Source: Nipponacmea schrenckii (taxonomy: Eukaryota > Mollusca > Gastropoda > Lottiidae). From it: a stretch of DNA of 64,000 nucleotides. Positions 1-64,000 of the stretch are shown here, piece after piece; the stretch's first letter is position 1, and every line of letters begins with the position of its first letter. Both the position numbers and the translations under genes were made by a program. The stretch covers positions 1,364,001-1,428,000 of the forward strand of contig JAUJPP010000005.1 in assembly GCA_030562195.1 (NCBI GenBank). Direction: 5' to 3'. The notes under the pieces were generated by a model, which had not been told where the DNA came from, did not search any database, and saw only the letters and a program-made list of their open reading frames with translations.

Positions 1-315
1 GTCAAGTCCTTCAAAGATCTATTGAAATCATTGTTGTTATGATGAACAATTGGTGAAGAGTTGCCTCCCTTGAAGTCTAGAATTAAGAATAAGGTTTTAG
101 GTTGCTTCCCTTGGACTTGAAAATTTCTTAATAGCCGATGGTAGCAAATGTCAACCCCCCAGGTCAAAGTTTATCAAAGCTCGAAGCTCGTCCGACTTTC
201 TAAAATATATTTGCTTGTAGATTTCTGTCGGTAGGAAGCCCGACCCACTGTAAACCCCTGTACGTTCCACAAGGGCAGATACATTTTGCATTAGGCCTGT
301 CAATCGCTCACTCAG
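1..315. other. No gene recognised
   Basis: Left edge of the window. No convincing reading frame, splice sites or repeat family was seen before the SINE that follows. Confidence 0.5.
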
Positions 316-652
316 TAAATGAAATGAAACGAGTGGAGTTTTACATCCTACTCTTTTGCACCTTATAGGCTAATGAAGACGGACATGCAGTGTGCAATGA
401 TCGAAATTTTGCCAGGACAGTGGCATTAGCCTACTCTTTTTGCGAATTCCAACTGTCGAGGGATCTTTAACATGCACAGCCTGTAGCACACGGGGCCAAG
501 GTTTATCCCATCCGAACTACTAGCCCCTTTTTCATGTCAGTCCCTCCGACCTGCATCACTGACAAGGGGAAACTGGCCTGAAAATCCGAAAGACCATCTC
601 GACCTTTGCCGGAATTGAACCTTGGTTAACTCACTGAGCCACTGCGGCTCCC
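316..652 (-). repeat. tRNA-derived SINE (full-length copy)
   Basis: A near full-length copy of the commonest dispersed repeat here. On the minus strand it starts with a tRNA-like head: an A-box-like stretch (GTGGCTCAGTGAGTTA) and a B-box-like stretch (GGTTCAATTCC). A body of about 250 bp follows, ending in the shared 3' tail that reads CTCCACTCGTTTCATTTC on that strand. Related copies lie near 12.9, 20.5, 27.3, 40.8, 51.1, 57.8, 58.9, 59.6 and 62.5 kb. Confidence 0.85.
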
Positions 653-973
653 CGTTATCCCAATGTTCTTGCGTTGCTATAATGGACAATAATCTATATT
701 ATCAGTAAGTGTACCGGTCAAGTATATTGTTAATCAGTGCCAGGTGCTCTGCAAAGAACTTCGGCTACTTGTTGGCTTAGTGAAGATACAGCAATTTTAT
801 TAACAAAATTTATTTAGATGATCACAAAACATGGGAAGCGCAAAATATTTACAATACAAAAGTCGATATGCAACAAGATGGCCCGATCCAAATTTAGTCT
901 GCAAGAAGCAAAATATGATAGCTAATAGCTGATATTTCGAAGGCTGTTAAAATGAATGTAAACTTTTGGACTT

Positions 974-2323
974 TCAAGCATAGTTAAAGCTATTGGAATT
1001 CAACGAGAACGATCGCTTTCTGGCCATTCGTTTGAAGATATTCTTGCATTCTTGACGGAATCGCGGACTACAGAAGCCGTAAATAAAAGCGTTCGAGACG
1101 GAGTTGATCAGGAAACTTCTCACTGTTAGATTGTACAGGATCTTTATCAGCAAGCTCTGGCCTTCCAGGAAGCTCTTGTCCAAAGCTTGCACGGCCTTGA
1201 GTATCAGATGCGGTAGGAAGCTGACCAGAAACGTCATGGATATAATGAAAAGCATCAGCGTTGTTTTTCTGAGACGAGCATCGTCAGGCGATCTAGTGAT
1301 CTGCTTGGTCGATACTGTTGACATCTTCCGGTTTGTAGGTAACGGTCGTGCGTCTACAGTCAAAGAATTAGTGTAATCGGAGTCGCTGTCGCCCGACCCT
1401 TGATTAGCTGCGTCTACAACAAACACGTTATTGAGGGATGTCGTGGATATCTTGCGGACTCGAGTTCCGTTTCTAAGTTCTGGCGACGATGACAAAATAC
1501 TAGTGACCGTTTCCTTACGTGAACGTGCGGATACCATTCGCTTCCGGAAGCTGTTTTGTCTTAATATGGCGCGACCAATCATGCCGTAAGCGGTTATCAT
1601 GGATGCAAACGCAATCATGAAAACTATAAATAGTATCACTGTGTATATAAGAGGAATTTTAGTTTTGCTGTACCGGTCGGAAACAGAGCATTCAAGGCCC
1701 GTGATGTTCATAAAACCAGTTTCAACCGTTTTCGGACCGCTTATTAGTAACAATGGCCAGCTGAAAAAAAACGAGGCCACAACGGCACATACGACTGCGT
1801 ACCAGGCTTGTCTGTGCCCTATTTGGCGTTTTAAGGGGTGACATATGCGTCTGTAACGATCATAGCTTACGGCTATAAGCGTAATACCAGATCCTATGGC
1901 TACAAAACTAGTTATTGAACGCATGATCTTACAGCTAGCTGTAAAGGTGTACGTGTACGTAAAACGTATATCAAGTATTTCGCCTGGCATGGCAATAAGG
2001 CAGCAGAATAAATCAAACACCGCTAGTGAAATGACAAAAGTCCGAGTAGAGCTCGGTTTAAACTTAAGAATATGGACGTACAAGACTAACACATTACCAA
2101 CTGTTCCAAGAACCATTAGGATTCCTATAACACTGATCACGGCCCGGAAGTCGTAAGCCTGGAGGTCACTCAGTTCCCGGAGAAAGTCGGACACATTGGG
2201 TGGATCTAGTATTGGCGTGAACATCGTCGTATCATTCTGGTCTCCTCTGGACGTCACTAAGTCTGTTGGTCGTTTCTTTAGCTTGATATATCCAGTAAAA
2301 TTCCAACAGTCCTCGTCATCCAT
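974..2323 (-). CDS. Class A (rhodopsin-like) G-protein-coupled receptor, probable neuropeptide receptor
   Basis: Intronless, 449 codons. Start chosen at the ATG whose complement ends at 2323 (A-rich before, G after); a longer frame would need a TTG start. Seven hydrophobic segments lie at about residues 62-84, 96-115, 131-153, 173-193, 224-248, 354-378 and 400-420. Family marks seen: GNVLVLY in TM1 (N77), a cysteine at the TM3 start (C131) that can pair with C212 in loop 2, SYDRYRR after TM3 (DRY at 155-157), SFLPH in TM6 in place of CWxP, and NAFIYGF in TM7 as the NPxxY variant. The N-terminus has N-glycosylation sequons (NFT, NDT, NVS). The third intracellular loop is long (about 100 residues) and Ser/Thr-rich. 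It should sit in the plasma membrane and couple to a heterotrimeric G protein. The ligand cannot be told; it resembles lophotrochozoan orphan peptide receptors. A minus-strand AATAAA lies near 815-810. Confidence 0.93.
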   Translation of the reverse strand: MDDEDCWNFTGYIKLKKRPTDLVTSRGDQNDTTMFTPILDPPNVSDFLRELSDLQAYDFRAVISVIGILMVLGTVGNVLVLYVHILKFKPSSTRTFVISLAVFDLFCCLIAMPGEILDIRFTYTYTFTASCKIMRSITSFVAIGSGITLIAVSYDRYRRICHPLKRQIGHRQAWYAVVCAVVASFFFSWPLLLISGPKTVETGFMNITGLECSVSDRYSKTKIPLIYTVILFIVFMIAFASMITAYGMIGRAILRQNSFRKRMVSARSRKETVTSILSSSPELRNGTRVRKISTTSLNNVFVVDAANQGSGDSDSDYTNSLTVDARPLPTNRKMSTVSTKQITRSPDDARLRKTTLMLFIISMTFLVSFLPHLILKAVQALDKSFLEGQSLLIKILYNLTVRSFLINSVSNAFIYGFCSPRFRQECKNIFKRMARKRSFSLNSNSFNYA

Positions 2324-2989
2324 TTTTTTTATTTTCAACGGAGATTTTCCACTAACAATCCTTCGTTAAATCTGAAGGAACCAAACGTTTTTCACAAAAC
2401 TCAAGTATGATTATGCTCCGTGTTAATAATATGGATTAAAAATCAGCATTGGTTTAGGAGTGTATAGTGTTATACAATACTTCAAAATCTGTATTGAGGC
2501 GTCCATAAAGATTCACATATCGGCACATTCGTTTTGTCTAAAAAAAAATAACCACAACACAGCGGCGTTTTGTTAAAGGAATTGTAAAATTAACGGTGAC
2601 AAATTAACTCAAATCTTACGGATAACGCTGGTAATTGTTCAACAATGGATAAACTCCGTCGTTCTAAGTCACTCTCTTATTCATAACTCCTTCAAAGATG
2701 ATTCCTTTTTCTCTTATATCGGTACTTGGAGATGTTATAGAAAAATTTCCATTTTCAGAAAACATGAACTGCAAGGAAAATAAGAAGATATTAACAAACT
2801 GAGAATAAAATCGAAGTTTGTCTTTCCTTCCGAACGTATTTTAAGATACGTCAAAGTTCGCCAGGTCATAGCAATGTCGCAATTTTTACATTTTAAATCC
2901 GGTCAGGAAACCGACTGAAGATGTTAACTGAATGTAAACCTAGATATAAATGAATAATAGATTATTGAATTAAAAAACGGGCCAATATT
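2324..2989. other. Upstream region of the GPCR; no gene seen
   Basis: Probable promoter and 5' UTR side of the minus-strand GPCR. No coding frame, repeat family or clear promoter motif was recognised. Confidence 0.4.
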
Positions 2990-3002
2990 ATATGGTGTAA
3001 AA

Positions 3003-3665
3003 ATACTGTACTACTCCGGTCTGTTATTACACACAACGTTTCAACATAGGAGTAGTATACCTGAAATTTCGCCCCGTTATTTATTGTGGCCTCTACCCCT
3101 AAATGTTGCTGAAGAATTAGATTTAAAATGATACTAAAAAAGCTTGATCTGAAAATAAAATGCTTTGCCTCGACCGGTTGTTATTACACACAATGTTTTA
3201 ACAAAGGAGTAGTAGGCCACACCTAAAATTTTGCCCCGTTATTTATTGTGGCCTCTACCCCTAAATGTTGCTACAGGATTAGATTTAAAATGATACTAAA
3301 AAAGCTTGATCTGGAAATAAAATGCTTTGCCTCGACCGGTTGTTATTACACACAACGTTTTAACAAAGGAGTAATATAAGCTTACCTTAAATTTAGCCCC
3401 GTTATTTATTGTACCTCTACCCCTAATGTTGCTGAAGAATTAGATTTAAAATGATTAAAGCAGCTTAATCTGGAAATAAAATGCTTTGCTTCGACCGGTT
3501 GTTATTACACACAACGTTTTAACAAAGGAGTAGTATAAGCTTACCTGAAATTTAGCCCCGTTATTTATTGTGACCTCTACCCCTAAATGTTGCTACAGGA
3601 TTAGAATTAAAATGATACTAAAGCGCCTAATCTGCAAATAAAATGCTTTGCCACAACCGGTTGTT
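3003..3665. repeat. Tandem repeat, about 160-bp unit, four copies
   Basis: Four successive copies of a unit containing TGTTATTACACACAACG, then CCCCGTTATTTATTG, then ATAAAATGCTTTGCC. Unit starts fall near 3020, 3178, 3341 and 3502. Copies differ by a few substitutions and small indels. Confidence 0.88.
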
Positions 3666-4234
3666 TCATTTTTTTTCACCGAGGTGTAATTTCCCAAGAT
3701 TAATACTAAGACATTTTGAAATGTAAAAGTATTTTAAGCCGGCTTAACCAATAAATGTTTTTCAGTTATAATAGATCATACTGAAGCCAATCTGTAAAAG
3801 CATGATTGTGATGGTTTCGTAATTTCCCGGGTTGAAAACTAAGTTCAATATGAATATATTTGTAATATTTTAAAGCTGAGAGTGATTCATTGCCGAGTTC
3901 AAGTTCCCGAGATTAATCAACCCAGTCTGATTAATTTACAGCTCGTTATGACCATAAACAATAATAGATAGAGTTGTAATAACAGAGTGGGTGGTATACG
4001 GGCTAAAGGAACGAGGGTCCCAAAATGGAAAGGGAGGTAAAAAAGGGGGGGGGGCTGGATTTGCCAATCGAACCAGATTGTTTGGTAGGCCTATCACTCA
4101 ATTAGCAAAGAGAGATTACAATCGTTACTTGGTTACGTCGAACAAATAGTGGTCGTGGGTTTTAAGTTTGGTCTGCCAGACAATGCCATGGACCATGCTT
4201 GTCCTAATAAGCCTATGATGTAAATAGGTATGGA

Positions 4235-4600
4235 TAAAAAAGAAAGAAACAACTATATTTTACAAGGATAACAACTTAGATTCACAGTCCCCCGTGACAG
4301 GGATCCTTTCTACCAGCTGGTCCTTTAACAAACCTCTTTAGGGGAGGGGGGCTACATGGATCTTTCTCGGATTATCCGTAGGCCCTACCCATTTACAGCT
4401 GGTTTGACTGGAATAATGAGGATCCTTTCTACCAGCTGGTCCTTGGCCAAACCTCTTGGTATTGATCTTTCCCGGAGTATCCATACCCATTTACAGCTGG
4501 ATGGACTGGAATACTGAGTGAAGATGACTTATTCAAGGTCATCGGACTTTCACACACCGATCGAGATTGGCCGAAAGTAACCGTGAACTTTACTAGTTCA
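4235..4600 (-). repeat. Composite dispersed element with 99-bp tandem units (short copy)
   Basis: On the minus strand this ends with a tail resembling AACCTAAGTTGTTATCC and TTGTTTCTTTCTTT, preceded by about two and a half units holding ACCAGCTGGTAGAAAGGATC, CCAGCTGTAAATGGGTA and AAAGATCAATACCAAGAGG. The opposite end (4520-4575) matches the left end of the copy at 61.4 kb. Other copies: 29.7, 51.8, 53.4 and 61.4 kb. Confidence 0.82.
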
Positions 4601-5045
4601 AAAATAATAGAGTTTTTTCTTTTTTAGGTACAAGAATTCATTCGGTGATGATATTATAAAGAATTATTGTGTAGGCCCTATTGAGAAGAGCTGTTCAACC
4701 TTCTGGAGATTTTCAGGCATCATACTTCTTACTTGAAGTTTAAATTCACAGAAAGCGTTGACAATACAGGGTTTTCATGAGAAGAGTAGGCCTAAGTGTT
4801 TTTTTTCGATCCCGAATTATGTCAATTCTTATATCCCCGTGTGAAGCATATTCAGATAATAACATTGATGAAGGAAAATAAAAAAATAAATCAACATTAA
4901 AGGGCATTAGGTTAATTTTGTCACTTCATTTACCGTGGAAATCAAAACATCATTTAAACATTATGCCTATGCCTATGATTGACAGAAATGTAATGATGTG
5001 TTTTTATGATATACATGTAGTTAATGTGTTTAACAAAATAAATAC

Positions 5046-5112
5046 AGTGAAACCTGGCTATAACGAATCATACGGGATCGAACAAATTAGTTCCTTATAG
5101 CCGAAATTCGTC
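5046..5112 (+). repeat. Short repeat resembling a pogo/Tigger-type terminal repeat
   Basis: Holds CAGTGAAACCTGGCTATAAC and, about 30 bp later, a complementary TTATAGCC. This resembles ends of pogo-like DNA transposons as I remember them. A similar CAGTGAAACCCAGTTATTTC is at 17396. No transposase is attached. Confidence 0.4.
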
Positions 5113-5737
5113 ATATCATTTTCTATGTCCGCCATCGTGGATAAAGTCAAAATTGCCCAGAAATGTGTTAAGGGTGTAATTCTCTATAAAAAGTCTTCTT
5201 CGACACCACCTAAACTTCGCGCTGCGCCTAGTGCACAAATCTTCATGGTGTATTGTTAAACATGAAATGCTATACGTTTCTACGTTTTTACCTTTTTGAA
5301 TTATTCAACATCCATTTTAGGATAAAATAGCGAACTTTAGCTGAATTCATATTTGACTTTGACGAAAATTTGGAAAAAAATGAAAAATTTATATTGGAAA
5401 AAAATGAAAAATGTATATTTTCAGAACAAGTTATTTGTTAAACGTTGGCTATACGTTTCTACCATAATTTAATTTGAATTGTTCAACAGCCATTTTTTTT
5501 CAGGCCACATTTTTAATGAAAATAGCAACACAGAATCACTCAAGTTGAACCAATTACTATAACCATCGCTAACTACCAAACTTGCTTTGTCAAAAATGTT
5601 TAATAAATTATTACAAGATAATTGTCTTTTTACAAGCGACTGGTTAATCCAAGAAAGACTATTTATCGGCGTCTACTGGTGAACACTAAACACGTGCTTT
5701 TCACGTCAGTTTAGATTTTGTTGATCGTATTGTTATA

Positions 5738-5760
5738 GTCATGGGTTCGAGTCCCAGGTG
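5738..5760 (+). other. T-arm-like hairpin (possible tRNA-like remnant)
   Basis: TGGG-TTCGAGT-CCCA gives a four-pair stem with a standard T-loop. No convincing A-box lies at the right distance upstream, so only the B-box half can be supported. It is the outermost element of the tRNA-like cluster. Confidence 0.35.
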
Positions 5761-6054
5761 AAGAATTGAATGGGAGAAAAAATGATTTATTACCAGTCGT
5801 TCCTTCTTCTGATCCTTTTGAAAATTTGAGGTACCATTCCTTAGGCGTTTACCAGCCCACAACAAAAATAAAAAATAGGCCAGCTAATGATTTCAGATAT
5901 ATATTTCAAAGGAAAAATGGAGTAGAAAAATGATCGCATAGATTTCACTCATTCTTGAACATTTGCCGTAGCTGAGTCGATACGGTGGTATACTTTTCTT
6001 AATAAAAAACATAAGGGGACGGTCATATTGGATAAGTAATCAACTTTCATATCA

Positions 6055-6124
6055 GACATGATGGCTCAGTGGTAGAGTGTTGGTCTGGTGTGCGAGAGAC
6101 CCGGGTTCGATTCCCATTGATGGC
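6055..6124 (+). ncRNA. tRNA-like element (plus strand, 1)
   Basis: Acceptor halves GACATGA and TGATGGC pair at five of seven positions. D-stem GCTC/GAGT around a loop containing AGTGGTA. T-loop TTCGATT with three stem pairs. In the middle GGTCT and AGACC could pair over a 10-nt loop, which is not a standard anticodon arm. The next TTTT is 28 nt downstream (6153). Confidence 0.6.
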
Positions 6125-6214
6125 GAAACTTTACAAAGTCTACTTAAAGTAATTTTACATTATTAAATCTTAAGGTTACAGTTATAATGGATAAAAATTC
6201 ACAATTCTTAGTTC

Positions 6215-6295
6215 GACGAGCTGGCCCAGTGGGTTAGTTAGTCAACTTAAAGCCACGGAGTGGCGAAATGCGTGGGTTCGAATCCCATGGGTGGC
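6215..6295 (+). ncRNA. tRNA-like element (plus strand, 2), long variable region
   Basis: 81 nt. A-box-like TGGCCCAGTGGGTTAG and a full five-pair T-stem GTGGG/CCCAT around TTCGAAT. The central part holds a perfect hairpin GCCAC-GGA-GTGGC. The acceptor pairs at about four of seven positions. The size suits a Leu/Ser-type layout, but no T-run follows nearby. Confidence 0.55.
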
Positions 6296-6392
6296 AAGAC
6301 ATCCTAGGCTGTTGACTTTACCCCAGCCTGAAACAAATCTGAGTTACGATCTGCAAAAATGTCTGGCTAGATATTTAAAAACCGAAAGTTGG

Positions 6393-6470
6393 GTTTGAGT
6401 GGGAATCGAACCCGGGACGTTTGAACGATAGAAAAATGTAGGGAGGGATAAACATCTCTACGATCACGGC
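6393..6470 (-). ncRNA. tRNA-like element resembling tRNA-His at its 5' end
   Basis: The minus strand begins GCCGTGATCGTAGAG, close to the start of metazoan tRNA-His as I remember it (GCCGTGATCGTATAG). The T-loop is TTCGATT with GGG/CCC pairs. The middle is diverged and longer than normal. A TTTTT run is 11 nt past the predicted end (plus-strand A-run 6377-6381). Confidence 0.55.
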
Positions 6471-6772
6471 CAAAAAGGCAGGCTTCAAAAATGTGTATGT
6501 AAGTCATATTTAAAGTTCAAAGTAAAAACCTATTATAGTTAGTAACTATCTTCCTCCCTCCACTCTCTTTTAGACAGTTAGGGAACCCGGGCCCCTGTTT
6601 GACCCTCTCTCTTCCTCTTTGACCCTCGTTCACTCTATTGTAACTGTCTTGCCTGCGGCAGGCCCAACGCCTCAACCAAGCATCAGAGATTGGACTCTGA
6701 TTTGTTACTTTAGAGAACCTCTGTCAATGAAGTGATTGGGCAGACATTAGGAATTTTTCTCAAAATCCCTGT

Positions 6773-6855
6773 GTCCAACTTGAGTCTCGAACCCTCACCG
6801 TCGTAGCAGAGTTCTGACACAAGTCCATCCAGCCATCCGTCTAGGCCATAGAGAC
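6773..6855 (-). ncRNA. tRNA-like element (minus strand, 5th in phased array)
   Basis: A-box-like TGGCCTAGACGGATGG with D-stem GCC/GGC, and a B-box-like TTCGAGACTC. TGAG and CTCA can pair around the T-loop. The outer acceptor bases GTC and GAC pair. A TTTT run lies 7 nt past the predicted end (plus strand 6762-6765). Confidence 0.55.
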
Positions 6856-6928
6856 CCGTTCCAAATGGCGATTTAAAACACATATTTAAAGGTAACCTTA
6901 AGATTTGTTTTATCAAAACTTTACAGTT

Positions 6929-6999
6929 GATCTTCACGGGATTCGAACCCGAGCCATTTGTGTCTCACACCGTCGCCTCTACCACTAGACCACCGTGGT
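6929..6999 (-). ncRNA. tRNA-like element (minus strand, 4th in phased array)
   Basis: 71 nt. D-stem GTCT/AGGC pairs fully (one G-T) around AGTGGTAG. T-arm CGGG-TTCGAAT-CCCG is perfect. The acceptor pairs poorly. A TTTT run lies 10 nt past the end (plus strand 6915-6918). The D-arm matches that of the 7223-7293 member. Confidence 0.6.
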
Positions 7000-7071
7000 C
7001 ATGTCTAAACTGGAGGAAATAATAGATATCATTCGTAACTTCAATAAATATTTTATTAAAATCTTTCCTCG

Positions 7072-7147
7072 GTATCCACTGGGGATCGAACCCACGACCA
7101 TCAGATAGAGATATTACCAACACTCTAACCGACCGAGCCACAGAGAC
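7072..7147 (-). ncRNA. tRNA-like element (minus strand, 3rd in phased array), best fold
   Basis: 76 nt. Acceptor halves GTCTCTG and TGGATAC pair at six of seven positions (two G-T). D-stem GCTC/GAGT. T-arm TGGG-TTCGATC-CCCA. A weak anticodon-like arm GGTA-ATATCTC-TATC has a 7-nt loop with T at the position before the triplet. A TTTT run is 10 nt past the end (plus strand 7058-7061). Confidence 0.65.
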
Positions 7148-7222
7148 TCGATGTTGCCACAGTCAATTTACATGCTTATATAGCTGATCTGGAAGTTTGA
7201 AAATGTTCAAAAGATAGTTTAA

Positions 7223-7293
7223 GCTAACGAGGAGGTTCGAACCCCGGATCATTCAGTATCAGACAAACGCCTTTACCACTAGACCACCAAGTC
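7223..7293 (-). ncRNA. tRNA-like element (minus strand, 2nd in phased array)
   Basis: 71 nt. D-stem GTCT/AGGC around AGTGGTAA; T-arm GGGG-TTCGAAC-CTCC. The acceptor ends do not pair well. A TTTT run is 10 nt past the predicted end (plus strand 7209-7212). Confidence 0.58.
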
Positions 7294-7366
7294 GATGAAG
7301 ACGGTGAAAGATTTAAGAGATATATTTGGTGATCCAGCAATGTAAATAATTGATAAAAATCATTTT

Positions 7367-7438
7367 GCTCATCGTAGGAATCGAACCCCCAACCTCTACC
7401 TTTCAAGACTGTCTCGCTATCGACTGAGCCACGAAGGA
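7367..7438 (-). ncRNA. tRNA-like element (minus strand, 1st in phased array)
   Basis: 72 nt. A-box-like GTGGCTCAGTCGATAGCG and T-loop TTCGATT in GGGGGTTCGATTCCTAC. The acceptor pairs at about five of seven positions when shifted by one base. A TTTTT run lies 7 nt past the end (plus strand 7355-7359). Confidence 0.58.
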
Positions 7439-7654
7439 TTGGTTCAAATGTGATCAGTTGACGACCTGTACCCTGGAAGTGAATAGTTTTCAGGCAAAAC
7501 ACAAACTGAGATAACGGTACATGTCACGTGGTTATGTCACGTGGTTTAAGATCCCAATATCCAGCCCCTATTCGCAACCAAACTGAAACTGGTTTCTGTA
7601 TATTGGCTATTGAGTAACGACAAGACTGTTAAAATCACCAATCAATTTCAGCCA

Positions 7655-7739
7655 ACTGCGATGGCTCAATCGATAGCGTGTCGGTTCAGTAAAACGTGCG
7701 GAGAAATTCGACGACCCGAGTTCGACTCCACTGTGAAGA
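7655..7739 (+). ncRNA. tRNA-like element (plus strand, 3)
   Basis: A-box-like TGGCTCAATCGATAGCGTG and B-box-like GAGTTCGACTCC. The A-to-B distance is longer than in standard tRNAs. No T-run follows closely. It is the right edge of the cluster. Confidence 0.5.
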
Positions 7740-8706
7740 ATATAAAAAGGTAAGAATTTAAATTATTTAATGCACAAAACCAATACATAAACAAATCAGA
7801 ATACAAAAAATCAGAATACATAATACAACATATAACTTAATAAAAAGACAAAAAAAAAAACAAAACCAGATCGCTCATAAGGTGATAATTAACTACCCAG
7901 TCACATGAAAAAGATACAAAAAATCATGGCCGTTTTGCAAAAAAAAAGTTTATCATATTTTGTCCTCGTCATAAAAAAAATAAGCTATCAATCATTGCTT
8001 TTAAATTTATACCGTAATGTCCATTCTTTGAATATTTCCAAGTTCAATGATAGTCCATCGTCAACTCGTTGTATTTATCTAGCCACAGCATGAAATGCAC
8101 GTGGAGGTCATTTGAACACAGTAAATAGTGATCATTTGAATCTTGTCCACAATATGGCGATAAGGTTACTTTAATCGAGAGTAAATGAAGAAGACACGAT
8201 CAAGCAAGCCGCATGCTTGGATACACTCAGAGACCTTTTTAAATAATCACCCAAACCGACTAAAATTTCTAAATCAAATTAATGTGTTATTTATATCTGA
8301 ATATCCAATGTCTTACTCAGCTGAGCTTATAATGTGATCATTTCGCCAATACTTGAACGGGTATACATTGATATATTTAGTCAGCATCATCCAGGTACAA
8401 AACCTCGTATACTGTCATAGTATCGAGTTTGTTAGTCTGGATGGCAATGTTTCTCTTCACTATAGTACAAGTAAATCAATCATTAAACTGGTTATCAGAG
8501 TCTATTAACGGTCTTCTATCCAATCAACAAAACATAATACTTGACATCAGAGTCTACTGTCTATTTTAAGACTTGGTTGTAATTGCTATTTATATTAATC
8601 ATATTTCACCATCGTTTGAAAATATATTTTTCTATATAAAGCTTTCCCAATTCACGAATCGTAATACTTCTCAAAACCAGTGGCACTAGGTGTGTGCATC
8701 GCCATC
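7740..8706. other. Upstream region of the RBR ligase
   Basis: No coding frame recognised. Bases 8152-8172 are identical over 21 bases to 9684-9704 inside the downstream coding region. Part of this stretch is probably promoter or 5' UTR, but no motif fixes the transcription start. Confidence 0.4.
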
Positions 8707-11367
8707 ATGGTTCTAAAATTTGGTAAAAGCGGCATCAGTTCGGGCAGCACCTTACGCTTAACCAACACAGCACATATAAAAAGAAACGCTTCACAGTCAT
8801 GCATTTACATGCATGAGATCCACGACAAAACCGTGGACCTCAAAGTCGCTAAATTTTTGGATGCAGCGTCTGTTTGTTATTCGTTGAACAAGAAAGGACG
8901 ATGGAAACTGCCTGAGATTATCGAAGAGAAGATCCTGTCCGAACTGTCGAGTTCCAACGTGACAGTGACTTTGATGAAGCTCCACAAAATTCATAGACAA
9001 AACAACTGTATTGGATACTTTACAAACAAGGGTAGAGTCCGATCTGTGGTTCCTAAGAAAACTAAATACATCAACCGCCTCAGCATCACCAACGTCAACA
9101 GAAAGCCCTTCCGAAACAGACGCAGACGACGTCATACAGAAGTAGATCTCGATCAAAACTTGGCAGACGACCATGAAATAAAATACCGTATCGTGTATCC
9201 GACACCGTCATCGAGCGCAGTAACGTACACAAATCCACAAAAGATTGGTCACAATGTGGTGCTGAATGAACACAATCGCAGTAAAAGTGCTGTAAGATCG
9301 AAGTCTAGAAAATGGCGCTGTATTGAACGTGATTTGAGATATGAACTGGACTATATTGATGATGATGCTTTCGATGTGGATTCGGAGTTAGATTCGGCGG
9401 AAGAGGTGCCTCAAACTCAACGCTCCTCGTTTTCAGACTACTTTGAGAGTGCTCTCAGTCGACCAGCTGAGATTAAGATAAATACGAGGAGAAGACCTGC
9501 GAAAAGGTCACGGAAGCACGAAACTAAACCAATGTTGTACTATTTAGAAAGTGAGGTCATGGATGAAGAAGAAGAGGAGGTACATTGGGAATCCAGTTAC
9601 TCCCCACCAACAACAACAGAATGTCAGCCCGTAGATGTTCTAATTTCCAATCAAGAAACACACCCATATCATCTGAAGAGGAAATATGGCGATAAGGTTA
9701 CTTTCGCACAGTGTGAACCTCGGACTTTTATCATCGATATATCAGCTGAGGTAGAGAGTTGTCTTAAAAGCTCGAAATCATTCAAGACAGTCTTCGTCAA
9801 GAAGTTAGAACTTGCAACGTTTCTGGTGTTTTCTCTTAAGTCTTCTATCGAACCTGACTATGGTTTGTGGGAAGTCCAGGTCAATTTGCCAACCAAATTA
9901 CCTTCAATACGAATCGGGACCCTCGTGGATATCAAGACACTGGGTGTTGATGAAGTTATATCGTTCACCACACGTTATCTAGAATCCATCCCAGATGCAA
10001 ACTTTTACCGTAAGGATCTTTTACCTCTTACCAAAACTCCACTAGAGAAGTTGAACACCATCGACCCATTGTCTCAACTGAAGGTTGGAAATTATCTTCC
10101 TGAAGATTTATCTCAAACAGCTACGGCGGTGCCGTCAATTCCAGACCACGATAATCTTCCGGTGGAGAGGATTCCATCACCAATGGAAGATATAGTTTGT
10201 AATATTTGCTACACGGATGATTCTACCTTTACGTCTCTGCGATCTTGTGGACATATATTTTGTAATGACTGCTGGAAGAACCACCTGCTCAGCTCGTTCG
10301 TCGGGAAATCCAAAGTTGTGTGTCCGGAGTATAAATGCGACCAAGTAGTTGATGCGGGCACGATGCTCAAACTTGTGAACATTAGGGACATCCAAAGATC
10401 TCATAAAAAGAAAATGAACACCAAAGTCGAATCTTCATCTTGTATGAAATGGTGCCCAAATCAAAATTGTGAACGCATTCTGCATAATGATGATTCTAAA
10501 GCGGACTGTGTTATTTTGTGTGATTGTGGTTGGTTTGTGTGTTTCGAGTGTAATGACGAGAGGCATTGGCCGTCCTCGTGTGATGAATATGCTTCCTATA
10601 AAAATAAGTTAAATGCCTTCGGAGGCGACGTATTAAGGGGTGATTTTCTGGAGATTCCTAGGTTGAAAGTTCGCGGAAAACCGTGCCCTGACTGTAAAAC
10701 ATTTATTATCAAAAATAGAGGATGTCCTAATATGGTTTGTCCATGTGGCTGCAGTTTCTGTTGGTCTTGCTTGACACCTTTGCGGAACCAGACCACTTCT
10801 CATGACAACTGCTACAAGAAGAAGGAATCGGAAGGGACCAAACAGCACGAATTTATACACATTGATAAAAAGGTGGTGGGAAATCCGATGAAGTCTAAAT
10901 TGTTTACTAAGGCTGTGGAATATCGAAACATGAGACGCGAAAAGCATATCAAAATAATAAGATGCAAAACCTTGGACTTGAAAGTGCGGATTTTGAAATG
11001 GATGACGAAGCATGATGTTAGATTTGTTGAATTTGGATTGGTCTCCGAGCAACAGTTTGATAAATTGTTTTTGGATATTTTCAATGTGGAAATGGAACTT
11101 AACTACCTTTGTGAAATATGTTTAGTCATATTGGACGCTAAATCGAAGGTACCGAACAGAGTTCTTCCTAATTTACGTTCTTCTTTTGTCTGTCTGGAAA
11201 GTTATGGCCAGAATTTGAATGCTATTTTAGAGGACGGTGACCTCAAACATATCAAAGATCACCGAAAACTTTTAGCTGAACTGATTTCTCTAAGACAAGC
11301 CGCCAAAGACGCCGTTGCTTCTACTGTAAATGTTATTAGATTCTTTAGAAAGTATGAGTCTAAGTAA
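8707..11367 (+). CDS. RBR (RING-IBR-RING) E3 ubiquitin ligase, intronless
   Basis: 886 codons in one exon. Start placed at ATG 8707 (GCCATCATGG, good context); a frame from 8680 would need a GTG start. RING1 begins at C498 (CNICY, then SCGHIFCNDCW, then CPEYKC to about 545). The IBR spans about 579-625 (WCPNQNC to WPSSC). RING2 starts at C660 (CPDC) and has the RBR catalytic cysteine at C673 in KNRGCPNMVC, followed by CGCSFCWSC. A helical C-terminal region (about 700-886) may play the part of the Ariadne domain. The N-terminal half is basic and acidic low-complexity sequence without a recognised domain, including an acidic run near 285-300. The family passes ubiquitin from an E2 to its own cysteine and then to substrate; all key cysteines are present, so activity is expected. 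Substrate unknown. Lack of introns suggests a retrocopy or a lineage-expanded intronless family. AATAAA at 11484. Confidence 0.93.
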   Translation: MVLKFGKSGISSGSTLRLTNTAHIKRNASQSCIYMHEIHDKTVDLKVAKFLDAASVCYSLNKKGRWKLPEIIEEKILSELSSSNVTVTLMKLHKIHRQNNCIGYFTNKGRVRSVVPKKTKYINRLSITNVNRKPFRNRRRRRHTEVDLDQNLADDHEIKYRIVYPTPSSSAVTYTNPQKIGHNVVLNEHNRSKSAVRSKSRKWRCIERDLRYELDYIDDDAFDVDSELDSAEEVPQTQRSSFSDYFESALSRPAEIKINTRRRPAKRSRKHETKPMLYYLESEVMDEEEEEVHWESSYSPPTTTECQPVDVLISNQETHPYHLKRKYGDKVTFAQCEPRTFIIDISAEVESCLKSSKSFKTVFVKKLELATFLVFSLKSSIEPDYGLWEVQVNLPTKLPSIRIGTLVDIKTLGVDEVISFTTRYLESIPDANFYRKDLLPLTKTPLEKLNTIDPLSQLKVGNYLPEDLSQTATAVPSIPDHDNLPVERIPSPMEDIVCNICYTDDSTFTSLRSCGHIFCNDCWKNHLLSSFVGKSKVVCPEYKCDQVVDAGTMLKLVNIRDIQRSHKKKMNTKVESSSCMKWCPNQNCERILHNDDSKADCVILCDCGWFVCFECNDERHWPSSCDEYASYKNKLNAFGGDVLRGDFLEIPRLKVRGKPCPDCKTFIIKNRGCPNMVCPCGCSFCWSCLTPLRNQTTSHDNCYKKKESEGTKQHEFIHIDKKVVGNPMKSKLFTKAVEYRNMRREKHIKIIRCKTLDLKVRILKWMTKHDVRFVEFGLVSEQQFDKLFLDIFNVEMELNYLCEICLVILDAKSKVPNRVLPNLRSSFVCLESYGQNLNAILEDGDLKHIKDHRKLLAELISLRQAAKDAVASTVNVIRFFRKYESK

Positions 11368-11580
11368 TAAATTATGATTACCTAATAACAGGTCGACAAA
11401 CGAGGACGATGATTTTGTTGAGCCCAATAGAACCCAGCTTTTGTTATTTTTTTAAATTATGTTAATAGTATTTGAAAAATTAAAATAAATCTATCTTTTC
11501 GGGATATTGAAAGACGTTTGTGATATTGAAGTAGATCTGTAGAAGGAAGTAGGCACCAACAGCAGTAGGTGTCATTTGCT

Positions 11581-11766
11581 TGACTGCAGTAGCATTCAGA
11601 TTATTTATCTTTGAGACAACAGCATTCCGACTATCTATATCGGAGACAACAGCATTCCGATTATCTATGTCTGAGACAATAGCATTCCGATTATCTATGT
11701 CTGAGACAATAGCATGCAGATTATCTATATCTGAGACAATAGCATGCAGATTATCTATATCTGAGA
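11581..11766 (+). repeat. Minisatellite, 30-bp unit, about six copies
   Basis: Units read AGCATTCCGATTATCTATGT followed by CTGAGACAAT, with small changes (CCG or GCAG in the middle). Thirty is a multiple of three, so a short frame stays open, but it has no gene-like feature. It lies just past the 3' UTR of the RBR gene. Confidence 0.9.
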
Positions 11767-11984
11767 CCCATTGATTGATTATCCCACCATCATAGAAACG
11801 CCACGGACCTATATAATGCTATATGGTGCTTAATAATTATTTTAGGGTGGCAACTGTATTTATGGATACTGCAACAGTTGGGTTAAACTTTTGTTGTTTT
11901 AAATAAAGCTTAGTTGTGACTTTAATAGAGTTGTGTCCCTTTAACCAACATTACCAATAAGAAAAATAACCAAAAAGAAAAACA

Positions 11985-12420
11985 CAAAATATAACAAAGC
12001 ATAACAAAATAACAAAGAATAACAAAATAACAAAGAATAACAAAATAACAAAGAATAACAAAAAAATACCGAAATAAACAAAATTAATCGATATTAGAAA
12101 AAATACCAGAAATTAAGAAAATTGAAAATAAAATTTAAAAAAAAACAACACAAAATAAGGAAATACATGTAGATAAATTATAAACAAAATAACAAAATCA
12201 AATATAAATATAACATAAAAATTATAAAAATCATAAAAGTTAAGAAACATAACATGTTTGAAAAATCAAGAAAAAAATAACAGAAAAATTACGGGAATTA
12301 TCAAAAATTATGAAAATAAAGAGGAAAATAACAAAACTTGTAAAAAAGGCTAAAAAATTAGATTAAATAGAAATTTATAAAAATAACAAAAATTGAAAAA
12401 TAACAAAAATGGTTTTACTA
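11985..12420 (+). repeat. A-rich low-complexity tract
   Basis: Runs of AACAAAATAACAAAGAATAA-like sequence that decay to the right. No gene. Confidence 0.8.
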
Positions 12421-12885
12421 ATTTTAATTATTTTTTATAGTAATTCAATCGACATGCACTCATCGTAAACGTTTTTTATAATCAAATGTTGGAACCATGG
12501 CAAGACCATGGCAAGACCATACCTTGATCATGCATTAAACCTCAAACACCAAATTGCATCATTTTAGAGATAGTATTAAGAATAAAATTATTTCAGCTCA
12601 ATGTTTGCTTTCAACAAGTGTGGAATATTGCATTTGTATATACATATATCTAAAAAGGTAAGTTAAAACATTATATAGCATTTCAAACGTTTCAATTGAT
12701 TCAATTAATCAGAGCAACTAGGAAGATACAGGTTCATATACGACCGTTTCGTCATGTGGTTTATGAAAGGAGTGTATTGTATACGCCTACAGGTCAAGTC
12801 TTATACATCCGTATATGTATAAGGTAGTTAAAAGCCAAAAGGACTATTACATTCTCGCTATGGGATATAATTGGGGTTAATTTCA

Positions 12886-13140
12886 AAATGAAATGAATGG
12901 AGTTTTACGTCCTGCTCTTCTGCACCTTATGGGATAATGAAGATGGACAACACCATGCAGTGTGCAATGAGGGACATTTTGTCAGGACAGCAGTATTAGC
13001 CTACCCTTTTTGCAATTTCCAACTGTCGAGGGATCTTTAACGTGTAGCACGCGGGCCTCGGTTTATTGTCCCATCCGAACGAGTAGACGCTATTTCCATG
13101 TCAGTACCCCCCGATCTGCATCACTGAAGGGGAAACCGGG
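12886..13140 (-). repeat. tRNA-derived SINE (lacks the tRNA-like head)
   Basis: Matches the SINE tail and body (GGAGTTTTACGTCCTGCTC, then GAGGGATCTTTAACGTG) and stops at the GGGGAAACC block before the tRNA-like head. Confidence 0.8.
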
Positions 13141-13609
13141 GTTTATTTCAAGGGACTTACAATATTAAAAAGATATCAGACTTAAACGGGATGTTATATA
13201 TCAAGTACTGTTATTTTGACAGTTGTTAATATATGTTGCATTGTAATCTACGTATTGTTATTAACACGTCCGTCATGATTTGACAGTTTGTATGCACTGA
13301 TATAGAATAAGATGCCTCATTCCTTCTTTTATTCATTCATTCATTCATCCGGTGTAAAGCCTACGTGACAAATTTACGAATGAGTTATAATTGGCACAGT
13401 GAGGCGAAGAAACCTTCACAATTTAACTATGTAGGTTATATTTTAGGTCGATATGTATATATTGTTAGTAAACATTGTTCTATATACAGCATATCTTTCT
13501 CCGTATTTCATCATCAAAATAGTTTCGATTGAACTTAATCCTTGAAAGAGTGGTGAAGAAATCCATGAATAGGGGACGAGGGCATGTATTAAGCAACGGT
13601 AACATATGA

Positions 13610-15612
13610 TTTAAGAAACTTTCAATAAATTATAATAATGTTAGATATTAGAAACTTTCTATAAAAATGATAATGTTAGATATTAGAAACTTTCTATAAA
13701 TTATGTTAGATGTTAGAAACTTGCTATAAATTATGTTAGATGTTAGAACTTGCTATAAATTATGTTAGATGTTAGAACTTGCTATAAATTATGTTAGATG
13801 TTAGAACTTGCTATAAATTATGTTAGATGTTAGAAACTTTCTATAAACATAATGATTATGTTAGAAACTTTCTATAAACATAATGATGTTAGATGTTAGA
13901 AACTTTTTATAGACATAATGATGTCAGATGTTAGAAACTTTCTATAAACGATTGAAAAAATAGATGTTAGATGTTAGAAACTGTTTTATAAACGATGATA
14001 GATGTTAGAAACTTTCTATAAACATAATGATGTTAGATGTTAGAAACTTTCTATAAACATAATGATGTTAGATGTTAGAAACTTTCTATAAACATAATGA
14101 TGTTAGATGTTAGAAACTTTCTATAAACATAGATGTTAGATGTTAGAAACTTTCTATAAACATTATGATGTTAGGTGTTAGAAGCTGTCTATAAACATAA
14201 TGATAGATGTTAGAAACTTTCTATAAACACAATGATGTTTGATGTTAGAAACTTTCTATAAACATAATGATATTAGATGTTAGAAACTTTCTATAATCAT
14301 AATGATGTTAGATGTTAGAAACTTTCTATAAATATAATGATGTTAGATTTAGAAACTTTCTATAAATATAATGATGTTAGATGTTAGAAACTTTCTATAA
14401 ACATAATGATGTTAGGATGTTAGAAACTTTCTATAAACATTAAATTTAAAAAAATGTTAGATGTTTAAAAAACTGTCTATAAACATAATGATGTTAGATT
14501 GTTTAAAAGTTAGAAACTTTCTATAAACATAATGATGTTAGATGTAAGAAACTTTCTATAAACATTTAAGATGTTAGAATGTTTGTAGTTAAAAAACTTT
14601 CTATAAAATTATATTAGATGTTAGAAACTTTCTACAAACATAATGATGTTAGATGTTAGAAACTTTCTATAAATTATGTTAGATTTTAGAAACTTTCTAT
14701 AAACATAATGATGTTAGATGTTAGAAACTTTCTATAAACATAATGATGTTAGATGTTAGAAACTTTCTATAAACATAATGATGTTAGATTTTAGAAACTT
14801 TCTATAAACATAATGATGTTAGATGTTAGAAACTTTCTATAAACATAATGATGTTAGATGTTAGAAACTTTCTATAAACATAATGATGTGAGATGTTTAG
14901 AAACTTTCTATAACATAATGATGTTAGATGTTAGAAACTTTCTATAAACATAATGATGTTAGAAACTTTCTATTAACATAATGATGTTAGATGTTAGAAA
15001 CTTTCTATAAATTATGTTAGATTTTAGAAACTTTCTATAAACATAATGATGTTAGATGTTAGAAACTTTCTATAAACATAATGATGTTAGATGTTAGAAA
15101 CTTTCTATAAACATAATGATGTTAGATGTTAGAAACTTTCTATAAACATAATGATGTTAGATGTTATGTTAGAAACTTTCTATAAACATAATGATGTTAG
15201 ATGTTAGAAACTTTCTATAAACATAATGATGTTAGATTTAGAAACCTTCTATAAAATAATGATAGATTTTAGAAACTTTCTATAAACATAATGATGTTAG
15301 ATGTTAGAAACTTTCTATAAACATAATGATGTTAGATGTTAGAAACTTTCTATAAACATAATGATGTTAGATGTTATGTTAGAAACTTTCTATAAACATA
15401 ATGATGTTAGATGTTATGTTAGAAACTTTCTATAAACATAATGATGTTAAAAATTTTATTATTAGAAAACTTTTTATAAACATAATGATGTTAGATGTTA
15501 GAAACTTTCTATCAACATAATGTTAGATTTTATAAACTTTTTATAAACATAATGATGTTAGATGTTAGAAACTTTCTATAAACATAATTATGTTGGATGT
15601 TATGTTTGACAC
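13610..15612 (+). repeat. Large satellite-like array, 35-bp unit, about 2 kb
   Basis: The main unit is CATAATGATGTTAGATGTTA plus GAAACTTTCTATAAA (35 bp). The left end has shorter units of 26-27 bp (TTATGTTAGATGTTAGAAC), and variants lacking or doubling TTAGATG are scattered inside. Roughly 50-60 copies. It ends about 600 bp before the carrier gene starts. Confidence 0.93.
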
Positions 15613-16227
15613 TTTCATAAATGTTTAAAAAAAGCCTAAATTTTTATGATATTTATGTACTTGGCAACCTTAATGTCGTCAGAGATGATTGGACAAGCCC
15701 ATATTTAAATGGTATTTTTAATCCAAATATAGACTATAAATCGCCTAAGCTTGTTGTTTGTGGGCAATTTATCTCTTTAATTCGGTCGGTTATTTTGACA
15801 TGCATATTTTCCACCAATGACAATCGAGACACAAACAGCTGACTTTTAGTGAAAGACGTGCGCATACTGGATAATGGTAAATCAATTAGTGTGTCAAAAC
15901 AAACCGATAAAAAAAAGTGAATGGCTGGAAATCGGACGAATTAAGTATTGCATCATTATTTCATGTGAAATATTAGGTAGATCATATATGATAACAATAT
16001 ATTTGAAGTGAATTTGTGAAAAGTGGAACTAATGGAGACTGTGATTTGACAAAAAATTATCGATTGCTTTACCTTCTACATAGAAAAAAAATGGCGACGA
16101 TCTTGCCAGCGAATATTCTGGTAAGATACGGGAATCAGGCAACTATGGAGCAATTATGATGTTTACTCTTCTTAAATTTTATTCTTTTAGTTTACTTTGT
16201 ACATAAGGAGCACCTCTAGGAACCAAA
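15613..16227. other. Probable 5' flank of the mitochondrial carrier gene
   Basis: A 73-residue frame at 15621-15842 contains a stretch faintly like the LGDFN motif of retroelement endonucleases, but it is too short and diverged to call. Nothing else coding is visible. Confidence 0.35.
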
Positions 16228-19200
16228 ATGGTCGAAACAAGTGGGAAGAATGCTAAATTCGACCCGGTTGCATACAGGCCGAAGATAAAGGCCGAACACC
16301 TTGCGGCAGGAGTTTTAGGTGGTGTGGTTTCTACCTTCGTTTTACACCCTTTGGATTTAGTTAAAATTCGTTTTCAAGGTTTGTTTTTTAAGCTTATATT
16401 ATGTTTAACTCATGGATATCTCTCGGTCGGATATAGGAAGCCAGGAAAGTCAGACATGAATGGATTATAACATACCTATATTTAGAAGTATTGCGTCATC
16501 ATCTTCAGAAGTGGTAGCTAAAATATGCTGGCCTTCCCCAGCGCCTCTAGGGCAATTATATAAATTTTTATAACCTTCAAAATATTATCATTCATAAACA
16601 TAATCTAGTATGCTTGTGAAGAGTACTTTTAACCATTTTCATGTTGATGAATAATTGTTGAAATTTCACATATTAGAATGCCATTTTTCAGCCAAATTTT
16701 GTTCCTTTAAAGATGCATTCTCCCAATGTTTAGAGTGAAATCAAGCTTACTTATTGATCAATCAGTGTTTCTAATGAAAATTCCAGTATTAGTGTATGGT
16801 TATAATAAGTTTGGGCAATTCATCAAAATGATTCCACTTTGAAACATTATATTAAGACTCATGTTTGTTCACGTGACCATGCACTGGGTAATCAAAGAAA
16901 AATACTAATATTTGACTGACATTTTGAGACCTAACAATGTTTCTTAACCTGCCAGTACGAGGAAAATTTACTATATTACAACTTCATTCAGAACTTGTGA
17001 GACAAACTAATATTTTTCCAGATCATTAGCATATCTCTACTTTTGATTGATATCAGTATTAGCTGTCCAGTTATTGCATGTATTATAGTTTTCCATTTTC
17101 TTTCAGTTAACGAAGGCTTCAATGTGGCAGCATCCCGGCCACAGTATCACGGCATTTGGCATGCTATGAAATCTATTAAGAAGTCACATGGTTTCGTGGG
17201 GCTCTATCAAGGTGTTACACCCAATGTTTCTGGAGCTGGTCTTTCCTGGGGTTTATATTTCTTATTGTAAGTATAAAACGATTATTTCTTAACCTAAACT
17301 GTGCCCCATCCTAATGGCATACCATACTCCACTTTATGTGGGATAGATTTTTTATTGAAGAAAAAGGTTTACAAGAACAAAGTGTTGTATATGTACAGTG
17401 AAACCCAGTTATTTCGAAGTTCGAGGGTCCCTATGATAATTTCGAGACAAACAATCAAGGGGTTTAGCCGTTAGTTGGAGTTTATTTCTATTCCGACCTC
17501 TGCCTTGGACTTGACCCCTCGTTTCAACTTCCACGCCGTCTACATTAGTCAATGAGGTGCAGAAGAGTAGGGTGTTAAAGTCCATTCATTTCAGCTCCCA
17601 TGATAGCTTCATACTTCTTCTGTACTGGATGCATGGTTGGTTTACGTTTCATGGCCCGGCCCCTTTCGACGATCCATCTCCCCCCTTAACTTTACCCCCA
17701 ATAGTGTTCAAAAGTTATCCCTAGGGGTGGTATTATTTAGTTTTCTCCATTACAGCTACAGTCAGATAAAAGATTATTTACAAGGTGGTGATAGTAAGAA
17801 GAATTTAGGTCCAGCCAAAAATATAGCAGCTGCAGCGGTTTCAGGTAACTTTTCACTTTTTAAGAATTTGATCCATGACGAGCTTTCATCCTCAGAGAAG
17901 TTTCCTCTCCTGAAATTATGATGCCAAAAACAAAGGCTTCAAATATAAAATACAATTGCTTCAGGGGGATAATGAAAGGGGATCTAATCTACCATGTACA
18001 AGATGGTGGTGTAGGGTGATTTAACTGGAAGTAAACTAGAGTAAGAAAAGATGGATGTACTTAATCAACTTTTAGTAATGTTGGGTGTTACATCAGTTTT
18101 ACTTACTTAGTTACTTTTAAATGTTTTTCTTGTTCACTTACTTAGTTGTTCACTTACTTGGTTGTTCAATTACTTAACTTGTCTTGTCTACTTATTACTT
18201 TTACTTTACTTGTCACTTACGTACTTTTACTTTACTTTAGGTGTTACTTACTTGTTCAATTAGTTACTCACTTTTACTTTAAATTACTTTACTTTACTTG
18301 TAACTTATTTACTTTTACTTTACTTGTCACTTATTTACTTTTACTTTACTTTACTTGTCACTTATTACTTACTTTTACTTTAGGCCTTACTACTTACTTT
18401 TACTTTAGGCCTTACTACTTACTTTTACTTTAGGCCTTACTACTTACTTTTACTTTAGGCCTTACTACTTACTTTTACTTTAGGCCTTACTACTTACTTT
18501 TACTTTAGGCCTTACTACTTACTTTTACTTTAGGACACTTACTACTCTTACTTTTACTTTGACTACTTTTACTTATTACTTTAGTTTAGGTGTTACTTAC
18601 TTGTTTGCTTGTCACTTTATTACTTTAAATTACCCTTAATTTTACTTCACATTACTTGTTACTTTCCACTTACTTATTTATTTACAAATGCACTTACTTT
18701 CCATTGCAGGTTTTGTAACTTTAGTATTAGCCAATCCAATTTGGGTGACGAAGACAAGACTATGTTTACAGTATGAACATGGTGGATCTTCGGTAGTGAG
18801 GTATAATGGTATGATAGATGCTTTAATAAAAATAGGGAAGACTGAGGGATATAGGGGTTTATATAAGGTAGGATATGAATGGAATTATAAAAAAACCAAA
18901 CAAAAAACCAGTACTTACGAATATAGAATGGCAAAATGAAATCTGTAAGCAACAACATGTTTGGCAATACATAGGTAGGAAATGAAATAAATGGAGTTTT
19001 ACATCCTACTCTTCTGCTAAATTTATTTATTTTTTTGTTTATTATTTTGTTTGTTTATTTTTATTTTATTTTTTTATTTATTTATTTCATGTTTATTTAT
19101 TTATTATTATTTATTTATTATTTATTTATTTATTTTTTTATTTATATTTTATTTATTTATTTCAGGGGTTTGTACCTGGTTGTATGGGTATTTCACACGG

Positions 19201-22200
19201 TGCAGTTCAGTTTATGATGTATGAAGAAATGAAAACACAATATAATTTACATAAAAAACAAGATTTAGACCATAGATTAGTAAGTAGTTCAACTCTTAAT
19301 CTGCTGGAAGCCTAATCTGGCCTTCATTCTGGTTGAATAGACAGGTTATTAATCCATAGATTCGTTAACCCAATGACCAAGACAGCACTAATTGGCTGGA
19401 TCATCTCATGCAGTGTAAATTCTGACCCATGTAAAATAAAGAGTCTATGTTTGTCTCCATGGACTGAATGTTAGATAGGACCATATTCTTGTGTATTGGG
19501 ACCTAATTCTGACTCATGTAAAATATAGAGTCTATGTTTGTCTCTATGGACTGAATGTTAGACAGGACCATATCCTTGTTTATTGGGCCTTATTCTGACC
19601 TGAATGTTAGACAGAACCATGTCCTTGTGTAATGGACCTAATTCTGACCCATGTAAAATATAGAGTCTATGTTTGTCTCTATGAGCTGAATGTTAGACAG
19701 GACCATGTCCTTGTGTATTAGACCTAATTCTGACCCATGTAAAATAAAGAGTCTATGTTTGTCTCTATGGACTGAATGTTAGATAGAACCATGTCCTTGT
19801 GGATTAGACCTAATTCTGACCCATGTAAAATACAGAGTCTATGTTTGTCTCTATGGACTGAATGTTAGACAGGACCATGTTCTTGTGTATTGGACCTAAT
19901 TCTGACCATGTAAAATAAAGAGTCTATGTTTGTCTCTATGGACTGAATGTTAGACAGGACCATGTTCTTGTGTATTGGGCCTAATTCTGACCCATGTAAA
20001 ATAAAGAGTCTATGTTTGTCTCCATGGACTGAATGTTAGACAGAACCATGTCCTTGTGTATTGGACCTAATTCTGACCTATGTAAAATAAAGAGTCTATG
20101 TTTGTCTCTATGGACTGAATGTTAGACAGGACCATGTCCTTGTGTATTGGACCTAATTCTGACCCATGTAAAATAAAGAGTCTGTGTTTGTCTCTATTGC
20201 CTGAATGTTAGACAGGACCATGTCCTTGTGTATTGGACCTAATTCTGACCCATGTAAAATAAAGAGTTTATTATTATTATTATTATTGTTATTAAAATCT
20301 GTGTTATCAGACTAATAGAAAAATGCAGTACATCCTGCCCAACCTAGCCACTTGCTGAAACCACCTGTTCTTGGACTGTTCTTATCAGAATGATATTTGT
20401 TCTATCCTACACTAATGCTAAATAGTTTTTAAACTGGCAACTGACTGGCCTTGATCTTCAAATAAATAGATAGATAATCTTCAGGAATTCTCTCTACTGC
20501 ATAATTTTGATCACTGGTCTGGCATTTGTGCAATCGGTTGGAGCCGCAGTTGCTCGGTCAGACACTTGCTCACTAACCAGATTCCATCAAAGATTAAGAT
20601 GAAATTTTGGATTTTTTCATCCCAGTTTCCCCTTGTCAGTGATGCAGGTCTGAGGGACTGACATGGAAAAAGTGTCAAGTCGTTCGGATGGGACAATAAA
20701 CCAAGGCCCTGTATGCTACAGACTGTGCACGTTAAAGATCCCTCGACAGTTGGAAATCACAAAAAGACTAGGCTAATGCCGCTGTCCTGGGAAAATTTCT
20801 CTCATTGCACACTACATGGCATTACCTTCATTTCCCTTAAGGTGCAGAAGAGTAGGATGTAAAACTCCACTTATTTCATTTCAGACTACAGTTGAATATT
20901 TAACTTTTGCTGCGGCTTCCAAGATGATCGCAGCTTTTATTACGTATCCATATCAAGTTCTACGTTCCCGTTTACAGGACCAGCATAGGTCTCATACAAA
21001 TTTACGAAGCGTCGTCAAAAGTATATGGAAGTAAGTATATTCAATGTCAAGGTCATAGTCGAAACGTAAAGAGTAAGGTCATTTGATCGCGAATATGTTT
21101 ATTTATCATGTTAAAATATTATCACAAGTTTAGTGATCGTACATGAATATTTCGTGTCTTAATCATACCGAATCGTGATACGTTAACTTCACAACTTCCG
21201 AAGCCAGAAGATTTAAGAAATAAGCAAGGTCATAGATTTACTAGTAGTGCTCAAACGGTTAGTGTTTTTTTTTTTTTTAAGTTTTACCACGCACGTCCAT
21301 GTTTCAAATCCCATCATCCTGTCCCACTTTGAACAAATGAAAATTGAAAACGTTCAAGAATTTGTCACCGTGTTTGAGCACTACTTCTCTCTTGGGTTAA
21401 GTGAAGCCAAAAAGGGGGGGGGGGTCAAATTTTAAAAATAGGAACTATGTGGGTTGAAGTTCATTTTTATTCTGATTTTCAATTTAAGAAATTTTGAAAA
21501 GAGCGTAGAAATATCATTTGATTCCAATAAGTTATATGTCACTGTTATTTTTCTTGCAGGCACGAAGGCTTTAAAGGATTTTATAAAGGACTACGTATAT
21601 ATTTGTGGCACGTGACCCCTAATATATGTATCGTGTTTTTTCTGTATGAATGTATTACGAACTGGAAACCCATGCCGTTTGTGGCTCTAGAAGAATCCGA
21701 TATATGAGATGGTTGTTATATTTTTTTTAATTTATTAATGTGGTTGTTCCAATACATGTTACTGTACATAGAACTGATACTTCACTTGAAGTGAGGCACT
21801 GAAAAATTACACCTAAAGTTAACATTACCAAAGATCTGCTTGGACCACTTTCCTTATGGATATGAAGCTAAAGCTTTCCTAGATTGATCTATCACAATAT
21901 TTAAAAAATTTAAAATGATCAGTGGTTGATTTGAAGCTATGGACTTCCGATTGGTGACTAATTTTCCGAGGCTTCGTTTCCGGAATCTAACAGAGTTCTT
22001 TTAGAATCAATATTTATAGTTGTGACGCCATATCTTCAAATTGACTGCGTGATTTTCAGGAATCGATCTGCATTTTGGAGATATTTCGGAATATGTGATC
22101 TAAAATAAATTATTGTTTTTTTGCAAACTGGGATAGCGAGCAATGCCGTAAATGAAAGGTTTTTTGCAAACTGGGATAGCAAACCATGCCGTAAATAAAA

Positions 22201-25200
22201 GGTTTTTGCCAACTGGGTTAGCAAACCATGCCGTAAATAAAAGGTTTTTGCCAACTGGGATAGTCAGCAATGCTGTAAATGAAAGGTTTTTTGCCAACTG
22301 GGATAGCAAACCATGCCGTAAATGAAAGATTTTTTGCAAACTGGGATAGCAAACCATGCCGTAAATGAAAGGTTTTTTGTAAACTGGGATAGCAAGCTAT
22401 GCCGTAAATGAAAGGTTTTTTTGCAAACTGGGATAGCAAACCATGCCGTAAATGAAAGGTTTTTATACGCCCACATAGAAATGTGGACGTATATTGTTGT
22501 CGCCCCTGTCCGTCGGTCCGTCGGTCCGTCGGTCCGTCGGTCCGTCGGTCCGTCTGTCAACAATTGTTTGTGGACACTGTAGAGACTACAGTTTTTATTG
22601 GAATTTCTTGAAACTTGGTATACTTGTTTATAATCACTCAAGGAAGAACCCTATCGATTTTGGTATGATTCCGAAAAAAATTCCTGGAATTCTTGGACTT
22701 TGAATTTCAAATTGTTCTGTTTGTAAACAAAAGCTTGTGGACACTGTAGAGACTCCATTTCTTTATGAATCTTTTTGTAACTTGGTATATTTGTTTATTA
22801 CCATCCAAGGAAGACCCCTATTGATTTTGATATGATTCTGAAAAAAATTCCTGGAATTCTGGAACTTGGAATTTCGAATGTACTGTTTCTCATCCGTCTG
22901 TCAACAATTGTTTGTGGACACTGTAGAGACTACAGTTTTTATTGGATCTTCTTGAAACTTGGTATACATGTTTATTACCATTCAACGAAGACCCCTATCG
23001 ATTTTGGTATGATTCCGAAAAAAATTCCTGGAATTCTTGAACTTTGAATTTCAAATTGTTCTGTTTGATAACAAAAGCTTGTGGACACTGTAGAGACTCC
23101 ATTTTTTTATGAATCTTTTTGTAACTTGGTATATTTGTTTATAACCATCCAAGGAAGAACCCTATTGATTTTGATATGATTCTGAAAAAAATTCCTGGAA
23201 TTCTGGGACTTGGAATTTCGAATTGTACTGTTTGTCATCCGTCTGTCAATAATTGTTTGTGGACACTGTGGAGACTACAGGTTTCATTGGATTTTCTTGA
23301 AACTTGGTATACATGTTTATTATCATTCAATGAAGACCCCTATTGATTTTGGTATGATTCCGAAAAAAAGTTCCTGGAATTCTTGGATTTGAATTTCAAA
23401 TTGTTCTGTTTGTAAACAAAAGCTTGTGGACACTGTAGAGACTCCATTTCTTTATGAATCTTTTTGTAACTTGGTATATTTGTTTATTACCATCCAAGGA
23501 AGACCCCTATTGATTTTGAATTGATTCTGAAAAAAATTCCTGTAAATCAGGAACCAGCTGTAATTGGACTTTTAATTTTACAATCAAAGCTATCAGTGGG
23601 CGTATGTTACCTTGCCTGGCAAGCTATCTTTTTGCAAACTGGGATAGCAAACCATGCCGTAAATGAAAGGTTTTTGCAAACTGGGATAGCAAACCATGCC
23701 GTAAATGAAAGGTTTTTTTGCAAACTGGGATAGCAAACCATGCCGTAAATGAAAGGTTTTTGCAAACTGGGATAGCAAACCATGCCGTAAATAATAGGGC
23801 ACAAACTTATCTTTGAATGCATATTTTCGATGGGAGCACTGATAATGCTCCAGTTGGATTTAAACATTCAGCACATTTAAAATTTTATTTTTGAAATGTT
23901 ATGTGCTTGACAGTGACATAGCCTTTTTATTTCAACAGCCATGTAAAATTATGTACCTGTGTTCTTTGCTTCAAAAGGGGGCATACTTATTTTTTTTTAA
24001 TTTTCGTAAGATCACAAATTTATTTTACCTTTATTTTTGTAATGAAAATATATATTCCTATATTGTTCAAATTTTTCTTGGACAACTACCTTTATTTCTA
24101 CTATTCTTTTAGAAGTTGTTTTCATTTCAAACTTATCCATATTATCCATATTGAATTTTTAAAGGGATAATAGGTCTTAGAATGAACATAAAATTTTAGT
24201 TCTCGAGAATAGTCAATATGAGTATATATTCATCAGCGAACTTACCTGGTTTCATAAAGTAACAGAATCTCTTAAAATCTTGAAAACTCACAAAACTAAG
24301 TCATTTTTGAAAAACAATTAATCAATTTATTAAGCGTTTTTCAATAATCAAAAGCATCTTTATGGATAATTACTTAGATTTTTGGATATTTATTTATTTT
24401 TTTATGTTATTTATGGCAGCAGGTATATTACTGATGAATATTGCTGTTATTGGCCAAATTAAAATTTTTAAAGTTTATGTTCATTCTAAGACCTATTATC
24501 TTTTTAAACAATTTTAATATATTTCTGAAATTTAAAACAATTATATATAATTACAAATTATTCCACATCATTGACATATTGCCAATTGGTGGGCCACAAA
24601 CTGGAGGCAGAACCTCTTTTTATATATTTGTACAAATGTAAATAGTAAATTGAGAATGATTCGAGGTTCATAAATTTTACTACAATCTTATAAAAATATA
24701 GAACAGGATATTAGATTGGTCGGTTATTTCACTGACCTTGAACGTGAAATGCATAAAAATTGTGTTAGATCATAAATAGTTAGTGAAGTGCTTTATCAAA
24801 AAAAACTGTATTTTTTTATGATTGTTTTTACAATTTCAGTGTGTTTGTGGGTATGAGAAAGAAAGGGGGGGGGGGGTATTTCTGAAGGATTTGAATGCAT
24901 TTTGAAAAAATCATGAGATTACATCCTATTCATTATTGAATTGTGAATTAATTTTAACCATTTTAATCTGAAATTGTTAATTTTTCTTGTTTTGTTTCAA
25001 ATTGATCAAGAAGCTCAAAATCATGTAAAAAATATTAAATTCCAATTTGTCTTTTATATTCCACTAGACCATTTGATATATACCTTTTAAACATAAGATA
25101 TATTGATATACTACTTCTAGGTTTATTACATACTACGTTTCTAAACACAAGATATATAGATATACAACTTCTAGGTTTATTACATACTACGTTTCGAAAT

Positions 25201-26826
25201 AAAAGATATATTGATATACTACTTCTAGGTTTATTACATACTACGTTTCGAAATAAAAGATATATTAACTATACTACTACTAGGTTTATTACATACTACG
25301 TTTCTAAACACAAGATATATAGATATACTACTTCTAGGTTTATTACATACTACGTTTCTAAACACAAGATATATAGATATACTACTATTAGGTTTATTAT
25401 ATACTATACATACCGGTAACGTTATCAAGTCAAATGTTTTGATATATGTTGTCTACGGCGTTCAATCCTTGAGCGTTTACAAATAAATATGGAGGGATAT
25501 TATTTCAAAGTTTTATAATTGTTATGTTCTAATAAAAGCTGAATGGTGTCAGTTTACTGTTATTAATATTAAAGTGGATACAACAGAAATTTTGTTTGTT
25601 TTTTTTATTCACAGTAAATTTTAGATTCTTAATAATAATTCGAGATGAATTTGACTACAATCTGGTAAAAAATTCAGTTCAGGATATTTGATTGGTTGGT
25701 TATTTTACTGACCTTGAACGTGAAATGCATAAAAATTATGTCAGATTCCCATTCATGGCAATATGCCAGTTGCTTTGTTTATATTACAAAGTAAAGCTGC
25801 ATTTTCCTGTTCATTTTTGTTTCACCAATGGGTATGATATACGGACTACCAAAACATGGTCTCGTATTTCGGACTATATTATGTCAACAAGCACGTGTAG
25901 GAGTATTTCTACAATTGTTGCAATGGTATCCAAATAAATTTTATAAGCAAAAAGATTAACTCACGGATGTTGAAAATATACCGAGATACTCTGAAGTGAC
26001 TGACATCCACATTTAATCATCGTACCAACAGAAAGACCTTCAAACTTTATACATCTAGGTCATATTGTCGTGCATTCTATAATTATTTACATCCGGGTCA
26101 GTTTCAAAACGTAAACAAGAAGGGTCTATCATAATTTGAGGTAGGAGAAGTAGGTAGTCTTATATGGACTGGCCTTGTTTATTTTTTGAAGCTACCCAGA
26201 TGTACCTGAATACCCCAGCTGTGTAATCCCTATTAAAATATTGTTTATTAAAATACACGTGCTTTTTCGGTAAATTAGAACAAAATATTAAAACCACGGC
26301 AACGACGTTTCTCTTCCAGGAAAATGATACATCAATGTTCTGTTCTTATCGGTCACAGCGCTGATTCTTATGTTTATAATATACATATAGTAGGCAATGC
26401 TTCATTTAATTGTTTATATGCATATGGGCATACGAGCAATTATATTAAGGAGTATCATTAAAATGGATGGGGGGGGGGGGCAGTTTTGGACATACAGAAC
26501 AGTTATTGGATGGAATTTGGTGACCCGAACTCCATGCTCCAATTATTCAAATTGCCTGTTGAGATTTACTATTTCATGAGCACCGAAGTAATAACGAATG
26601 GGTGGGAGCAAAGTCCAGTATACGGACCACTTAAATTGAACCCTTGCATTGTGCATACACATACATGCATGAACTATATTATGTTTATTTCAGGTATGAG
26701 GGTTGGCGTGGTTACTATAAAGGCCTAATACCAAACTTAATACGAGTGGTTCCAGCTTGTGGATTGACTTTTGTGGTGTATGAAAAAACTATTACATATT
26801 GCAATGGTTCGTCTGTGAAAAAATAG
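16228..26826 (+). CDS. SLC25A32-like mitochondrial carrier (folate/FAD transporter family), with two candidate last exons
   Basis: Inner-membrane carrier with three repeats of two helices. Exons: 16228-16378, 17107-17266, 17756-17844, 18710-18867, 19166-19279, 20885-21030, then either 21560-21707 or 26694-26826. All have AG/GT borders and compatible phases (1, 2, 1, 0, 0, 2). The product is 321 residues with the first last exon or 316 with the second; human SLC25A32 is 315 as I recall. Motifs: [10 protein letters not shown] (first carrier signature), [18 protein letters not shown] (second signature, with the Trp typical of this subfamily), [24 protein letters not shown] (third signature) and, only with the distal exon, [12 protein letters not shown] and FVVYE. 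Start ATG 16228 (AAAATGG). Introns carry minisatellites and SINE pieces. AATAAA at 27151 suits the distal end. Family function: moving folates or FAD into mitochondria; substrate here is inferred. Confidence 0.92.
17396..17470 (+). repeat. Short pogo-like terminal-repeat fragment
   Basis: CAGTGAAACCCAGTTATTTC at 17396 resembles the 5046 sequence and DNA-transposon ends. It lies in intron 2 of the carrier gene, without a transposase. Confidence 0.35.
17545..17597 (+). repeat. SINE fragment (3' tail)
   Basis: GGTGCAGAAGAGTAGG followed by GTCCATTCATTTCAG is the SINE tail in plus orientation, in intron 2 of the carrier gene. Confidence 0.7.
18115..18665 (+). repeat. Low-complexity TTAC-rich array with a 25-bp subarray
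   Basis: ACTTTTACTTT-like repeats in carrier intron 3. Between about 18370 and 18530 a unit of about 25 bp (TTAGGCCTTACTACTTACTT plus TTACT) repeats six or seven times. The array stops about 45 bp before the exon 4 acceptor. Confidence 0.85.
19019..19165 (+). repeat. TTTA-rich microsatellite reaching the exon 5 acceptor
   Basis: Imperfect TTTA/ATTT repeat filling the end of carrier intron 4 and forming the T-rich tract before the AG at 19164-19165. Confidence 0.85.
19415..20268 (+). repeat. Minisatellite, about 86-bp unit, about ten copies
   Basis: Unit contains CTAATTCTGACCCATGTAAA, AGAGTCTATGTTTGTCTCTA and TGAATGTTAGACAGGACCAT. One copy near 19600 is truncated. Lies in carrier intron 5. 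Confidence 0.92.
20541..20884 (+). repeat. tRNA-derived SINE whose end forms the exon 6 splice acceptor
   Basis: Full-length plus-orientation copy, starting GAGCCGCAGTTGCTCGGTCA. Its 3' tail (CTCCACTTATTTCATTTCAG) runs directly into carrier exon 6 at 20885, so the AG used for splicing lies at the SINE boundary. Confidence 0.85.
21560..21707 (+). CDS. Proximal alternative last exon of the SLC25A32-like gene (diverged)
   Basis: AG before 21560, in phase 2 with exon 6, ends with TGA at 21705-21707. Encodes [11 protein letters not shown], then [19 protein letters not shown], then a tail ending LEESDI. The carrier framework (EG, G-YKGL, YE) is kept, but the subfamily motif PNLIRV is lost. Either a mutually exclusive alternative of the 26694 exon or a decaying duplicate; intact frame and acceptor favour the first. 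Confidence 0.75.
21708..22100 (+). other. Probable 3' UTR of the proximal isoform
   Basis: AT-rich non-coding sequence after the first stop; an AATAAA occurs near 22103. No gene seen. Confidence 0.4.
22118..22464 (+). repeat. Minisatellite, about 42-bp unit (left block)
   Basis: Eight copies of GCAAACTGGGATAGCAAACC plus ATGCCGTAAATGAAAGGTTT. The same unit in the same orientation resumes at 23630, on the other side of an inverted-repeat element. Confidence 0.9.
22465..23605 (+). mobile_element. Inverted-repeat-bounded element with three internal tandem units
   Basis: Bounded by ATACGCCCAC (22465-22474) and its exact reverse complement GTGGGCGTAT (23596-23605). After a GTCC/GGTC microsatellite (22505-22555) come three tandem units of about 342 bp, each starting near CTGTCAACAATTGTTTGTGG (22554, 22896, 23237) and holding CACTGTAGAGACT and CCGAAAAAAATTCCTGGAAT. 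No transposase frame. A non-autonomous DNA transposon is the simplest reading. Confidence 0.7.
23630..23795 (+). repeat. Minisatellite, about 42-bp unit (right block)
   Basis: Four copies of the same GCAAACTGGGATAGCAAACC unit as the left block. Confidence 0.9.
24161..24507 (+). mobile_element. MITE family A copy (full length)
   Basis: About 345 bp with terminal inverted repeats of about 30 bp: AAAGGGATAATAGGTCTTAG at the left and CTAAGACCTATTATCTTTTT at the right. Holds GAACTTACCTGG and CAGCAGGTATATTACTGATG. Six other copies lie in the window. Confidence 0.85.
24640..25770 (+). repeat. Local direct duplication (about 110 bp, 975 bp apart)
   Basis: 24655-24775 and 25630-25750 share TTGATTGGTTGGTTATTTTACT-like sequence followed by GACCTTGAACGTGAAATGCA. 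The copies flank a 54-bp tandem array. Confidence 0.7.
25070..25412 (+). repeat. Minisatellite, about 54-bp unit, six copies
   Basis: Unit: CTAGGTTTATTACATACTAC then GTTTCTAAACACAAGATATA and a TAGATATACTACTT end. The same unit in inverted orientation makes an array at 43.79-44.03 kb. Confidence 0.9.
25430..26693 (+). other. Region before the distal last exon; no further exon supported
   Basis: Intronic if the distal last exon is used. Frames near 25692-25960 lack clear splice sites and family resemblance. A G-run lies at 26469-26480. Confidence 0.4.
26694..26826 (+). CDS. Distal alternative last exon of the SLC25A32-like gene (canonical)
   Basis: AG at 26692-26693, phase 2, TAG at 26824-26826. 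Encodes [11 protein letters not shown], then [18 protein letters not shown], closely matching the last segment of SLC25A32 in other animals. AATAAA at 27151. It is the conserved end of the protein yet lies 5 kb beyond another usable last exon. Confidence 0.85.
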
Positions 26827-27341
26827 AACTTTAAAACAGTTAGTTTAAGCTTTTCCGTTCATCCAGACACGAATCTTGGTGAAAAATTTACAGGACGTTT
26901 TATTTTATTTTTCAACTACATTACGGGTAGAGTGTCAGTTGGTCTTAATTCATTGGGTTCAAATTCGTCCGGAGGATTCGTTACTAGAGCTTTGAATTAC
27001 GCTCAACAATTTAATTTTGATTTCTTGCTGAAATTTGACAGTTCAGCCACCCTAATCATCGTGTATATGTGTTCTTATGTATATTGGCTCATCGGATCAA
27101 TATTCATAATGTTATGTGCGGATACAACTGTATGAGTTACACATAAATTGAATAAAACGCTTTTCAAAAATAATTCGTCTTATTGTTGTGGCAAAAAAGT
27201 CATTCATTAATAAGACTCTTTAACCCCTGTTTAATAATAACACCCAATTCACCCTAGCCATATCCACAGCTTCATCTTGACAATTATTAAGAACACGTTA
27301 CTACAGTACTGAAACTTAATCCATGCCCCCTGATTTCAAAT

Positions 27342-27512
27342 AAATTAAATGAATAGAGTTTTACGTCCTACTCTTTTGCACCTTATGGGCTAATGAAGAC
27401 GGACAACACCATGCAGGGTGCAATGAGGGAAATTTTGCCAGGACAGCGGCATTAGCCTACTCTTTTTGCGATGAACCCTGGGCCCTCAGGTCACTGAGCC
27501 ACCACGGCTCCC
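27342..27512 (-). repeat. tRNA-derived SINE with internal deletion
   Basis: Tail (GAGTTTTACGTCCTACTC) and head (CACTGAGCCACCACGGCTCC on the plus strand) are present but the middle is missing. Confidence 0.8.
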
Positions 27513-27862
27513 ATCCCTGATTTCAAAGGGAATAAGAGAAACATATACGCAAAGAAGGAAAGAAAGTTGGTTAATTTTATAATAAGTTTTATATCCTTAT
27601 TACTGAACATATATTGGACAACGAAGAGGAACCCTAAATACAATGCACATTGACTAAGGATGTAGTCATTAGTACTAGGTGACCTTGCTTCAAATACTAA
27701 CTGCTGAAGTAAACGGTACAGAACCCATTAAAAGAGAGCATCGTCTTCACCCATTCAGACGGGTTTAATTCGAAGCTAGAATCGATCTTTTTCTGCATTT
27801 CATAAGAGATTGACATAGGTTCATCAAAAAAGGACTAAATATTATTTTCTGCTAAGCATCAG

Positions 27863-27960
27863 TGTGTCTTAGATGACGACTATAGCTAATACCTGTAAAC
27901 AGGACTTCATTTGTGCTTCCAGGCTATAGCTAATATCTGTAGACAGGACTTCATTTGTGC
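27863..27960 (-). repeat. Short tandem duplication over the otopetrin stop codon
   Basis: A segment containing AGGACTTCATTTGTGCTTCC occurs twice about 44 bp apart. The upstream copy on the minus strand holds the last codons and the TGA of the otopetrin gene; the second copy lies in the 3' UTR. Confidence 0.8.
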
Positions 27961-30900
27961 TTCCACGCATTTTTCCAAATAATGGATAAGCAGACAGTAG
28001 AATGAAAGCGGTAAAAAATTCCAAGAGGAACACTGATATGGCTAAATATAGACCAAGCTTTAGGTCCATAAAATTGGAGCTGAAGAGGATTGTGCTCGGA
28101 TCTCTGAGTCTCGAATGTATTGATGGCCCACAATGCGAAATTAGTCATTAAAAGGAAGGTGACGTATTCCCTCCCATCTTTACGACGTACATGAAGCACA
28201 TTTGAAGCCGACATTTTTAAAGCAGCCATCATGAAAACAGCCTGCATGGCCGCCTGGATAATCATCAAAAAATTAGTGATGATGGTCAGTACGCCATCTA
28301 GTGTGTAAATAAAGAACATGGCCGCCACGATGCTGAACATACCGAAAATAAAGAGACCAAATAAGGCGAAAATTATGAGTGTCTGCTCCAAACCACCACG
28401 TTTTCGAGAATAATGCAGATCTTTCATCCGACTGGCAGCAAAAATGACTGCAACCATAGAAACAAGGTACATAAAAGATTCAGAAATATGGCCGAGTAAT
28501 GTGGCCTCCGTATGCAGATGATCCTGATTGACCAAGACATAAAATGCAACAAGGGAAACAACTCCGACTACAAACATGAGTATTCCAAGGAACAACCCTC
28601 GACTAGATCCTGTACAGTCCACACTCATTCGAGTAGTTCGCATGCTGTCGCCATCGTATTCATCATCAGAGACAGACTTCTCACGTCGTGGACTTCTACC
28701 ATAACCAACGTTCCTCCACATGATGTACAGGATTGCTGTAAAAATATAACACGAGAAGTTTAAACACCTCATCTTTAACTTCCACCTTGTTTTATCGTTA
28801 ATCTTTACTTTTGTGATTTAGGCCAGTGCTTTTGTGAGACTATGTTCTCACCACCTTTTTAACACCAACGTGTTGACTGAGCTGTTAAAGGGATAATAGG
28901 TCTTGGAATGAACATAAAATTTGAAAATTTAAACTTTGCCAGTAAATATACCTGCTGCTATAAATAACATAAAAAGAAACAAATACATGTAATTTTTTTT
29001 CTAAGTCCAAAAACTAAGTAATCATCTATTAAGATGCATTTGATTATTAAAAAACGTTAAATAAATTGATTAAGCGTTTTTCAAATATGACTTTCTTGTG
29101 TGAGTTTTCCAGATTTTAAGGGATTCTGTTACTTTATGAAACCGGGTAAGTTCATCGATGAATATATACTCATATTGACCATTGTTGAGAACTAAACCTT
29201 TATGTTCATGCTTAGACGCAGTATACTTTTAATGACGGTCTTCGTCAAATTACATGAACGTCACCTCACTGAGAATTAGAATGGTGCTAATCATGCTATC
29301 AGTGTCCTATATACTCATCTAAGGAGATGTTCAAAATTTGGTTTGTGGTTTCGGAAAGAAACATCATCGTCCACTATCACCCAATCTTTCAAATTGGTTT
29401 TAATAATGTACCTACCAGCGCAGATTAAGCTGTATTCTATGGTGCAAGGATACAGATAATCCGAAGCTCGATCGACGATTCGTCCCATCATAGCGTCCCA
29501 ATGACATGCTAGCTCCGGTAATAAATCGTAACGACCGTTCTCTAAAATACAAATATAATATCTAAATTGAGTTTTCAAATAGAAATAATCTTTGGAGTGT
29601 TCACATATCTTAAAATATACTTGGAATCTTTACTCGTCAAGCTGACCTAGCTCAATATATTATTTCATTATTCCAGTCCTCCCAGCTGGAATTGGGTACG
29701 GATAATCCGGGAAAGATCAATACCAATAGGTTTGGCCCAAGAACCAGCCGGTAGAAAGGATCCTCATTATTCCAGTCCACCCAGCTGTAAATGGGTACGG
29801 ATAATCCGGGAAAGATCAATACCAATAGGTTTGGCCCAAGGACCAGCCGGTAGAAAGGATCCTCATTATTCCAGTCCACCCAGCTGGAATTGGGTACGGA
29901 TAATCCGGGAAAGATCAATACCAATAGGTTTGGCCCAAGGACCAGCCGGTAGAAAGGATCCTCATTATTCCAGTCCACCCAGCCGTAAATGGGTACAGAT
30001 AATCCGGGAAAGATCAATACCGAGAGGTTTAGTCAAGGACCAGCTGGTAGAAAAGATCCCATTATTCCAGTCCATGGGTACAGACAATCTAGTAAAGATC
30101 AATGCCAAGAGGTTTGTCCAAGGACCAGCTGGTAGAAAGGATCCTCATTATTCCAGTCCACCCAGCCGTAAATGGGTACAGATAATCCAGGAAAGATCAA
30201 TACCGAGAGGTTTAGCCGAGGACCAGCTGGTAGAAAGGATCCCTATCACGGCTTCATTATGAACCTAAGTTGTTATCCTTGTAAAATATAATTGTTTCTT
30301 TCTTTCTTTGACATCTGTGTTTTTTAAATGGGCATTTGTTTTGGATAAATTAACACAGCTCAAAATATATATTGAGTATTGGTGTATGCCAACTAATAAC
30401 TGTTTCAACAAAAGAAGGTAACGCACCCTTGGCTATTTTAGAATTAGCAATCGAGTTGTTATTGGCATCCAATAAGGGATTCTCTTGCAAATATTTAGCA
30501 GTCTTCTGTCTCTCTGACTTTCGAATGACCTGCAAAGTTTCGACGACAATCCCACGAACCCAAACACAGATGTTGGTACCACTCATATGCATCAAACCAA
30601 ACCTAGCCAGAGATCGGTAGCGATGGATACACATCTAAAAATAAAACCAAAAGTTACTCAATAGAAATCTTGGGAGTATTAAGGGGAAAATTAAAAATCA
30701 ATAAGATCTTTGCTGTTACCTATAACCACACTACGAGCAAGAGGTTCAGCCAATAGTGAACCTAGTCCTCATTATCCGATTTTCCCAGCTGTAAATGGGA
30801 ACTCTAAACTACCAGAGGTTTAGCCAAGGATCAGCTGGTGGGCAATCTTCTCGAGAAGCTAACATGTTATTCTTATGATTCTTCCTAGCTTTTCCTTTTA

Positions 30901-33900
30901 ATATAAGGTGCAAAAGAGTTGGACGTAAAACTCCATTCAATTTAATTCAGTTCCTTTTTACAAATGATTCGATAATTGTTATTACCATGAAAAAGAAATA
31001 TACACGTACCTTTGAATTTTGAAAAACAAAATAGAGTTGGGCAAAGGTGAAGATGAGGTGGATTAACGGCTTTATGGCCTGGACTAGATCACTACATGGA
31101 TCACCTTGGTGATGGATTTCAAAATAATGTCCAAAATTTAATCCACTGTGGATCATGCTACCAACACCAAATGCTGAAAGGGAAAGGAATAAACTAAAGA
31201 AGGTATTCTCCTTACAAAACATAGTTATTCTTGATTACACGAAACACGATCATTACAGCCGAGTCGTCAGGGTGGGGTCCAGGTGGGTGGGGTCCCGGCT
31301 AGTGAGAATTAAGCCTCACCAATTGTTCTCTCTCAAAACCTTCTTCAATAAACAGAGATTGATTAATTTACAAAATCAGAAAGATGAACATTTTCATTGT
31401 GACTTTGGTGCCTCGGAATCGTCAGAAATACATTCTCTGAGCTTCTAGTGGGAGGGGATTGGGCTGTGTATGATGACGTAGATATCGCCGTCATAAGGTT
31501 TGACATAAGATCATCAGGATCCTTATAATCAAAAGATACATGTATTAGTGTTGAAACGGTTAATCAGTTAACCGATTTCGGGTAGGATGTCACGGGTAAC
31601 CGGGTCTGATTTGAGATTATCGGTTAACCGTCAATTTTTTTAGGAGGGGAAAGAGAGCTTTTTTAAACAGAAATTTCCTCTTTTCTTTAGTAAATAAACA
31701 TCTAAAAACTGTGTTGTTTTAGTTGATTGAATAATTGAGATGAGATATCGTCATGGGGTATGTCTTATCAAAACGCGTGTTGTTTGTGGTCAAGACTATC
31801 AAGTCTTTTCTATTTTCATATACGGACAATTAATAACTTTGTCTGGATGATCGCGTGTATGTTGTCGTGTGAACCCGACACCGTTATGTTAATTAGGTTA
31901 ACCAATACGTCAATAAGCAGTGTGGAACCAATCATTATTAGACCACGCCCACACAGTCATAGAGTCTTGTGCAAAAGTTTTTCAAAATGTCTTCAAAAAG
32001 TGGTGTTTGGGATTACTTCCAAAAAGAAACGGAATCGGATAAAGCCAAATGTGATCTTTGTGGAAGTCAACTTTCTTACAGAGGAGGTTCAACTTCTGTT
32101 CTACGGAACCATTTGTTACGAGGACTACGAGTTATTAAAATATAACTCATTTTATAGAAATCATAATATTGATTTTTATAAACTCTTCTCTGATTGACCG
32201 TTTGTTTCTACTTACCTGTCAATCAACTTCAAGCTTATCAATATTCATGAGAATTAAATACAGATTCACGAAAACATGCGCTACAATGATGAGATGACAC
32301 AACTGGAAACATTTATTACTTTGATCGGTCCCTTTGATCTGCTCGAGACTGTAGCAATGATTGTCACTGGCGCAATTCGTCTGTCCAAGTCTATCACCTG
32401 GGCTTGTTATCTTAATATGTCTGCTTCGATGAGTTGTTGATTTTTTAGGACAATTACTGGGGAACTGGTCCAAATTAGGTCAAATATTTGATACAGTACC
32501 TATTGCAGTTCAGTTTACGCTGTTACCGGTATAATAAAAACAGGTATAAAAACGTGTTAATTAACCGGGATTAACCAGGTATCAAACGGTTAGTGCCGAA
32601 AATTACCCGGTTCGTAAAAATCACTAACCGTTTCAACACTAACATGTATATGAAAAGTGAATTGAATAGATTTTCAAGTCCTAGATGGACATCTTGATTA
32701 GGATTTTGGTGCCTCAGAATCGTCAGAAATATGTTCTCTTTGCTTCTAATTTTCAAAATTTCCGTGGGAAGGGGGAGAACCAGGAAAAAAAAAAGTTCCC
32801 CAGTACTAGTTCAGCCCTGGCGACTGGGCTAGATCACTAATTTCTAATAAATGTAGCGAATGACTAAAGAACCAGGGCTAAACAGCAGCGGAAAAAGACT
32901 TATGAACTGCAGCGGACTCTCATCCCATAAATAAATCAAACCAACATACCTAAAGCTCCGAGTCTCAGATAGAAGCTGCCAGTATGGTGGTTATTGGTCT
33001 CATCAAAGGCCACTCTTCTCTTCCGAGTTCTGAAGGATGTGGTACTAGCGTTGGGAGAATCTCTGTAGGAGCTAGCAGATTTCCGAAAGGACCACGTCTT
33101 GGATAAGATGTTAAAGGACATTCTGTTACGCCGTAGAAGATAGATGTAGACGTAGATCAGGAAGAAGATGCTGGATATATACAGATAGAGGTAAAATATC
33201 TGTAAAAAAATAATAAGTCTAGGTGAAGAAGCACAAGATATTTAGATTTATCACCCAATAAGGTATTCTCCAGTAGATAGCGCTTGTATGATAAAAAGCG
33301 TTATCTACTGCATAGGAAAATCTACTGCATACCTTGAAAGTTTTCTGATTGGTTAGTTGACAGTGGTTTCTAACGGTGATATTTGGTGATAAATAAATCT
33401 CACACTCGTCTTTCTTGATATCCAAATATATCACCACTCAAAGTGTTACACTATGTCTTTTATCGACTTGTGGTGATATTTTTTATATCAAGAAAAACTC
33501 GTTAGAGATTCTCTCGATATCATAGCATATTATATCCATATATCTTGTGCTTCTATTTTTGATAACAGTAAATAAGAAGTTACTAGGGCCTACTAAGTAA
33601 GCACATTTGTATGGTTTCTCCAGTATAACGTTACCCAAAAAATGTGCGTAGTGCAACTGCGTGATTTTTTTTTTATCTCACCAAAGTATATAGAAACTTA
33701 AATCATACCTCGAAGAAATAAGGTTTATTAGGATCAGTGAAGGTTTCAGCAATGGGTAGAACGAAGCCCAGAACCACTAGCGCTATACCATACAGACCAC
33801 TCAGTCCAACAAACAATTTATCCCTACAATGTGAATCATATTTCACAAAATTGCTGAAGACACTGTGCTGCTTCTGGAATGGGGTCGGTGCTCATCTTTT

Positions 33901-34931
33901 ACAGACACAATAATTACTGTCATGGAAGATCATTTCCAGCATCTGATACTCGGCCGTACCCCTAAGGTAATTTTGAATGGGATACATCTAGAAGTATTTC
34001 CGTGGTAACCCGACTATCACAGATAGTGTTTAAAGGTGCATTGCGTCTTAGAATGGACATTTTTTAAACTTGGTCAATAAGAGCTCTATTCATCAGTAAA
34101 TATATCTGCTGCCATAAATAACATATAACAATAAATAGATATCCCAAAATCTTAGTAATTATCCATAAAGATGCAGTTGATTATTGAAAAAACACTTAAT
34201 AAATTGATTCAGCGTTTTTCAATATTGACTAAAGTTGTTTGTCTATTCTAAGACGCAGTATCACTTTACACGATGTATAATTGGTAAACGTAAAGTTACC
34301 TACTTCAACGGACCTACAAGGACAGTCTTCTGGAAGTTTCCCTGTCGTTTTTGGTTGGGAAGAAATACTTCATCCGAGAAACCATTTTTTGTTAATGATG
34401 GCTTGGAATTGCCTGGATGAAAATAAAAATTATTTGCAAATACACAACCTTTGACCTTTGATCTGTGATTACAAGAAACGTTCCCTTGAAACCAGACAGG
34501 ATAAAAAAGGGATCATCTGTTCTTAAACAGTAAACAGATCTCCACTTGGATATGACGCAAAAGGTGTCATATTTAGAGCAAAACCTTTAACTTGGTCTCC
34601 GGTAATATAAACCAAGGTTAGGTTTAATAGGTTTTCTTAACTTTTCAAGAAAGAGGTCATTTGACAACCTGCGATCGGTATAACATTATTTGAACAAAAT
34701 TATGATTGAAGCATTATCAAATAATCACCACAATTTATAGGTGTCATACTCGCCTTTCATGCTCCCTCAGAATTAAATTGTGAAGAGACGGATGGACTAA
34801 CATAAGGTGCAAAAAAAAAAAAATTAATAAAAAGGTGGCCATTAGTATAACTTACTTTTTGAAGACATTACAGTAGGTTTGGCACTATTCTGTTTTTTCT
34901 TTGAGAGTTCTTCAGCATCGATCATCTTCAT
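27951..34931 (-). CDS. Otopetrin-family proton channel
   Basis: Seven coding exons (minus, 5' to 3'): 34931-34856, 33890-33709, 33199-32950, 31173-31010, 30634-30427, 29541-29416, 28735-27951. Phases agree throughout and give 596 residues, the usual otopetrin size. Otopetrins are dimeric proton-selective plasma-membrane channels with twelve helices per subunit. Marks seen: GLSGLYGIALVVLGF (TM1), YISSIFFLIYVYIYLL (TM2), FGVGSMIHSGLNFGHYFE, ARFGLMHMSGTNICVWVR, YPCTIEYSLICA, ILYIMWRNVG and the C-terminal signature AINTFETQR, FYGPKAWSIFSHISVPLGIF, YRFHSTVCLSIIWKNAWK. The start is the ATG pair at 34931 and 34925, the second in better context. The acceptor at 33890 (GATGAG/CACC) has a poor pyrimidine tract but is the only choice seen that keeps phase. 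Exon 1 is the least certain; the rest is strong. Confidence 0.92.
28887..29230 (-). mobile_element. MITE family A copy in an otopetrin intron
   Basis: Starts AAAGGGATAATAGGTCTTGG and ends with GCTTAGACGCAGTATACTTT, inverted relative to the 24.16-kb copy. Lies between otopetrin exons 6 and 7. Confidence 0.85.
29655..30305 (+). repeat. Composite element with 99-bp tandem units (about six units)
   Basis: Units hold TCCTCATTATTCCAGTCCAC, CCAGCTGTAAATGGGTACGG and ATAATCCGGGAAAGATCAAT. The array ends with the tail AACCTAAGTTGTTATCC and TTGTTTCTTTCTTT. Because 99 is a multiple of three, long but meaningless frames run through on both strands. A short related piece is at 30735-30850. Confidence 0.9.
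30903..30950 (+). repeat. SINE fragment (3' tail)
   Basis: AAGGTGCAAAAGAGTTGG and ACTCCATTCAATTTAATTCAG-like tail, in an otopetrin intron. Confidence 0.65.
31255..31450 (+). repeat. Dispersed repeat, inverted partner at 53.88-54.02 kb
   Basis: Contains TGGGGTCCCGGCTAGTGAGAATTAAGC-like sequence and TTGGTGCCTCGGAATCGTCA; the 53.9-kb region carries the reverse complement. A second partial copy (TTTTGGTGCCTCAGAATCGT) is at 32701. Confidence 0.65.
31546..32641 (+). mobile_element. Non-autonomous hAT-type DNA transposon with intact target-site duplication
   Basis: Ends TAGTGTTGAAACGGTTA (31546) and its inverted match TAACCGTTTCAACACTA (32625-32641). Flanked by the perfect 8-bp direct repeat ACATGTAT (31538-31545 and 32642-32649), the hAT duplication length. 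Subterminal TTAACCG and CCGGTTA motifs recur near both ends. At 1,096 bp it holds no transposase core, only a BED-finger frame. Sits in the large otopetrin intron between exons 3 and 4. Confidence 0.9.
31987..32145 (+). CDS. BED-type zinc-finger ORF inside the hAT element (truncated transposase N-terminus)
   Basis: 52 codons, ATG to TAA. Shows SGVWDYFQKE, then CDLCG, then GGSTSVLRNHLLRG: the aromatic residues, CxxC and His region of a BED finger as found at the N-terminus of hAT transposases. A closing H-x3-5-[HC] pair is incomplete, and the frame ends before the catalytic region. Could be expressed as a small DNA-binding peptide or be a remnant. Confidence 0.7.
   Translation: MSSKSGVWDYFQKETESDKAKCDLCGSQLSYRGGSTSVLRNHLLRGLRVIKI
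34031..34268 (+). mobile_element. MITE family A copy (internally shortened)
   Basis: Begins GTGCATTGCGTCTTAGAATG and ends CTATTCTAAGACGCAGTATC; shares CAGTAAATATATCTGCTGCC with other copies. In an otopetrin intron. Confidence 0.8.
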
Positions 34932-34999
34932 CCGAGGACGTGTGCAGATGGAACTGTGCTGATTTTTCTTCTGGTGAATTCTCCATTAGGTACCACAGT

Positions 35000-36075
35000 A
35001 TCCGAAGACAGATGATTTAAAACAGCACGCTGCTATCGTTTACTGATACCGCTTTTGAAAGTAAACCGCTTCAGTTTTGAAAACAAAATGCTTAATGCCG
35101 TCTAATGAAAATGACTGAAAAGCACTCTATAGTTGCCTAATACTTGATAATGGTTAAGGGTGTTATAAGAGATGCTATCCCATAGAAGCACTGGTGTTAT
35201 AAAAGCGAATTCCATTGATTACGCAAAATTATTCCAATAAATTCCGTGATAACACATCTCAAAACAATATCATCCTGCCTGAAATGCTACTAATTCCACA
35301 ATGGTTCTGGATGTCTGTGATCTACAGGAACAATGGGAGAAGTGAGGTATATTGGACATAAATCTATAAAAATTCACAGTAAATTTCACCTGACCTCAAA
35401 TGGTCCTTTCAAGATTACAACACTTGTGGCTTTACGTTACAAACGCTACAATATTCTCTAGAAATAACCACTAAATTTTCCCTAATTTCCGACAGAAGCC
35501 AAAGCAAGTAGAGTTTGTCAGGAGATGTAAAGGATAAAGCCCGTGAATTATTGCCTCGAGTTCATTGGAGCGAGGATCGTGTCGCAGATATCGTGGAAGG
35601 TATTATGTTACTTTAGATTGACAAGGCCTAATTCATAATTAAAGTGTGATACACTAAAAACTTCATCACAAAAATGGATAATCCAGTCAATATTGGTATG
35701 ATCTATTATCCAAAGATGTAAACCAGATACAGATATAAGAAGATGGATGCAGGAGGTTTGGGCTCTCATGTGAATGCCAAAAAGTTTGTCTGATTAATAA
35801 ATCAGAAATTTTTCTGCAGAACTTATATATTTAAAGGGGCAGTCCCAGATAAACGGTATTTCTTTTTTAAAATCTGTTTTAATGCTTTAATTACCAAAAT
35901 TAGAAACATTATCCAGATCTTGCAAGGCGAAATAAATTAAAGTCCTGTGTGCTACGGATATACATATTAAAGATTCAAAAGTAGAAAAATTTCCCTCACG
36001 ACACACCACAGTGTATTGAGTGCTTGTGGGGGGGGGGGGGAATCTTCTATTTTTATATTGTTACAAAAGCTTCAG
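35000..36075. other. Intergenic region between otopetrin and the sialin-like pseudogene
   Basis: No gene recognised. Likely contains the otopetrin promoter (minus strand). A G-run lies at 36029-36042. Confidence 0.4.
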
Positions 36076-37125
36076 AGCTTAATTCCGGTTCCCATGTTCA
36101 TTGTCTTCAGCAGGACCTTGGACACTGAAATGTTTTTCTCGTTTCTGCTGTACTAGTGTAGCCTTGATTGACCAGATCTCTTCTTCCCCTTCCGCTTAAA
36201 ATAGAAACAGGATGCCCCCAGCTGCATAAATACCGAAAACTATGTAGAAAAATTTCTGCCATTGTTTACGAGTTTGCTGAAAAAGAACACAAAAATCCAA
36301 AATTTGTCATTATTTAAAATGAACAAAATTAGGCAAAGATTTGAATAAAAAAATAACAGTGTTTTGATCGTATGAGATAACAGATTAAATCATGAAAATA
36401 TTTAAAAATTACATCTTCTTACATTATTGTCCGTGAGAAAGCTGACGATGTATGGCCCAATAAATCCTGTGGTTGTACCAAACATATTCGTCAATCCCAT
36501 CAATACACCTATAGATTATAAACACAGGTGTATTCAATCCATATTATATGATATTTTGATAACAGAAACCCACAAGCCTGCTATTGGAATTTGTCAGGTT
36601 TAAATGGTGCGCACTATATTCACAATTATATGGTATTAAACAACAAGGTTTGAATTATATTATATTTATATTGCCTTCTAAACAAAAGATTTTGCAGAAT
36701 CAAACCATATACCGCCTTCACTTTTACAAACCATTTTTCAGGTTAAATAAATGCGCATTATACACGCGAATATACGGTATATGCAAGTAGGGTTATATCA
36801 TTTGATACCCAATGTTCAAGGGATATACGAGTTTATCTGCAAATTTTGGAGCAATATCTAAATGGTTGCAGGAATATCCGGCTGAGGTCAACCCAGTCAT
36901 ACCAACAGCAGCCGCGAGTAAAACAACAGCTAGGGTAGGACTACAGTTGACGTATCCTAGACCAAGCATCAGACTAGCTGGTACTAGGAGACCTGTATCA
37001 GAAAAAATAGTCACATGTACAAATTGATTAAAGGACAATATAGAGGCTTAACTTTTCATTGAGGGCGTTGGGCGTTTGTATTGAGGGCGTTTTTACTTAC
37101 AGAAACTTAAATGGATCTTAAACTG

Positions 37126-37221
37126 ATACTGCGTCTTAGTATGAACTATAAATTAAGTTCTCATGAATGGTCAATATGAGTATATATTCATCATGTGAAC
37201 TTACCTGGTGTCATAAAGTAC
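37126..37221 (+). mobile_element. Truncated MITE family A copy fused to a sialin-like exon
   Basis: Matches the MITE end (ACTGCGTCTTAGTATGAAC) and its interior through GAACTTACCTGGTGTCATAA, then breaks into exon sequence at about 37221. On the minus strand it gives the exon its last codons (YFMTP) and the donor CAG/GTAAGTT. Confidence 0.85.
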
Positions 37222-37429
37222 TTCATGTATGTTGGTAGACAACTAGATAAGCTGAAGAAACCAAATTCATTAGCCACATGGGCAGCGACTATTCCCCACA
37301 CAGCGGGTGATGACAGAATACTCTTCCATGGTGGCTTTAACTGCTACAAATAGATTTCAATGTAACCATTACAAATATATATCGCCCTGTAACAAAATTA
37401 TGTTTATATTTGGCACGTTTCATATAGCA

Positions 37430-37650
37430 AAAGTTGTTTTGATTTTTAATTTTCATAACAAAGAATTGTTTTGATTTGATTTTCATAACAAAAAGTTGTT
37501 TTGATTTTCAAAATAAAAAATTGTTTTGATTTGATTTTCATAATAATATTTTGTTTTGATTTGTTTTTCATAACAAATAAAAATTGTTTTTATTTTTTAT
37601 TTTCATACCAAAAAATTGTTTTGATTTGATTTTCATAATAAAAGGTTGTA
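37430..37650 (+). repeat. Imperfect tandem repeat, about 35 bp
   Basis: Six or so copies of TTGTTTTGATTTGATTTTCA with AATAAAAAA-type joins, in an intron of the sialin-like pseudogene. Confidence 0.8.
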
Positions 37651-37989
37651 ATTGTTATAAATTACGTGCTTCTTACTTAAATTATATCGACATATATAGG
37701 GGTAATTCATTAATTTCTACGGAACCTGATTTTGATCTTGTATTTGTAAAGAACTTGTGGTAGTTTGTAACAGTTGTAGTTCTGATGCTGAAATCCGGGG
37801 ATGATCTTCTGGGAAATCGTATATCAATATGGTCCATGCTATAAACCACAAACATCCTATACTTCCTACAAGATACAGTATCACAGTTCTTACTAGTCAC
37901 GTGGAATACTCTCAGGACGGGATCTAGGTCTGTCTAATAGACGGGGAAACCGAGAAGGCAATAAACTATCGCTTGAGGATAAGTCATAA

Positions 37990-38242
37990 CAATGCAATGA
38001 ATTGAGTTTTACGTCCTACTCTTCTGCACCTAATGGGCTAATGAAGATGGTATTAGCAAAGGCAAGAATAAAGAAATGATTGGAGTCTTACGTCCTACTA
38101 GTCTGTACCTAATGGCCTATAATGAAGATTACGATAAACAATCGCTTGTAAGCTACCGATAAGGCTTGTAGATAAGTCATTACAAAGGAAATGAATGGAG
38201 TTTTACGTCCTACTCTCTGCACCTTATGGGCTAATGAAGACG
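37990..38242 (-). repeat. Three nested SINE 3'-end fragments
   Basis: GAGTTTTACGTCCTACTC-like starts at about 38001, 38083 and 38198, each followed by CACCT(T)ATGGGCTAATGAAG. Only the tail is present in each. Confidence 0.75.
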
Positions 38243-38984
38243 GGCGGGATACGTCATTACAGGTCTAAAGTTATCACTGATATTGCCAAAGACAAAAAAG
38301 TGGTCCTGGTGCAGGAAAACACAGGTGCCCCCAATAGAAATATCAAATATTATCTACAAACTCACCAAAGATATAAAACGTAGCTGGCCATCCACCTGCC
38401 ACTTTCCACTCGCACAAATAACCCGAAGCTAGTAGGCCTATAGTAATTCCTGACCCAGCACCTTTAAATACATATAAAACAAAGACAATTAACTAAACAG
38501 AAAAATGCATTCTTCAGTCGTGGTGTAGATATTGTCAAATTAACTGTAGTCTTAGATATCAATAGTCGTTGAAGAGTTGCTCCCCTTCCTAATTCTCGTT
38601 TGAAATCTATGAAATCGCTCTTTTTATCTACCTGAAAATGTGATTGAAACTACAGTTTCAGTTTGTAGTTTGCTTCGCTCTGACTTGGGTGCCCAGCGTC
38701 CCCACATAGCATGCATTGCTGGGTAGACCACTCCCTGAAAGACATATCACCCCAAAATGAATAAAGAATTAGAATGACTGACCCCAGTAATGGACAATGG
38801 TTGGGGAGTAGAGTCCAAAAGGTCCCTCTTGAATACAGATGAGTGCATCCATGGTATTTCTGGTTGCATAATAAACACAATTTGCTTCATTGCTCACACC
38901 TATCCAAGACGATAGAGCAAAGTGGAGAATATGCCTTTCTAAAGAGCCACACAGAATGGCCAAATGCAGGCGTTCAAGCATGCA

Positions 38985-39240
38985 CCAATATAGAGATCCA
39001 TTCCAAGCATGAACCAATACAGTAACCCATTCCATGCATGGAGAGACCCATTCCAAGCATGAACCAATTTAGAGGACCATTCCAAGCATGGACCAATACA
39101 GAGACCCATTCCAGGTATTGATCAATACAGAGACCCATTCCAAACATGGACCAATATAGCGACCCATTCTAAGCATGGACCAATATAGCGACCCATTCTA
39201 AACATGGACCATTTTGAGATTCATTCCAAGAATGGACCAA
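38985..39240 (+). repeat. Short tandem repeat, about 30 bp
   Basis: Repeated AGACCCATTCCAAGCATGGA and CCAATACAG units, about eight copies, ending just before a sialin-like exon. Confidence 0.85.
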
Positions 39241-40234
39241 TACAGAATTTCCAGAAGATAAAGTAAAAAAGAAGAACTCTTAACCTGGACGGCTCCTTCC
39301 AAGATACGGACAGCCATCAGCATGGTCCAATGGTACCTGGCAGCCAATGGAGATAATATTGTCAAGATGGACGTCAGTAGAGTTGAGAATCCTACGAGAT
39401 GTTTACCACCAATATACTGAGCCAACCAGCCCCCGGGAATCTGGGTGACAAAATACCCATAATAAAAAGATCCCAGTATGATTCCTTGAATGTCTTCATT
39501 CCATTCAAAGGCACCCTCCTGGAAAGGATCAAAATGGAATTACATGATTAGGATAATCTCAATTCAATGCCACGTCAAAATGGTAGAAAGTTATGGTAAA
39601 ATGAGTTTGTAATTTAAACCTACCTTAATATCAGTATCAATACGATCTGGCTGGTAAGAGGCTGGACATTCGCTGCTTTGGTTTATCACCTTGTTGGTTC
39701 TAGACTCATTGATGAAAGTCATAGCAACGAAGGCTACACTTAGATTTGATCGTAGACAGAACATAATGGGGAATCCAATTGAAGACATGATCGCCAAGAC
39801 GTGTCTGGCTGGTAACCAGTTGCATGAACACTGGCATACACGGTTACAGCATTCTAGAATAAAAATAGTATTTGATGTACCACCAACTAATAAAAACAGA
39901 ATGCTAATTCCATACCCTTACATATTTTGGCCTAACTCTATGAGAGGTTCGGCACAATTCAGCAGGCAATCAGAAATGAGATGGGGTTAAATGAAAAGCA
40001 ATAGGCCGGTGTGAAGTGTAAAATATTGCGCATTATACAAACAATTATACAGTATCGATCAAGGGTTATTACCTGCATCCCGTAGCTGTTGAATCCTTCT
40101 CTGATCAATACTAGAAAAAGATGCCATGGAATCAGGTTCTCCCCATTCAGGTATCAGTGTTTTCCTTTCTTCCTCTACAATTTACCATTCTTTAGATGTT
40201 CTGGGGAAAACCCAATTTTTTTAAGGGATAACGA

Positions 40235-40650
40235 ACAATTTTAAATTACATTTACGTGCTGGTGAACGAACAATTTTTAATTACTTTACGTGCTGGTGAA
40301 CGAACAATTTTAAATTACTTGACGTGCTGGTGAACGAACAAGTCGTATAGTCGTACGGACGTGCTGGTGAACGAACAATTTAAACAGTATCGCCGTGCTG
40401 GTGAACGAACAAGTCGTATAGTCGTAAGGACGTGCTGGTGAACGAACAATTTTAAACGTACGGGGGGTACTGGTGAACGAAAATCGTCGTATAGTCGTAC
40501 GGACGTGCTGGTGAACGAACAATTTAAACAGTATCGACGTGCTGGTGAACGAACAAGTCGAATAGTCGTACGGACGTGCTGGTGAACGAACAATTTAAAC
40601 AGTATTGACGTGCTGGTGAACGGACGAGTCGTATAGTCGTACGGCCTCTT
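40235..40650 (+). repeat. Compound minisatellite upstream of the sialin-like pseudogene
   Basis: Alternating blocks GACGTGCTGGTGAACGAACA followed by either ATTTAAACAGTATC or AGTCGTATAGTCGTACG. The higher-order unit is about 85-90 bp. Confidence 0.9.
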
Positions 40651-40844
40651 TGATATTGTGACATAACGAGATAATATAATATATATTTTAAACACGTAGA
40701 CATTATGTAATAATAGAAATTCTTATCTCCATCTAAAGTTTATTAATTATCACCAAGGCCAATACAGAATATTGATACAGTCACGTATATCAAAAGACTT
40801 TGTGCATAAAGGCTATTATACACGTATGGTATCATAAACGAAAA

Positions 40845-41163
40845 TTAAATGAATGGAAATTTACGTCCTACTCTTCTGCATCTTAAGGGCTAATGAAGAT
40901 GGACAACGCCATGCAGTGTGCAATGAGGGAAATTTTGTCAGGACAGTGGCATTAGCCTACTCTTTTTTGCGACTTCCAACTGTCGAGGGATCTTTAACGT
41001 GTCCTACCCTTACGATCAGGCGCTTTTTCCATATCAGTCCCTCCAACCGGCATCTCTGACAAGGGGAAACAAGGCTGAAAAGTCCGAAAATTCATCTCGA
41101 CCTTTGCCGGGATTGAACCCTGGACCTTCAGGTCTAACTCGCTGAGCCACTGCAGCTCTCCAT
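40845..41163 (-). repeat. tRNA-derived SINE (near full length)
   Basis: Clear tail, body and head. On the minus strand the head has GTGGCTCAGCGAGTTAG (A-box-like) and GGTTCAATCCC (B-box-like). Confidence 0.88.
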
Positions 41164-41384
41164 GGTATCATAGACAAGACAGGATAACTGGTAGGGTTTG
41201 GATTGTACCCAAGGTAAATTCTCTTTCCATTTTAGACGGATTTGATGCAACGTTTTGATTAATTTGATAGACATCTTTTAGAACGCTTTCCACTGGTGAA
41301 GTTTTGTCTGGCGCAATAGAAACTTTAAATGGTATTGGTGCGCGTATATAAATTCAGAAATTTGGCCTAATATCAATTTAACTT

Positions 41385-41800
41385 ACTTGATTGTCACGTT
41401 TTGGCTTATTTGATTGACACGTTTTGAAATATTTGATTGACACGTTTTGAAATATTTGATTGACATGTTTTGATTTATTTGATGGACATGTTTTGACTTA
41501 TTTTATTGACACGTGTTGACTTATTTGATGGACATGTTTTTATTTATTTGATGGACATATTTTGACTTATTTAATTGACACGTGTTGACATACTTGATGG
41601 ACATGTTTTGACTTATTTGATTGACATATTTTGACTTTTTAGATTGAAATGTATTGAAATATTTTATTGACACGTTTTGAAATATTTGATTGACATGTTT
41701 TGATTGATTTGATTGACATATTTTGAAATATTTGATGGACACGTGTTCACTTTTTAAATTGAAATGTTTTGAAATATTTGATTGAAATGTTTTAGAAATA
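41385..41800 (+). repeat. Minisatellite, about 24-bp unit, about 17 copies
   Basis: Units of the type TTTGATTGACACGTTTTGAA with ATA, TTA or CTTA joins and occasional GATGGACATG variants. Confidence 0.9.
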
Positions 41801-42322
41801 TTCCCGGCTAAAAAAAGAAAATTGAATTTCCCGGTTGGACGAGTCCATCTCGGCTAAAGTGTTAAATTCATTGTTTATATAAGCATGGTGTAATACTATA
41901 AACCAATCAGCTACGTGGCTACTGTGATATTGGTTAAAATAACAGTAAATTTGTGAATGAAACTGAACATCCCTAAGGTCAATAATAGACTAGTCCGGGT
42001 CATATAGGGTCATGAGAAATCATTGCAATGTCAGGTATATTAGGTAAACATTTTTAAATTATGAATGAATTGTGAAATTTGTCTACGAAATGACACAAAA
42101 CATATAAATTCCTAAATATTCAGTACTCTTTTAAACAACACTGAGTGCAAATTTCACGAGAATCGGAAAGATTTTATCAGTAGTATTCTACATGATTGCT
42201 CCCTGTAGAGGAAATTTCCAGATTGCCAGTGGAAAATACCCAGCAAATGATAACAAGTTCAGTTCACTTTTAGATATTCAGTGAGCTTAGACGTGTTGTC
42301 AAAATAAACCAGATATTTGTAA

Positions 42323-45300
42323 ATGATCATGCTGAAAAACTTGGGTAAGTGTTTTATATTATATACAAGCATGGCTAGCAAATATTTCTTAAATTTTTTT
42401 TACATTTTTGTGGTTACGGCTAAGGCTTTTGTTTGATCTATTGGATTGCCCCACCGTATCTCTACTTTTTTTAGCATTTTATATGAGTTAAGATGTAAAT
42501 AGAGTAAAATTGGGATTCCCCATAATTATAGTGTTAGATGATGATGAGAACATGGTCTCATAAAAGCACTGGCCTGGGTCACAAAGTTAAGAATTATGAT
42601 AGTTTGAAGGCAGCCAATGCTCATTGCTGGTGGTATAAGTAGGCTACTGAATTTTTAATCTACCCTATGAGGAAAACAAACAACATGTGGCCTGTAATTT
42701 ATCATAAGCCCATATACTAGAGAACAATTATTTTCCTATGAAAAATAACATACTTTTTCCAAACACCAACTTCTCCATTTCTATATATTTATTGCTTTTT
42801 TAGTCGAAATATTTGATAACAGATTTTATTATGTGATTTTATAAAGATAGTTTTTTTCTTCTTCCACTGAATTTAAAGGGATAATAGGTCTTAGAGTGAA
42901 CAGAAATTTTTAAATTTTAAACTTGTCCAATAAGAGCTCTATTCATCAGTAAATATACCTGCTACCATAAATAACATAAAAAATAAATATATATCCAAAA
43001 ATCTTAGTAATTATCCATAAAGATGCATTTGATTATTGAAAAACACTTAATAAATTGATTAAGCGTCTTTCAAAAACGACTTAGTTTTGTGAGTTTTCCA
43101 GATTTTAAGGGATTCTGTTACTTGATGACACCAGGTAAGTTCACTGATGAATATACACTCATATTGACCATTCTTGAGAACTAAAATTTATGAAGGGTTA
43201 AGAACAGAGTCTTTGGAGTTTTATGAAGATGTTGGTTTATTTCAGGTAAATTTGTTACAGCAGATTACCTCATCAATAATAAAAATGTAGAGTTGAATAT
43301 TGGTGATTTGATAGAGGTCGACCGAACTATATACTCCGATTGGGCTCTGTACATTGGACATGGGGAGGTGGCTCACCTCGCTGGCATCGACACAGATATA
43401 CCCAACGAGGAGGCAGTGGTAGAAATATGCGAACTCTCCGAAATGGCAGATAAACATTTAGTACGAGTCAATAATAAAGAAATCCCGGCCAAACAGCGGA
43501 GCTTGACGCCCCAACCTATCAATGTAATTATGAACACTGTAATGAAGCTTCAATCCAAAGTTGTACCTTTCAATCTTATGACTCGGAACTTTGAACATTA
43601 CGTGACGGAGTGGAGGTATGGTAAAGGCTGGAGTGATCAGGTATGTTAGATTATTGTATTTTTGGTGGGAATGGGAGGATGTTGTTGATGATACTGAAGA
43701 CCTTACCTTCCATAGTTATATTTATTAGGCCTTCGGCAGTTTTAAATCATGTTACTTGATAATGTTACCTGTATGTGTTTCGAAACAGTATGTAATAAAG
43801 TAAGAAGTAGTATATCTATATATCTTGTGTTTTGAAACATACAAGCAGTATATCCATATATCTTGTGTTTTGAATGAAGTATGTAATAAACCTAGAAGTA
43901 GTATATCTATATATCTTGTGTTTTGAACGAAGTATGTAATAAACCTAGAAGTAGTATATCTATATATCTTGTGTTTTGAACGTAGTATGTAATAAAGTAA
44001 GAAGTAGTATATCTATATATCTTAGTATTGACTAAAGGTTTATTTATTAGGCCTCAGGAAGTTTCAAACCTAAAAACTAAGGAAGGTTCAAATACGGAAA
44101 CTTAAGATTAAAGTTAAATAATGTAACCGCCCAATTCAGTTCCGGTCGCCGCCTAGTAACCTCATTCAGTAACCAGCATGAGTTTCTATAAATAAACCCA
44201 GTATAATCAATATTGACGTAATGAGGTTATCAGATTGTCTTTCATATCCCCGACTCAGCTGATATCTTATCTACTATTGTATTCTATCATACCATAATAT
44301 TTTCTATTTCTTCATAATATTTTTATTTCGTTATTTCAAAATTATTTATAGTTAAAAACAACAATATTTGTCTTTGAAAACAACCATATTTGTCTTTAAA
44401 AACAAAAATCTTCAAAAATAATCATATGAATCAAGAATAATCTATTTCTAGTACAAATATTTATCTTGCTTTATGATCTGGTCTAGAACTCTCTTTTATA
44501 TAACATTTTAATTTTCAAAAATAGAAACAAGAATGGAATTGGATATCATGTACGCGTGGGATGCATATCTCATGTATCATTGAGATAATGCCAATATACT
44601 AGATAACAAAGAAAATTATGAAATTATCAATTTTTTATTTGGATAAACAGTTATTGATTTTATCATCTGGTAACAGACTGTGTATCAGAGAAACCCTCCT
44701 CTTGGAATTTATGACTGTGGAAATTTCCAGTACGTGTATTTGGACAGAGTGATGAATGACCTATATATTTGTATATATGTGTTGATATTGGACCAGGAAA
44801 TATCAATACCATGGAATATATCCATCTTTGTATATTGGTGGGGAAATTTCCAGGAATCCTATTTTTAACAAAGAGTTATCTATTCATTGATTAATCATAT
44901 ACTACAGTAAAAGTATATATTGAATAACAGTATATATTGAAAGTTAATCATACCTTTGTATAAATGATATTTCAATGGAAAATATCCACAATAATATTTG
45001 TTGACTGGGGAAATTTCCAGGAAACTTGCTACCAACTACTAGTTATCTAAAAAAAAAAAGTTCTGATATTTAAAAACTTCATATGATATTGTTAATTATA
45101 ATAACAATTAAAAAATTTCATATGATATTCATCATTTGTATATGATAATATAAAGAATCGCATATATGAAACCTATATTATGATAATTTACTGGACAATA
45201 TTTATACCTGTAGGACTGGACGATAGGTTATTGAGTACACCACCTGTTACAGGTTTTAATATTTACTGATGGTCCAATATGATTATTTGGTGTAGGTTAT

Positions 45301-48300
45301 AAAGTTCTGATATTTCAGTGAATGTTATTATGGTGTGATTGTGTATTTGTACTAATTGTTTATTAATTGTATGTAATTAAATATAAAATAAACAAAGTCA
45401 TTTAATTGTATAAGAACTATGTGTAGGAATACGTACTAAGGCTGGGAAATATTGATAATGGAGCCCAGATATCTGGGGAATGAGGTTGATGTATTATTAA
45501 AAATCTATAACATAACCAAACATTAGTAATTGAGAGAGGAATCAGGTCAATGACTTCAGCTTGTTTAATATACAGTTGGAGTTATGTCAAATATTGAGTG
45601 CTTGGCCATAAAGCCAGATTTAAGCTAGCTTTTCTGTGGTTCCACTAGTTACATTGTCGAACCATTACGGTTCGGGAACCGAAAACCTACCTTTTTGCGT
45701 TCGGCAATTTATCAGGGGCCAAAATGAAAGCTAGCTTTAAAGTCAGCATTTTAAACAAGTGAAAACACAACCTCGCCAACTGTCAATAATGTGCAACTTT
45801 TTGATCGAGACTAAAGTGGTTCGTAAACCATATAAACTCAGTGGAAACACACAGCATGTTCGGCAATAAAGCTGGGACCTGTTTCACAAAATTTTAACAA
45901 AAATACAATCAAGATTTTAAGAAATACAGTAACCTGATTGGTTAATAAAAACTCAATTTTAGTGATTGACCAATCTGAACGTTGGAACGCTAAAAATCAT
46001 CCAAAGTTAAGTTTTCGTTGAACAGGCTCCTGGCTTTAAAGCTAGTTTTACTTCGCAAATCTAAGTGGAAACTCAGTTATAATGTCTTATAATGCCATAG
46101 TCACGATATCAGAGCATGTATTAAATAACCTAATACAAGACCTTCAGACAATAAGACTGGACTGTTTCATTATTTTTATGATATACCGTATGAGGTAAAT
46201 AATTGTTTATGATATTGCAACATATTTAAGTCACCTCAGCTGACTTCATTTTGTTCTCAAGTTCATGTATTTCAAAATCGATTGAGGTTGTGCTAGGGTT
46301 CAAATTAAGAAATCTCACTGGGCCCCGAACAAACAATTTCTTGGGTCAAGTAAAGTTTTTAGGGGCCAAGAAATAATATAGCCATGTAAAAAATTCGCGA
46401 AGATTAGAAAACAGATGTTTACAGGCTATAAGAAAATTACAACAGAAATATTTTATGAAACGAAATAACAAAAGTCGTGTAAAATTTCCATTATAAAGCA
46501 AAAGTGGTCCATAAAAAAGATCACCCCTTTGGCAACCTTTACAAGGATTTTAATCGGCAATAGCAACTTGGCTAGTGTTCATTTGAACCCTGGTTGTGTT
46601 GGTGATGGTGCAGCCATTTAAATCCTGTGGCACCTTGTGGTCTTATTGTGTTAGATATCCCTCAACTTGTTAATAAATTATCTAATACCGTAATCACATG
46701 CCAAGGAAGCAGATTTTTAATCCAGAAGTCTGTTAATATATTATGTATTGTATTTAGCTGTTAATTCTGTTACCAATAACGTCAACACCTTTCAGATGTA
46801 GTCCTATGTGGGCGTTTATTTGGTGTTATAAAGTTTATTATAACTGGCTATATAAATATAGGTTAATGTTGCTTTTCAAAATCAATCTATCCTACTAATA
46901 ATGAAAATTTAATATATTTTCTTCGTGTGTTGAGCTGTTAAATTTCAATATATTCACTCTTATAATACATTGTTCTATGTCATGAATATGCTATGAAACA
47001 TATATTAGTTTTACAGTGTATTTATATATTTATCAAGCCTAATAACAACTAGGTATACTGGTCAATAACCCAGGGCATTATGAGATATGATTGAAAATGA
47101 GCCAAGTCATCTGGTTGAATGCTTCAGTGTTATTTTTATTTTGGTCAGTTGTTTTAGTGCCTTAGTTTCTTAATATGGGTCAAGACCTCATCTGCTTTGA
47201 ATAACAAAGAAAACTTTAAGGTGAATTTTAAGTCATGCAAACCTTTTTTTAAATTTGGATGAAGGCTTCTTCATCTGTCTCTGTTCATCTACTTCATCTG
47301 CTTCTTCATCTGCTCCTTCAGCTGCTCCTTCATCTGTCTCTTCATCTGCTTCTTCATCTGCTCCTTCAGCTGTCTCTTCATCTGTCTTCACCTCTTCTTC
47401 ATCTGTCTCCTTCATCTGTACTTCATCTGCTCCTTCATCTGCTTCTTCATCTGTTTCTTCATCTGCTTCTTCAGCTGCTCTTTCATCTGTTCTGATAAAA
47501 ACAAGTGAAATTTAAGATGAATTCCAAGTCATGCAAACTTTTTCTAAATCTGAGTTTTGGCTTTTACTGCTCTTAAGAAAAAACAAGAGAATTTTCAGAT
47601 GATTAATAAGTCATGCAAACTTTTTCTCTGAGAAAAAAAAAATTTGCAATCAGTATAACGGAACATGAAAGTATTTGTATATAAGTTGATATTTTTTATA
47701 TAGAGAAACATATAATCAGGAGTTTTTCTTCCGGACAAAGTAATTGAAAAAAACAAAAATGTTGGAAAAGGCGTCTGTTTGAAATTTTTTCTTTAATGTT
47801 ATAATATAACACGTCTGATAAAAACCATGTGACTTATGACGTCTTGTTTTGTTCTGAAAGAGAAATTAAATTCTGGATGGAAGTACTTGATTGTATTTGC
47901 GTTTGACGTCATTTCTGTTTCTCATTTAAAATGATTCACACCCTTCACGAAATTCCTTTTTTTACAAAAACTGTGATTTTTTGACGTCATAAAAAAACCC
48001 AAATTAAGACAATTGTTGGGGATTTAATGCGTTGCTGTTTTTTGTTAAAATATTTTATACTCTCACGAAAGTCCTGTTTTTATAAAAAAAAAAAGGTGAT
48101 TAAATGACGTGTTGTTTTGGAAGAAATACCGTGCCTACAACATGGCCACTTGAACTGTTTCGTTTACAGTACTATCACCTCCATCTTGAACCAAACGGAC
48201 TTGTAAACAATTTTATAGTTCTATTTTTGTAAACCAATAGAACACATAGGGTGTGTTTTATCAGATTTAAAAACAGGTTTACTGAGTACACATCTAGAAC

Positions 48301-51300
48301 CAAGTGCCATTGAAAATTGTATAATTTTTATGAAATGTACGTTTATGACTAGATACATCCCCTAGAACGCTATCATGTATCATGTGTTACTTTTAGATTT
48401 TTAAAAGCAAATTCAGTTTCATGTCAGTTACGCAAACTGCCGCTTATTTTTTGATAAACTGTAGTTTGTCACATGACACTATGACATAGGTAATACATAA
48501 CTATGACGCAGTCTAAGTTTTGTGGGAAATTCATAAAACCATTGTCATTTTATGAATGTTTGTAGCGTGATCTATTGTGTTTACACACCAATTATGCTGA
48601 TGAGACCAACGTTTAATTCTTATATTTATATTTTTGATATTTTTGTAAATACAAATTCACTGTTTTATATGTTATTGATACACATCTTAGATAGCGTCAT
48701 TGTTGTACCTTGACTACGTCATAGTGTCACGTGACAAACTACACTTTATCAAAATATAAACACCAGTTTGTGTAACTAGTTTATTAAAGGGAGTGATAAT
48801 ATTAGGTTTTGGTTAATTATCTACATAATTTTAATTGTATATCTTTATTTCAACTACCCAGGGATCATAACTGCACCTCCCCCCACCCCCACCACCACCA
48901 AAATTTCTGGTTTCCAGAGATCATACCTGGAAACTGTTTCACAAAATTTTAACAAAGATACAATCAAGATTTTAAGAAATACAGTAACCTGATTGGTTAA
49001 TAAAAACTCTATTTTAGTGATTGACCAATCTGAGCATTTGAACACTAAAATCATCCTAAGTGAAGTTTTCGTCAAACAGGCTCCATCTTCCCCTCCCCCA
49101 CACACACGACATTTCTGGTTTTCCAATGGCAATGACTGTTAAGATGATTAACATAAACTCATCTCAAGAATATGACCCGGTCGACTGATATCACTCATGG
49201 ATTACCATATTGATTTATAAAGTTGATCCTTTGATCCCAGTGAACCAAGAGTTCAATAAAATATGACCAATAAATTTATTGAAGCAGATATTTTTCATAA
49301 TAGGTCTTAAAGTGTGACAGTAACTTTTTTTTGAGGGCATGCTAGGTCACTGAGGGTCATCATAGGTCAAATTTCCGCACTGAAAGTTTTATTAGCTCAT
49401 GTTTGTTTACTTAATATAAGTTGAACAACAGATGTGCGAGAAATATTCAAATATCAAATAACAGGCTGTGATTGGGTATCCCTCACATTTTTCAACCAAT
49501 GAATAAACTACAATAGAAATGTCAATAAGTCTCTTCACATATTTGACCTGTAAAAACCAACAATGAAATGTTACTACACGTTTTTTTGATGAAAATATGT
49601 GACATTTATGATAGATTGTTTGGTGGTTGTTTTTAGCTCAGTTCTTTGATAAACCAGTTTAAAGTTGATTGATCTTGATAGAAAGGAATGTATTTTAACA
49701 ATTGATAACTTTATTTTATATAACAAGAAATACAAGGGAGTAAATATTATGGTACAACACACTTCTTTATATTGACATTTCTACTACCACTGCCTTCAAT
49801 AAATCATTTATACATTCTGTCACTTGATCTATTGCGTTTACACACCAATAATGCTAATGAGACCATCGTTTAATTCTAAAAAAACAAAGGTTATGTGTCT
49901 TGTTATTAAAGAGATAATTGGTCTTAGAATGAACATTAAATTTGAACATTTTAAATTTGGCCCATAAAAGCTCTATTCATCAGTAAATATACCTGCTGCC
50001 ATAAATAACATAAAAAAATATATATATCCAAAAATCTTAGTGATTGTCCACAAAGATGCAGTTGATTATTGAAAAACGCTTAATAAGTTTTTTCAAAAAT
50101 GACTTAATTTTGCGAGTTTCAAGATTTTAAGGGATTCTGTTACTTTATGACACCAGGTAAGTTCACTGATGAATATATACTCATATTGACCATTCTTGAG
50201 AAATACAATTCTATATTCAAGCTAAGACCTATAATCCCTTTAAAGAAGTGTGTTATATTCTCTAAATGCCTTGTTAAGTTTTGTTGAAACTGGTAAAATA
50301 TTAGCATATTCAGCAGTTTTGTAGTAAACAAAACCATATTGGCTTGTACCAGTTTAAACTGACTGGTTCAACTGTGGTCAGTGGTCAGTCTGTAATAGAT
50401 ACTGGCCAGACTGTTTTTCTGACCTATTTTAAGGTCTATGACCTTTTCTTTCCCAGGACTGGTATAGCGGCAGAGTGTAAACACAGAGAAACTATAAATT
50501 GACATTTGATCATACCATAAAAATATTATCAATGTTTAGCTGGAATATGGAGTTATGTGAACACTCGTAACGGGTTACTGAACTCACTCTATTATCAAAG
50601 ACAGGAATTCCTGTTAGCGATGAATTGAATATTGCCCATTTAAATTTTAAATACGCCTTTGTGATTATAGATAATCCTTTATAATTGAGTAAGATTTTTA
50701 AATTTTGTTAAAAATTCGTATATCATAACATAAATTAAAATTTTTTGAGTAGTTTATTAGTTGTGAAGCAGTGATATATGGCGGTATGATATACTGGAGG
50801 TTATATTTATGATGTAGTATATAGTTAACTGGATAATGGATGTCGTCATGGCGATGTTGAATCAGATTACTGTTATTGCGTAGTTAATATAAAAAACTAG
50901 ACCATCAACTAGTTTTACTCGACTCTTATTTAAATATCACGAAATTTCGTGATCAAGTTTTCCGTGTCTTATACATCTGTTGATTTTTTGTGATTTTGAG
51001 AAATGAATTATAAAAATTTGTTGAGTTGCTACGGCAACCATTAAACCTAATATTCAATCCACTTCACAATGCAAAATTTCAGTACTTAAAAACAATATAA
51101 GAAAAAAATCCTTGAGTTTTACGTCCTACTTTTCTGCACCTTATGGGATAATGAAGACGAGCAACGCCATGCAGTGTGAATGAGGCAAATTTTGCTGGTA
51201 CAGAAGTATTAGCCTACTCTTTTTTGCCATGCCCATTTCTAACTATTGAGGGATCTTTAATGTTCACAGTTTGTAGCACGTGGGGAGAGAAACTTATAAT

Positions 51301-54300
51301 ATTGTTTTATAAGGAAAGAAAATGTTTATATTTTTATATTTTATATAAATTTCTAAAGATTTATAAAATCTATAATAAGACTTAATATTTATATTTCGCA
51401 TAATGTAAATGTTAATTCATTTATAAAAGCGAAAATAGCAAAAAAGTTGATTTTTTCAAATACTTCCTCATAGATTATTTTGCGGATTAAGTGCAACATG
51501 AATAAAGATGATATTCGGTCAATTTCTATTATGTTGAATGAGGCTTAATATTTATAAGTTGTGGATGATAAAGCATGAGTGATTTATGTGATAACAATGA
51601 TTATCATTATTCTTGAAACCTTTTGTTTTGATTTATTACGACATATTTACCTTGATAAATATTTGTCAACTTTTCAACTTTTGTTATTTAACCAAAGTTG
51701 ACATTTTATTACCAAGTTGTCAAATTTGATGCAAAACTTTATTCAAAGGATAAGTTTGATAATACATAGTGAGGTTTAGTTCAGGTTAGAATTCAGGAAA
51801 GATCAATGCCAAGAAGTTTGTTCAAGGACCAGCTGGTAGAAAGGATCCCTGTAACAGCTGACTTGTGAACCTAAGTTGTTATCCTTGTAAAATAGTGGTT
51901 TCTTTCTTTTTAACTGTGAACCTAAGTTGTTATCATTGTAAAATAGTGGTTTCTTTCTTTTTAACTGTGAACCTAAGTTGTTATCCTTGTAAAATAGTGG
52001 TTTCTTTCTGTTTAACTGTGAACCTAAGTTGTTATCCTTGTAAAATATAGTTGTTTCTTTCTTTCCTTTCTTAAGTTACTGCAATATCAGAATTTCCTTA
52101 TTGCGATGCAGGTTTTTATAAGCCCAATTAGTAGTGAAAAGGTTCTATTTCATTTCATTTAGCCGTCAGACATGTGTCGTTTAATAAGGAAATCACCTAT
52201 TTCAACTTATAACCTATATTTTCAAATGCCAGTCTTTCTTAATCTGGTTAGATTACAGTTCCCTGTAGAGATGGCGAGGATATTGGCCTAGTTATAATTA
52301 CCATGACGAAATGTGCTGGAAGTAATGTATATATCGATTGTATCATTAGCAATGCTGTAACTGTGTAAAGCTACTGTAGACTAGAACCATAGGGTGTTTA
52401 GACAAGAACAATAGGTCCAATTAGACTATAGAATCTTTCCAGACTATTTACAACTATTACAGATTGTTTTAGCTCACAGGCTAGGTCCATATTCTGATGC
52501 CAGAACTAAAAAAACACACAAGAACTTAATTGTTAATCCATTGTGGCCTCAGGCTAGGAAATATTTCAGACGATCAATTAAAGTGAGACAAAAGAACCTG
52601 CCAGAGAAGAAAGTTGAGAAACTTTATTGACGACGTGGCGATTATTGGAAAACACAGTAGGGAATAGGACCTTGAACTCAATCTGACCCAGGTACAGCAA
52701 ATAAACATTCTGGAGATGTACAAGAGTGCCAGTGTTTCTCTTTGAATGTATTTACCAGCCATGTCTGATAGGGGCTTCCAAATGTCGGACTGCAATGTTT
52801 ATCATTGGGACATTTTGTTCATTGAATTTTATGCTTTTGTCCCTGTTTAAGTCAATTCTTTGGCAAACATTTGCAGTAAAATTGAATCTATGAGCTGCAA
52901 AGTCATTATCTTGCCATCTTTCAAATGCCACTTTTCTGCAAGGAGGGGGTACAGGGGTACCTTGGGGTAAGGAACAGGTCCTTATAGTCCACCAAAACTA
53001 GACACCATGTGACAATAGTCTATCAGGTATCAAAAACAACAACAACCTATCAGCCATGTGAACGAACTTGATTTCAGTAGCCTTGACCTTTATCGTGTGG
53101 CCTTTGACCCTGGTGTAGTGTTTCAGTATACCTGTCAGGTGGTAACCTTGTTAAAGTGATATATTACTAGTCCATATATTGTTTATTTATATAATGCCCA
53201 GTTTATCTGTGGTATTTATGTTAATTATACTCACACTTGACTAAAAGCTATATGGCTATATCACCCTTTCACCGTGGTATATAGCCTTTTTATAGTATGA
53301 ATTTTATTTTTTGATGAAGTGTACATCATAATATGTTAAAGCGATTGTTAAAAGGAAAATGTTCATAACATAGGTAAAAAAGAAAGAAACAACTATATTT
53401 TATAAGGATAACAACTTAAATCTGCCATGACAGGGATCCTTTTTACCAGCTGGTCCTTGGCCAAACCTCTTGGTATTGATCTTTACTAGATTATCTGTAC
53501 CCATTTACAGCTGGGTTGACTGGAATAATGAGGATCCTTTCTACCAGCTGGTCCTTGGCCAAACCTCTTGGCATTGATCTTTCCTAGATTATCTGTACCC
53601 ATTTACAGCTGGGTTGACTGGAATAATGAGGATCCTTTCTACCAGCTGGTCCTTGACCAAACCTCTTGGCATTGATCTTTACTAGATTATCTGTACCCAT
53701 TTACAGCTGGGTTGACTGGAATAATGAGAAAAGATGACTTATTCTTTAACAAATGTACAGCTGGGTTGACTGGAATAATGAGGAAAAATGACTATTTAAA
53801 GTATTCAAAAAACTGTAGCCAACCCTGTCACCAGGACTGAACTGGTGATTGGTGTAGAAGCCCAAACAAACAAAAGTTCTGAGGATTCTGAGGCGCCAAA
53901 ATCACAATCAAAATATTCATATTTCTAATTGATTTTGAGAAGAGTTAGACCAATTGTGGGCTAAATTCTCACTAGCGGGGCCCCAGCCCCAGTAGGCCCC
54001 ACCCTGACAAGGCGCTGACAGAAACACAAGCTTAGATATGATCAGTCTTCAGAAAATAGTATGACCTTGTATAAAAATAACATCGGATGTTAAAAGAGAG
54101 GAGGCCAACAGATGTTGAGTACCAACTTAGCTCTCAATAATATTGACTGTTGCTAACCTTAAGTCATCATTCTGTTTGTTATAAAGGTGGTGAATAGACG
54201 GCTAGTGTTACTGGTTATATAAAGGTTGTAGCCGGTTATTCACCAACTTTCCTTCTCATGTCAAGGCTTTTTTATACTTCACTTGTTACATGGTGTAAGG

Positions 54301-54918
54301 CTTTGTTATAGTTCACTTGTTACATGGTGTAAGGCTTTTTTATACTTCACTTGTTACATGTTGCATTCCCTACAGTACAGTTTCACATGTATTGCATCAT
54401 TGTATATAAGGTTAACTTGACAGGTTTGTAACATGAACATAAAATTTTAGTTCTCAAGAATGGTCAATATGAGTATATATTTATCAGTGAACTTACCTGG
54501 TGTTATAAAGTAACAGAATCCCTTAAAATCTGGAAATCTCACAAAACTAAGGCTTGTTTGAAAAATGCTTAATCAATTTATTAAGCGTTTTTCAATAATC
54601 AAATGCATCTTTATGGATAATTACTAAGTTTTTGGATATATATATTTTTTTTATGTTATTTATAGCAGCAGGTATATTTACTGATAATTTTCAAATATTA
54701 TGTTTATTCTTAGACACAGTATCCCTTTAAATGTATCCTATAAATTTCTTGCCCAAAACTTAATGTGTTTATTTTTTGTCTCTTTTCAGGCGTCTACAGC
54801 GTTGAGCTCAATGGCCATGTTTTCTAAATCCTTAAAAGACCCCAAATGTGCTCATAACGCCATGCTAAATGGCATTAACAGGATTTTAGAAAGTCCCGCT
54901 AATTCACCTTCACCTTAG
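42323..54918 (+). CDS. LRAT-domain (HRASLS/PLAAT-like) protein with altered catalytic residues
   Basis: Exons 42323-42344, 43246-43640 and 54790-54918; phases 1 and 0; 181 residues. LRAT-domain proteins are thiol acyltransferases/phospholipases with a His-His-Cys centre: HWA(L/I)YVG, then the His of HLA, then NCEHFV. Here the first motif is SDWALYIG with Asp at 39 (codon 43338-43340), HLA is intact (H51), and the Cys motif reads NFEHYV with Phe at 123 (codon 43590-43592). Two of three catalytic residues are therefore replaced. Surrounding family sequence (NIGDLIEVDR, WRYGKGWSDQ) is well kept, and the frame and splice sites are clean. The C-terminal exon adds a moderately hydrophobic stretch (ALSSMAMF) where HRASLS proteins have their membrane anchor; it is weak. 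Likely a pseudoenzyme. The first exon (7 codons plus one base) fits by phase only. The last intron is 11.1 kb and repeat-rich. Confidence 0.85.
42875..43195 (+). mobile_element. MITE family A copy next to LRAT exon 2
   Basis: AAAGGGATAATAGGTCTTAG start, CACCAGGTAAGTTCACTGAT near the right; right terminus degraded. It ends about 50 bp before the exon 2 acceptor. Confidence 0.85.
43787..44030 (-). repeat. Minisatellite, 54-bp family, inverted copy of the 25.1-kb array
   Basis: About four and a half units of GTATGTAATAAACCTAGAAG plus TAGTATATCTATATATCTTG; reverse complement of the unit at 25070-25412. Confidence 0.88.
44050..45640 (+). other. LRAT intron, no gene seen
   Basis: AT-rich sequence. 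A motif GGGGAAATTTCCAGGAA recurs near 44845 and 45005 and GGAAATTTCCAG at 44709, which may be a minor local repeat. Confidence 0.35.
45640..45882 (+). repeat. Inverted-repeat-rich dispersed element, copy 1
   Basis: Contains TTTTTGCGTTCGGCAATTTA and ACTTTTTGATCGAGACTAAA; the same motifs occur in reverse complement at 56.94-57.31 kb. Confidence 0.65.
45883..46032 (+). mobile_element. MITE family D copy 1 (about 150 bp)
   Basis: Begins GGGACCTGTTTCACAAAATT and ends GTTTTCGTTGAACAGGCTCC, imperfect inverted ends. Interior CAGTAACCTGATTGGTTAAT. Also at 48926 and 56103. Confidence 0.75.
46033..47240 (+). other. LRAT intron, no gene seen
   Basis: No frame, splice-bounded exon or recognised repeat in this AT-rich stretch. 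Confidence 0.4.
47258..47500 (+). repeat. Trinucleotide-phased minisatellite (TTCATCTGCTTC type)
   Basis: Repeats of TTCATCTGCTTC, CTTCAGCTGCTC and variants. Several frames stay open for 60-86 codons; the minus strand would give an acidic Glu/Asp/Ala-rich run. Explained by the 3-bp phasing and not supported as a gene. Confidence 0.85.
48926..49087 (+). mobile_element. MITE family D copy 2
   Basis: TGGAAACTGTTTCACAAAAT start and GTTTTCGTCAAACAGGCTCC end with the shared interior. Confidence 0.75.
49906..50245 (+). mobile_element. MITE family A copy
   Basis: Inverted ends TTAAAGAGATAATTGGTCTT and AAGACCTATAATCCCTTTAA. About 340 bp, in the LRAT intron. Confidence 0.85.
51112..51292 (-). repeat. 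tRNA-derived SINE fragment
   Basis: Tail and part of the body (GAGTTTTACGTCCTACTTTT, then GAGGGATCTTTAATG); head absent. Confidence 0.75.
51790..52065 (+). repeat. Composite-element tail amplified in tandem (about 52-bp unit)
   Basis: A partial 99-bp unit followed by the element tail, with TGAACCTAAGTTGTTATCCT plus TGTAAAATAGTGGTTTCTTT repeated four times. Confidence 0.88.
52066..53370 (+). other. LRAT intron, no gene seen
   Basis: No supported exon. A minus-strand frame at 52574-52795 has no family resemblance. Confidence 0.35.
53375..53815 (-). repeat. Composite element with 99-bp tandem units (minus orientation)
   Basis: Three to four units with TACCAGCTGGTCCTTGGCCA and CCCATTTACAGCTGGGTTGA as seen on the plus strand; the tail is at the left (AAAGAAAGAAACAACTATAT). 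Confidence 0.9.
53870..54020 (-). repeat. Dispersed repeat, inverted partner of 31.26-31.45 kb
   Basis: TGAGGATTCTGAGGCGCCAA and AAATTCTCACTAGCGGGGCC are reverse complements of the 31.3-kb region. Confidence 0.65.
54430..54732 (-). mobile_element. MITE family A copy next to LRAT exon 3
   Basis: GAACATAAAATTTTAGTTCT to CTTAGACACAGTATCCCTTT, ending about 58 bp before the exon 3 acceptor. Confidence 0.82.
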
Positions 54919-55960
54919 ACACTACCATCCAGTCATTTAGCCGAGACAGATCCAAGATTATCCAGTGCATGATAACCATTTACCAGTGATGGTTGTTGAC
55001 TTACCAAGGTGTAGCTTGTATAAAATGTATGAAGAGAGACTATAAAGATGAATATTTAATGGGTTACGTCTTTGAAATGCCTATCCTTGGTAGATCAAGG
55101 ATTTAAATACAGGTTGGTATGGGAAGAATTGGCTTCAAACCTCATACAAATAAGGATGAATTGGATTGAATTTCAGCTCATACCAACCTGACTAATGCCC
55201 CCCTGTGTAGGGTGGAGTTACGTGAATCTTTGATATACCTATTTGAGTTTCTGCCAACTGTTGGATCTGTCTCAGCCATCACTTAATGCTCTATGCAATT
55301 AGGTGCTAAGGGTTCAAGTCCCCCGACAGAAGGCAAACAAACTTTCAAGAACCATTATTGAACATTTATGGGTTAAATTTGATCTCATTGCTAAAAATCC
55401 ATGACAACACAGCTATACTTGCCGGTCATGTCTGATTTAACTTCACAACTGACTGGTTGCATTTTTCTCTTTTAGGACACTTTGTCCATTAGTTACAATA
55501 TTAAAACATCACAGTTTTCATCATTTTGAAATCAAACATTTGAATCTAAAGGTTCACATTCCTTTACATTGGTTGTCTTTTTTCACAAGGAACATTTTAT
55601 TTCTGTATTGAACACCAAATATGCCAAAATGAATTCAATGGACATAACTAGTAGACACATTATAAATATATTTTGGCATATTTGGTTGGCTTGTCTGCCT
55701 TAACTGAAATTTTGAATGAATGTTAGTGTTCAGTAGTATTATTTTCTCATGTGATGTGTTTTTTTTCTTTAATTTTTGAGTTTTAGGGTGTTTTTCATTT
55801 TGTATATAGTTTCATGTGCATTTTTCATATCATTTGTTGAATTCTTGAATATGTATTTTGTAAGAGCTTAATTTCAGCTTTGTAAAAAAAAAATAAGTAA
55901 AAGCTAAAAAAAAAAGCTGAAATTGAGCTTATAACTTGTCAAGAAAATAAATTGTTTGTT
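54919..55960 (+). other. Probable 3' UTR of the LRAT-domain gene
   Basis: Non-coding. AAAATAAATTG near 55945 holds an AATAAA signal. A near-palindrome AGCTGAAATTGAGCTTATAA lies nearby. A T-arm-like GGGTTCAAGTCCCCC at 55310 has no A-box partner. Confidence 0.45.
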
Positions 55961-56102
55961 AAGAATAGAAGTTGACGGCATCATTTTTTATAAGATTAAA
56001 AATCATGACCAAAATATTCAAATATTTCACCTAGAAAGGACCAAACAATCTGAGTAAAACTCAGCTGGGACATTACGTTTCATAAAAAAAAAAGCACGGG
56101 CT

Positions 56103-56252
56103 AGGGACCTGTTTCACAAAAATTTACCAAAGATACAATCAAGATTTTAAGAAATACAGTAACCTGATTGGTTAATAAAAACTCAATTTCAGTGATTGAC
56201 CAATCTGAACATTGGAACTCTAAAAGTTAAGTTTTTGTCAAACAGGTCCAGT
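56103..56252 (+). mobile_element. MITE family D copy 3
   Basis: GGGACCTGTTTCACAAAAAT start, GTTTTTGTCAAACAGGTCC end; the best-matching inverted ends of the three copies. Confidence 0.8.
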
Positions 56253-56734
56253 TTCTCAATAATAAATATCCTGTTTCTGCAGTTCCTGGTTTGTTGTTCA
56301 CACTTCCACCAGGTAGGAAAAGATAACACACAAAATCTAAAAGTGCTATGGGAGTTTCACCTCAGGACCAAGTGATATTTAACCACTAGATTAATATAAA
56401 GGTATTATTTCTTGTAATTTGCATTTTCCGCCATTATCCCCTCAGTTTTGTACATAATCATTAGTTATATTTCATATTCATTCAAATATTTTACAAGAAA
56501 CAATACCTTTAAAGTCAAGACAAATCATGTGTTTTTGTAAGTAATTGCATTTGTAAATGAGGCATTGAGTAATACACAAGAGTAATTGCTTAGTTCTGCA
56601 AGTTATTTTTGAGTAATGTACAGATAGAAGAGTAATTTGTAAAAGAGTAATATACAAATATTAAAATAAGAGTAATATATAGAATACAAAAGTCATTTAT
56701 AAGAGTTCTAGTAATTTGTATATGAGTAACAAAG

Positions 56735-56845
56735 AGTAATTTGTCAAGTTACCCGAGTAATTTGTCGAGTTGCCCGAGTAATTTGTCAAGTTACCCAAGT
56801 AATTTGTCGAGTTGCCCGAGTAATTTGTCGAGTTGCCGGTGTATT
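56735..56845 (+). repeat. Minisatellite, about 21-bp unit
   Basis: Five copies of GAGTAATTTGTCGAGTTGCC with AAGTTACC variants. Confidence 0.85.
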
Positions 56846-56939
56846 TGAAGATGTTTTTATATGATATTATGTATTTTCTTGTTAATTGATGATAACGTTG
56901 AATAAATCATAATAGTGGATTTGTATTTTTAACTCCCTG

Positions 56940-57312
56940 ATTCCGTGTTTCCACTGAGAATTGTGAAGTAAAGCTTGCCTTAAAGCCAGCTTTATTACCG
57001 AACACGCTGTGTTTCCACAGAGTTTATCTGGTTCCCGAAACCACTTTAGTCTCGATCAAAAAGTCGCACATTATTAGCTCGCGATGTACAAGACCACCGA
57101 TCTTGCTCATGCAACTGTAAAACTATTTATACTCTATAAACGAAAAAAAAAAGCAGGCTTTTTGCGTTACCACTGAGTTTAAAAAACCAGCTTTAAAGCT
57201 AGAATTCATTTGGCACCCCGATAAATTGCCGAACGCAAAAAGGGAGGTTTTTTGTGCAAACACAGAAAAGTTAGTTTAAAGCCGATTTTTTGTCCAAGTG
57301 GTAACGTGGTAA
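56940..57312 (-). repeat. Inverted-repeat-rich dispersed element, copy 2
   Basis: Reverse-complement match to 45640-45882 over TAAATTGCCGAACGCAAAAA and TTTAGTCTCGATCAAAAAGT; larger than copy 1. Confidence 0.65.
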
Positions 57313-57359
57313 ATGAAATGAACTACAAGACTGTTCTTGATTATAGTAGCTTCCCTGGA

Positions 57360-57515
57360 TGAGGTCCCAGTAGACTTGGTTAAACCAGTCCCTCATAGTA
57401 GTGGAGCCATTGTTTGATAGAACAACTCTTCACCAAGGAGGCCCAATAGACTTGGTTAAACCAGTCTCTCATGGTAGTAGAGCCATTGTTTGATCAAACA
57501 ACTCTTCACCGAGGC
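57360..57515 (+). repeat. Tandem duplication, about 90-bp unit, two copies
   Basis: AGACTTGGTTAAACCAGTC and GAGCCATTGTTTGAT, then CAACTCTTCACC, occur twice. Confidence 0.85.
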
Positions 57516-57784
57516 TTTGTTTGATTATTTTAATCAAAGATAAAAAATAAATATGTCAGTTATCTTGGGTTCTATTTTAACGCTTATCAAATCAGAAATT
57601 GCTTTTTCATTCGAATGACATTCACATAAGATAAATTATTCAATATTCTAGAAGTTAATCAACTTCTCAGAAAGGCCTTTTGTTATTTCAATTCTTCCAG
57701 TTAAAGCTACATTTAGATGCCTCTTCTTCTTCTTTGCTGTCAGTAAGGATGAGAGAATATCTCAACCAAATTCGTGGAAATGAA

Positions 57785-57885
57785 AAATGAAATGAATGGA
57801 GTTTTAAGTCCTACTATTCTGCACTTTCTGGGCTAATGCCATGCAGTGTGCTATGAGGGATATTTTGTCAGGACGGGAGCATTGT
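57785..57885 (-). repeat. SINE fragment next to the first DHHC gene
   Basis: GAAATGAATGGAGTTTTAAG tail and part of the body (GAGGGATATTTTGTCAGGAC). Confidence 0.75.
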
Positions 57886-57919
57886 TGGTACCGCAAGGAG
57901 CACTAGTACCACAAGTCGG

Positions 57920-59528
57920 CTATAAGATCCGACAATGGTGATGAACGTCTTTTTTAGGGTTCTGGATAATTTTTACACAGTTCCACGAAGACCCGTCTGT
58001 TTTTTGACGGAAAAGAATGTGTGCAGGAATGATGAAATTGATTCCCCAAAAATCTCCGAAAACTGACTGGAAGTTTTTGGATGCTGATGCAGTGTTCCTC
58101 ACTGGCACGTTTTTAGCCAGTTCGTAAAGCGTCAGGCCTTTATATACCAAAAGCATTTGGCTGATAAAATATACCGTTGCTATTGGACCAAACATGGCCA
58201 ACATGTAACAATGGAATACCAATATCGCATCATGGGAGGTAATGCTTCCAAACAGACATCTGAAAACAGTGAGCGGCAAGATGGCGTCTGAAAATGTTGC
58301 AGAATGCCACCACTTGTCTCTTAAATATACCACAGTGATGTACAAACCCCAAAAACAAACCACCATAGAATAGAATACCATCACGATGAAAAATCTCTGA
58401 TTTTTAAAACCGATACATTTTCCAACTAGATAGCAATGATGGTCGCGCTTTAGGATACAACTTTGACAGATATTGCAGTGGTGAGCCCGTGCTGGAACTT
58501 CCAAATTACATTTATTGCAGAATTTGGACTTTAAATGGTGGCTTTCGTCAAGCGAGCAATGTCCATTTTGTCCATACTGAAAGTGTCTGTGACCATTTTG
58601 TACACTGTTATCCAGGACTGTATTTCTTGTTTCGTGGTAATTGGGAAATGGCCTGTCTCTACCTGGAAAAAAAAGAACTTTTTTACTCTGTAATAATAGC
58701 TAAGCAATGTGGCAGAAGTCACTGTTAGATTCAGACAAGACAGAAGCAGGGGGTCTGTTACAGGTAAAAGGTTTCAATATACAAAATGAAATGAATGGAG
58801 TTTTACGTCCTACTCTTCTGACCTAATGGGCTAATGAAGACGGTGCAAGCAAAGACCAGCAAAATGAAATGAATGGAGTTTTACGTCCTACTCTTCTACA
58901 CCTTGTAGGCTTGATGGGCAATGCCATGCAGTGTGCTATGAGGGCAATTATGCCAGGACAGTGGTATTAGCCTACTGTTTTTGTAATTTCCAACTTTCAA
59001 AAAGTGCCATGTAGCACATCCAAACAACTAGACGCTTTTTTCACGTCGGTCCTTCCGAACTATAACAGGGAAACCCAGGCTTAAAACTCAGACCTTCAGG
59101 TTAGAGGGCAAACATCTTACTCATTGAGCCACCCCAGCTCTATCAAAGATATAGAGAAGCTATTTCAGGAGTTGTTTGTCGTCTGCATTTAAAAACAAAT
59201 GGTATAACTTACTTTTGGAAACCTTGGTGTCGTATAAAATGACACATAACCAATTTGCCACTGAAATGATTGCCAAATAACTTGCTAGCACTTTGAAGTA
59301 GTAGACAGTCCATGGGTCGAAGTTACCAAACACATACGGTAATAGATATCTTATAGTCATGTAATACTGTGAGCCTGCTTGGAAAATAAACAGACCTCGG
59401 GCAAACAGCTTGGTTTTAGAGCTCTGGGCCTTTCTGTTGAAGTGATCATTCCATTTTTCTGCCAGTGTTTTGGACTCGTAGTCTTTTTCATAAGGCAATC
59501 CAATGGTTATTGCTGTCGAGTTAGGCAT
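57920..59528 (-). CDS. DHHC palmitoyltransferase, paralog 1
   Basis: Exons 59528-59213 and 58662-57920 (minus), joined in phase 1 to 352 residues. DHHC enzymes S-acylate cytosolic cysteines at Golgi, ER or plasma membrane. Exon 1 encodes the N-terminus and two hydrophobic helices. Exon 2 has a His/Asn-rich linker, then the cysteine-rich domain: CNKCNLEVPARAHHC, NICQSC, KRDHHC and GKCIGFKNQRFF, so the catalytic DHHC is present, followed by two more helices (FFIVMVFYSMVVCFWGLY; AILVFHCYMLAMFGPI). The conserved region after TM4 (YELAKNVPVRNT, then NFQSVFG) matches paralog 2. The linker and first Cys pair are coding but lie before the first in-frame ATG of exon 2, so the splice is needed. Which vertebrate zDHHC it corresponds to is unclear; ZDHHC22/24-like is a guess. 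A 5' UTR exon is likely, since an acceptor lies just before the ATG (ATATCACAG). Confidence 0.92.
58785..59145 (-). repeat. SINE fragment followed by a near full-length SINE, inside the DHHC paralog 1 intron
   Basis: A short tail at 58785-58850 and a longer copy at 58862-59145 ending in the tRNA-like head (plus strand CATTGAGCCACCCCAGCTC). Confidence 0.8.
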
Positions 59529-59589
59529 TATGGAATCTGTGATATAAATTTGAAAAAATTTATTAGTTCTTTGGTGATTACATTAAAAG

Positions 59590-59800
59590 AGTTGAGCCTA
59601 CTCTTCTGCACCTTATTGGCTAATGAAGACGGGCAATGCAATGCAGAGTGCAATGAGGGAAATTTTGCCAGGAAACAGCAGCATTAGTCGAGGGATCTTT
59701 AACTTGCACAGCCTGTAGCACATAGGTCCATTGTTTGTCCCATAGAATGACTAGACACTTTTTTCATGTCAGTCCCTCAGACCTGCACCAATGAGGCTGT
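59590..59800 (-). repeat. tRNA-derived SINE, partial
   Basis: GCCTACTCTTCTGCACCTTA to CATGTCAGTCCCTCAGACCT; lacks the head. Confidence 0.78.
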
Positions 59801-60549
59801 CAATGCTCATTCTTCTATAGCTTTAACACAAGATCCCACTCTGCAACTGAGTTTATCTAATTTTGCATCCCTGCTTTTGGCAAATCTGCATATAAAAGTT
59901 ATACAAGAAAGGTTGAAATACCTTTAGTTGATGCTTTTAAAGTTTAATCAGTTCCTCAGATGTCTACTGCTATCTGGAGGAGGTCATTACCACAGATCTG
60001 TCAATACCACATCTTTACAACATCACCAAAATAAAATTTCACGAAGAGATATGTCTGTTTTGATGTTCAACACATCAAGTTGGACCTTTCAAAGCATGTT
60101 TTTCTTTATTTATTTATTTTATTGTCAATGGAAACAGGACCATTGTTTATTGAACCATCTGTATATAATATATGATTGAAGGGAGAGAACTCGTTTTTAA
60201 GTGCAGTTCTTATTATCAGACCACAAATAAGTCCTGTAATGTAGCTAATTGATTTATCCTTTCAAAAAATTTCCTCCAGCTCTCCTCATTCAATATACTT
60301 TGATTTACACAAATGACAGATTGACAAATGTGATTTAGATTGAATCTCAAGCAAATAAAATGAGATTTATGTGGTTTGGTAGTGTGCAATGATGGGAAAT
60401 GACAGAAAATTCAGACGCGTAATAATACATGTAATATAATGTTTATATTTTTATATAAAAATAATAAATTATAAATATAAATAACAGAAAACTGTATAAT
60501 AAATAATATAAATTATATAAAGTAATCAATAAATAGCTTATATATCAAT

Positions 60550-62448
60550 TTATTTCAGGGATTTTTCATGTTCATTCAGATTTTTTATTCCATCCCAAAA
60601 ATATCCGTCTTCAGTTTGACGGAACAGAATCTGGGCCGGAAACAAGAAATTCACGTACCAAAATTCACCGAAAACAGATCGAAAATTTTTGTCTATGGAA
60701 TTAGTATTGCGTACAGGGATGTTTTTGGCAAGTTCGTACAAGGTCACGCCTTTTGAAATAATCGTAAATTGACTAGAAAAATAAAAAATGCCAACAGGGC
60801 CGAAAACCGCAAAGCAGTAAATATGGTACACAACCAGGAAATGGTCGAATGAAAAATCTCCGAAAATTGTTCGATAAACTGTAACCGGAAGAAAAATATC
60901 TGATGGAGATACGAAGGGCCAAATATTGTTGGAGAAATAGACCAATGAGAGATAAAGGCCCCAAAATGACACGATGGCTCCGTAAAAGGTCATCATCACA
61001 AAATAACGTTGATTCTTAAAGCCAATACACACTCCTAGAATATAACAGTGGTGATCTCGTTTCAATATACATTTATCACAAACATTACAATGGTGAGCGC
61101 GAGGTGGCGTTCTTAAATCACATTTTTGACAGTAGCTCCACTGTAAGACATCGTGATCATCGTGATGATGATGTATATCTGTGTTGTCTCCCAAGCGTGA
61201 TGTAACAGTCCCAGATGGTTGTGATGGTTTGTGATACAATGGTAGGGTCTTTGTTTTATGATAACTGGGGATTTCTTGATCACGATCTACAATATTCAAT
61301 AAATAAATTGTAAAATCATTACGTTTAAGAAAGAATCAAATTTTGAGTATTTTCTTCTTTTATTATGATTAATAAACCTTAATTTGCTTGGATGCGTTGA
61401 AAATGTCGGACGTGAGTTCTGATCTTGATCAGTGTGTGAAAGTCTGATCACCTTGAATAAGTAATCTTCACTCATAATTCCAGTCCACCCAGCTGTAAAT
61501 GGGTACAGATAATCTAGTAAAGATCAATGCCAAAAGGTTTGGCCAAGGTTCAACTGCTAGAAAGGATCCTCATTATTCCAGTCAACCCAGCTGTAAATGG
61601 GTATGGATAATCCAGGAAAGATCAATACCAAGAGGTTTGGCCAATGACCAGGTGGTAGAAAGGATCCTCATTATTCCAGTCTACCCAGCTGTAAATAGGT
61701 ACGGATAATCCAGGAAAGATCAATCCAAGAGGTTTGGCCAATGACCAGGTGGTAGAAAGGATCCTCATTATTCCAGTCCACCCAGCTGTAAATGGGTTCA
61801 GATAATCTAGTAAAGATCAATGCCAAAATGTTTGGCCAAGGATCAGCTGGTAGAAAGGATCCTCATTATTCCAGTCTACCCAGCTGTAAATGGGTACAGA
61901 TAATTTGGGAAAGATCAATGCCAAGAGGTTTGGCGAAGGACCAGCTGGTAGAAAGGATCCCTGTCACGGTGGACTTGTGAACCTAAGTTGTTATCCTTGT
62001 AAAATATAGTTGTTTCTTTCTTTCATAATTTTGAATCAAAAATTTTCATTTTCACCTGTGAGAATTCCCGTAATTTTCAAGGATCCAATAATTCTACCAG
62101 CTGGTAAACGTCAAAAATGACAAGAGGTGTGAAATACTTACTGTTTTCTACAGCAGTTCCATATAACATACATGATAACCAATTGGCAAAGAACATTATA
62201 ATACAATATACAGCCAGTACTTTTATATAATATACCGTCCAGGGATCATAATGACTGTATGTATAAGCAATGGTATACCGCAGCTCCATGTACAGGGCTG
62301 TTATTATTGAAAACAGCACTAAACACCTTGATAACTGCTTGGTTTTATTGCCCTTCGGTTTTCCAGTTCTGTAATACTGCTTCCATTTGTCCATTAAGGT
62401 GGTCGGGTCTACGTTATTCTGCGAACCAATTGTAACAGTCGTGGACAT
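60550..62448 (-). CDS. DHHC palmitoyltransferase, paralog 2
   Basis: Exons 62448-62142 and 61286-60550 (minus), phase 1 junction, 347 residues. ATG follows an acceptor-like TTTCTTAG, and a donor at 62929-62928 marks a probable non-coding first exon. Two helices in exon 1 (CLVLFSIITALYMELRY; VLAVYCIIMFFANWLSCML), a linker with HHHHDDHD, then the cysteine-rich domain CQKCDLRTPPRAHHC, NVCDKC, KRDHHC, GVCIGFKNQRYF with intact DHHC, then two helices. It shares with paralog 1 the exon layout, DPWTVYY in exon 1, and YELAKNIPVRNT and FRSVFGEFW near the C-terminus, so the two arose by tandem duplication. The spacing between the genes is about 1 kb, same strand. Function as for paralog 1; substrates unknown. 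Confidence 0.93.
61395..62032 (+). repeat. Composite element with 99-bp tandem units (most complete copy)
   Basis: Left end ATCAGTGTGTGAAAGTCTGA and CACCTTGAATAAGTAATC, then about five units, then right tail CTGTCACGG, AACCTAAGTTGTTATCC and TTGTTTCTTTCTTTC. Lies in the intron of DHHC paralog 2 and defines both ends of the family. Confidence 0.88.
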
Positions 62449-62535
62449 CTAAGAAATATACAAAAAAAAATGATGATGTAGGCCTAATGTGGATGAATCT
62501 CTAAATGAGATGTTAAATCGACAAACCCATTACAG

Positions 62536-62885
62536 AAATGAAATGAATGGAGTTTTACGTCCTACTCTTCTACACCTTATGGGCTAATAAAGACGGCAAT
62601 GCCATGCAGTGTGCAAAGAGGGAAATTTTGCAAGGACAGTGGCATTAGCCTATTCTTTTTGCGATTTCCAACTGTCAAGGGATCTTTAACGTGCACAGCC
62701 TGTAGCACACAGGGCTTAGTTTATTGTCCCATCCAAACAACTTGACGCTTTTTCCATGTCAGTCCCTCAGACCTGATTCACGATTCACTGACAAGGGGAA
62801 AAAAATCTGAAAGTTTATATTGACCTTTGCTGGGATTGAACCCTGGACCCTCAGGTTAGCGAGTAAGTGAGCCACTGCGGCTTAG
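62536..62885 (-). repeat. tRNA-derived SINE (full length)
   Basis: GAAATGAATGGAGTTTTACG through GATTGAACCCTGGACCCTCA to GAGCCACTGCGGCTTAG. A second, clear example of head, body and tail. Confidence 0.88.
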
Positions 62886-62929
62886 AACATAATAGGCCTA
62901 TTAGTTTTTAATAATCTTAAATTACTTAC

Positions 62930-63000
62930 CTTTTCTCAATTCCTCAATGGCCTCTTTAATGTGTGAAGAAATTAAAAAAGTCCGAAAAATGATCAGGCGA
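62930..63000 (-). other. Probable 5' UTR exon of DHHC paralog 2
   Basis: On the minus strand GAGGCCATTGAGGAATTGAG leads to AAAAG/GTAAGTAA, a good donor. The frame that would join in phase to the ATG has a stop, so it is non-coding. The 5' limit is not known. Confidence 0.5.
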
Positions 63001-64000
63001 TTTATCCGACTTTAAATGCAATAACATGAATGTAAGTTTCAAATATATTGAGAAAAACATTTGTTATTCTCAAATCCATGGTCAGTTGCTTTGACAACGG
63101 CTCAATAATTAATATAACTGAAGTTAATTGGATTAACGTTAATGAGCTATACAAACACTCGCAATCGGGCATCTGTCAATTCGCTATTGTTTACATGAGA
63201 GACAGGGGCAGATAATTTCATTAATTCAAACGGTAATAAAAATTAAGAACACAACTAATTCTTTATTTCAAACAACGTGAAATAAGTGCGTATTTTTCCA
63301 ATTTTATGAGAAATTATCTTCATAATAACGTTTATGGACGAAAATGACTAAAGAACAACAAAGAAACCACTCTTTGAGAAAATTTCAACCCCTGAAAAAT
63401 AGCAGGCCTAGACTCAGAAATTCATTAAACTCACCAATATTTTTGATGAAAGGGTCTTTCCCGCCTGCATCGGAACTAATTTACAATGCTTTCCCCGGAT
63501 AGTCTGTCCCAAATAATGAAGTGTTCGTTTTATATTTCATCGTGCACTTTGAAAGAATTGATTTTTATTTTCCACGTGTTGTAACCGCCATGCTGGTTTT
63601 CAATTTTGAAGATTAAAAAGGTGTGACAATAATGCACACGCATTTTCGCCTCCGACACAGAAAACCTTTCCAAAGAATTTAAGAATATATTTTTATATGG
63701 CATTTAGTAATTGGTAGTATGATAATAATAACTAAGTTTTGTGGAATAACAATTACTGAGTTTATTTATTCTACGACGTTTCAACAAGTGTTCTCTTGTC
63801 GTTATCCAGCAGGAAGATGAATATTAACAAAATAAAACTACATATATACATAAGAATATATTTTGATGAATTTTTATTATGTTTGTATTCTCGTCTTAAG
63901 TTCATAACCACAAACTTAGATAAAAAAAAAAGGGGGGGAGGGGGTGCGTTCCTCTCCCAGTGAAAAAAAATGGGACCCCATCCATTTTATCGGTACAGTT
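63001..64000. other. Right edge, no gene seen
   Basis: Probable upstream region of DHHC paralog 2. AT-rich; an A-run then G-run lies at 63923-63945. No exon recognised. Confidence 0.4.

What the first reader, a model, noticed from the sequence alone, without database searches (positions are those of the whole stretch)
6393..7438. Phased array of diverse tRNA-like units on the minus strand, about 146 bp apart
Five successive tRNA-like sequences start at 7438, 7293, 7147, 6999 and 6855 (intervals 145, 146, 148, 144), with a sixth at 6470. Each has an A-box-like D-arm and a T-loop with TTCGA, yet the sequences between the boxes and the roughly 70-nt spacers look unrelated. A tandem repeat would have similar spacers, and random SINE insertions would not be phased. 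The clover leaf is only partly formed (best at 7072-7147), so these may be a separate class of Pol III RNAs and not decoding tRNAs. The near-nucleosomal spacing is notable but may be coincidence.
Basis: partly seen in the sequence, partly recalled or inferred. Interest (0 to 1): 0.9.

Follow-up and report, generated by a model that had tools for sequence, protein, structure and literature searches.

The report
Facing polymerase III arrays around cores
In what is likely a limpet-like snail, a 2.5-kb DNA module with two rows of short tRNA-like units facing a nearly unchanging core occurs 21 times near one end of one chromosome-sized contig, and because evolution has kept the units' predicted RNA polymerase III start and stop signals while the RNA bodies drifted, the rows likely serve as polymerase docking sites and not as tRNAs.

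Summary
Six minus-strand tRNA-like units (A-box spacing 144-148 in the five-unit row) are joined by plus-strand units facing them across a core at 6150-6870. The 2.5-kb module (about 5623-8147) was found 21 times, all within C5:1.37-4.87 Mb of a 399-Mb assembly. The units are not tRNAs: acceptor and anticodon pairing is at chance, against near-perfect pairing in this genome's real tRNAs. They are not SINE heads: in the minus units a T4 terminator follows the B box at 15-20 nt in nearly every aligned copy. Across 18 aligned modules A box, B box and T4 change 3 times more slowly than the rest of the outer units (0.40 vs 1.25 steps per site, p 1e-11); the RNA body changes as fast as spacer. The core changes more slowly still (0.17). 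A genome-wide pattern search found two more modules on the same contig (5.29 and 6.26 Mb) without overall sequence similarity but with the same facing layout and TATA-like boxes. Best reading: a new, region-specific class of Pol III array, kept likely for polymerase/TFIIIC loading. Transcription, binding and function are untested.

The parts
5623..8147 (.). whole module (extent of blastn homology to other copies; some copies match from about 5281)
6150..6870 (.). conserved core, 95-100% identical in 21 copies; sharp left edge
6055..6125 (+). tRNA-like unit p6062 (A box 6062, B box 6104); T4 later than in the minus units (21-50 nt after the B box in 18 copies)
6215..6572 (+). unit p6222 (A 6222, B 6275); first T4 at +345/346 from the A box in 18 of 18 aligned copies: predicted ~355-nt Pol III RNA
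6377..6475 (-). unit m6468 with weak A box, B box 6412-6402, T5 at 6381-6377
6762..6855 (-). unit m6848 (A 6848, B 6793-6783, T4 6765-6762)
6915..6999 (-). unit m6992 (A 6992, B 6949-6939, T4 6918-6915)
7058..7147 (-). unit m7140 (A 7140, B 7092-7082, T4 7061-7058)
7209..7293 (-). unit m7286 (A 7286, B 7243-7233, T4 7212-7209)
7355..7438 (-). unit m7431 (A 7431, B 7387-7377, T5 7359-7355)
7655..7740 (+). unit p7662 at the right end, pointing away from the core; no T4 within 70 nt
5711..5760 (+). decayed left-array unit (B box 5744, A box not recognisable)
7175..7182 (-). TATA-like box of m7140 (TATATAAG, -42 from A box)
6881..6890 (-). TATA-like box of m6848 (TTTAAATATG)
6505..6514 (-). TATA-like box of m6468 (TTTAAATATG)
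6190..6197 (+). TATA-like box of p6222 (GATAAAAA)
5975..6207 (+). inverted paralogue of 7080-6864 (left and right arms of an old imperfect palindrome)

Best explanation
The finding is part of one of 21 copies of a 2.5-kb module in which two rows of short tRNA-like units face a 720-bp conserved core, and it likely works as a dense loading site for RNA polymerase III and TFIIIC that marks or organises this end of the chromosome while the RNA bodies are largely free to change. Shown by sequence: unit anatomy (TATA-like box, A box, B box, T4 terminator at a near-fixed offset in the minus units), facing orientation, 21 copies found only in C5:1.37-4.87 Mb, slow change of boxes and terminators against fast change of RNA body and spacer in the outer units, a near-invariant core, and two further modules of the same layout, without overall sequence similarity, at C5:5.29 and 6.26 Mb. 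Inferred: that TFIIIC and Pol III bind and transcribe the units, giving RNAs of about 75-100 nt, plus one of about 355 nt started by p6222 and reading into the core. Inferred further: that what selection keeps is the act of Pol III loading, transcription and clean stopping, with the core as a factor-binding or long-RNA element, so that the module acts in cis as a boundary, clamp or nuclear address for the region.
For: Not tRNAs: acceptor pairs 30 of 63 (shuffled 29.5), anticodon stem 27 of 45 (null 27.1), against 6.73 of 7 and 4.96 of 5 in 45 scored tRNAs of the same genome; ARAGORN and Rfam (gathering) find nothing in the window. T4 offset after the B box in aligned copies: m6468 18/18 at 20, m6848 18/18 at 15 or 17, m6992 17/18 at 20 (one at 29), m7140 18/18 at 19-20 (in three of these a deletion has removed the unit's own A box), m7286 15/15 at 16-20, m7431 18/18 at 17. 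Steps per site in six outer units: A 0.30 (66 sites), B 0.59 (66), T4 0.00 (16 sites, four units), body 1.17 (193), 3' acceptor 1.42 (60), unassigned 1.23 (243); A+B+T4 vs rest of unit p 1.3e-11; core 0.17. TATA-like score above real tRNAs (p 0.0014; p 1.8e-7 for 18 units of L060/L061, of which the L060 units are partly tandem duplicates). 178 of 204 unit calls point to the core. Genome-wide tandem B-box pattern: 29 of 34 matches lie on C5:1.37-6.26 Mb, reversed control 1. Same layout in L060 and L061. Precedents: 5S pseudogenes that keep their internal boxes and associate with the nucleolus (PMC3261910, abstract and passages); TFIIIC at domain borders (PMC4226948, passages).
Against: No transcript, TFIIIC or Pol III binding, or Hi-C data could be consulted. 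Fixed terminators are more than a bare TFIIIC site would need. The core keeps its RNA units' bodies too (15 of 269 vs 45 of 374 variable sites, p 0.006) and the ~355-nt RNA folds better than shuffles (z -3.1, 1 of 100 shuffles as good), which favours an RNA role for the core. Consensus folds beat column shuffles (z below -2) in 4 of 9 units, p6062, p6222, m6848 and m7140, though without covariation. Box constraint taken one by one is not always significant by the shift test (B box p 0.27, TATA p 0.21). TATA in the outer units is only marginally slow (p 0.055), and the 5' acceptor part (0.93 steps per site) is not clearly different from spacer (p 0.096). In PMC3261910 TFIIIC enrichment did not track localisation.
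Confidence: 0.45

Rival explanations
1. The modules are RNA genes: the core encodes one or more functional non-coding RNAs, above all the predicted ~355-nt transcript of p6222, and the outer tRNA-like RNAs are co-products or decoys. The rows of promoters raise local Pol III concentration for the core gene.
For: Core 95-100% identical in 21 copies beside a flank (6015-6149) at 27% mean divergence; first T4 of p6222 at +345/346 in 18 of 18; fold z -3.1; core RNA units vary less than core spacers; consensus folds beat column shuffles in 4 of 9 units.
Against: No covariation supports a structure: 0 or 1 covarying pair per unit in 9 units; no Rfam match at gathering level and only weak ones at E 1.9-9.5 in the core; outer RNA bodies evolve like spacer; the cores of L060 and L061 share only short words with the window core.
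Confidence: 0.3
2. Non-functional local amplification: an old Pol III unit array was copied along 3.5 Mb by segmental duplication, and gene conversion keeps core and boxes alike.
For: Divergence grows with distance along the contig (Mantel r 0.53 core, 0.47 right array); modules come partly as tandem pairs about 3-6 kb apart.
Against: Conversion does not pick out A box, B box and T4; the core holds 12 sites with more than two alleles where 3.5 are expected under even change, so change is uneven rather than erased; two arrays without overall similarity share the layout.
Confidence: 0.15
3. Cluster of decayed decoding tRNA genes (pseudogenes).
For: A-B distances fall in two groups, 42-48 and 53-57, as in short and long-variable-arm tRNAs; A-box variants resemble those of Glu, Ser/Leu and Lys genes of this genome (by eye).
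Against: Stems at chance while boxes are near perfect; boxes and T4 still constrained.
Confidence: 0.05
4. SINE heads or LTR elements with tRNA-like promoters (TRIMp3/Helenus) inserted side by side.
For: Each unit has A and B boxes; the genome gives 28,023 first-look tRNA-family candidates, so tRNA-like sequence is common.
Against: In the six minus units T4 follows the B box at once, leaving no SINE body; phased, facing, found in one region; outside it only an 80-bp piece on C8 and an 87-nt match at C5:19.9 Mb were found.
Confidence: 0.05

Closest known systems
tRNA genes and tRNA gene clusters
   Same: A and B boxes, spacing of the boxes, short trailer and T-run terminator (real tRNAs here: T4 1-8 nt after the 3' end in 44 of 53)
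   Different: no acceptor or anticodon stem, stronger TATA-like box, facing two-sided layout, RNA body not conserved in the outer units
Other type-2 Pol III genes with TATA-like boxes (vault RNA, 7SL, EBER, 4.5S RNAs; PMC7279448 passages)
   Same: internal A/B boxes plus a TATA-like element about -30 from the start and a T-run
   Different: single RNAs with conserved sequence; here arrays of diverging RNAs; no Rfam match
TFIIIC-bound ETC/COC sites and tDNA insulators (PMC4226948 passages; fission-yeast COC recalled)
   Same: A/B boxes kept without a tRNA; clusters thought to set domain borders
   Different: ETC sites lack Pol III units; here TATA-like box and terminator are present too, and sites come in facing arrays
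5S rDNA pseudogenes with kept internal boxes (PMC3261910, abstract and passages)
   Same: biased conservation of Pol III factor sites in non-coding copies, proposed to position loci in the nucleus
   Different: single pseudogenes, other promoter type, no core, no phasing
S. pombe centromere (tRNA clusters flanking a central core inside inverted repeats; recalled, no call)
   Same: core between inverted arms that carry Pol III genes
   Different: real tRNA genes, one centromere per chromosome, tens of kb; here 2.5-kb modules, 21 copies
PcH-sat of Patella caerulea (PMC11121367 passages) and Helenus TRIMp3 (PMC10886601 abstract)
   Same: limpet repeat from a tRNA-type SINE; small-RNA promoter inside a repeat
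   Different: PcH-sat is a 179-bp high-identity satellite matching the 3' part of Nin-SINE; Helenus is an LTR element; phased facing units are not described in what I saw

Membership tests
decoding tRNA gene | seven-pair acceptor stem and five-pair anticodon stem | tested here: not met
   30/63 and 27/45 pairs, both at the shuffled level; L060/L061 acceptor 40/126, null 46.4
decoding tRNA gene | score above the Rfam RF00005 cut-off or ARAGORN call | tested here: not met
   best 28.7 vs 29 bits; ARAGORN none in the window, L023-L025, L060, L061
type-2 Pol III transcription unit | A and B boxes at permitted spacing with T-run terminator downstream | tested here: met
   six minus-strand units (A box of m6468 weak); p6062 has a later T4, p6222 and p7662 none within 70 nt
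type-2 Pol III transcription unit | transcribed by Pol III | not testable with these tools
   no RNA or ChIP data held
SINE | dispersed copies with a 3' body after the tRNA-like head | tested here: not met
   copies found only on C5 apart from an 80-bp piece on C8; T4 directly after the head in the minus units
Helenus/TRIMp3 | LTRs with primer-binding site and polypurine tract, target-site duplication | not tested
   the repeat search of 5300-8000 listed no long direct terminal repeat; PBS, PPT and TSD not searched
vault RNA | Rfam vault model match | tested here: not met
   no match at gathering level in 64 kb, none among the matches at E<=10 in 5000-8500
ETC/COC TFIIIC site | TFIIIC bound without Pol III | not testable with these tools
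   conserved terminators argue for transcription
TMER-like tRNA-miRNA unit | stable hairpin directly downstream of the tRNA-like part | tested here: not met
   downstream 84-nt folds lie at z -1.3 to 0.8 in 8 of 9 units; -2.35 in m6468

The most novel reading that the evidence does not exclude
A new class of chromosome-address element: modules without overall sequence similarity that share one anatomy, two phased rows of promoter-and-terminator-only Pol III units converging on a private core, packed into 5 Mb at one end of a single chromosome, where together they give that chromosome a Pol III-built identity, such as a pairing centre, sex-region mark or domain clamp.
Probability: 0.3. Interest if true: 0.95.

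Novelty: categorically new. Interest (0 to 1): 0.85.

Why it matters
It is a case where selection appears to keep the Pol III promoter and terminator while letting the RNA change, in many copies of one element. This makes a long-standing question, whether Pol III/TFIIIC loading itself organises chromosomes in animals, directly testable in one well-defined region. Three families with one layout and no overall sequence similarity would mean the architecture, not the sequence, is what is needed. Confinement to one end of one contig hints at a chromosome-specific job.

Tried and rejected
Rejected: decoding tRNA cluster, SINE heads, TMER-like tRNA-miRNA units, known Rfam RNAs, protein-coding core (ORFs overlapping it are at most 84 aa, and copies differ by 1-2-bp indels), co-amplification with the neighbouring RBR-type gene (its other matches lie on C7 and C10). 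The 'A box' at 5966 turned out to lie in the paralogue of the 3' end of m7140. RNAalifold gave no useful covariation. An indel count gave no clear sign that spacing is protected: gap runs per substitution allele are 0.061 in the right array against 0.066-0.096 in other flanks and 0.144 in the core. Phage collection: no match. The RBR protein search scored no homologue. Not in print within what was searched: the listings of the ten paper searches showed no title or abstract on such arrays; most listed papers were not opened, and the library lacks most subscription journals.

An earlier hand count of core variable sites inside one search was wrong (18/269, 62/374) and is replaced (15/269, 45/374). 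The window's m7286 is missing from its row because its palindromic B box was read on the other strand; of the 26 'outward' searches are the right-end unit and 7 are such misreadings or stray hits. Rows dropped: 18 of 21 modules were aligned; C5:4103530 and 4869732 (incomplete in the fetched stretch) and 4768585 (arrays too diverged) were left out. Spacing uses 13 of 21 modules (the window and 7 with missing or misread units left out). In one search, 45 of 53 tRNAs were scored. In one search only 63 of 28,023 candidates were scored. In one search one L061 unit (B box 1383) was left out because no A box was recognised, and the A box of the L060 unit at 1795 was set by hand.

Full report
What is there. 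The six minus-strand units of the finding are confirmed at the given places. Each has a B box 43-56 nt after the start of its A box (weak in m6468) and a first T4 17-20 nt after the B box (6 of 6; chance about 1e-9). Eight of nine mapped units have a TATA-like 8-mer (score 6 or more of 8) about 32-46 nt upstream of the A box (summed score 57 against 49.0 at random window positions, p 0.004), more than in real tRNA genes of the same genome (p 0.0014). Plus-strand units lie to the left and point to the right (p6062, p6222 and decayed ones near 5744 and 5966), so two rows face each other; a further unit, p7662, closes the right end and points outward. The left pair p6062/p6222 is an inverted paralogue of m6992/m6848 (alignment score 192 against 136 +/- 7.5 for shuffles), so the module is an old imperfect palindrome.

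Not tRNAs, not SINEs. Counted over nine units, acceptor pairs are 30 of 63 and anticodon-stem pairs 27 of 45, what shuffling gives; T-stem pairs, which include the B box, are 31 of 45. Forty-five real tRNAs of the genome scored by the same rule give 6.73 of 7, 4.96 of 5 and 4.87 of 5. Folding energies of single units are not consistently better than shuffles (z from -2.7 to 1.2); consensus folds of the aligned copies beat column shuffles in 4 of 9 units but show at most one covarying pair each. A SINE head is followed by a SINE body; in the minus units a terminator follows at once. The plus units differ: p6062 has its T4 21-50 nt after the B box, p6222 and p7662 none within 70 nt.

A repeated module in one region. 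The window is C5:1364001-1428000 of a 399-Mb assembly in 1093 contigs; C5 is 43.5 Mb long. The GPCR next door is 57% identical to a Patella vulgata protein, so the species is likely a limpet-like gastropod (inferred). One unit with its spacer finds 18 matches, itself included, between 1.37 and 4.87 Mb of C5 and one weaker match at 19.9 Mb. The 721-bp core finds 21 copies, 95-100% identical, all in the same 3.5 Mb, plus a 77-bp piece on C8 (the tool calls its counts lower bounds). Homology of the fetched copies ends at about 5281-5623 and 8147. Copies nearer on the contig are more alike (Mantel r 0.53 core, p <0.001), which points to local duplication.

What evolution keeps. In 18 aligned modules (3 of 21 left out) the A-B distance and the T4 offset of the minus units are nearly fixed while the sequence between drifts. 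Parsimony steps per site in six outer units: A box 0.30, B box 0.59, T4 0.00 (four units), RNA body 1.17, 5' acceptor part 0.93, 3' acceptor part 1.42, leader 1.49, trailer 1.32, unassigned spacer 1.23; boxes plus T4 against the rest of the unit p 1.3e-11; TATA region 0.91 (p 0.055). By a stricter shift test all features together stand out in the right array (0.958 against 0.898, 0 of 590 shifts), and the A box (p 0.0085) and T4 (0 of 590) do alone; B box (p 0.27) and TATA (p 0.21) alone do not; p6062 (p 0.05) and p7662 (p 0.08) are marginal. So promoter and terminator are held and the RNA body is not. The core is different: 0.17 steps per site, and within it the three RNA units vary less than the spacers (15/269 against 45/374, p 0.006); change is uneven (12 sites with more than two alleles, 3.5 expected), which argues against simple homogenisation. 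In the core, p6222 has no T4 until +345/346 in 18 of 18 copies, a predicted ~355-nt RNA (fold z -3.1, 1 of 100 shuffles as good).

A class, not a single family. The genome-wide pattern of two perfect B boxes 133-163 nt apart on one strand has 34 matches (reversed control 1): 24 in the 21-module region, 2 at C5:5.29 Mb, 3 at C5:6.26 Mb, 2 in a 22-bp repeat on C11 and single ones on C13, C14 and C805. The two new places (L060, L061) match the window over no more than 61 nt (72%) and each other over one 131-nt stretch (69%), yet repeat its anatomy: four or five right-pointing units, a core of roughly 0.8-0.9 kb, three to seven left-pointing units, A-box spacing 124-158 between scored neighbours, TATA-like boxes (mean 6.72 of 8 in 18 scored units, p 1.8e-7 against real tRNAs; L060 units are 75-81% alike in part, so not independent), T4 within 30 nt in 14 of 18, and acceptor pairing at chance (40 of 126, null 46.4). 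In the right row of L060 the T4 lies only 5-14 nt after the B box. The two cores share a motif, AGGCCGGTACAGG, twice each and 50-52 bp apart, which the window lacks. The pattern sees 15 of the 21 known modules, so arrays with worn boxes on other contigs would be missed.

How it likely works. Each module would load TFIIIC, TFIIIB and Pol III about nine times within 2 kb, with transcription of the facing rows running toward the core and, in the minus row, stopping at once. If the RNA bodies are free to change, the likely object of selection is the loading and stopping, as proposed for 5S pseudogenes with kept boxes (PMC3261910) and for TFIIIC clusters at domain borders (PMC4226948). The core would add a specific factor or a longer RNA. 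That 21 plus 2 modules sit in one 5-Mb stretch suggests a job tied to that stretch: boundary, nuclear address, pairing or sex-linked function. None of this is shown; the rival that the core RNA is the product is nearly as good.

Novelty. None of the ten paper-search listings (calls under Tried and rejected) showed such arrays; the library is partial. Each part (type-2 Pol III promoter, TATA-like box, tRNA clusters) is known; the two-sided, core-facing, region-confined module with free RNA bodies is not known to me.

Noticed in passing
L024:2057-2136 (C8:39872556-39872635): An 80-bp, 95% identical copy of the p6222 promoter that begins at the left edge of the core and ends at the A box; no B box follows.
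   Followed up: partly
L060:2484, 2536; L061:2202, 2252: A paired 13-nt motif AGGCCGGTACAGG, 50-52 bp apart, in the cores of two otherwise dissimilar modules; genome-wide count not obtained (tool busy).
   Followed up: partly
G000:C3, 7.80/37.43, 14.68-14.72/44.31-44.34 Mb: Five tRNA hits on C3 recur exactly 29,626,336 bp further on, which suggests that a stretch of C3 is duplicated in the assembly (duplicated haplotype or misjoin).
   Followed up: no
L025:2300-3090: In the module at C5:4768585 the right array has diverged beyond plain alignment, yet five units with A/B boxes, 136-156-nt B-box spacing and T4 remain, next to a 93.6% identical core.
   Followed up: partly
G000 whole genome: 28,023 first-look candidates for the tRNA family: the genome seems rich in tRNA-like sequence, possibly SINEs.
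   Followed up: no
window:8665-11367: 900-aa open frame with RING and IBR domains (RBR-type); its nearest relatives form a small cluster at C7:8.81 Mb.
   Followed up: partly
window:13614-15602: Long 35-bp tandem array (57 copies) about 5.5 kb from the module; other copies of the module not checked for it.
   Followed up: no
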